From a virus, in IMG/VR virus record IMGVR_UViG_3300021596_000077, positions 1-32,129 of that record: a stretch of 32,129 bases of DNA; one strand, written 5' to 3'. Position 1 is the first letter of the stretch, and each line of letters starts with the position of its first letter. A program made the translations under genes and the position numbers. The notes beneath the pieces are model-generated. The model was not told the DNA's origin and did not search any database. It was given only the letters and a program-made list of their open reading frames with translations. Shown in pieces: positions 1 to 32,129 of this stretch.

Positions 1-1
1 G

Positions 2-448
2 GCCGATGTCGGCATCATCGAAGGCGAGAAGCTGCTGATCCAGATCGGCGACGGCGCCACCACGGAAGTCTTCACGCATCCCTGCCTGATCAACACCACG
101 CGCGGGATCACCTTCGTGACGAACATGACCGAGACCGAGGTCCCGGACTGCGACGCGCCGTCGCAGCCGGCCAAGATCGTCCGCAAGGCGCGGTCCCTGG
201 ACTTCACGATCACCGGGGCGGGGATTGTCGATAAGGCCTCCGTCCTGGCCTACATCCAGTGGCTCAACACCGCGGCCCCGAAGAACGCCAAGGTCCGGCA
301 GGACACGACCGGGGCCAATGGCGGCTGGACCGGGACCGGCAAGCTCCTGCTGAAGGACTTCGCCATCACCGGCGAGCGCGGCGACTATCAGGAGTGCACC
401 CTGACCCTGGTGCCCGCCGGGACCTTCACCTGGGCCGTCAATCCGTGA
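2..448 (+). CDS. Phage major tail tube protein (5' end outside window)
   Basis: The frame is open from base 2, so the true start lies before the window; the GTG at 116 is internal. The visible part is 148 residues, ending in a segment containing RKARSLDFTITGAG, a tryptophan-containing helix and the terminal FTWAVNP. This resembles the tail tube family of siphoviruses and gene transfer agents, whose subunits stack as hexameric rings around the tape measure to form the DNA channel. The next gene starts at an overlapping GTGA, as expected for a tail chaperone following the tube gene. The family call rests on motif style and gene order. Confidence 0.8.
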   Translation, partial: ADVGIIEGEKLLIQIGDGATTEVFTHPCLINTTRGITFVTNMTETEVPDCDAPSQPAKIVRKARSLDFTITGAGIVDKASVLAYIQWLNTAAPKNAKVRQDTTGANGGWTGTGKLLLKDFAITGERGDYQECTLTLVPAGTFTWAVNP

Positions 449-879
449 TCCGTCACCAGTTCGGCACGGACGAACACGGCTTCCTGCTGCGGGTCGGCGA
501 GTGGCGCGATGTCGAGAAGGCCTGCGACGCGGGCCTGGGCGAGATCGCCGCCCGGATTGCGCCCCTGGTCGCCCTGGTGGACCTGGCGGGAAAGGAGACG
601 GCCGGCGGCCTGATGCAGGCCATCACCGCCGGCGGCCTCGGCCGTCTGCGACTGGACGATGTCCGGGCCCCCATCCTGCACGGCCTGATCGGCGGCGGCC
701 GGCCCTCGACCGAGGCCGGGGCCCTGGTCAAGAAGGTCTTTGACGAGGCGGTCGCGGCCGGACAGGGGCCCTTGCTGGTCTTCGCCCCCCTGGCCCTGGG
801 CATCGTCCTGCAGGCCATCACCGGACTGCCCGACGAGCTGGAAGAGCCGGCCCCGGGGGAGGCCGAGGCGGCGAGCTGA
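445..879 (+). CDS. Tail assembly chaperone, zero-frame product (GTA gp10-like)
   Basis: This 144-residue protein starts at a GTG overlapping the tail tube stop (GTGA). It begins VIRHQFGTDEHGFLLRVGEW and has conserved helical segments typical of the GTA gp10/TAC_11 chaperone group, which coats the tape measure during tail assembly and is absent from the virion. The position between tube and tape measure genes is the usual one. The last part, after the ITGLPDELEE segment, contains a slippery heptamer (852-858), so a second, longer product is likely. An upstream start would lie inside the tail tube gene and is rejected. Confidence 0.75.
   Translation: MIRHQFGTDEHGFLLRVGEWRDVEKACDAGLGEIAARIAPLVALVDLAGKETAGGLMQAITAGGLGRLRLDDVRAPILHGLIGGGRPSTEAGALVKKVFDEAVAAGQGPLLVFAPLALGIVLQAITGLPDELEEPAPGEAEAAS
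852..858 (+). promoter_or_regulatory. Probable -1 programmed frameshift site CCCGGGG
   Basis: Read in the chaperone frame the bases are C CCG GGG, an exact X XXY YYZ slippery heptamer. A -1 slip gives CCC GGG and enters a frame open to the TGA at 1097. A GC-rich stem can form between 867-871 and 888-892, about eight bases downstream. Tail chaperone genes of siphoviruses commonly make a G/GT pair this way. An all-GC heptamer is less common than A/U-containing ones, so efficiency is uncertain. Confidence 0.6.
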
Positions 880-1097
880 ACGGGCGCCCGCCGCTGCCGA
901 ACGGAAAGACCCGCTTCACGGACATCTACATGGCCGCCGGGGCCATGGGCTACTCGCCCGCCGACGTCGACACCTGGGAGCCCTACCAGTTCGCCGCCGC
1001 CTGGAAGGGCTGGCAGGCGGCCAACCTGCCGCCGAAGGGGCCCTCCGCCCCGAACGCCGACGAGCTGCGGCAGGCGGTCGCGCGGGATGTGAGCTGA
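858..1097 (+). CDS. Frameshift extension of tail assembly chaperone (T domain)
   Basis: This stretch carries no strong start of its own. The frame could begin at CTG 876 (CTGA overlap) or ATG 930, but it is also entered by a -1 slip at 852-858. After the slip it encodes about 79 residues including KTRFTDIYMAAGAMGYSP and WEPYQFAAAWKGWQAA, giving a 217-residue fusion. It ends at TGA 1095-1097, overlapping the ATG of the next gene. In lambda-like phages the equivalent T domain recruits the tail tube protein to the tape measure. If there is no frameshift, this is a small stand-alone protein of unknown function. Confidence 0.6.
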   Translation, partial: GGRGGELNGRPPLPNGKTRFTDIYMAAGAMGYSPADVDTWEPYQFAAAWKGWQAANLPPKGPSAPNADELRQAVARDVS

Positions 1098-1513
1098 TGG
1101 CCAAGATGACCAACCTGGAGCGCCGGATCGCCCGGATGAACAGCTTCCCCGCCCAGATCCAGGCGGCGGTCGAGGATCAGCTGAAGGTCGAGGTCGACGA
1201 CATGGTCGCGGCCCTGAAGCGGGCGGCGCCCGTCTCCGATTTCGAAAAGCGGCCCGGCGAGCTGCGCGACAGCATCACCGCCTACCCCGTCCAGGGCCGC
1301 CCGGCGTCCTGGCGGATCATCGTCAAGGCCCGGGATGAGAAGGGCCGGTACTACGGCAGCTATGTCGAGTTCGGCCACAACAAGCCGGACGGAACCCGCG
1401 CCCAGGCCCAGCCCTTCTTCTGGCCGACCTATCGCGCCCGCAAGCGCGGCCTGCGCGCGCGGATCCTGAGACCCGCCCGAAAGCTGATCCGGGACATGTT
1501 CCCCAGGGGGTGA
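1097..1513 (+). CDS. HK97 gp10-like tail completion protein
   Basis: The 138-residue protein starts at an ATG overlapping the previous stop (TGATG). An N-terminal helical region is followed by the segment YYGSYVEFGHNKPDGTRAQ and QPFFWPTYRARK, the pattern of HK97 gp10/minor tail proteins (xxxVEFGxxxxxAQPFxxPA). These proteins finish the head-proximal end of the tail and allow head-tail joining. The gene usually lies upstream of the tube gene; here it sits between chaperone and tape measure, a noteworthy but not unique position. Confidence 0.7.
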   Translation: MAKMTNLERRIARMNSFPAQIQAAVEDQLKVEVDDMVAALKRAAPVSDFEKRPGELRDSITAYPVQGRPASWRIIVKARDEKGRYYGSYVEFGHNKPDGTRAQAQPFFWPTYRARKRGLRARILRPARKLIRDMFPRG

Positions 1514-1519
1514 TGGCCC

Positions 1520-3433
1520 ATGGCCAGAAGCGACGAACACGCCCTGCTGCTGACGATCGACGCGAACATCAAGTCGCTCGAGACGACGCTGAAAAAGGCT
1601 GAGGCCCGGGTGCGGTCCGCCGCCGCCGACATGGAGAAGTCGGGCGGCCGGATGGAAAGCGCCCTGGGCAACCCGAACATCGGGCGCGGCCTGGACAACA
1701 TCTTCACCGCCGCCCGGCAGCAGGCCCTGGACTCCGGGGCCTCCCGCCTGGGCGTCTTCGGCGGGGCCCTGGAGAACCTGGGCGTGGCGGGCCTGGCGGC
1801 CGGCGCCGGGATCGGGGCCTTCACCGCCGCCCTGGCGGGCGCCCTGGCCGCCGCCCAGTTCGCCGACGAGCTGGCCGACACGGCGACCCGGCTGCACGTC
1901 ACGACCGACGCGCTTCAGGAATACCGGTTCGCCCTGCGCCTGGCCGGCGGCGACGCGCAGGGCGCCGACCAGGCTCTCGAGCAATTCTCCGTCACCCTGG
2001 GCAAGGCCCAGGAGGGTCTGCCCAAGGCCCAACGGGGCTTCCTGCTGCTGGGCTTTACCCAGCCCCAGATCGACTCCTTCCGCACCACGGAGGAGGCCCT
2101 GCAGGCGGTGACGGCCAAGCTGGCCGAAATCGAAAGCAACCCCCGGCGCGACGCCCTGATCTCCCTGCTGGGCCTCAGCAGCATGAAACCGCTGATCCAG
2201 GGCGGGCTCGAGGAGATGGAGAAGTTCAGGCAGAAGGCCCGTGACGCCGGGGTCGTGATGGACGCGGAGCTGGTCAAGCGCGGCGCGGAAGTCAAGGACG
2301 AGTTCGAGACCCTCAGCCAGGTCATCGACGTTCAACTCAAGAGCGCCCTGCTCGACCTCGGTCCCGCGCTTCTGCCCTTCTTGAAGGCCCTCGCGGGGGC
2401 CGCCGAGTTCGTGGGGTACATCGCCGATCAGTTCCGACAGATCGAGAACAGGCGGACGGAAACGCTGGTCGATCAGAAGCTCCGGAACGACGAACAAGTT
2501 ACCGGACTGAAACTGAAGCGGCTGGCGGGGCAAAAGCTCTCCGGATCGGAAGAGGCCATCCTCGCCTCGCGCCAGGCCCGGGCCCGGGAATTGGACGCGG
2601 AGCTGGGCCGGAGGTCCGCCGCGCCCGCGCCGCCTGTGCCAAAGGTCGTCGACGATCCGGAAAGTCTCCTCGACCCGGGAGCAAGGTCCGCAAGAAAGAG
2701 CCGCAGCTCGAGGTCCCGCGCCTCCGGCCGCGCCGCCCAGCCGATCCGGGCCGTCGAGGTCTTCGACCCCGAGGTCCTCGAGATCCTGCAGGCGCTGGAG
2801 TACTGGCAGGGCGTCGAGAAGCGGTCGAACGAGCTGCGCCCGACCCTGGATGTCTCCGGCGACTTCGTGGCCACCCTGGACGAACAGCTCCAGGCCGCGC
2901 GGGACGCGACCTACCAGTCCCTCTACGACGGCGTCCGCTCCGGTCTCGAGGCCGGCTTCTACGGCGGCGTGCCCGGCGTGATCGAGTACCTGAAGGCCCA
3001 GCTGATGCGGGCCCTGCTGGACGGGGTCTCGCGGTCCCTGGCCTCGGCCCTGTCCGAAGCGGCGGGAAGCTCGGGCGGCGGCTGGGTCAAGGCCTTCGCC
3101 TCCCTGCTCACCGGCGGCTTCGCGACGGGCACCAACTACGCCCCGGGCGGGATGGCCATGGTCGGCGAGCGCGGTCCCGAGCTGGTCAACCTGCCGCGCG
3201 GGTCGACCGTGACCCCGCACGGGATCGCCGACATCCGGCCCCGCGCCTCGGCCGGTCCGGTCGTGATCCACGCCGACTTCACCGGCGCGGTCGTGACCGA
3301 AGAGCTCATGGCCAGCTTCCGCAGCTACGCCGACGAGGTCGGCGCCCGGGCGGCCGCCGAGGGCGCGGCCCGCGGCTCGGCCCAGGCGCAAACGTCGATC
3401 TACACCCGCGCGAGAAACAGGCTGGGCCGATGA
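1520..3433 (+). CDS. Tail tape measure protein
   Basis: This 637-residue protein begins MARSDEHALLLTIDANIKSL with a coiled-coil-rich N-terminus. A hydrophobic segment lies around residues 95-120 (VAGLAAGAGIGAFTAALAG), with long helical stretches after it. The C-terminus has the characteristic tape-measure pattern FATGTNYAPGGMAMVGERGP followed by ELVNLPRGSTVTP. Tape measure proteins set tail length and are ejected on infection. At the usual 1.5 Å per residue, 637 residues would give a tail of roughly 95 nm (inference). A low-complexity Arg/Ser/Ala/Pro section lies near residues 365-410. The next gene overlaps at ATGA. Confidence 0.88.
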   Translation: MARSDEHALLLTIDANIKSLETTLKKAEARVRSAAADMEKSGGRMESALGNPNIGRGLDNIFTAARQQALDSGASRLGVFGGALENLGVAGLAAGAGIGAFTAALAGALAAAQFADELADTATRLHVTTDALQEYRFALRLAGGDAQGADQALEQFSVTLGKAQEGLPKAQRGFLLLGFTQPQIDSFRTTEEALQAVTAKLAEIESNPRRDALISLLGLSSMKPLIQGGLEEMEKFRQKARDAGVVMDAELVKRGAEVKDEFETLSQVIDVQLKSALLDLGPALLPFLKALAGAAEFVGYIADQFRQIENRRTETLVDQKLRNDEQVTGLKLKRLAGQKLSGSEEAILASRQARARELDAELGRRSAAPAPPVPKVVDDPESLLDPGARSARKSRSSRSRASGRAAQPIRAVEVFDPEVLEILQALEYWQGVEKRSNELRPTLDVSGDFVATLDEQLQAARDATYQSLYDGVRSGLEAGFYGGVPGVIEYLKAQLMRALLDGVSRSLASALSEAAGSSGGGWVKAFASLLTGGFATGTNYAPGGMAMVGERGPELVNLPRGSTVTPHGIADIRPRASAGPVVIHADFTGAVVTEELMASFRSYADEVGARAAAEGAARGSAQAQTSIYTRARNRLGR

Positions 3434-4026
3434 GCGTTTCCCTTCCGACCCTGCCGGACCTGGTCCAGGTCTCGGCCCGGCTGGTGGACTTCCAGTCGGT
3501 GCTGACGCCGATCCTCGGCGGCCCGGTCCAGACCATCCAGCGGCTGGGCGCCCGGTTCGCCGTGGACGTGACCCTGCCGCCCCTGGAGCCGAAGGACGCC
3601 GCCCGCTTCCTGGCCGCGCGCATGAAGGCCCGGGCGGAGAACGACACCCTGACCCTGGCCTGGCCCCAGGCGGAGATCTGGTCGGTGATCGGCGGCGCCC
3701 CCGTGGTGAACGGGGCCGGCCAGGCCGGCGCCCGGCTGAACATCTCCGGCCTGACCGCCGGCCAGGTCATCCCGGCGGGGCGGTTCTTCAGCTTCACCGC
3801 CGGGGGCCGCAGCTATCTGCACGTCACGACCCTGGAGGTGACGGCGAACGGCGCGGGCCAGGTGCAGCTGCACGTCGCCCCCCTGCTGCGCGCCACGCCC
3901 CCGAACGGCGCGGCCCTGAACTTCTCGGCCCCGATTGTCGAGGGCCTGCTGACCGGCGCGGTGGAGTGGAGCCTGGAGCGGCTGCGCTGGACCTCGACGG
4001 CCTTCACCCTGAGCGAGAACGCTTAA
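3430..4026 (+). CDS. Probable minor tail / distal tail protein
   Basis: This 198-residue protein starts at the ATGA overlap with the tape measure gene. It is rich in beta-strand-like segments, for example GRSYLHVTTLEVTANGAGQV and RLRWTSTAFTLSENA at the end. No catalytic motif is visible. The position directly after the tape measure and before the hub genes is where distal tail proteins or lambda gpM/gpL-like proteins lie, so a role at the tail tip is likely. The family is not recognised with certainty. Confidence 0.6.
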   Translation: MSVSLPTLPDLVQVSARLVDFQSVLTPILGGPVQTIQRLGARFAVDVTLPPLEPKDAARFLAARMKARAENDTLTLAWPQAEIWSVIGGAPVVNGAGQAGARLNISGLTAGQVIPAGRFFSFTAGGRSYLHVTTLEVTANGAGQVQLHVAPLLRATPPNGAALNFSAPIVEGLLTGAVEWSLERLRWTSTAFTLSENA

Positions 4027-4027
4027 A

Positions 4028-4672
4028 GTGTCGTCCCTGACGCCCGCCTTCCAGGCCGAGCTGGCCAAGCCGGCCCTGATCCTGTTCGGCGCCGTGGAGA
4101 TCCTGCTGCCCGGCCCGACCCCCGTGCGCCTGCTGGACGGGGCGGGGGTGGCGACCTTCGGCGGCCGGACCTTTGTCGGCCGCGACGAGACCTTCGGCGT
4201 CCTGGGCGGGGTGAGCGACTTTTCCGACGGCCTGGACGACCAGGCCCCGAACCTGACCCTGACCCTGCTGCCGCCGTCGAATGCGGCCATGGCGGCCCTG
4301 GCCGCCCCCACGGCCCAGGGCTCGCCCGTGGCCCTCTGGGTCGGCGCCATGGACGCGGTGACCGGCCAGGTGATCGCCGATCCGGACCTGGTCTTCGTCG
4401 GCGAGACGGACGTCCCGACCCAGAAGGTCAATGACGGCCAGCGCGAGCTGGAGCTCACGGTCATCTCGTTCTTCGACCGCTTCCTGGAGATGGACGAGGG
4501 CGAGCGGCTGAACACCGGATTCCACCAGTCGATCTGGCCGGGGGAGAAGGGCCTGGAGTTCATCTCCTTTGTGCGCGACCAGCCGGTCTGGGGCGCGGAC
4601 GCGCCGAAGGCGGTGCTGGTGGGCACGGGCGCGAGCCAGGGCCCGACCGGGGTTCCGGGGATTGTCCTGTGA
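4028..4672 (+). CDS. Minor tail protein, tail-tip assembly (unassigned family)
   Basis: The 214-residue protein starts at GTG 4028, one base after the previous stop. It contains PALILFGAVEILLPGP, a GVGGVSDFSDG-like segment (GVLGGVSDFSDGLDD), and DLVFVGETDVPTQK followed by ELELTVISFFDRF. These match a pattern common to alphaproteobacterial phage tail-tip proteins that measure baseplate or hub components, but no domain name can be given. It ends at an overlapping GTGA. Given the neighbours, a place in the tail tip between the distal tail protein and the peptidase-like protein is inferred. Confidence 0.55.
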   Translation: MSSLTPAFQAELAKPALILFGAVEILLPGPTPVRLLDGAGVATFGGRTFVGRDETFGVLGGVSDFSDGLDDQAPNLTLTLLPPSNAAMAALAAPTAQGSPVALWVGAMDAVTGQVIADPDLVFVGETDVPTQKVNDGQRELELTVISFFDRFLEMDEGERLNTGFHQSIWPGEKGLEFISFVRDQPVWGADAPKAVLVGTGASQGPTGVPGIVL

Positions 4673-5115
4673 TCTCGCCCCTTCTCGCCCGCCGGGATGC
4701 GGCCCAGGCCGCCCTCGACGCCTTCCTGGGCCAGCCCTTCGCCTGGGGCCGGGCCGACTGCGTCCGCCTGGCGGCCGCCGTCCTGAACCATCACGGCCGC
4801 CCGACCGACCTGAACCGGGCCGGGGCCTGGGATTCGCCCCTGAAGGCCCGCCGGGCCCTGAAGCGTCTGGGATACGCCGGCCTGGGCGAGGCCGTGGACG
4901 GCCAGGGCCTGCCCCGGATCGGCTACGCCTTCCACCTGGTCGGCGACCTGGTGGGGCTGCCGGCCCCGGAGGGGTGGGACGTCTCCCTGGGCGTGGCCCT
5001 GGGCAATGGCCGGGTGCTGGCCTTCAGCCCCCACGACAATCTTGGCGGGGTTCTCGAGCCCGGCCCGGAAGACATTCTCGCCTGCTGGAGGGTGAACCCG
5101 TGGCCGCAGCCGTAG
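4669..5115 (+). CDS. NlpC/P60-like (DUF6950-type) tail protein
   Basis: The 148-residue protein starts at GTG 4669, overlapping the previous stop. The segment QPFAWGRADCVRLAAAVL places a cysteine at the start of a helix, the typical nucleophile site of NlpC/P60-like proteins, and LGVALGNGRVLAFSPHDNLG could hold the partner histidine. In siphoviruses a protein of this type (lambda gpK-like) lies just before the hub gene and may cut peptidoglycan during DNA entry. The C-terminal end WRVNPWPQP is typical of the small DUF6950 group, in which enzymatic activity is not proven. It overlaps the hub gene by 16 bases. Confidence 0.7.
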   Translation: MISPLLARRDAAQAALDAFLGQPFAWGRADCVRLAAAVLNHHGRPTDLNRAGAWDSPLKARRALKRLGYAGLGEAVDGQGLPRIGYAFHLVGDLVGLPAPEGWDVSLGVALGNGRVLAFSPHDNLGGVLEPGPEDILACWRVNPWPQP

Positions 5116-8084
5116 TCGCGACCGCGAAATGGGTGGCGGTGAAGGTCTTTACCGCCGCCGTCGCCGCCGGCGTTCCGGTAAACACGGCCTTCACCCTGAT
5201 GACCGTGGCCAAGGTCGCGGCGGAGGTGGCGATCACGGCGGGGCTCAACGCCGCCCTGTCCTCGGCCCTGCGGCCCAAGGTCGGCGGCGACTTCGGAACC
5301 CAGATCGACTTCAAGGCCGATCCGCGCGGGCCCATTCCCTACGCCCTGGGGCGGACGGGAACCGCGGGCAACCTCGTCTTCGCCCAGACCGCCGGGGACA
5401 AGAACAAGTACCTGAACTACGTGACCGTCTACTCGGCGGCGGGGCCCATCGACAGTTACGAGGCCTTCCTCGTCAATGGAACGCCGGTCACCTTCGGGAC
5501 GGACGCGGGCGAAGGGGCGAGCGGCTACTACCAGAACCGCATGTGGCGCCGTCAACAGCTGGGCTCGCGACCTGAGGCGAGCTGGCTGCGCTGGACCTCG
5601 ACGGGGAGCAAGGACACCCCCGGCGACCATTCCGGCCTCCCGGCGGAGTGGACCTCGGCGCACAAGCTCTCGGGCCTGGCGGCGGATCTCTGGGGCCTGC
5701 AGTACAACACGACCGTCTATTCCTCGGGCCCGCCCCGGAAACTGGCCGTGGCCAAGTGGGTCAAGGTCTACGATCCGCGGCTGGATTCCACCTATCCCGG
5801 CGGGTCCGGGCCGCAGCGGGCCAATGATGAGTCCACCTGGGCCTGGTCGGACAACCCCTATCTTCACGCCCTGACCTGGGTGATCGGCCGCCAGGCGAAC
5901 GGCGTGCGGATCCTGGGCCTGGGCGCGCCCCTGACGGCCATCGACATGGCCGCCTTCGTCGAGGGCGCGAACGTCGCCGCCGCGAACAACTGGAAGCTGG
6001 GCGGGGTCGTCTATTCGACCGACGACAAGTGGGAAGTGCTGAAGGCCATGCTGCAGGCTGGCGCCGGCCGGCCCATGCGCCTGGGGGCGAAGATCAGCTG
6101 CCTCGTCTCGACGCCCCGGACCTCCCTGGCCACCCTGACCGGGGCCGACGTGGTCGGCGAGGCCCAGATCACGGGGACGCCCTCGAGGCGCAGCCGGATC
6201 AACACGGTCTGGCCGAAGTACCGCGAGGAGGCCCAGGGCTGGGAGATCGTCGCGACCGACGCCCCGATCCAGGTGGCCGCGCACATTACGGCCGACGGCG
6301 GCAAGGTCCGCTCCCGCGAGATCGAGTATCCGCTGGTCCAGTCGCCGGTTCAGGCGGCCCAGCTGGCCCGCTACGACATCGAGAACAGCCGGGAGTTTCA
6401 GCCGGTCGTCCTGCCCTGCAAGCCCGCCTGGATGGGCTACAAGCCCGGCGACTGCATCACGGTCAACGAGCCGGAGTTCGGCCTGGTCAGCCAGAAGATG
6501 CTGATCCTGCGCCGCCAGCGCGATCCGGCGACCCTGGTCACCACCCTGACCCTGGTCTCTGAGACCGACGGCAAGCACGCCTTCGCCCTGGGCTCGAGCC
6601 TGTCGCCGCCGGCGACGCCGGGCCTGAGCGGCTACGATCCGAACCAGTCGACCGTGGTGGCGGCGGGCTCCTGGACGGCGACGGGCACGGCCCTGACCGG
6701 CCCTGACGGCTCGACCCAGCCGGCGATCGTCTTCGCCGGCGAGGTCGAGGACCCGAACGTCACGCGGGTCATCGCCGAGACGCGCCTCAGCCTCGGCGGC
6801 GGAAACTTCGGCGACTGGATGAGTTCCGAACATTCGCCGCAGATCCGGCGGATCGAGGTGCGGGGCCTCCTGCCCTCCAGCGACTATCACTGCCGCATCC
6901 GCTACCGCACGGCCCTGCAGGCCGAGGGGCTGACGGGCCTGGACCTGGGGATCAAGACGACGGGCGCCCTGAGCGTGCCCGGCGCCATCACCGACATCAA
7001 CGGCCTGACCCCGCAGGAGCTGACCAGCCAGCTGGCCTATGTGGTCGAGCAGGGCCGCCAGCTGAACCAGGCCGTGCTGGAGAGCTTCAACCGCCTGGTG
7101 GACGAGCGGGGCCTGACCTACCAGGCGACCCTTCACAACGGCCAGCCGGTCAAGAAGATCCTGATCGACGAGAATACCAGCTGGACCGACGGCGACGTCT
7201 CGGTGATCGGCCAGCTGAACCTGCTGGGCCAGGTGACGGACGGCGGGTCGGCCTTCATCCTGAACGAGACCGCCGTCAAGGTCAGCGCAACGGAGACCCT
7301 GGCCGAGTACCGCACCGGCGTGGCCGCCGCCCAGGCGGCGAACAGCGCGGCGATCTCTTCCGAGATTTCGGCCCGGGCCAGCGGCGACAGCGCCCTGGCC
7401 TCCAGCCTGTCGAGCCTTTCGACGACGGTCGGCGGGAACACCGCCTCGATCACCACCCTGCAGAGCTCGGTGAACGGGATCTCGGCGGAGTGGGTGCTGG
7501 CCCTGAACGCCAACGGCCAAGTGGCCGGGATCAAGGCGGCGGTCGGGCCGACGGTTTCGACCCTGGCCTTCCAGGCCGACCAGATCGCCTTCTCGAACGG
7601 GGCGGTGAACGTCTTCCCCCTGACGATTGTCGGCGGGGAGGTCCGGGCGACCAACTTCCGGGTGGACCGGGTCACGGCCAATTCCATCGAGACCGAGAGC
7701 CTGAGGGGCGGGGCGGTGACCACCCAGGTCTCGGCCTCGACCAACCCGATCACGCCCATCGGCACGACGCCCGTGCAGGTGATCAGCCTGAGTATCACCA
7801 CGATCGGCGGCCCGGTGCAGGTGGGCTACGACTGCCAGGTCGGCCTGAACGCCAGCTTCGCCGGCGGCCTGCGGGCCAATGTCTACCGGAACGGGACCCT
7901 GCTGCGGTCGGCCGCCCGGTCGAACATGAGGGGCCCCTTCCAGGACGGCCTGGGCGGCCTCCTGCGCGACACGCCCGGGGCCGGAACCCACACCTACACG
8001 ATCGAGCTGGACATCCCCGGGGTCACGCCCGGGACCCTGACCTCGAACGTCAACGAGATCATGCTGACGGAGCTGAAGAAGTGA
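5100..8084 (+). CDS. Central tail hub / host specificity (J-like) protein
   Basis: This is the largest gene, 994 residues. Start GTG 5100 is chosen because a GGAGGG ribosome site lies just upstream (5087-5092) and earlier codons fall inside the previous gene. The N-terminus is hydrophobic (residues 1-60). A middle region, about residues 280-510, looks like a phage tail-3/hub domain, with YKPGDCITVNEPEFGLVSQK. A fibronectin-like part follows at about 520-620. The C-terminal part has the J-type pattern ISSEISARASGDSALASSLS, a helical stalk with TTVGGNTASITTLQSSVNG, and a DUF1983-like WVLALNANGQVAGI. It probably forms the tail tip hub and carries host-range determinants. Confidence 0.82.
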   Translation: MAAAVVATAKWVAVKVFTAAVAAGVPVNTAFTLMTVAKVAAEVAITAGLNAALSSALRPKVGGDFGTQIDFKADPRGPIPYALGRTGTAGNLVFAQTAGDKNKYLNYVTVYSAAGPIDSYEAFLVNGTPVTFGTDAGEGASGYYQNRMWRRQQLGSRPEASWLRWTSTGSKDTPGDHSGLPAEWTSAHKLSGLAADLWGLQYNTTVYSSGPPRKLAVAKWVKVYDPRLDSTYPGGSGPQRANDESTWAWSDNPYLHALTWVIGRQANGVRILGLGAPLTAIDMAAFVEGANVAAANNWKLGGVVYSTDDKWEVLKAMLQAGAGRPMRLGAKISCLVSTPRTSLATLTGADVVGEAQITGTPSRRSRINTVWPKYREEAQGWEIVATDAPIQVAAHITADGGKVRSREIEYPLVQSPVQAAQLARYDIENSREFQPVVLPCKPAWMGYKPGDCITVNEPEFGLVSQKMLILRRQRDPATLVTTLTLVSETDGKHAFALGSSLSPPATPGLSGYDPNQSTVVAAGSWTATGTALTGPDGSTQPAIVFAGEVEDPNVTRVIAETRLSLGGGNFGDWMSSEHSPQIRRIEVRGLLPSSDYHCRIRYRTALQAEGLTGLDLGIKTTGALSVPGAITDINGLTPQELTSQLAYVVEQGRQLNQAVLESFNRLVDERGLTYQATLHNGQPVKKILIDENTSWTDGDVSVIGQLNLLGQVTDGGSAFILNETAVKVSATETLAEYRTGVAAAQAANSAAISSEISARASGDSALASSLSSLSTTVGGNTASITTLQSSVNGISAEWVLALNANGQVAGIKAAVGPTVSTLAFQADQIAFSNGAVNVFPLTIVGGEVRATNFRVDRVTANSIETESLRGGAVTTQVSASTNPITPIGTTPVQVISLSITTIGGPVQVGYDCQVGLNASFAGGLRANVYRNGTLLRSAARSNMRGPFQDGLGGLLRDTPGAGTHTYTIELDIPGVTPGTLTSNVNEIMLTELKK

Positions 8085-8097
8085 TGGGGCTCAAGAA

Positions 8098-8367
8098 GTG
8101 AGGATCGCGGTTTTTCACGCCGGACGCCTGCGGGGCCTGGTCGAGGGCCACCCGACCAGCCTGGCGGCCAGCTTCACCGCCCTGGCCCCGGGCGAGATCC
8201 TGCGCGACCTGACCGCCTCGCCCTTCGCGGCGACGCCTTTCGCGGCCCTGGCCGGCGTGACCCTGACCGACTTCGACGACGCGGTGCGGGCCGGCGGCGG
8301 GGCGCCCCGGGCCCCCGACCTTCGCCCGGCCTTCATCGACCTGGCCCTTCGCCACACGGGGATCTGA
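8098..8367 (+). CDS. Small conserved-position phage protein, unknown
   Basis: This 89-residue ORF starts at GTG 8098 and ends at TGA 8365-8367, overlapping the ATG of the fibre gene. No known domain is recognised; it has an alpha-helical middle (GEILRDLTASPFAATPFAAL). The region before it contains an imperfect duplication of the hub gene end: AAGAAGTGA occurs at 8076-8084 and again at 8093-8101. The tight overlap on the right supports a real gene between hub and fibre, possibly a small fibre-associated protein. Function is unknown. Confidence 0.55.
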   Translation: MRIAVFHAGRLRGLVEGHPTSLAASFTALAPGEILRDLTASPFAATPFAALAGVTLTDFDDAVRAGGGAPRAPDLRPAFIDLALRHTGI

Positions 8368-10103
8368 TGAGCCTGACCACGACCCAGTTCGCGAACGACT
8401 ATGTCAACGCCCTGACCGCTCAGGGCGTGACCCTGTCCAATGCGACCAGCTTCAAGGCGACCTTCGCGGCCCAGCTGACCGACTGGCTGGGGGGAGGGGA
8501 CGCGATCCCCGCCGACCTGGCCTATCGCCTGACCGAGGCCCTGAACCGGGTCAACGCCGAGACCGCCTCGCGCCTGGACTGGCTGACCGGCACGGTGACC
8601 GGCGGGCCGAACAACGACGGTTACTACATCGCTACGGCGCCCGACGGGACGCCCGTCCCCTTCCCCAGTCTGGCCAAGACCCTGGCCGTCCTGCAGGCAG
8701 CGGCGGGGGTGACCAATCTGAGCTTCAGCCGGACGGGGACCACGGTGACGGTCCTGTCGTCGTCGGGGGCGGACGCCACCCTGCCGGCGGCCAGCACGAC
8801 CGAGGCCGGCGTGATGACGGCCGCCGACAAGTCCAAGCTGAACGGCATTCCGACCGGCGGCGGCGTCGGGGTCACCAATCTGACCTTCAGCCGGACGGCG
8901 AGCAATCTGACGGTCGTGTCGGACACCGGGGCCGACGCGGTGCTTCCGGCGGCCAGCACGACCGAGGCCGGCGTGATGACCGCCGCCGACAAGGTCAAGC
9001 TCGACGGGCTGGCCCCCACCAACCTGACCTCCACCCGGACGGCGACCTCGGTGACGGTGATTTCCGACACCGGGGCGGACGTCACCCTGGGCGCGGCGAC
9101 CGCGACCGAGGCCGGCGTGATGAGCGCCGCCGACAAGGTCAAGCTTGACGGCCTGGGCGGCGGCGGCGGCGGATCGGGCTCCACCAACCTGACCTTCAGC
9201 CGGACCGCGAGCTCGGTGACGGTCCTGTCGGACACCGGGACCGACGCGGTGCTTCCGGCGGCGACCTCGAGCGAGGCCGGCGTGATGAGCGCCGCCGACA
9301 AGTCTAAGCTGGACGGCCCCCCGCCGATGGCCCGCGGCTCGATCACCAACCTGAACCTGGCCAATGACGGGACCAACCCGAACACCCACATCACGATTTC
9401 AACCGGCCAGGCCCGGGACAGCACCGACAGCTTCGACCTGCGCCTGACGACCGGCCTGGTGAAGCGCCTCGACCAGGCCTGGGCGGCCGGCACGGGGGCG
9501 GGTGCCCTGGACACCGGCTCGGTCGCGGCCAATACCGGCTACTGGGTCCACCTGATCCGCCGAACGTCCGACGGGGCGCTGGACGTGCTGATGAGCACCT
9601 CGGCCACCAACCCGACCCTGCCTTCAGGCTACGGGGCCTTCCGCCGGCTGGGCGCGGTGCTGACGAACGCCAGCGGCTTCATCCGGAAGTTCACCCAGCA
9701 TGGCGACTATTTCGAGCTGTACGACCGCACGGCGGACTTCGCCGGGGTGGCCAATGGCGCGGGGCCGTACCTGCGTCAAATGGTCTGCCCGAAGGGCGTG
9801 CCCCTGAAGCTGCGGGTGTTCCTGCAGAGCACCGCGAGCTCCGTTTCGGGGTCCCCTCAAGTCGTCTTTTCAGGGGTCTTCGACCCCGCTCTGGGCGTCC
9901 CCCAGCTGGCAACGCTGAAGCGCGCTCAGATCCGCCGGGAAATCTTCCTGAATGCGAGTAGCCAGCAAGCCGCCTACGGCATCTTCGACGGCGACGTCTG
10001 GTGCGACGCCAACGGCCAGGTCTACACCCATTCCGACAGCGCCAGCGATCAGATCGCCCTGGGCATCTACGGCTGGACCGACGATCGGGGCCAGTACCAG
10101 TGA
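8367..10103 (+). CDS. Tail fibre protein with four AGVM-AADK repeats
   Basis: The 578-residue protein starts at ATG 8367 (TGATG overlap). After an N-terminal helical part there are four repeats, at about residues 113-160, 168-213, 218-260 and 272-318. Each has a TNLTFSRTAS-like strand pair and the signature EAGVMTAADKxKLDG, a well-known motif of trimeric phage fibres and their folding regions. A glycine linker (GGGGGGSGS) separates repeats 3 and 4. The C-terminal 250 residues, with GYWVHLIRRTSDGALDVLM, are a likely receptor-facing globular region. The following gene overlaps at GTGA. Confidence 0.82.
   Translation: MSLTTTQFANDYVNALTAQGVTLSNATSFKATFAAQLTDWLGGGDAIPADLAYRLTEALNRVNAETASRLDWLTGTVTGGPNNDGYYIATAPDGTPVPFPSLAKTLAVLQAAAGVTNLSFSRTGTTVTVLSSSGADATLPAASTTEAGVMTAADKSKLNGIPTGGGVGVTNLTFSRTASNLTVVSDTGADAVLPAASTTEAGVMTAADKVKLDGLAPTNLTSTRTATSVTVISDTGADVTLGAATATEAGVMSAADKVKLDGLGGGGGGSGSTNLTFSRTASSVTVLSDTGTDAVLPAATSSEAGVMSAADKSKLDGPPPMARGSITNLNLANDGTNPNTHITISTGQARDSTDSFDLRLTTGLVKRLDQAWAAGTGAGALDTGSVAANTGYWVHLIRRTSDGALDVLMSTSATNPTLPSGYGAFRRLGAVLTNASGFIRKFTQHGDYFELYDRTADFAGVANGAGPYLRQMVCPKGVPLKLRVFLQSTASSVSGSPQVVFSGVFDPALGVPQLATLKRAQIRREIFLNASSQQAAYGIFDGDVWCDANGQVYTHSDSASDQIALGIYGWTDDRGQYQ
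8705..9320 (+). repeat. Four imperfect fibre repeats of about 135-165 bp
   Basis: Four in-frame repeats begin near 8705, 8868, 9018 and 9183. Each ends in a copy of the GAGGCCGGCGTGATG and GCCGCCGACAAG core. They are alike enough for recombination between units to change repeat number. They encode the four EAGVM-AADK units of the fibre protein. Confidence 0.75.
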
Positions 10104-11728
10104 TCGAGCGGCCCGTCGGCATCGCCTGCTTCGGGACCAGCCTGACCACGGGCCGGCTGTCGGGGAGCTGGCCGATCAAGCTGCAGAACAAGCTGAACGG
10201 CGTCGCCCGGCGGCGGGTCATCTGTTACGACGTGGGGCAGGGCAGCCAGACCTCGGCCTGGGGCGTGGCCAATATCGACCGGCCCCGGAACCATCGGCCC
10301 GACATCTGCCTGATCGAGTTTTCGATCAACGACGCGGTCACGGCGAACGGCATCTCGATCGCCCAGGCGACGACCAACCTCTTGACCATCGTCAACGCCC
10401 TGCGGGCCGTGAACCCGGTCATGCTGATCTATCTGATGACCATGAACGGCGTCCCGGACCTGACGCTGCGGCCGAACCTGGAGGCCTATTACCAGAACGA
10501 CCGGGACTTCGCGGCGGCGAACGGGTGCGGCCTGATCGACATCCGGACGGTCTGGGGCACGCCCAACTACACCGACACCCCTGACGGCCTGCACCCGGCG
10601 GAGGCGGCGGTGGACGCCAAGCTCCTGCCGACGGTCTTCAACGTCCTGGCGCCCATCGTGGCGGCCGTGACCCTGCCGACGACCCCGCCGGCCCTGCCGC
10701 CGAACCCGGTCAGCGTGTCGCCGGCCTCCGGCCCCCCGGCCGGGGGAACGACGATCACGATCACCGGATCCAACCTGACCGGGACGACGGGCGTGACGAT
10801 CGGCGGCGTGGCCGCGACCAGCGTGACCGTGGTCAATGCCTCCACCGTGACCTGCGTGACCCCGGCCGGCAGCGCCGGGGCGAAGGACGTGGTCATCACC
10901 ACCCCGGCGGGCAGCTCGACCTTGGTCGGCGCGTTCACGCATGGGGCGGTGGTCCGCAGTTTCAACATCTCCCCGGCGGTCGGCGGAAAGACCACCTGGA
11001 ATCTGGATACCGACGGGCCCCTTAACCTCTCGACGCAGGGGACGTGGACGATCACGCCGCTGTCCACCTTCACCACCAACGTCAAGGCGTGGGGCGAGGG
11101 TGGTGGGACTTTTGGACAGGGCCTCTTCGGCGCCGGAGCCTTTGCCGGCGGCGATGTGACGCTGGCGTCGGGCGTTCCCATAACCCTCGGCGTTGGCCGG
11201 AACGGTGGACCGAACTCACAATTTGGCAACAGAGGCGGCGGCTGGTCGGGCCTGTTCGTCACCTCGTCAGGTCTCGCCATTCTGATCGCCGCCGGCGGCG
11301 GTGGTGGCGGCTACAGCGCATCGAGCGTTTCTGGCGGCCCTGGCGGCTGGCCCTCGGGCTCCCCAGGAGCCCTCGACCCGAGCGGCAACGACGCTGGAGG
11401 CGGCGCCGCCACGCAATCTGCGCCCGGAACCGGGGGATCGCCCGGCGGCGGCCCTTTCTCCGCGAGTGGTTCACCCGGCTCGGGGCGGAATGGTGGCTCA
11501 GGCGGGTATGCCGGCGGCGGCGGCGGCGGCGGTTACTTCGGCGGCGGCGGCGGGGCCGGGTCCGACTACTCCGGCGCTTCCGGGGGGGGCGGATCCAGTT
11601 ACTTCGACCCTGCCGTCGTGGCCAACCCGCAGATGCTGTCCGGCTCCGGAACGACGCCAGGCAACGCGTCTGATCCCGCGCGGTCCGGCGCCGGCAGCTC
11701 TCTCAGCGGGCGACTGATCCTGGCGTGA
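10100..11728 (+). CDS. SGNH hydrolase - IPT/TIG - glycine-rich tail protein
   Basis: The 542-residue protein starts at GTG 10100 (GTGA overlap). Residues 1-190 look like an SGNH/GDSL hydrolase: FGTSLTTG is block I with serine in the GTS position, IEFSINDAV is block III with N-D, and DGLHPAE is block V with the D-x-x-H pair. Such domains de-acetylate or cleave surface polysaccharides. Residues about 205-285 are an IPT/TIG immunoglobulin-like domain (VSVSPASGPPAGGTTITITG). From about residue 395 the chain is glycine-rich (AGGGGGGYSAS), a form seen in phage adhesins. It is a likely receptor-binding or depolymerising tail protein. Confidence 0.75.
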   Translation: MIERPVGIACFGTSLTTGRLSGSWPIKLQNKLNGVARRRVICYDVGQGSQTSAWGVANIDRPRNHRPDICLIEFSINDAVTANGISIAQATTNLLTIVNALRAVNPVMLIYLMTMNGVPDLTLRPNLEAYYQNDRDFAAANGCGLIDIRTVWGTPNYTDTPDGLHPAEAAVDAKLLPTVFNVLAPIVAAVTLPTTPPALPPNPVSVSPASGPPAGGTTITITGSNLTGTTGVTIGGVAATSVTVVNASTVTCVTPAGSAGAKDVVITTPAGSSTLVGAFTHGAVVRSFNISPAVGGKTTWNLDTDGPLNLSTQGTWTITPLSTFTTNVKAWGEGGGTFGQGLFGAGAFAGGDVTLASGVPITLGVGRNGGPNSQFGNRGGGWSGLFVTSSGLAILIAAGGGGGGYSASSVSGGPGGWPSGSPGALDPSGNDAGGGAATQSAPGTGGSPGGGPFSASGSPGSGRNGGSGGYAGGGGGGGYFGGGGGAGSDYSGASGGGGSSYFDPAVVANPQMLSGSGTTPGNASDPARSGAGSSLSGRLILA

Positions 11729-11775
11729 CGCTCGCCCGCACTACCCCTTCAACCTCACCTTCTGGAGCCCTCACC

Positions 11776-12177
11776 ATGGCCTTTCAATTCAGGGAACAAG
11801 AGCGAAACGCTGCCCTCGACGCCATCGAAGTGACCATCGGCGTTTCGCCGACCCTGGAGATCCGATCTGGGGCTGTGCCCGCCAACTGCGCGGCGGCGGA
11901 CGCCGGTGCTCTGCTGGCTTCTCTGGCTCTGCCTTCCGACTGGCTGACTGCCGCGACCGGCGGACAGAAGACCATCAACGGGACTTGGCAGGATCCCAGC
12001 GCTGACGCTGCTGGTACCGCTGGCCACTTCCGGATCAAGAACGGCGGCAGTTGCCGGGTTCAGGGAACCATCACCGCCACGGGCGGCGGCGGGGACATGA
12101 CCCTCGACAACGTCAACATCGCCGCCGGCCAGCAGGTGAGCGTGACCGCCTTCACCCTGAACGCCGGCGGAGCGTGA
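11776..12177 (+). CDS. Small phage structural protein of the fibre region
   Basis: The 133-residue protein starts at ATG 11776, with TGGAG a few bases upstream; the earlier in-frame GTG/ATG-like codons lack a ribosome site. It contains SPTLEIRSGAVPANCAAADA, an AGHFRIKNGGSCRVQGTI strand pair and TATGGGGDMTLDNVNIAAGQ. This pattern recurs in small proteins of phage tail-fibre neighbourhoods, of unproven function. Base use is less G/C-biased than in the hub gene, marking the start of a segment of different composition. Confidence 0.65.
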   Translation: MAFQFREQERNAALDAIEVTIGVSPTLEIRSGAVPANCAAADAGALLASLALPSDWLTAATGGQKTINGTWQDPSADAAGTAGHFRIKNGGSCRVQGTITATGGGGDMTLDNVNIAAGQQVSVTAFTLNAGGA

Positions 12178-12181
12178 GGCC

Positions 12182-13030
12182 ATGGCTGCGCTGACGGACC
12201 TTTCGGACCTCATCAACCGCCAGTCTGGCGGCAGCTCTGGCTCGCCGCAAAACCTGTTCTATCACAAGGTCCCCCGTGTCGCGGGCGCGGCGGCCACTGC
12301 CCCTATTGTCGGTCGCGGTGCATCGCTCTGGACGTATGACGGTATGCCCGCAGGCGGTGCGGCGCCGACCGCTGGTGCGATCCCTGCCCGCTCAACGACG
12401 GGTGCATTGCCCTTCACGGCGCCTGGCGGTGGCAGGGACCTGCATCTGATTGGCGCAAGCCTCACGCCAGTGACGCCTGGCGCTTACCTTCTGTACGACC
12501 GGCTGTTTCACATCGGCGGGCTGTCTGGAATTTCGACTGTCGACCAGGCCGTGCAAGGCTCGACGCCGTCCCCGGCGCTGACCCGCAACCCCGGCGGCGC
12601 AGGCAATATCGCGTGGTATGAGATTTACACGGCCATCGGCACAAGCACGACGACGCTGACCATGACCTACACGGATCAGGACGGCAACACCGGCCAGACG
12701 GCGACGATCAACATCGGCGCAACGGGCTTCCGAGAGGTGACGCGAGCGCAGCGCATCCCGCTGGCGGCTGGGGACACGGGCGTGCGGGCTGTGGAGAAGG
12801 TGAGGCTGGCGGCCACGACTAGCACGGCGGGGGACTTCGGCATCACCATCGCTCAGCCCTTGGCGTGGATTCCGGTCGGCGCAGCGGGCACGGCAGGATG
12901 GCGCGACTACACGACCGGGCTGCCGGGCATCCCCGTGATCGACCCTGATGCGTGCCTCGCTTTGATGTTCCTCCCTGCCGTCGCGACCGCGCCCGAGGTT
13001 TGGGGCTCCCTCGCCACCGTGGAGAAGTAG
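12182..13030 (+). CDS. Putative phage surface/fibre protein (paralogue 1)
   Basis: This 282-residue protein has no recognised enzyme motif. The middle part, with IAWYEIYTAIGTSTTTLTMT and GFREVTRAQRIPLAAGDTGV, is clearly related to the next gene's product, so the two are tandem paralogues. Both have a beta-rich build and no signal peptide. The gene lies among fibre genes, so a virion surface protein is the best guess. The N-terminal 90 residues differ from the paralogue, which suggests separate attachment or function. Confidence 0.6.
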   Translation: MAALTDLSDLINRQSGGSSGSPQNLFYHKVPRVAGAAATAPIVGRGASLWTYDGMPAGGAAPTAGAIPARSTTGALPFTAPGGGRDLHLIGASLTPVTPGAYLLYDRLFHIGGLSGISTVDQAVQGSTPSPALTRNPGGAGNIAWYEIYTAIGTSTTTLTMTYTDQDGNTGQTATINIGATGFREVTRAQRIPLAAGDTGVRAVEKVRLAATTSTAGDFGITIAQPLAWIPVGAAGTAGWRDYTTGLPGIPVIDPDACLALMFLPAVATAPEVWGSLATVEK

Positions 13031-13032
13031 CC

Positions 13033-13839
13033 ATGGCGCTCGCGGACTTCGACGCCTATCTGGACGCGCTGCGGCTCAACCGGGCGGCGGATTTTTTCGC
13101 GGCGTCAATCACGGCGTCGGGCGGTCGCTCTATGGCGATGTGGGGGTTCTTTTTGCCCGCCCCAGCCGCGCCAACTGCAAGCGTTGCTCTTGACAAGACA
13201 GCCGCTCAAAGCATCGGCCCAATTCCGAACGCGGCCAGCGGCAAGCTTCAAATTCTCGGCGGGCGGTTTAGCACCGGCCAGCCGGGCGCGACGGTCGTTG
13301 CCATCGACCTGCTCAATGTCTCGGGCGGCTTGAGCGGCACGGTCACGACCGAGCAAACGACGAACCTTCCGACCGCCGCGCTGACCCGCAACACCGGCGG
13401 CGACGGTGTGATGATCGGTCTGGTGATTTATACAGCCGTCGGCACGACCGGGACGACGATCTCCGTGCGCTACACCAACCAGGCCGGGACGCCGAACCGC
13501 GTATCCACAGTAACGAGTTTTGGCGGCACCGGATTCCGCGAGGCCGCGCGCCTGATCCAGATTCCGCTTGCTGCGGGAGACACCGGGGTTCGTTCGGTCG
13601 AAGGCGTGACCCTGACCGCGACCACCGGCACGGCAGGCAATTTCGGCGTGTGCCTGTTCAAGCCGCTTCTGACCTTCTCGCTCGAATCAACGACCGGCAC
13701 GGTGCCGATTGATGCGGTGAGTTCCGGCGGCATGATCGGTTCAATGGCCGAGTTCGACGACGATGCGTGCCTGACGTTCATGGCCTTTAACCCGGTCGCG
13801 CAGGCCATCAGCGGCGCGTTGCTTCTGGCCGAGGCGTAA
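13033..13839 (+). CDS. Putative phage surface/fibre protein (paralogue 2)
   Basis: The 268-residue protein starts at ATG 13033, two bases after the previous stop; the longer frame upstream lies within the first paralogue. It shares the core GVMIGLVIYTAVGTTGTTIS and GFREAARLIQIPLAAGDTGV with paralogue 1, and both keep a TAGNFG/TAGDFG motif before the C-terminal part. A duplication followed by divergence is inferred. No enzymatic motif is seen. Most likely a surface or fibre-associated virion protein. Confidence 0.6.
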   Translation: MALADFDAYLDALRLNRAADFFAASITASGGRSMAMWGFFLPAPAAPTASVALDKTAAQSIGPIPNAASGKLQILGGRFSTGQPGATVVAIDLLNVSGGLSGTVTTEQTTNLPTAALTRNTGGDGVMIGLVIYTAVGTTGTTISVRYTNQAGTPNRVSTVTSFGGTGFREAARLIQIPLAAGDTGVRSVEGVTLTATTGTAGNFGVCLFKPLLTFSLESTTGTVPIDAVSSGGMIGSMAEFDDDACLTFMAFNPVAQAISGALLLAEA

Positions 13840-13842
13840 CGC

Positions 13843-14685
13843 ATGGCCTCCCGTCGCCTATTTGATGGGGCACAGGCTGAGATCGGAATCCTTCCGATTG
13901 TCGGGCTGGCGACCGTCACGACGGTCACCGGCCAGGCCTTCGGCGTCCTGCCCCTGACGGGCTCGGCGGCGGGGGTGGTCTCGGGCGTCGGGCCGCTCAG
14001 CGGGGTCGCATCGGGAAGCCTGACCCTCTCCGGCTCGGCGACGGGGGTTGTGCGGGTGTCGGGCGCCGCCAGCGGGACCCTGGCCTTTACGGGCGCGGCC
14101 TCCGGCCTGGTGACCTCCGCCGGCGGGGCTTCGGCCTCCGGCGTCCTGCCCCTGACGGGCTCGGGCGCGGGCGCGGTGCGCCTCGCCGCAGCGGCGAGCG
14201 GGACCCTGGCCTTTACCGGCGCGGCCGTCGGCCTGGTGACCTCCCCCGGCGGGGCTTCGGCCTCCGGCGTCCTGCCCCTGACGGGCTCGGGATCCGGCGC
14301 GGCGCGGGTCTCGGGGGCGGCCTCGGGGCTGCTGGACTTCACCGGCCAGGGGGCGGGCCAGGTGACCTCCCCCGGCGGGGCGACGGCCTCCGGCGTCCTG
14401 CCCCTGACGGGCGCGGGGGCGGGCGTGGTCCGGGTATCGGGGGCGGCCTCGGGGCTGCTGGACTTCACCGGCCAGGGCGCGGGGCGGGTGCGGATCGCCG
14501 GCGGCGCGGCGGGAAGCCTGGCCTTCTCCGGCTCGGCCCAGGCGAGCGGCGCGGCCGGGGCTCTGGAGACGCCGACCCTGCGGGTCTGGGCCGTGCCCTA
14601 CGACCTGCGCACCCTGACGGTCCCGGCCGAAGACCGCACCCTGACGGTCCCGGCCGAAGACCGCACCCTGATCTTCACCCCCTGA
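13843..14685 (+). CDS. Repeat-rich fibre-like protein
   Basis: This 280-residue protein consists mainly of a 42-residue repeat containing GVLPLTGSGAGAVR, a SGAASGxLxFTG block and a GLVTSxGGASAS block. It is rich in Gly, Ala, Ser, Val and Thr, and almost free of charged residues in the repeats. The C-terminus has the nonapeptide TLTVPAEDR twice and a third partial copy. The next gene encodes a fibre-tail adaptor-like protein, so a flexible or beta-structured fibre spacer is plausible. The function is not recognised. Confidence 0.6.
   Translation: MASRRLFDGAQAEIGILPIVGLATVTTVTGQAFGVLPLTGSAAGVVSGVGPLSGVASGSLTLSGSATGVVRVSGAASGTLAFTGAASGLVTSAGGASASGVLPLTGSGAGAVRLAAAASGTLAFTGAAVGLVTSPGGASASGVLPLTGSGSGAARVSGAASGLLDFTGQGAGQVTSPGGATASGVLPLTGAGAGVVRVSGAASGLLDFTGQGAGRVRIAGGAAGSLAFSGSAQASGAAGALETPTLRVWAVPYDLRTLTVPAEDRTLTVPAEDRTLIFTP
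14140..14517 (+). repeat. Tandem 126-bp repeats (42 aa) within fibre-like gene
   Basis: The core GGCGTCCTGCCCCTGACGG begins at 14140, 14266 and 14392, exactly 126 bases apart. An earlier copy of the core starts at 13942, with 198 bases to the next. The regular spacing and near-identity suggest recent expansion by unequal recombination or slippage. Confidence 0.85.
14611..14664 (+). repeat. Perfect 27-bp tandem duplication
   Basis: The 27-base unit at 14611-14637 is repeated exactly at 14638-14664, and a third partial unit follows. It encodes TLTVPAEDR twice at the end of the repeat-rich protein. Perfect identity points to a recent slippage event. Confidence 0.9.
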
Positions 14686-14700
14686 CATTCGGAGAGCCCC

Positions 14701-15009
14701 ATGGTCTCGGCCTTCACCCTCGGCAAGGACGGCCTGCCCCGGATCGACAAGGACCCGGCGGCGGCCCTGGACTACACGATCGACTGGACCGACTGGCTGG
14801 GCGCGGACGTGATCGCCGCCTCCGTCTGGACCCTGGCGACGCCCGCCGGGGGGCTGACCGCGGCGACCCCGAGCTTTACGAACACGACGGCGAAGACCTG
14901 GCTCTCCGGCGGCACGGCGGGCCAGGTGGTGCGGGTGACGAACCGGATCACCAGCGGCCTGGGCCGGATCGACGAGCGCAGCTTCAACGTCCGCCTGGTC
15001 GAGCGCTGA
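14701..15009 (+). CDS. Phage fibre-tail adaptor-like protein
   Basis: This 102-residue protein has a GGAGAG ribosome site just upstream. It contains the pattern LDYTIDWTDWLGADVI, a SVWTL strand, and TWLSGGTAGQVVRVTNRITS ending in ERSFNVRLVER. This is the signature of a group of small beta-sandwich proteins annotated as phage fibre-tail adaptors, which join fibres to the tail. The place at the end of the fibre block supports this. Confidence 0.65.
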   Translation: MVSAFTLGKDGLPRIDKDPAAALDYTIDWTDWLGADVIAASVWTLATPAGGLTAATPSFTNTTAKTWLSGGTAGQVVRVTNRITSGLGRIDERSFNVRLVER

Positions 15010-15062
15010 GCCTGCCCTGAGCCTTCACCCTTCCTCCCCGCCAGACCCTTCCGGAGGCCTTC

Positions 15063-15470
15063 ATGCCTGAGCCCGCCGCCCGTCGCCGTGTCCGCGCCGT
15101 CAACCAGCCCGAGGGCAAGACCCACGACGAGATCTATCAGCTGATCGAGGAGTCGAGCCTGAAGGCCGACCAGGCCGTTCAGGCCTCGGCGGAGATCAAG
15201 GGCCTGCTGGAAGCCCTGACCGCCGCCATCGGCTCAGAGGGCCAGGACGAATACGGCCAGCCGGTCGGCACCGGCATTGTCGGGCGTCTGATGCGGCTGG
15301 AGCGCGATGTCCAGCACCGGTTCGTCACTCTGGAGCGCGACGTCCAGCGCCGGTTCGCCACCCTGGACGGCTGGACCCGGACAGCGACGGGCGTGGCCAT
15401 GGCGGCGGCGGTGCTGGGCGCGGTCATCTGGTGGCTGGTGGGCGAGAAGCTGGCGGAGCTGCTGAAGTGA
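15063..15470 (+). CDS. Coiled-coil protein with C-terminal membrane segment (holin-like?)
   Basis: The 135-residue protein has a GGAGG ribosome site before ATG 15063. It is basic at the N-terminus and helical, with a short duplicated unit LERDVQ-RF-TL at about residues 78-98, and one membrane segment near the C-terminus (TGVAMAAAVLGAVIWWLVG). The layout resembles hemolysin XhlA-like or anti-holin proteins found with phage lysis genes. The next gene, also membrane-bound, overlaps at GTGA, so the two may form a holin pair. Function is inferred from location and topology only. Confidence 0.6.
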   Translation: MPEPAARRRVRAVNQPEGKTHDEIYQLIEESSLKADQAVQASAEIKGLLEALTAAIGSEGQDEYGQPVGTGIVGRLMRLERDVQHRFVTLERDVQRRFATLDGWTRTATGVAMAAAVLGAVIWWLVGEKLAELLK

Positions 15471-15706
15471 AGAAGTTCCTCCAGGACCTGTTCACCGGGC
15501 CGGACGGGAAGACCTGGGCCATCGGCCGGATCTACTCCCTGCCCATGCTGGCCACCGGCCTGGCCGTGCCCATCGCCGCCATCGTGAAGGGCGCGCCGAT
15601 CGACTTCGCGGCCCTGGGCGTCATGTACGGCGGCCTGGGCGGCGGGGTCATGGCCATGGTCTGGGGCACCAACCCCACCGAACCGAAGGAGCCGCCCAAT
15701 GAGTAA
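15467..15706 (+). CDS. Small membrane protein, candidate holin
   Basis: This 79-residue protein starts at GTG 15467, overlapping the previous stop (GTGA). It has two hydrophobic segments, SLPMLATGLAVPIAAIV and FAALGVMYGGLGGGVMAMV, separated by a short polar turn, and a proline-rich acidic tail. The endolysin gene overlaps its end. Size, topology and place directly before the endolysin fit a class II holin, which forms membrane lesions that time lysis. Motifs are not diagnostic. Confidence 0.65.
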   Translation: MKKFLQDLFTGPDGKTWAIGRIYSLPMLATGLAVPIAAIVKGAPIDFAALGVMYGGLGGGVMAMVWGTNPTEPKEPPNE

Positions 15707-16199
15707 CGAACCCCTCTGGCTGCAGGTGGCCCGCGCGCATGTCGGCGTGAAGGAAGTCCCGGGGCCGAAGAGCAACCCGAAGATCCTGGAATGGGCCCGC
15801 AAGGTCGGGCGCAAGGCTGGGATCGCCTACACCGACGATTCCATCCCCTGGTGCGGCCTCTTCATGGCCTATGTCATGCAGGCGGCGGGCTTCACGCCGC
15901 CGGATATCGCCGTCAGGGCCAGGGCCTGGGCCGACTGGGGCCAGCCGTGCGAGCCCCAGCTGGGGGCGGTGCTGATCTTCGGCCGCAAGGGCGGCGGGCA
16001 TGTCTGCTGGTACCTCAGCGAGAACAAGATCGCCTTTCAGGTGCTGGGGGCGAACCAGAACGATTCCGTCAACGTGACCTGGATCGCGAAGGACCGGCTG
16101 GAGGCCTCGCGCTGGCCGCCGGGAGCGGCCCTGCCGCCCCGGCCCGTGCGGGTGATCGGCGCCCAGGCTCCGGCGGCGCTGTCGACGAACGAGGCCTGA
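15699..16199 (+). CDS. Endolysin, TIGR02594-type (NlpC/P60-like)
   Basis: The 166-residue protein begins MSNEPLWLQVARAHVGVKEV. It has IPWCGLFMAYVMQAAG with the nucleophile Cys52, GGGHVCWYL with His101, and LGANQND with Asn119, giving a Cys-His-Asn set like TIGR02594 phage lysins. No signal peptide is visible, so it probably needs the holin to reach the cell wall. It overlaps the candidate holin and is followed directly by the inner spanin, forming a normal Gram-negative lysis cassette. Confidence 0.82.
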   Translation: MSNEPLWLQVARAHVGVKEVPGPKSNPKILEWARKVGRKAGIAYTDDSIPWCGLFMAYVMQAAGFTPPDIAVRARAWADWGQPCEPQLGAVLIFGRKGGGHVCWYLSENKIAFQVLGANQNDSVNVTWIAKDRLEASRWPPGAALPPRPVRVIGAQAPAALSTNEA

Positions 16200-16200
16200 C

Positions 16201-16605
16201 ATGATCCCTTTCCCCACCCTGAGCCTGCGGGCCTGGGCGGCCCTGGCGCTTGTCGCCCTGGTCGCCTTCGCCTGCATCAACGCCGTGCGCGTCGGTCGCC
16301 TGAAGGACGACCTTGCCAAGGCCGAAAATCTGGCCGCTGAGGCCCTTCGCGCCCTGGCCTGGGAGAAGGCGAGGGCCGAGACCTGCAGCGCCGGCCTGGC
16401 CCGCCAGAACGCCGCCGTCGAGGCCCTGAGGGCCGAGGGCGCGGCCCGGCTGGCCCGGGCGGACAAGGCGGCGGCGGACGCCCGGGCCGTGGCGGCCTCG
16501 GCCCGGCGTCAGGCCGACACCCTGCTGAACGCGCGGCTGGAGGGCGCAGACGCCTGTGAGCGGGCGCAGGACGTGCGCCGGCGGTTCCTGGAGGTGACAG
16601 GGTGA
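16201..16605 (+). CDS. Inner-membrane spanin (Rz-like)
   Basis: This 134-residue protein has an N-terminal membrane anchor (AWAALALVALVAFACINAV, about residues 11-29). A long, alanine-rich coiled coil follows (KDDLAKAENLAAEALRALAW onwards) with many Arg/Glu positions. This is the topology of i-spanins, which span the periplasm to fuse the inner and outer membranes at lysis. The partner lipoprotein (17738-18010) is not nested or adjacent as usual: a methyltransferase gene lies between them, overlapping this gene at GTGA. Confidence 0.75.
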   Translation: MIPFPTLSLRAWAALALVALVAFACINAVRVGRLKDDLAKAENLAAEALRALAWEKARAETCSAGLARQNAAVEALRAEGAARLARADKAAADARAVAASARRQADTLLNARLEGADACERAQDVRRRFLEVTG

Positions 16606-17741
16606 GCCGCGTCCGCCTGTTCCTCGGCGACTGCCTCGACGCTCTGCGCCAGCTTTCCGACGCCTCCGTGGACGCGGTCGTGACCGACCCGCCCTATGGC
16701 CTGAGCTTCATGGGCAAGAAGTGGGACTACGACGTCCCGTCCGTGGAGGTCTGGGCCGAGTGCCTGCGGGTGCTGAAACCCGGCGGGCACCTGCTGGCCT
16801 TCGCCGGGACGCGGACCCAGCACCGGATGGCCGTGCGGATTGAAGACGCCGGGTTTGAGATCCGGGACATGATCGCCTGGGTCTATGGCTCGGGGTTCCC
16901 AAAGTCGCTGGACGTTAGCAAGGCCATTGACAAGGCGGCGGGCGCGGAGCGGGAGGTCGTCGGCGGTAAAAAGAGAGCCATGGCAGGGTGGTCCATGGAT
17001 GGAGGGACAAAGTTTGTTGATCGGAACATCACCGCCCCCGCCACAGACGCCGCCCGCCAGTGGGCAGGCTGGGGAACCGCCCTGAAGCCTGCCCTGGAGC
17101 CCATCACCGTCGCCCGCAAGCCCCTGAGCGGCACCGTCGCGGCGACCGTGCTGGAGCATGGAACCGGGGCGCTGAATGTGGACGGGTGTCGGGTGGGGGA
17201 GCGCGAAAAGCGAATGCTGAACCGAGGCGGGTCGATTGGCTACGGAGGAAGCGAGCCGCAAGGCGTAGTGGAAGACGGCGGCTGCGGCCGCTGGCCCGCC
17301 AACCTGATCCACGATGGCGGCGACGAGGTGGTGGGGTTGTTTCCTGCTCAGGCCGGTGCGGCGGCGCCAGTGCATCGGCGCAATAGCGACAAGTTCCGCC
17401 AAACCTATGGGTCGTTTGGCGGAACGGCGCGGTTCTTCTACTCGCCCAAGGCTGACGGGACCGACCGGAACGAGGGCACCGAAGCCCGCAACATTCACCC
17501 GACCGTCAAACCGACCGACCTGATGCAATATCTCTGTCGGCTGGTCACGCCCCCCGGCGGAACGGTCCTCGACCCGTTCATGGGCTCGGGCTCAACTGGC
17601 AAGGCCGCCCAGATGGAAGGGTTCAGGTTCATCGGGTGCGAGCGGGATCCGGACTATTTCGCGATTGCGAAGGCCCGGATCGAGACCGCCCACGGCTCAC
17701 TTTTTGCCAACATCGCAGACGTTGAGGTCAATGCCGCATGA
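16602..17741 (+). CDS. DNA methyltransferase (N6-adenine/N4-cytosine, beta-type order)
   Basis: The 379-residue protein starts at GTG 16602 (GTGA overlap). The catalytic motif DPPY is at residues 29-32 (VVTDPPYGLSFMGKKW) and the SAM-binding motif DPFMGSGS at 324-331. This order, motif IV before motif I, is typical of beta-class amino-methyltransferases. LKPGGHLLAFAGTRTQHRMA is also a family pattern. A central insert contains GWGTALKPALEPITVARKP, found in phage-borne members. No restriction enzyme gene is near, so it is probably an orphan that protects phage DNA or affects expression. The target site cannot be read from the sequence. Confidence 0.85.
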   Translation: MSRVRLFLGDCLDALRQLSDASVDAVVTDPPYGLSFMGKKWDYDVPSVEVWAECLRVLKPGGHLLAFAGTRTQHRMAVRIEDAGFEIRDMIAWVYGSGFPKSLDVSKAIDKAAGAEREVVGGKKRAMAGWSMDGGTKFVDRNITAPATDAARQWAGWGTALKPALEPITVARKPLSGTVAATVLEHGTGALNVDGCRVGEREKRMLNRGGSIGYGGSEPQGVVEDGGCGRWPANLIHDGGDEVVGLFPAQAGAAAPVHRRNSDKFRQTYGSFGGTARFFYSPKADGTDRNEGTEARNIHPTVKPTDLMQYLCRLVTPPGGTVLDPFMGSGSTGKAAQMEGFRFIGCERDPDYFAIAKARIETAHGSLFANIADVEVNAA

Positions 17742-18010
17742 CACGCGCCGCCCTGATCCTTTCCGCCCTGGCCCTCGCCGGATGCGCCACGACGTCGACC
17801 CCGCCGCCGATCATCGTCAAGGTTCCGGTCCCGGTTTCGTGTGTGTCGGATCAGCTTCCGAAGGCCCCGACCTATCCCGACACCCTGGCCGCCCTGAAGG
17901 CTGCGCCCGACCAAGCCGAGTTCACCCGGTTGCTGGCGGCAGGCTGGCCCCTGCGCACCGCCCGCCTGGAGGCCCTGGAGGCCGCCGTCGAGGCCTGCCG
18001 GAAGCCCTGA
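17738..18010 (+). CDS. Outer-membrane spanin lipoprotein (Rz1-like)
   Basis: This 90-residue protein starts at the ATGA overlap with the methyltransferase. It has a lipoprotein signal (MTRAALILSALALAGC, lipobox ending at Cys16) followed by a proline-rich stretch (TSTPPPIIVKVPVPVS), as in o-spanins. The C-terminal part is helical. It is larger than classical Rz1 proteins. The pairing with the inner spanin is inferred from topology and common location in the lysis block. Confidence 0.72.
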   Translation: MTRAALILSALALAGCATTSTPPPIIVKVPVPVSCVSDQLPKAPTYPDTLAALKAAPDQAEFTRLLAAGWPLRTARLEALEAAVEACRKP

Positions 18011-18045
18011 CCCTTCTGAACCTGTCCCTCTTTCCCTGACCCCGG

Positions 18046-18070
18046 CCGGCGGCCTCGCCGCCGGGGTTTT
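18046..18070 (+). terminator. Rho-independent terminator after o-spanin
   Basis: CCGGCGGC (18046-18053) pairs with GCCGCCGG (18057-18064) over a 3-base loop, and is followed by GGTTTT. It lies 36 bases after the o-spanin stop and would end, or partly end, the structural/lysis transcript before the metallophosphoesterase. Confidence 0.75.
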
Positions 18071-18086
18071 CTGTATGGAGTCCCTG

Positions 18087-19433
18087 ATGGCCCAGCCCAA
18101 ACTTCCCCTCGACCTGGTCGACCTGATCCTCTCGACCCTCTCCGAAGTGCGCCGGCGGCGCCCTGACCTGCCCTTGAAGAGCCCGGGCGGCGGGCCGAGC
18201 GTGAGGCATGTCGCCATCACCCTGCTGCAGGGCCGGTTCGGCAGCCCCACCAACACCTGGTCGAGCCGGCTGGGCTCGATCCGCGGGGCCTATCTGGCGG
18301 CCTGGACCCGGGCGGAGGCGGGGCAGTATGCGCCCGGCGAGGTGGGCGAGCGCTCGGCGGAGCCTGTGCCCGAGATCCCGGGCGCCGAGGCGGGCGAGGG
18401 GGCCTTTGAGCGGACCCTGGCCGATGACGTGAAGCTGCACCGGGCCCAGGCGACCTCTGAGGCGGCGCGGGTGCGCCTGAAGGAGGCCCTGGGCGAGATC
18501 TCGCGCCTGGAGGCCGAGCTGGGCGACTATCGCTGGGCGCGGGGCGTGACGATCAACCCGCCCGACTGGACGGTCAGCCGGGGCGGCGGCAAGCATGAAC
18601 ACATCCCCGTCCTGATCACCTCGGACTTCCAGATCGGCGAGGTCATCCGGCCGCAGGAGACCGACCACACGCACGGCTATTCGGTCGAGATCTTCCGGCA
18701 GAGGTACCGGGCCCTGATCGCCCAGGCGATCCGCCTCTGCCTCGACCATCAGCCCAGCTGGACCTATCCCGGGATCATCTACGAGCGCCTGGGGGACACG
18801 ATCAGCGGCGGCATCCATGAGGAGCTGGCCGAGACGGATGAGGTGACGCCGATCGAGGCCGTCCAGGTCGCGGCCGAGGAAGAGACGGCCGGGATCCGCG
18901 CCCTGGCGGAGGCCTTCGGGCGCGTCCTGGTCCAGGACTGCGGCGGGGGCAACCACGACCGCGACACCCACAAGCCCCGGTCGAAGAACGCCACGGCCCA
19001 CAGCTTCGATCGCCTGGTGAGCTACATCCTGCAGCGCGAGTTCAAGGACGATCCCCGGGTCGAGTTTCACACGACGGAGTCGCCGGACATCATCTTCCCG
19101 GTTTACGACCGGATGATCCTGGCGACGCACGGCGACAAGATCGGGAGCCGGGGCGGACAGGGGTTCATCGGCCCGGCGGCGACGATCGCCCGGGGCGCCC
19201 AGAAGGTGATCATGGAGCAACAGGCCCTGGGCCGGCGGATCGATGAGGTCCACCTGGGCCACTTCCACACCTTCACTGACCAGGACTTCGTGATCAGCAA
19301 CGGGTGCCTGCCGGGCTATTCCGAGTACGCCAAGCTCAACCGCCTGCGCCCCCAGCCCCCGCTCCAGGTGCTGGCCTTCTACAGCCCGAAGTGGGGCCGG
19401 GTGTGTACGAAGCGGGTGTTTCTGGAGGCGTGA
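18087..19433 (+). CDS. Calcineurin-like metallophosphoesterase
   Basis: The 448-residue protein starts at ATG 18087 with GGAG six bases upstream; ATG 18075 is less well placed. Metal-binding motifs are complete: D180 in SDFQIGE, GD at 236-237 (LGDTISGG), GNHD-like N289-H290-D291, H348 in THGDK, and H392-x-H394 in HLGHFHT. The first 150 residues are helical and may bind DNA or partner proteins. Phage members act as nucleases, phosphatases or cyclic-nucleotide enzymes; the substrate here is unknown. The gene sits between two terminators, so it may be expressed separately from lysis, for example during lysogeny. It ends at TGA 19431-19433. Confidence 0.8.
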   Translation: MAQPKLPLDLVDLILSTLSEVRRRRPDLPLKSPGGGPSVRHVAITLLQGRFGSPTNTWSSRLGSIRGAYLAAWTRAEAGQYAPGEVGERSAEPVPEIPGAEAGEGAFERTLADDVKLHRAQATSEAARVRLKEALGEISRLEAELGDYRWARGVTINPPDWTVSRGGGKHEHIPVLITSDFQIGEVIRPQETDHTHGYSVEIFRQRYRALIAQAIRLCLDHQPSWTYPGIIYERLGDTISGGIHEELAETDEVTPIEAVQVAAEEETAGIRALAEAFGRVLVQDCGGGNHDRDTHKPRSKNATAHSFDRLVSYILQREFKDDPRVEFHTTESPDIIFPVYDRMILATHGDKIGSRGGQGFIGPAATIARGAQKVIMEQQALGRRIDEVHLGHFHTFTDQDFVISNGCLPGYSEYAKLNRLRPQPPLQVLAFYSPKWGRVCTKRVFLEA

Positions 19434-19470
19434 CGACGTTTTACACGGGCTAATAAAGTCAAAGGCTTAG

Positions 19471-19499
19471 GACCCCCGATTTCGGGGGTCTTTTGCTTT
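19471..19499 (+). terminator. Strong Rho-independent terminator
   Basis: GACCCCCGA (19471-19479) pairs with TCGGGGGTC (19482-19490), and TTTTGCTTT follows. It lies 37 bases after the metallophosphoesterase gene and separates the late genes from the attachment region. Confidence 0.9.
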
Positions 19500-19528
19500 C
19501 AGCGCATTGAATACATTTGCGAAGAGGG

Positions 19529-19569
19529 TGATTAAGAGTCAGCTGCTCTACCAACTGAGCTATGCACCC
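19529..19569 (-). other. Candidate attP core: 5' half of a tRNA-Lys(CUU) gene
   Basis: Read on the minus strand, the segment begins with acceptor strand GGGTGCA, continues through the D stem and loop (GCTC-AGTTGGTA-GAGC), and reaches the anticodon stem and loop with CTCTTAA, anticodon CTT. It matches a tRNA-Lys for 41 bases, then departs from the expected TCAGC to TCACC. The 3' half is absent, so it is not a functional tRNA alone. The location next to the integrase gene makes it a likely attP core identical to part of a host tRNA-Lys gene. Most phages carry the 3' half; this one carries the 5' half, so integration would rebuild the tRNA from phage 5' sequence. Confidence 0.7.
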
Positions 19570-19605
19570 AAAGCCCCGGAAACATTGGGTTTCAGGACTT
19601 GTCCC

Positions 19606-19656
19606 GTTCGACCGGTTTGACCGTTTTTGCTGAAGTTTTACAGCAAGTCGTTCGGG
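19606..19656. repeat. Tandem and inverted repeats beside attP (possible Int arm sites)
   Basis: GTTCGACCG (19606-19614) is followed directly by GTTTGACCG (19615-19623), differing at one base. An inverted repeat TTGCTG/CAGCAA lies just after (19625-19645). The stretch is between the attP core and int, where arm-type integrase sites are expected. The hairpin is not followed by a T-run on either strand in the right place, so it is not a terminator. Function is inferred. Confidence 0.4.
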
Positions 19657-19666
19657 AGGCGTTCTC

Positions 19667-20116
19667 TTAGCCGCCTCCACCCAGCTTTGCAAGCACCGCC
19701 TGGACCACGGCGGCGCGGCTGACGTAGCGGCGTTTCAGGGCCTCGATGTCCCGTTCGGACCAGCCCATTAGAAGGGCGACCTGGCTGGCGTCCAGGCCGG
19801 CGGCGAGGAGGTTGGTCGCGGCCGTGCGGCGCAGGTCGTGGAAGGTGCGGTCGACGCCGGCGGCCGTGCAGGTGCGCGAGAAGGACGTCCTGAGGCCGTC
19901 CGCCGTCCAGGGCCGCTTGCCCCGGCTGGTCGTCAGGATGATCGGCCCCAGCCTGGGCGTGTCGTCCAGAAGCTGGCGCAGGGCGGGCGTCACCGGGATC
20001 AGCACCCGGCGCCCGCGCTTGGACGTGCGGAAGGCGATCACGTCGCCCTCGATGTGGCCCCAGGCCAGGCGGATGAGGTCGGACTGGCGGTCGAGGACGA
20101 GGACGGCGCGGCTCAC
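19667..20116 (-). CDS. int: Short tyrosine recombinase, catalytic domain only
   Basis: This 149-residue protein starts at GTG 20116, overlapping the pentapeptide gene stop (GTGA). It has the complete catalytic set: R10 in [13 protein letters not shown]33 in RTSKRGR, H93 and R96 in [13 protein letters not shown]119 in LLMGWSE (the H/W position) and Y131 in RRYVSRA. Typical phage integrases are 300-400 residues; the arm-binding and core-binding N-terminal domains are missing. No matching domain is encoded in any frame upstream, where the pentapeptide gene lies. It may be a decayed integrase, or a minimal one that needs a partner. The neighbour attP candidate supports a role in integration. Confidence 0.78.
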
Positions 20117-20664
20117 GCAAGCCTCCGCTCAAAGTAGTCCAGAATGTCCAGCGTCTCGCGGGCCTTATCGGTGCCGGGATACTTAGCGGCGACGTGCGCG
20201 CGGTAGTCGGGGATCGTGAACCAGCGACAGCCCGCCATGACCTTGTGCGAGCCGTCCGCGATGTGGAACAGTAGAAACTCATAGTCCCGGCGATCTGCGG
20301 ACGTGACGTAAGCGGCGATGGTGTCGTCGCCGTATTTCGCGCCCGAGAGGTTCGCGCCCGAGAGGTCCGCGCCCCGGAGGTCCGCGCCCCAGAGGTCCGC
20401 GCCCCAGAGGTTCGCGCCCCGGAGGTCCGCGCGCCTGAGGTCCGCGCCCCGGAGTTTCGCGCCCCCGAGGTTCGCGCCCGAGAGGTCCGCGCCCCGGAGG
20501 TCCGCGCCCCGGAGGTCCAGGTCCGCGCCCCGGAGGTCCGCGCCCCGGAGGTCCGCGCCCCGGAGGTCCGCGCCCCGGAGGTTCGCGCCCCGGAGGTTCG
20601 CGCCCGAGAGCGTTCCGCCGTTGGCCCACGCGACCCCGGCGAGGTGTGCAAGGTGAAGGTTCAT
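20113..20664 (-). CDS. Pentapeptide-repeat protein
   Basis: The 183-residue protein contains about 18-20 consecutive A(D/N)LxG repeats from residue ~20 to ~112, which should fold as a right-handed beta-helix. A two-residue insert breaks the repeat register once ([11 protein letters not shown]). The C-terminal 70 residues form a separate region with [20 protein letters not shown] and [13 protein letters not shown], a frequent tail in phage pentapeptide proteins. Related repeat proteins can mimic DNA and bind gyrase, but no such function can be read here. It overlaps int by four bases and recT-like by four, so all are probably one leftward operon. Confidence 0.8.
20336..20612. repeat. About 18 copies of a 15-bp pentapeptide-coding repeat
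   Basis: The unit resembles GAGGTCCGCGCCCCG on the + strand, repeating every 15 bases with small changes. A 6-base insertion at about 20515-20526 makes one unit 21 bases. The units are near-identical in DNA as well as protein, which suggests recent expansion and a risk of length change by slippage. Confidence 0.9.
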
Positions 20665-21593
20665 GCCGCGTCCGTCTCAGCGGCCCGCAGGCGTTCCATT
20701 TCCGACTTCAGCCCAAGGGCGTCGGTCGGCGACAGCGCCCAGAACTCTTGAAGCCCGGCACGGTTGACGCTTTCAAACCAAGCCTTCTGGCGCGCGTCCA
20801 GCGACCCATAAGCCGCCAGCGCCCGGTCGGCGACCTGTCCAACCGGCACTTGCTCCAAGGGCTCAACCGGGTGGAATTGGAAGGTGATGGTGCGACCGCC
20901 CGCGCCGATCCGGTCAAGGCGCTGTTGCGTGGCGTCGGCGTCGATAAGGTCGGTGGGCAGGACCGCCTCGGTTAGCTGCTGCCGGTCCACCTCCGAAGCC
21001 TCGTAAAGACCGGACAGGTCTTCTGGAAAAGCGCGGCGGATGGCGATGGCCTCCGCGCACTTCGCCAGCATGAGGCGCGGCATCTTGGCCCATTGAGACT
21101 TGGGGTCGAGATACTGGCGACCGCTCGGCTTGCGCTTGCCTGTCCGCTCGTCATCGACCCATTCGTCTGCGACCGGGGCGAACTCACTCCAGTAGGCCAC
21201 ACCAACGACCGGGTGCCATTCGTTCCCGCTCTGGTCCCGGATGTAGACCCGGACCATCACGCGATCGATGCCAAGGGGATTGGTCGGCCCCTTCAATTCC
21301 GCGTCGTAGGTGAAGGACGGCTCCTGATCGTCGGGGCGATACCGCAACGACCGACCGGCAATAGAGCGAAGCCCGTCTATTGTGGTGATAATTGCCATGC
21401 GGCGCTTTTCGGCATTGCCCTTGCTGAAAACGATGGCGCTGATTTGCCTGCGGAACGGGTCAAGCCCAGCCCGGCGGGCGGCGGCAACAAACAGGTTGAA
21501 CTCTTCCGAAGAGCAGTCGCGCGCCACGGTGTTCCGCATCAACTCAAGCTGGCGGGGGGCGTAGTCAGCGGTCAGGGGGGTGACGTTCAGCAT
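20661..21593 (-). CDS. bet: Bet/RecT-family single-strand annealing protein
   Basis: The 310-residue protein begins [20 protein letters not shown]. It shows family features: [40 protein letters not shown] and [20 protein letters not shown], followed by [15 protein letters not shown]. These are diagnostic of phage Bet/RecT proteins, which anneal complementary single strands in recombination and replication. The C-terminal 100 residues are variable. The neighbouring gene on the left is the pentapeptide gene (ATGA overlap) and on the right a Gp157-like protein. No exonuclease partner is recognisable nearby. Confidence 0.88.
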
Positions 21594-22411
21594 CAGTTAA
21601 TCCTCATGGTCAGGGTAGGGGCGGCGTTGCTCAGAGAGACGCCAGGGACAGGCTCACCGGCCTTCAAGGCTTCGGCGACGCCGCGCTTGTTCAAGCGGGG
21701 TGGTGGGGCTTCCCAGAAGCGGGACGGGATGGCGCTTTCGTCCATCACGATCAGGCGGGGCGCGCGGTTCGACAGAGACAGGGTCGCCGCCGGGCGCTCG
21801 ACTTTCTTCAGGTCCGCAATGGTCAGGGCCTGTTCCAGCAGGGCGCGGGCGCGCTCGGCGCGCTGGGCAAAGCGATCCGCCCTGGCGTTCATGGCCGCAG
21901 CCGCCGCGCGGGCGGCGAGCCAAGGTGTTTTGAAGAGGCGCTTCCAGGCGTTCAGGGGGATGAAGAACACCTCTTCGGTCTTGTGTCGTCCGCCCCAGCC
22001 AATCACGTTCGCCCTGGCTTCCCTTGGAAAGGGTCGTATGTGAGGCCGGGGCGGCAGCGCCTTGAGTGCGTCGCGCAGGGCCTCGACGGGCCCCAGCGTG
22101 TCAAGCGCGAGTTCGGCTTCCTCCGTCTTCACGGCGGGGCCGCTGGCCTCCCGCGCCGCAAGGAGATCAAGAGCGCGCTTCTCGCCCCAGTCGGCCCCTG
22201 CATAGAATGCGTTTTCGAACGGGACGGTCGGCCCGACGGTGTCGCGCCATTGAAGATAGGCCTCCCGCCTGGGGTCGGGCGGGGTCCAGCCCTCATTCAT
22301 CACCTCGACGATTTTCTCGGCGAGGGTCCAGTTGCGGCCGGTGTTGTCAAAATCCAGCTTCCCGCGACGCTGCGCCTCGGCCTCGATCTCTTGCCAGGTC
22401 GGTTGCCCCAT
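21593..22411 (-). CDS. Early protein with a Gp157-like C-terminal part
   Basis: The 272-residue protein starts at ATG 22411 (overlapping the previous gene's stop); the longer upstream frame is the shadow of that gene. The C-terminal ~90 residues resemble siphovirus Gp157: RLIVMDESAIPSRFW, NKRGVAEALKAGEPVPG and a final LTMRIN. The N-terminal ~110 residues (WQEIEAEAQRRGKLDFDN, VPFENAFYAGADWGEKRALD) are different from the usual Gp157 coiled coil and unrecognised. Gp157-type genes are found beside recombination genes, as here. A fusion of an unrelated N-terminal domain is inferred. Confidence 0.6.
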   Translation of the reverse strand: MGQPTWQEIEAEAQRRGKLDFDNTGRNWTLAEKIVEVMNEGWTPPDPRREAYLQWRDTVGPTVPFENAFYAGADWGEKRALDLLAAREASGPAVKTEEAELALDTLGPVEALRDALKALPPRPHIRPFPREARANVIGWGGRHKTEEVFFIPLNAWKRLFKTPWLAARAAAAAMNARADRFAQRAERARALLEQALTIADLKKVERPAATLSLSNRAPRLIVMDESAIPSRFWEAPPPRLNKRGVAEALKAGEPVPGVSLSNAAPTLTMRIN

Positions 22412-22656
22412 CACCCCGCCCTCCGCATGATGTCGGCCTCGCGGCGCACGGCGCGGGCCTCGGCGCGCAGCTGGCGGATCCGGAGGCGCAGGGCCGGCAT
22501 CTGGGCCTGCAGGCGGGCGAGGGCCAGCTCGGCGATCTCGGCGGCGGCGGGCGTGGTCCAGCTGGCGCCCAGGGCGCGGCGGACGGTCTCGACCTCGGCG
22601 GTCAGGGTCTCGACCGCTCGGCGGGTTTCCAGGGGAATGGGGACGGTGATCATCAT
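22411..22656 (-). CDS. Small helical early protein, unknown
   Basis: This 81-residue protein starts at one of two ATGs, 22656 or 22653. It is strongly helical and rich in Ala, Arg and Glu (LTAEVETVRRALGASW, ALRLRIRQLRAEARAVRREA), suggesting a coiled coil. It overlaps both neighbours by one or a few bases. No domain is recognised. It belongs to the leftward early operon. Confidence 0.6.
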   Translation of the reverse strand: MMITVPIPLETRRAVETLTAEVETVRRALGASWTTPAAAEIAELALARLQAQMPALRLRIRQLRAEARAVRREADIMRRAG

Positions 22657-22814
22657 TCGGCCTCTCCGGCAAGAATGGCGGCGAGCCGGGCGAGCATGGT
22701 GCGTTCGCGCGCCGCCTTTAGTTCGTCAAAAATGTGATCCAGGCTGAGGCCCCGTTCCTGCGCGATGAGGATCAGGGCATCAAGTTCATCGGCAAGTGCT
22801 GACTTCAAGCTCAT
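22653..22814 (-). CDS. Very small early protein, unknown
   Basis: This 53-residue protein starts at ATG 22814 (ATGA overlap with the gene before it) and ends at TGA 22655-22653. It is helical: MSLKSALADELDALILIAQE then DHIFDELKAARERTMLARLA. Longer frames starting further upstream are shadows of the 113-residue gene. Its size and coupling suggest a real small gene; function unknown. Confidence 0.55.
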   Translation of the reverse strand: MSLKSALADELDALILIAQERGLSLDHIFDELKAARERTMLARLAAILAGEAE

Positions 22815-23152
22815 GCGGCTTCCTTCCGGGTGAGGCCCAGGCGCAGGGCGTCCAGGGCGGTGTTGATTTCGGTGACGGTCAGGCCGAAGGCGACCAGGGC
22901 CAGGGGGACGGCCTCGCGCTCGCCCTCGACGCGGCCGATCAGGGCGGCGGCGCAGCCGGGCGATTCCACGGCCGCGAGGCCCGAGGGCAGGCGGCCCAGC
23001 CGATGGCACAGGGCCGCGACCGCCCGGTTCGGGCTGACGGCGTAATAGGTGAGCCAGCGCTCGGGCGCGGCCAGGGCCTTGCCCTCCACGCCGGGGGCGT
23101 AGGGGGTGAGGCCGACGGCGACGTCGCGGCGGTTGTGGGGCGCGGCGGTCAT
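22811..23152 (-). CDS. Early protein, unknown
   Basis: The 113-residue protein begins MTAAPHNRRDVAVGLTPYAP and ends with a helical LTVTEINTALDALRLGLTRK. It has two cysteines and no known motif. It overlaps both neighbours by four bases, so translation is probably coupled through the operon. Not recognised. Confidence 0.58.
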   Translation of the reverse strand: MTAAPHNRRDVAVGLTPYAPGVEGKALAAPERWLTYYAVSPNRAVAALCHRLGRLPSGLAAVESPGCAAALIGRVEGEREAVPLALVAFGLTVTEINTALDALRLGLTRKEAA

Positions 23153-23349
23153 ACGGCGCGCGCCTTGCGCCCCAGGCGCCAGCCCATGCCTTGGCGCTCA
23201 TGCCCGACCGCCCGGGCTATTTCGGCCGGCTCGCGGTCAAAGAGGTCCGCCACCAGGTAGACGCTGATGACGTACCCGTCCTGTTCGCTGCCAAGGTCGT
23301 CGTCTTCATTGTTGGCGATCCAGTCGACCGCGGCTCTCAGGGATGGCAT
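23149..23349 (-). CDS. Small early protein, unknown
   Basis: This 66-residue protein begins MPSLRAAVDWIANNEDDDLG, continues with VISVYLVADLFDREPAEIAR and ends in a basic tail GMGWRLGRKARAV. The middle part hints at a short DNA-binding fold, but this is not shown. It overlaps the following gene by four bases. The 31 bases between it and the promoter-proximal gene contain no feature seen. Confidence 0.6.
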   Translation of the reverse strand: MPSLRAAVDWIANNEDDDLGSEQDGYVISVYLVADLFDREPAEIARAVGHERQGMGWRLGRKARAV

Positions 23350-23380
23350 TGCACAGTCTCCAGGTTGATGAGGCGGGCGG

Positions 23381-23695
23381 TCACAGGCCGGCCGCCAGGG
23401 CGAGCAGGACCGCCGTCAGGCCGAGGCCGACGATCAGGACGTCGTGCATCGTGGTGACGGGGCGGGCGGCCTCGGGCTGGGGTTCCGCTTGCGGAGGGCT
23501 GGGAGCGTCGGCGACAGCTTGGGGGGGAGGGGTCCAGCCCTCCCGGATCAGCATGGCCTGGAACTCGGCCTCCATCTGCTCGGGGCTGTCGTAGTCGAAG
23601 GTCTCGCCGCGGTGCATCAGCACCACGCGGGGGAGGGTCTCCGGTGCGCGCTCGGCGGCGCGGGCGGGGAATTGCAGGACTTGGGCGGTGTTCAT
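23381..23695 (-). CDS. First gene of leftward early operon, C-terminal membrane segment
   Basis: The 104-residue protein starts at ATG 23695 with TGGAGG six to eleven bases upstream. It begins MNTAQVLQFPARAAERAPET and carries GETFDYDSPEQMEAEFQAML, a proline-rich linker, and a membrane segment at the C-terminus (VLIVGLGLTAVLLALAAGL). That makes it a likely tail-anchored inner-membrane protein. Being first after the repressor-controlled promoter it should be made very early. Function unknown; an effect on the host envelope or on superinfection can only be guessed. Confidence 0.62.
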   Translation of the reverse strand: MNTAQVLQFPARAAERAPETLPRVVLMHRGETFDYDSPEQMEAEFQAMLIREGWTPPPQAVADAPSPPQAEPQPEAARPVTTMHDVLIVGLGLTAVLLALAAGL

Positions 23696-23734
23696 CTGGG
23701 CCTCCAGGCGGCGCGGGTGCGTCTTCGGAGGCGA

Positions 23735-23763
23735 ATAACCGCATAAAAGCGGCGCACATGCAA
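23735..23763 (-). promoter_or_regulatory. Probable leftward early promoter
   Basis: On the minus strand a TTGCAT (-35, 23763-23758) is followed, 17 bases on, by GGTTAT (-10, 23740-23735). The first early gene starts 40 bases downstream at 23695. Two copies of the operator palindrome (23765-23776 and 23740-23751) flank or overlap these elements. The -10 is weak, so the exact position is tentative, but the combination with the operators supports it. Confidence 0.5.
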
Positions 23764-23776
23764 GCGCATTAATGCG
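23740..23776. promoter_or_regulatory. Pair of repressor operators in the leftward early promoter
   Basis: The perfect 12-base palindrome CGCATTAATGCG (23765-23776) and an imperfect copy CGCATAAAAGCG (23740-23751) have centres 25 bases apart. The same perfect palindrome is present between the repressor and Cro-like genes. A shared binding site for the phage repressor and Cro-like protein is the simplest reading. Confidence 0.65.
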
Positions 23777-23833
23777 ACTAGGCGGGGCCGCGGGTCTCAG
23801 GCAGCATCCACTTCCGCGCAAGGGGAGAGTGTG

Positions 23834-24466
23834 ATGGTCGTCCTTTACGGTATCGTGGCCTTGTTTTTCGTCGCGCTGATCGTGATCGTGCTGAACGCGT
23901 CGCCGAAGTCTCAGATGGCGCGCCCGGCGGCGGCAGGCCGCGCAAGTCCGACCCGCACGGACCCGCCAGAGGAAGACGACGACAACGACTTCGACGACGA
24001 CGTGATGGAGTACGAGCCGCCGCCCGGCGTCACCCGACCGGAAGGGGATTGGGAGGTCTTCCGGAACGACCAGGACATTGTCGGCGAGCGGTACCGGATG
24101 GAGAATTCGGTCGCCTTCCTTCGTGAGATTCGTGAGGCGATCCAGCGGGCGGTCGCCGTTGAAGCGCCGGAGATGAAGTTCTTCGGGGTCCGCCTGCGCC
24201 GCGAGCCGGACAATCCGCACGACCCTCAGGCCGTGGCCGTGGACGGGTTCTGGCTGAAGGACCCGAAGGACCAGGCGTCAGCCGCTCACCTGCACCTGGG
24301 CTATCTGCCGGCGAATGTGGCGGGCCTGATCGCGGCGCGGCTGGGTCCGGACGCGGAGCTGGGTGCGGAGCTGGTGGGGATCGAGATCGACCCGGACGAC
24401 GATGACGACCCGGTCAACGTCACGATTCACGTGCTGAACCGCCCGGGAGCCAACAAGCGGGGCTAG
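23834..24466 (+). CDS. Membrane-anchored HIRAN-domain protein
   Basis: The 210-residue protein starts at ATG 23834, with AGGGGAGA upstream; GTG 23831 is also possible. Residues 2-20 are a membrane segment (VVLYGIVALFFVALIVIVLN). A linker follows, with an acidic run (EEDDDNDFDDD) at about 47-57. Residues ~82-200 form a HIRAN domain: IVGERYRMENSVAFLREI, then RREPDNPHDPQAVAVDGFW and LGYLPANVAGLIAARLGP. HIRAN domains bind single-stranded 3' DNA ends. Anchoring one to the membrane is unusual. The gene lies convergent to the repressor and alone on its strand, like an accessory lysogeny gene. A role in exclusion or defence is speculative. Confidence 0.72.
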   Translation: MVVLYGIVALFFVALIVIVLNASPKSQMARPAAAGRASPTRTDPPEEDDDNDFDDDVMEYEPPPGVTRPEGDWEVFRNDQDIVGERYRMENSVAFLREIREAIQRAVAVEAPEMKFFGVRLRREPDNPHDPQAVAVDGFWLKDPKDQASAAHLHLGYLPANVAGLIAARLGPDAELGAELVGIEIDPDDDDDPVNVTIHVLNRPGANKRG

Positions 24467-25134
24467 CGGCGGCGGTAGCTGCCCAGCACGAGGCCCTTGA
24501 TCTCGACGATCGTGTCGTCTTCCTCGCCGTTCTCGGCAAGCCGGATCGGCTCGCTCCAGCGGGGATTGTTGGAGCGGGGCCAGAATTCCGGCCCGCGCGG
24601 CGTCATCTGGATTTCCTTGACCGTGCGCTCCACCAGCCCGCCGCCCCGGCGTGTCCGCTCGATGATGACGTGGTCGCCGGAGCGGGGCGCGTAGCCGATC
24701 TCCGTCGCATCGACCACGTGGAGAAGGGACCCCACCGGATAGTCGCGGTCCATGGAGTCCGTCACCACGCGCTCCAGCCATTGGGGGAAGGCGGCGTAGG
24801 CCGGTTCCGGCAGGACGGGCGCCGTGCCCAGGGCGTGGTCGAGGTCTTCGACGGCGCGCCAGATTCCAGCCCCGACTTCGTAGCGGATCGGCAGGTGAAA
24901 CATGGCCAGCTGGGTCGGCTCGACGGCCTCGCCCAGTGACGGTGGCGGGACGTTGATCGCCGCCGCCAGAGCCGACAGCGTGCGGGTGCTGGGGACGAAG
25001 GGGTAGTCCGGCGCCATGACCCTCTGCACCGTGGAGGGCGCAAGCCCGGCCAGCTTCGCCCAGGCGGCGAAGCTCAGGTCGTGGGCCTCGGCGTTCTCGC
25101 GGATCCAGCGGCGAATGATGTCGAGATGCGTCAT
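24463..25134 (-). CDS. Phage repressor, HTH plus S24 peptidase (CI/LexA-like)
   Basis: The 223-residue protein starts at ATG 25134; upstream extension would run into the Cro-like gene. Residues ~20-60 are a helix-turn-helix (FAAWAKLAGLAPSTVQRVMA). Residues 85-185 are an S24 self-cleavage domain: A89-G90 cleavage site in EVGAGIWRAVED, Ser127 in TDSMDRDYPVG and Lys173 in LVERTVKEI. RecA-stimulated autocleavage would induce the phage. Its start codon is three bases from an operator copy (25138-25149) and no Shine-Dalgarno is seen, so it may be autoregulated with a leaderless or very short-leader mRNA. Its stop codon shares CTAG with the convergent HIRAN gene. Confidence 0.88.
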   Translation of the reverse strand: MTHLDIIRRWIRENAEAHDLSFAAWAKLAGLAPSTVQRVMAPDYPFVPSTRTLSALAAAINVPPPSLGEAVEPTQLAMFHLPIRYEVGAGIWRAVEDLDHALGTAPVLPEPAYAAFPQWLERVVTDSMDRDYPVGSLLHVVDATEIGYAPRSGDHVIIERTRRGGGLVERTVKEIQMTPRGPEFWPRSNNPRWSEPIRLAENGEEDDTIVEIKGLVLGSYRRR

Positions 25135-25137
25135 TGC

Positions 25138-25206
25138 CGCATCTATGCGCGTCCCGCATTTCGAGGCGAGACGTATGAAAGCGGTTGCGTGCGGCGCATT
25201 AATGCG
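25138..25206. promoter_or_regulatory. Repressor/Cro operator region with three sites
   Basis: CGCATCTATGCG (25138-25149) and CGCATTAATGCG (25195-25206) fit CGCAT-NN-ATGCG exactly, and CGTATGAAAGCG (25172-25183) is a weaker version. They lie in the 87-base gap between the divergent repressor and Cro-like genes, where an O1-O3 arrangement is expected. No clear -35/-10 pair was identified for either direction. Confidence 0.68.
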
Positions 25207-25221
25207 GCACTCAGTCGAATC

Positions 25222-25512
25222 ATGTCGAACCTGATCCAGACCTTCTCGGCCCGCTGCGACGCCGTCGGCGTCAAGCCGGTCGAGGTTCTTCGTCGGGCCG
25301 GTCTTCACGGATCGGTCTGGTGGCGCTGGCGCAGCGGGGCGGTGTCGCCGACCCTGCGGAGCTTCGAAGCGGCCGAGCGCGTCCTGGGAGAAATCGAGGC
25401 GCATGGGGCGGAACAGCTCCGTTCGGATGAGCCGCCAGAAGGCGGCGAGGCCCCAGCCTCACCCGATCCGGCCGCCCAGATCACCCGGAATTCCGAGGAG
25501 GTTTTCCGGTGA
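25222..25512 (+). CDS. Cro-like helix-turn-helix protein
   Basis: The 96-residue protein starts at ATG 25222, divergent from the repressor; starts further upstream would pass through the operators and the repressor gene. The N-terminal 55 residues form an HTH (FSARCDAVGVKPVEVLRRAG, then WWRWRSGAVSPTLRSFEAAE). The C-terminal part is acidic and proline-rich, and unlikely to be structured. It heads the rightward early operon and overlaps the next gene at GTGA, so it is the natural candidate for Cro. Confidence 0.72.
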   Translation: MSNLIQTFSARCDAVGVKPVEVLRRAGLHGSVWWRWRSGAVSPTLRSFEAAERVLGEIEAHGAEQLRSDEPPEGGEAPASPDPAAQITRNSEEVFR

Positions 25513-25928
25513 ACCGGCGCGCTCACGCCCTGGCCGCGCGCCGCCTGATCGCCGCCTGCGGGGGGTTGATCGAGGCCGCCGCCGCCTGCCGGGTCGGCAA
25601 GACGCAGCTGGCCGACTACCAGTCCGCCGAGGGCCTGGGCTTCATGCCCGCCGACGTGATGGCCGACCTGGAGGCCTACTGCGGCGCGCCGATCTATTCC
25701 CGGATGCTGGTGGAGGCGCGGCCCGCCGGGCCCGACACCCGGGACCTGGCCCGGGAGGCCTGCGACGCCGCCGAGGCGGGCGGTCGCCTGCAGCACGCCG
25801 CCCGCCGGGCCTCTGACGACGGCGCGATCAGCGAGCGCGAGCGGCGCGAGCTGGTCGACATCTACGCCGAGGCCCTGGATCAACTGCGCCAGGTCGGCGC
25901 GCTTCTGTCGGAGAAGGTGACGCCATGA
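25509..25928 (+). CDS. CII/CP76-like phage regulatory protein
   Basis: The 139-residue protein starts at GTG 25509 (GTGA overlap). LIAACGGLIEAAAACRVGKT resembles a helix-turn-helix, followed by LADYQSAEGLGFMPADVMAD and LEAYCGAPIYSRMLVEA, the pattern of CP76-type regulators of phage Mu/P2-like and alphaproteobacterial prophages. The C-terminal half is helical. The position directly after the Cro-like gene matches lambda cII. Function by homology pattern only. Confidence 0.6.
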   Translation: MNRRAHALAARRLIAACGGLIEAAAACRVGKTQLADYQSAEGLGFMPADVMADLEAYCGAPIYSRMLVEARPAGPDTRDLAREACDAAEAGGRLQHAARRASDDGAISERERRELVDIYAEALDQLRQVGALLSEKVTP

Positions 25929-26365
25929 CCGGGACCATCAAGGGGGTCCGCGCGACAGCGGTCTTTCTCGACGAGCAGAGCAGCCGGCCTGCCGACCGCA
26001 TCGGCGAGCGCCGGTCGCGGCACGAGGATCGGGCGGCCTGGCTGGCGGCCCTGGGCGATGCGCGGCATGTGGCGTGGGCGCGGATCACCGACGGGGAGGT
26101 TCACCGGGACGTGCTGGCGATCTTCGCCGGCCGGGTCGTCAAGCTGTCGCGTCACCCGTTTCCCGTCGAGTGGGCGAGCGCTCAGGCGAATGCCGCGGCC
26201 TTCCTGACCCTGGCCAAGGGGTTTGTCACCGTCACCCGGCCCGACCTGGCGAAGGTGCTGGCGCGGTCGGTCCTGAGTCTGGCGACGGGCTGCGGCGAGC
26301 TGCTGGACATCGAGGCTGCCGAGATCGCCGAGCGCGACCGGCTGCGGCAGGGGGGCGGGGCGTGA
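25925..26365 (+). CDS. Early rightward protein, unknown
   Basis: The 146-residue protein overlaps its left neighbour at ATGA. It contains VAWARITDGEVHRDVLAIFA and a helical C-terminal half (ARSVLSLATGCGELLDIEAA). No domain is recognised. It is tightly coupled to the next gene by GTGA. It is expected to be an early gene of the replication/regulation operon. Confidence 0.6.
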   Translation: MTGTIKGVRATAVFLDEQSSRPADRIGERRSRHEDRAAWLAALGDARHVAWARITDGEVHRDVLAIFAGRVVKLSRHPFPVEWASAQANAAAFLTLAKGFVTVTRPDLAKVLARSVLSLATGCGELLDIEAAEIAERDRLRQGGGA

Positions 26366-27069
26366 GCCTGCGGCCCGATCCCGCCGCCTTCGTGAAGCCG
26401 GCCGACCTCTGGGCCCGGGCGATCCTCGCCGCGGCCCGGGCGTATGGGGATGATCCGGTCGAGGCCCTGGCCGGGACGGCTCAGCGGCGCTGCCTGCAGG
26501 CGGCCTGTCTGGGGATTGTGCAGGCGACCGGCCTGTCCATCGGCGAGGTGGCGACCCGGCTGGGCCTTCAGCCCTCTGCCGTGCGCCGGATGAAGACGGA
26601 AGGGAATCGCGAGTTCAAGGCCGCCTGGAGGGCCGCCGACTATGCCTGCTGGCGCCCGGAGGCGGCGGAGAGCGTCGTCCAGGCCGCCGGCGAGATGGAC
26701 CGGGTCGGGGAGGCCGGGGTCGAGGTGATCGCGCCTGAGGCCGCGCCCCTTTCCGAGCCTGAACCCAAGCCGGCGCATCTGGCCCGGCCGCATGCGCCCC
26801 TGGCGGGGCGGGTGAACCTGGCCAACGGACACGCCTTCACCCCGGCCTTCCGGCCCGGCCCGCCGCCGCCGACCCAGTCGCTGGAGGCGCGCATCCTGGC
26901 CCGGCTGGGGCAGGCCCCGACCTGCCCGCGCAGCCTGGCCTCGATCCTGGGCGTGAAGGAGAGCTTCGTCGACCAGACCCTGAGGGTGCTGGGGCTGGAG
27001 GGCCGGGTGATCGCCGGCGAGACGCCGCCGGGGGCCAGCCCCCGCGAGACGGCCTGGAGCCTGGCGTGA
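26362..27069 (+). CDS. Putative DNA-binding regulator, HTH plus winged helix
   Basis: The 235-residue protein starts at GTG 26362 (GTGA overlap); the longer frame upstream is a shadow. An HTH-like segment is at about residues 50-75 (TGLSIGEVATRLGLQPSAVR). A proline-rich linker is at about 125-175, and a C-terminal winged-helix-like region contains ILARLGQAPTCPRSLASILG and VKESFVDQTLRVLGLEGRVI. These suggest DNA binding in regulation or replication initiation. The family is not known to me. Confidence 0.55.
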   Translation: MSLRPDPAAFVKPADLWARAILAAARAYGDDPVEALAGTAQRRCLQAACLGIVQATGLSIGEVATRLGLQPSAVRRMKTEGNREFKAAWRAADYACWRPEAAESVVQAAGEMDRVGEAGVEVIAPEAAPLSEPEPKPAHLARPHAPLAGRVNLANGHAFTPAFRPGPPPPTQSLEARILARLGQAPTCPRSLASILGVKESFVDQTLRVLGLEGRVIAGETPPGASPRETAWSLA

Positions 27070-27596
27070 TGGCGGGCGGGAACTACACGACCGACGAAGA
27101 CCGGGCCATCACCGACGCCGTGCGCGCCGGGGCGCGGCGGGATCGGGATTTCCGCGAGGTCGCCCTGCGCCTGGGCCGTTCGGCCGAGGCCGTGCGGGAG
27201 CGGGCGTTGCGGCTGGGGCTGATCGAGCGGGCGGCGCGGGCCGGGGCGCCCGCCCGGCCCTGGTCCGACTCCGAAATCAGCTTTCTTCTGAAGGCCCGGT
27301 CCCGGAAGACGCCTCAGCGCGAGATCGCGAAGATCCTGCAGCGAACGGTCAACTCGGTCGGGAAGCAGCTGGCGATCCTGGAGGGCAGGGTGGTGCTGCG
27401 CCCGCCGGCCCGGGAGTACGCCGTGGAGCGGGAGCAGCATCGGGAGGCTCAGGCCCGGGCCTGCGAGCGCCACGCCGCCGCCTGTCTGGCGGCCGGGGGG
27501 TTCTGGGCCTTCTCCGAGCGGCGGCTGGGGCGCGACCAGGTCGCCGTCTGCCTGCCCCTGATCCCGCCCGTGCAGATGCGGGGGGCGCCGCGATGA
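27066..27596 (+). CDS. Protein with two SANT/Myb-like units
   Basis: The 176-residue protein starts at GTG 27066 or ATG 27069. Two similar helical units are seen: YTTDEDRAITDAVRAGARRD to ALRLGL (about residues 7-55), and WSDSEISFLLKARSRKTPQR to KQLAIL (about 66-105). Each has a tryptophan or tyrosine start and a REIAKIL/REVALRL helix, like Myb/SANT or sigma-like HTH units. The C-terminal part is helical. A DNA-binding role is likely but not shown. Confidence 0.58.
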   Translation: MMAGGNYTTDEDRAITDAVRAGARRDRDFREVALRLGRSAEAVRERALRLGLIERAARAGAPARPWSDSEISFLLKARSRKTPQREIAKILQRTVNSVGKQLAILEGRVVLRPPAREYAVEREQHREAQARACERHAAACLAAGGFWAFSERRLGRDQVAVCLPLIPPVQMRGAPR

Positions 27597-27892
27597 GCCA
27601 GGTGGCGCGCGGGACCCAGTTCGGCCGGCACAGTCTGGCGGACCGGAAGAACGACCTTTACGAGACGCCGCCCTGCGCGACGCGGGCGCTGATCCCGTTT
27701 CTGGACCCTGCCGAGGCGATCTGGGAGCCGGCCTGCGGGCCGGGGGCGATCGTGCGCGAGCTGCGCGACGCGGGGTTCGTGGTCTATCCCACCGACCTGG
27801 TGGACTACGGGCCGGACGGGGTCGGGATCGGCGGGATCGACTTCCTGATGGAGCGACCGACCTGGCGCCGGCCCTCGGTCATCGTCACCGCT
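27593..27892 (+). pseudogene. Truncated SAM-dependent methyltransferase
   Basis: The reading frame begins MSQVARGTQFGRHSLADRKN and shows the typical start of a phage methyltransferase: DLYETPPCATRALIPFLDP, the SAM motif IWEPACGPGAIVRELRDAGF and YPTDLVDYG. Where the catalytic NPPF/NPPY motif is expected, after PSVIVT, the sequence changes to AGGG and becomes unrelated. The rest of the enzyme is missing. The frame stays open all the way to 29215 through the primase, but a small gene (27903-28070) with a strong ribosome site is read in another frame. A deletion that left the frame open is inferred. Confidence 0.65.
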
Positions 27893-27902
27893 GGAGGGGG
27901 GC

Positions 27903-28070
27903 ATGAGGAGGCTGATCTCCGGCGCGTGGATCATGACGGCCGAGGGCTGGGTGTCCCTGGGCCAATCCCCCCAGGTCGTCTTTCAGTCGGATGCCTACGG
28001 GCAGACCGGGCCGATCGATTTCCACACCTGGCTTCACCGACACGACGATTTCGACGGGGAGCCGGAATGA
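27903..28070 (+). CDS. Small protein upstream of primase
   Basis: This 55-residue protein begins MRRLISGAWIMTAEGWVSLG after a strong GGAGGGGGG ribosome site (27891-27900) and ends WLHRHDDFDGEPE. It lies in a different frame from the methyltransferase remnant and overlaps the primase start at ATGA, so it probably couples primase translation. No domain is recognised. Confidence 0.55.
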   Translation: MRRLISGAWIMTAEGWVSLGQSPQVVFQSDAYGQTGPIDFHTWLHRHDDFDGEPE

Positions 28071-29215
28071 CCCCGACCGCCGACGACCTCTTCGCCCGGG
28101 CCCGGGCGGTCTCGATCGAGGCCGTGGCGGGTGTGCCCCTGTTTCGCGCCGGTCGCCGGATGCGGGGAGGCTGCCCGATCTGCGGGGCCAGCGCGGGCAA
28201 GAAGGCCGACGGGGCGTTCAGCGTCGATCCCGAGGCCGGCTTGTTCCACTGTTTCGCCTGCCAGCGCGGGGGCGACGTGGTCGAGCTGGAGAAGGCCCTG
28301 GGCGGCGGTTCCGCCCGCCAGGCGGCGGAGCGGCTGGCGGGGGCGGGCGTCGCCGGGATTTCGGCGGCGCGGGCCCTGAAGGCGTTGTCGATCCGGTCGT
28401 CGGCTGAGCGGCCTGCGCCGCCGGACCGCCCCGGCCTGGACCTCGAGATCTGGCGCTCGGCCCGGGCGGCGGTGCAGGGATCGCCCGCGGCGGTCTATCT
28501 GGAGGGGCGGGGGATCGACCCGCGCCTGATCGCGGGAATCCCGGGCTATGTCCGGTTCGCCGAGGCGGCGACCTGGGGCTGGGGCGAGGGCGGCGAGAAG
28601 ATCACCGCGCCGGCCATGGTGGCCCGGCCGGTCACGCCCTCGGGGCCAGTGCCCGGGTGTCACGTCACCTACCTGGCGCCCGGCGGGCATGGGAAGGCGC
28701 GGCTGACTCCGGCCAAGAAGATGTGGGGCCGCCAGGCGGACGCCGAGGGCCGGCCGGGGGCCGTCTGGCTGACCGATCCGGAGGCCGAAGGGCCCCTGCT
28801 GGTCGCCGAGGGGATCGAGAGCGCGCTTTCCGCCGCCCAGCTGCTGGGCCAGCCCTGCCGGATCGTGGCGACCCTGAGCCTCTCGCGCCTGCAGGGCGGA
28901 ATGCTGACAGACAAGTGGGGGCGGATCAGCCCGGCGGCCGTGGCGGCCGACCCGGAGCGGCCGCCCTGGACCTGGCCCGAGCCGGGCGAGGTGATCCTGG
29001 CCGTCGATCGCGACATGGGCGCGATACGGGCGAAGGTTCGGAAGACGGGCGGGGGCACGGCCGAGCGCCTGCTGACCGCCGAGGACCGGGCGCGGATCTG
29101 CGCCGGCCTTGCCAAACAGGCCTGGAAAAGGGCCGGCGCGACGAAGGTCCGGGTGATCGCACCCGGCCCGGGCCGCGACTTCAACGATGAATTAAGGGCG
29201 AGACAGGATGGCTGA
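28067..29215 (+). CDS. Phage primase, zinc finger plus Toprim
   Basis: The 382-residue protein starts at ATG 28067 with GGGGAG five bases upstream. An N-terminal CHC2-type zinc finger has Cys36/Cys39 in GGCPICGAS and Cys62/Cys65 in FHCFACQRGGDVVELE. The C-terminal part is a Toprim domain: E248 in LLVAEGIESALSAAQ and D314-x-D316 in EVILAVDRDMGAI. The end GRDFNDEL is a common primase terminus. It would make RNA primers for phage replication. In DNA it is continuous with the upstream methyltransferase remnant, but its own start is well supported. The helicase gene overlaps by eight bases. Confidence 0.85.
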   Translation: MTPTADDLFARARAVSIEAVAGVPLFRAGRRMRGGCPICGASAGKKADGAFSVDPEAGLFHCFACQRGGDVVELEKALGGGSARQAAERLAGAGVAGISAARALKALSIRSSAERPAPPDRPGLDLEIWRSARAAVQGSPAAVYLEGRGIDPRLIAGIPGYVRFAEAATWGWGEGGEKITAPAMVARPVTPSGPVPGCHVTYLAPGGHGKARLTPAKKMWGRQADAEGRPGAVWLTDPEAEGPLLVAEGIESALSAAQLLGQPCRIVATLSLSRLQGGMLTDKWGRISPAAVAADPERPPWTWPEPGEVILAVDRDMGAIRAKVRKTGGGTAERLLTAEDRARICAGLAKQAWKRAGATKVRVIAPGPGRDFNDELRARQDG

Positions 29216-30347
29216 CGGGTCTGGGTACGAGTTCGGCGACGCGCCGGGGCCGGAGGAGCTGGCTGCGTTCGAGCTGAACGACATTGGGAACGCGAAGCGG
29301 CTGATCCGGATGGTCGGGGGCCAGTTCGACGCCCTGGGGGACGTGGACCTGGGCGGGGCGATCCTGCTGTACCAGCGCGAGGTCGGCTGGGTCGGCTGGA
29401 ACGGCAAGACCTGGGATCTGAAGCTGGGCCAGCGCCTGGCGGAGCGGACGGCGCACCGGGTGGTGCACGAGCTGGTGGGCCAGCGGATCCACATGGAGGA
29501 CCGGGGCCACGACAAGAAGGCCGTGACCGCCTTCGTCCGCGAATCCGGGAACGCCGGGCGCATCTCGTCCATGCTGAAGGTGGCCGAGGCCTATCTGCAG
29601 GTGGACCTGGAGGTGTTCGACACCGCTGAGCTGGCCCTGACCGTGCGGAACGGGACGCTGCGATTCGCGCGCATGGCCGGCGGCGGGATGACCCAGACCT
29701 TCGACCCGCACGATCCCCGGGACCGGATCACCCGGATGGCGGAGGTGGAGTTCGACGCCAAGGCCCGGGCGCCGCTCTGGGAGGCGAGCCTGGCCCGATG
29801 GCAGCCGGACCCGGAGATGCGGGAGTACCTGCAGCGGGCCGTCGGCTACATGGCGACGGGGTTCACGCACGAGCAGGCCTTCTGGATCTTTCAGGGCAAG
29901 GGCCGGGACGGCAAGTCGACCATGGTCGGGGCCCTGCGCGAGCTCTTGGGCGGATACGCCGACGTGGCGGACGTGCGGACCTTCCTGGACGTCTCGCAAC
30001 GCGGCGGGGCGGACGCCTCGCCTGACCTGGCGCGCCTGGCGGGCGACTGCCGGATGATCTCGGTCGCCGAGCCGCCCCGGGGGGCCAAGCTGGCTGAGGC
30101 CATGATCAAGAGCTTTACCGGCGGCGCGCCGATCCTGGCCCGCCGGCTGCGGCAGGACCTGTTCAGCTTCATGCCCCGGCCGAAGGTCTTCATGGAGTGC
30201 AACAGCCGGCCGGTCATCAAGGGCGACGATGAAGGGATCTGGCGACGGATCCACCTGGTGATGTTCGAGCACCAGGTCGCCCCCGGCGAGGTCGACCGCG
30301 AGCTGGGGCGCAAGCTGAGGGCTGAGTATCCGGGGACCAGCGCGTGA
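29208..30347 (+). CDS. D5-type SF3 helicase, main part
   Basis: The 379-residue protein has an N-terminal D5_N-like region (FDALGDVDLGGAILLYQREV) and an SF3 ATPase with Walker A at residues 230-238 (FQGKGRDGKSTM, K236). Sensor and later motifs follow: RMISVAEPPRGAKLAEAMIK and FMECNSRPVIKGDDEGIWRR. Family members unwind DNA at phage replication. The normal C-terminal continuation after AEYPG is missing; the frame stops after GTSA. The remaining helicase end is in the next frame (30344-30706), starting in a GTGA overlap. Confidence 0.8.
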   Translation: MADGSGYEFGDAPGPEELAAFELNDIGNAKRLIRMVGGQFDALGDVDLGGAILLYQREVGWVGWNGKTWDLKLGQRLAERTAHRVVHELVGQRIHMEDRGHDKKAVTAFVRESGNAGRISSMLKVAEAYLQVDLEVFDTAELALTVRNGTLRFARMAGGGMTQTFDPHDPRDRITRMAEVEFDAKARAPLWEASLARWQPDPEMREYLQRAVGYMATGFTHEQAFWIFQGKGRDGKSTMVGALRELLGGYADVADVRTFLDVSQRGGADASPDLARLAGDCRMISVAEPPRGAKLAEAMIKSFTGGAPILARRLRQDLFSFMPRPKVFMECNSRPVIKGDDEGIWRRIHLVMFEHQVAPGEVDRELGRKLRAEYPGTSA

Positions 30348-30706
30348 AGGACGCCCTGGAAGACTATCGCAAGGGGTCCAGTCCCTTCGGCGAGTGGTTC
30401 GCAGAGCGCCTGGTCCTCGAGCCCGGGGCCAAGACGGTCGCTGCCGACCTCTTCGCCGACTTCAAGGAGTGGTGCGAGGGCCAGGGCATCGAGCGGATCA
30501 TGAGCCAGACGGCCTTTGGCAACGCCCTGGCGGACCGGCAGGTGATCCGGGCGGGGATGAACGGCTCGGGCAAGGTGATGCGCTCCGGCGCGCGCCTGAA
30601 GACCTCCGCTGAGCTGGCCGCCGATCGGGGCGTGTTCAGCCCCGGCGGGTCATCGGCCAGCCCCTTCGATCCTGATCTGTCGGCCTACGGATATCAGGGG
30701 GACTGA
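30344..30706 (+). CDS. D5-type helicase, separate C-terminal part
   Basis: The 120-residue protein starts at GTG 30344, overlapping the helicase stop. It begins VKDALEDYRKGSSPFGEWFA and continues with LVLEPGAKTVAADLFADFKE, a pattern normally at the C-terminus of D5-type helicases (winged-helix end). About 20-25 residues of usual linker are missing between the two parts, and the frame differs. The GTGA coupling could let both parts be made together and associate. Otherwise it marks a broken helicase. Confidence 0.65.
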   Translation: MKDALEDYRKGSSPFGEWFAERLVLEPGAKTVAADLFADFKEWCEGQGIERIMSQTAFGNALADRQVIRAGMNGSGKVMRSGARLKTSAELAADRGVFSPGGSSASPFDPDLSAYGYQGD

Positions 30707-30718
30707 GGGCGATGATCT

Positions 30719-30941
30719 ACAGACAGTTACAGACAGTACAGACAGTCCGCCGTGCTGAGAGCCCCCCGGCGGGCCGGCGGGCAGACGGTCAACTGTCTGT
30801 GGGGCTGGCGACTGTCTGTCCGAAAAGCGGCGAGAATTCCGAGGCTTACAGACAGTACAGACAGTGCAGACAGTTGCCGCCGGATGAGCCGTTAGCGAGG
30901 GCGCACCACGTGGGCCCTATGCCTGCGGGGTCAGTGTCTGT
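30719..30941. repeat. Iteron-like array of ACAGACAGT, candidate origin
   Basis: ACAGACAGT occurs at 30719-30727, 30729-30737, 30738-30746, 30848-30856 and 30857-30865, with GCAGACAGT at 30866-30874. The inverse ACTGTCTGT is at 30792-30800 and 30811-30819, and AGTGTCTGT at 30933-30941. GCAGACGGT (30781-30789) is a weak copy. The grouping (three direct, two inverted, three direct) lies right after the primase/helicase genes and before the NusG-like gene. Phage replication origins often have such iterons; regulatory operators are the alternative. An open frame crosses this stretch but the repeats would make it low-complexity, and better starts lie downstream. Confidence 0.7.
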
Positions 30942-30960
30942 TCTTTTGATGGGGGATGGG

Positions 30961-31524
30961 ATGGATCAAACAAACAGTAATCTCTCTTCCTCTTCTGAAA
31001 GGAAGGTCTGGGTCGTGGTCGCCTGCCGGCAGGCCCAGGAGGTCCGGGCCCGGGTGGAGCTGGAGCGGCAGGGGTTCGAGGTCTACCTGCCGATGCGCCT
31101 GGTCTCGATCCGCCGCCCCGGCCGCCAGGCCAACGGCGCGCGGGACCTGCTGGCCCGGCCCTTCCTGCCCGGGTACCTGTTCTGCCGCGTGGGCCTCGCC
31201 CTGGGCGACTGGCGGCGCATCTGGTCCACCTTCGGGGTCAAGGGCCTGCTGGGCTCGGAAGAGCGCCCGGCGGCCGTCCGGGACTGGGTGGTGGACCGCA
31301 TCCGCGACCAGGAAGAGGGCGGGTTCATCAAGCTGGGCCTGGAGGCCGACCGTCCCGCCTTCGACCGTGGCGCCCGCGTCCAGCTGGCCGGCCTCGACCA
31401 GGTCGAGGGGATGTTTCTGGAACAAATTGACGAAAGGCGGGCCTCGATCCTAGTCTCGCTGCTAGGACGCGATTCGCGCGTCACCGTTGACCTGGCGAAG
31501 CTCCGGTCGGCGGGTGCGAAGTGA
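30961..31524 (+). CDS. NusG/RfaH-like transcription elongation factor
   Basis: The 187-residue protein starts at ATG 30961, with GGGGGATGGG upstream; ATG 30949 is possible. The longer frame from 30712 crosses the iterons and is rejected. It has an NGN domain (WVVVACRQAQEVRARVELER and RPFLPGYLFCRVGLALGDW) and a KOW-like C-terminal part (FDRGARVQLAGLDQVEGMFL, then DSRVTVDLAKLRS). Paralogues such as RfaH bind RNA polymerase and prevent termination in specific operons. The strong terminator between it and the HNH/packaging genes suggests a phage late antiterminator. It does not look like the host's general NusG. Confidence 0.78.
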   Translation: MDQTNSNLSSSSERKVWVVVACRQAQEVRARVELERQGFEVYLPMRLVSIRRPGRQANGARDLLARPFLPGYLFCRVGLALGDWRRIWSTFGVKGLLGSEERPAAVRDWVVDRIRDQEEGGFIKLGLEADRPAFDRGARVQLAGLDQVEGMFLEQIDERRASILVSLLGRDSRVTVDLAKLRSAGAK

Positions 31525-31708
31525 TCAGGCTACCCGCCCCCTCGGCGCACTGGACCCTGACCAGGTCCGGTGCGGTAGCCGTTAAGCCCCCTTCCAATTC
31601 CTGCGGCCTCGCCGCTCCGAAGCCCAAGCGGGCGTCTTCCTCTCCCCTGATGACTGGCCGGCGCGCGCGAGCCCATTGCAGCGCGCCGGCCTCTTTTGAG
31701 GTGAGCCG
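31525..31708 (+). other. Leader region between NusG-like gene and HNH gene
   Basis: This 184-base gap holds the terminator at 31656-31700. A short open frame (from GTG 31521 to 31721) runs through the terminator and is not supported as a gene: it has no ribosome site and no recognisable protein pattern. A site for loading an antiterminator could lie here, but none is identified. Confidence 0.5.
31656..31700 (+). terminator. Strong terminator before HNH gene
   Basis: GGCCGGCGCGC (31656-31666) pairs perfectly with GCGCGCCGGCC (31681-31691) over a 14-base loop, followed by TCTTTTGAG. It ends the early transcript just before the HNH gene. It is a natural target for the NusG-like antiterminator. 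Confidence 0.85.
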
Positions 31709-32071
31709 ATGGGACGCCTGAAGCAACTGAAGCCCACGGTCGGAAGCCTGGCCCCCCGGCTGGGCCGCATGACCGACGAGCATGGCCACTCCCGCGCGCT
31801 GGAGCCCTGGCGCAAATGGTACAGCCTCGCCGCCTGGTCCCGCCTGCGCGTCGAGGTCCTGGTCCGGGATGGCTTCGAGTGCCAGGCCTGCCACCACATC
31901 GACCCGACCGGCCGCCAGCTGGTCGCCGACCATATCCAGCCGCACCGCGGCGACCCCGCCCGCTTCTGGGCGCCGTCCAACATCCAGACCCTCTGCAAAC
32001 CCTGCCACGACGGCGCGAAGCAGCGCGAGGAGCGGGCAGGCTGGCAGGGCAGGGGGGCCTCGAAACTCTGA
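31709..32071 (+). CDS. HNH endonuclease
   Basis: The 120-residue protein has GAGGTGAG upstream of ATG 31709. It begins MGRLKQLKPTVGSLAPRLGR, then shows a zinc-binding pair C58-x2-C61 (FECQACHH), D74-H75 in LVADHIQPH, N91 in SNIQTLC and C96-x2-C99-H100 (CKPCHDG), which together are the HNH motif set. Such enzymes sit directly before the small terminase in many siphoviruses and help cut or package the genome. The gene has its own leader after the terminator and probably opens the late packaging operon. Confidence 0.85.
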   Translation: MGRLKQLKPTVGSLAPRLGRMTDEHGHSRALEPWRKWYSLAAWSRLRVEVLVRDGFECQACHHIDPTGRQLVADHIQPHRGDPARFWAPSNIQTLCKPCHDGAKQREERAGWQGRGASKL

Positions 32072-32129
32072 CGCCCCTGGCGTCGGCGACCGGCCCTCCC
32101 CCCATTCGCAGGTTTTTTTCTCGATGAGC
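32072..32129 (+). other. End of window, possible start of next gene
   Basis: After the HNH stop there are 53 bases without a clear gene, with a T-run (GGTTTTTTTC). An ATG-AGC near 32124 could begin the next gene, probably small terminase by analogy, but too little is visible to support it. Confidence 0.3.

Follow-up and report, generated by a model that had tools for sequence, protein, structure and literature searches.

An array of nine-base iterons in the window, the 32,129-base virus record analyzed here, is most likely the replication origin of this phage or a cis-required element of that origin, of the same kind as P4 crr and bound by the helicase encoded immediately upstream. The first-pass annotation offered either a replication origin or a regulator's binding array. 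The origin is favored and the regulator's array less so because the repeats lie 3' of an SF3 helicase gene, have a geometry like that of P4 crr, adjoin an AT-rich segment, and covary with the DNA-binding domain of the helicase. The accessible literature contains no description of the array as an origin.

The array fills the gap between the helicase gene, which ends at 30706, and a NusG-like gene that starts at about 30961, and its components are as follows:

30719-30727, 30729-30737 and 30738-30746, plus strand: first direct triplet of 9-bp iterons, all exact ACAGACAGT
30792-30800 and 30811-30819, minus strand: inverted pair, exact ACAGACAGT, 19 bp apart
30848-30874, plus strand: second direct triplet (starts 30848, 30857 and 30866), with 9-bp spacing
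30933-30941, minus strand: terminal inverted copy, ACAGACACT, one mismatch

Direct copies are spaced by 10 and 9 bp in the first triplet and by 9 and 9 bp in the second, which begins 37 bp past the last copy of the inverted pair and consists of exact ACAGACAGT at 30848 and 30857 and GCAGACAGT at 30866. A tenth match with one mismatch, ACAAACAGT, lies at 30970, inside the start of the next gene. With up to one mismatch allowed, the window contains 10 motif matches, all within 30719-30978; shuffled sequences give a mean of 2.15 and a maximum of 6, and none of 100 shuffles reaches 10. In the 480 bases examined past the helicase gene, the top 8-mer has seven occurrences, a count that never exceeds three in shuffles. 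The six direct and three inverted ACAGACAGT-type copies initially annotated at 30719-30941 are thus confirmed, each being located individually and the set exceeding shuffle expectation, and the array coordinates given for them are right. A mechanical open reading frame crosses the array in the NusG frame, which says little because the repeat holds no stop in that frame. The place of the first triplet and its 10/9 spacing recur in loci L004 and L005, and the same triplet is found in two viral contigs.

The genes around the array, and the helicase features discussed below, are:

27593-29215, plus strand: DnaG-type primase as a separate gene (CHC2 zinc finger, DUF7146; Pfam/PHROGs)
29208-30347, plus strand: D5_N/SF3 AAA+ helicase, N-terminal part (Pfam/PHROGs)
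30344-30706, plus strand: D5/SF3 helicase, C-terminal part with RFX/P4-like winged helix (Pfam/PHROGs, model and fold match)
about 30377-30607, plus strand: predicted winged helix at the helicase C-terminus (model and fold match)
30509-30511, plus strand: covarying residue T56 of the recognition helix (covariation)
30557-30559, plus strand: covarying residue M72 of the wing (covariation)
30961-31524, plus strand: NusG-like antiterminator gene (Pfam/PHROGs)
31709-32071: HNH endonuclease (Pfam/PHROGs)

These Pfam and PHROGs calls bear out the original placement of the array after the primase and helicase genes, with the SF3/D5 helicase gene standing directly upstream. The helicase matches Pfam D5_N, DUF5906 and Pox_D5, the PHROG DNA primase/helicase, and PDB entry 7ola. 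Relative to L004, the helicase gene of the window has a 58-bp frameshifting deletion at 30336, and its two open reading frames (29208-30347 and 30344-30706) overlap as GTGA; in L004, L005 and L007 both parts form one protein of 519–521 residues. The deletion may represent an assembly error, a defective phage or a split protein, and its presence counts against the origin reading. The NusG-like gene opens the packaging module; about a quarter of the relatives retain it, and the rest have unrelated genes in that position.

Searches with the helicase alignment yielded some 75 loci, at each of which the helicase is present by construction of the search. Most of them have an array immediately past the helicase stop codon; about 65 helicase relatives carry one similar to that of the window, and these mostly beat all or nearly all control windows from the same locus. 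Across these approximately 65 loci the geometry of the array is conserved while its letters vary. Most direct copies follow one another at 9 or 10 bp, the two members of the inverted pair are separated by 18–19 bp in many relatives, and 39 of 65 loci have a step of 35–39 bp, most commonly 37 bp, between the last inverted copy and the direct set that follows. A terminal inverted copy is present at about +200 to +300 in many relatives. The repeat itself may read ACAGACAGT, ACGGACAGT, NYGAACAGT, ACAGACCAT, ACGGCGGGT or others, including AC[AG]GACAGT, AC[AG]GACGAT, ACGGAGGAT, ACGGACATT and ACGGCAGGT. L007 and L008 have the same architecture as the window with GAACAGT as the repeat, a motif also present in L018, L020 and L066, and the repeat of L010 is ACAGACGAT or ACAGACCTT. 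A limitation of the motif table is its manual curation from computed words.

The rule is not universal, since six loci (L031, L060, L065, L082, L089 and L114) show no clear array. Streptomyces phage Samy and Arthrobacter phage Cyan likewise have none after their D5 helicase genes, and Lactobacillus phage CL2 and Pseudanabaena phage Pan4 carry other arrays in the same place. In Rhizobium phage RR1-A (L117), GGACAGC repeats do not directly follow the helicase gene but occupy a gap some 1.8 kb beyond it, at 5705-6104. Host genomes added little, since one search of genome contigs with the helicase alignment gave the single locus L035. In the phages collection neither NusG nor, at the DNA level, the array region has a match.

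The array is very probably recognized by the phage's own helicase. An AlphaFold2 model of the helicase C-terminus built with 52 sequences has a mean pLDDT of 74.6, with values of 79–90 over the folded part, and the best structural matches of its winged helix are RFX5, the RFX1-DNA complex 1DP7 (Z 9.2), and the P4 origin-binding domain 1KA8 (Z 8.4). RFX1 contacts DNA mainly via its wing. The HTH proteins encoded at 25509-27596, put forward by the first-pass annotation as binders, are not favored; the likely reader is this C-terminal winged helix.

Comparison of array letters with helicase residues points to the same domain. Of 474 helicase columns, the one ranked first for motif position 4 (G or A) is a single wing residue, corresponding to residue 475 of L016 (in the frame counted from the upstream stop) and to M72 of the window reading frame 30344-30706. 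Every K or M at this residue occurs with G, and R occurs with A in 10 of 13 instances; the exceptions, with R opposite G, are L064, L098 and L112, divergent loci in which the motif register is uncertain. L016, for example, pairs a wing M with ACAGACAGT, and L018 a wing R with GAACAGT. On a tree of the helicase core without the winged-helix domain, with seven divergent loci of uncertain motif register, these three among them, left out, position 4 and the wing residue switch together in six of six independent pairs (sign test p 0.031). Without these seven loci the association has a phi of 1.0 and is the strongest of 1728 residue tests, and a count of raw words that uses no motif alignment gives the same split of G and A between K or M and R. 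For motif position 8, the top column of 474 is the residue at the start of the recognition helix (T or K; T56 in the window), where T occurs with G in 38 of 38 instances and K with A in 11 of 14, with only two independent switches. This half of the code is weak, since several columns of the core helicase correlate as well as T459. There is a roughly even chance that the wing residue sets iteron position 4 (R specifying A, and K or M specifying G) and that the first recognition-helix residues set position 8 (T specifying G, and K specifying A). P4 alpha cannot be placed on the wing code because the wing alignment is ambiguous, with K or R at that residue.

Checks for an AT-rich unwinding element and for a GC-skew signature were proposed with the original annotation of the array. 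The former yields a candidate whose position is conserved in most relatives:

30961-31000, no strand: candidate unwinding element, with the highest AT content of any 40-mer in the window (65% AT; mean 30%)

The 40-mer with maximum AT lies in the 3' gap, defined as the 430 bases beginning at the helicase stop, in 51 of 65 loci, where about 6% is expected by chance, and the AT maxima of the relatives are mostly located at +250 to +300 past the helicase stop. In the window the candidate element overlaps the 5' end of the NusG-like gene, which is otherwise outside the proposed origin; the AT-rich start of that gene codes for a variable, Ser/Asn-rich N-terminus. As the next gene also starts there, the element may serve both ends, and its AT richness may be no more than a sign of an intergenic start region. 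The stretch between the direct triplets is not AT-rich, positions 30741-30800 being only 17–23% AT, a point against the origin reading and a departure from PICI origins. Positive GC skew climbs over the replication module (window positions 21000-31000) and falls to about zero right after the array, a break also present in G001 and G004. The skew thus breaks near the array, but with a polarity that is wrong for a classical origin, and for this reason skew is not used as support. A DnaA-type origin is rejected because no DnaA-box-like site lies near the array: between 28027 and the window end there is no match to TTWTNCACA with up to one mismatch.

Origins of the kind represented by P4 crr, the SaPI and PICI elements and Cch2 are already known. 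An origin-like element lies next to the primase gene of Streptococcus phage Sfi21. The window resembles P4 in having an SF3 helicase with a C-terminal winged helix, with 1KA8 among the top fold matches, and an array immediately 3' of the helicase gene. P4 crr likewise combines direct and inverted repeats of 8–10 bp, with steps of 18, 43 and 9 bp against about 19, 37 and 9 bp in the window, and when its steps are read along alpha the orientation order is the same. The P4 record annotates crr as cis-required for replication, beside the alpha gene, with type 1 repeats, and the winged helix of P4 alpha binds repeats at its origin (PMC4234260). The P4 repeat is GGTGAACAGT-like and shares a core with the GAACAGT of L018, L020 and L066; however, the P4 type I repeat GGTGAACAG(A/T) is absent from the window, whose motif is ACAGACAGT, and the GAACAGT core occurs only in relatives. 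Other differences are that the primase of P4 is fused to the helicase, whereas that of the window is the separate gene at 27593-29215; that P4 crr carries a 120-bp duplication; and that the iterons of P4 form a further cluster (ori) at a distance of some 4.7 kb, whereas the window has a single array. A second motif cluster is not found in five phage records (the window and four relatives), which may be incomplete, and a second origin elsewhere as in P4 is rejected on this basis.

In SaPI and PICI elements the iterons lie immediately 3' of the initiator helicase gene and are recognized by the C-terminal domain of its product (PMC6092414, PMC7581432), and a PICI pri-ori plasmid needs both the initiator gene and the iteron origin (PMC6092414). 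A 2018 paper described this layout as confined to PICIs among the bacterial replicons then known (PMC6092414). The window iterons are likewise immediately 3' of the helicase gene, as with SaPI/PICI Rep (Pri-Rep). However, these elements are satellites and the window element is a tailed phage, and in PICI origins two iteron sets flank the AT-rich region, whereas the AT maximum of the window lies outside the array, after the last inverted copy. The C-terminal domains of SaPI Rep and SCCmec Cch2 both bind iterons downstream of their own genes (PMC7581432). Cch2 is similar in that it belongs to the D5 family of helicases and that its C-terminal domain, in isolation, binds the repeats that follow its gene (PMC7581432); it differs in its three short AAGTG iterons and in its partner, an A-family polymerase-primase. 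Lambda-type O-protein iterons and plasmid RepA/DnaA-box origins share with the window clustered iterons, which in the window would likewise be bound by an initiator; unlike them, the window lacks a DnaA-box-like site near the array, has its iterons outside the putative initiator gene, and has a putative initiator that is itself the helicase. The spread among tailed phages, the fixed spacing and the residue-to-base covariation appear to be new relative to the accessible literature.

The array could instead serve the neighboring NusG-like protein, and the late genes that follow, as an operator or antitermination site. A NusG-like gene does start within about 300 bp of the helicase stop in the window and in some 17 relatives, and there is some excess of transcript structure (z -2.2). 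This explanation is nonetheless very unlikely. By profile search, just 17 of the 64 relatives with an array have a NusG-like gene next, and none is detectable in the flank of the other 47; unrelated genes occupy its place in the inspected loci that lack it. Because the NusG-like gene is missing from most array loci, the array goes with the helicase, and NusG is rejected as the cognate protein. Moreover, the NusG proteins of the window and L007 are 81% identical, yet their arrays are ACAGACAGT and GAACAGT, respectively. An RNA element is also rejected, given the lack of an Rfam match, the modest folding z-score, the presence of the motif on both strands and the near-helical spacing. A recurrent small protein (RKLIGLA.., GADGLRMRYSRA..), possibly DNA-binding, replaces NusG in L085, L086, L099, L105 and L110, at about +200 to +875 after the helicase stop.

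Somewhat less improbable, though still unlikely, is that the array is no origin but an operator used by the helicase, or by some other DNA-binding protein of the phage, to repress transcription or set its timing. The array does sit where the replication module gives way to the packaging module, next to an AT-rich start region, and the covariation indicates the probable reader of the array rather than its purpose. However, homologous helicases with the same gene-array layout in SaPI, PICI and P4 replicate through it (PMC6092414; P4 record), and a scan of the array region restricted to sigma-70-like promoters finds none. Neutral tandem-repeat expansion or a functionless selfish repeat has a negligible probability: slippage can create 9-bp tandem repeats, but it does not produce inverted copies, a fixed spacing across very divergent phages, or covariation with a DNA-binding domain.

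For the favored origin, we infer the steps of binding, melting, loading and replication. The helicase from the gene just upstream would bind the 9-bp iterons via its C-terminal RFX/P4-like winged helix, with the wing reading iteron position 4 and the recognition helix probably reading the 3' half of the repeat. Iterons on both strands would allow helicase assemblies to be loaded in both orientations. The loaded helicase would then melt the AT-rich stretch at about 30961-31000 and unwind DNA for the separate DnaG-type primase; a DnaA-like loader is apparently unneeded.

Dozens of tailed phages are thus seen to share the iteron layout, and their spacing resembles that of P4 crr. The independent, repeated switches of array letter and wing residue provide a recognition code, open to direct test, for viral initiator helicases of a large class, and allow the origins of these helicases to be sought by sequence alone. 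If the code is true, origin sequence and cross-compatibility would be predictable from protein sequence, and related phages would recurrently become incompatible in replication by switching origin specificity.
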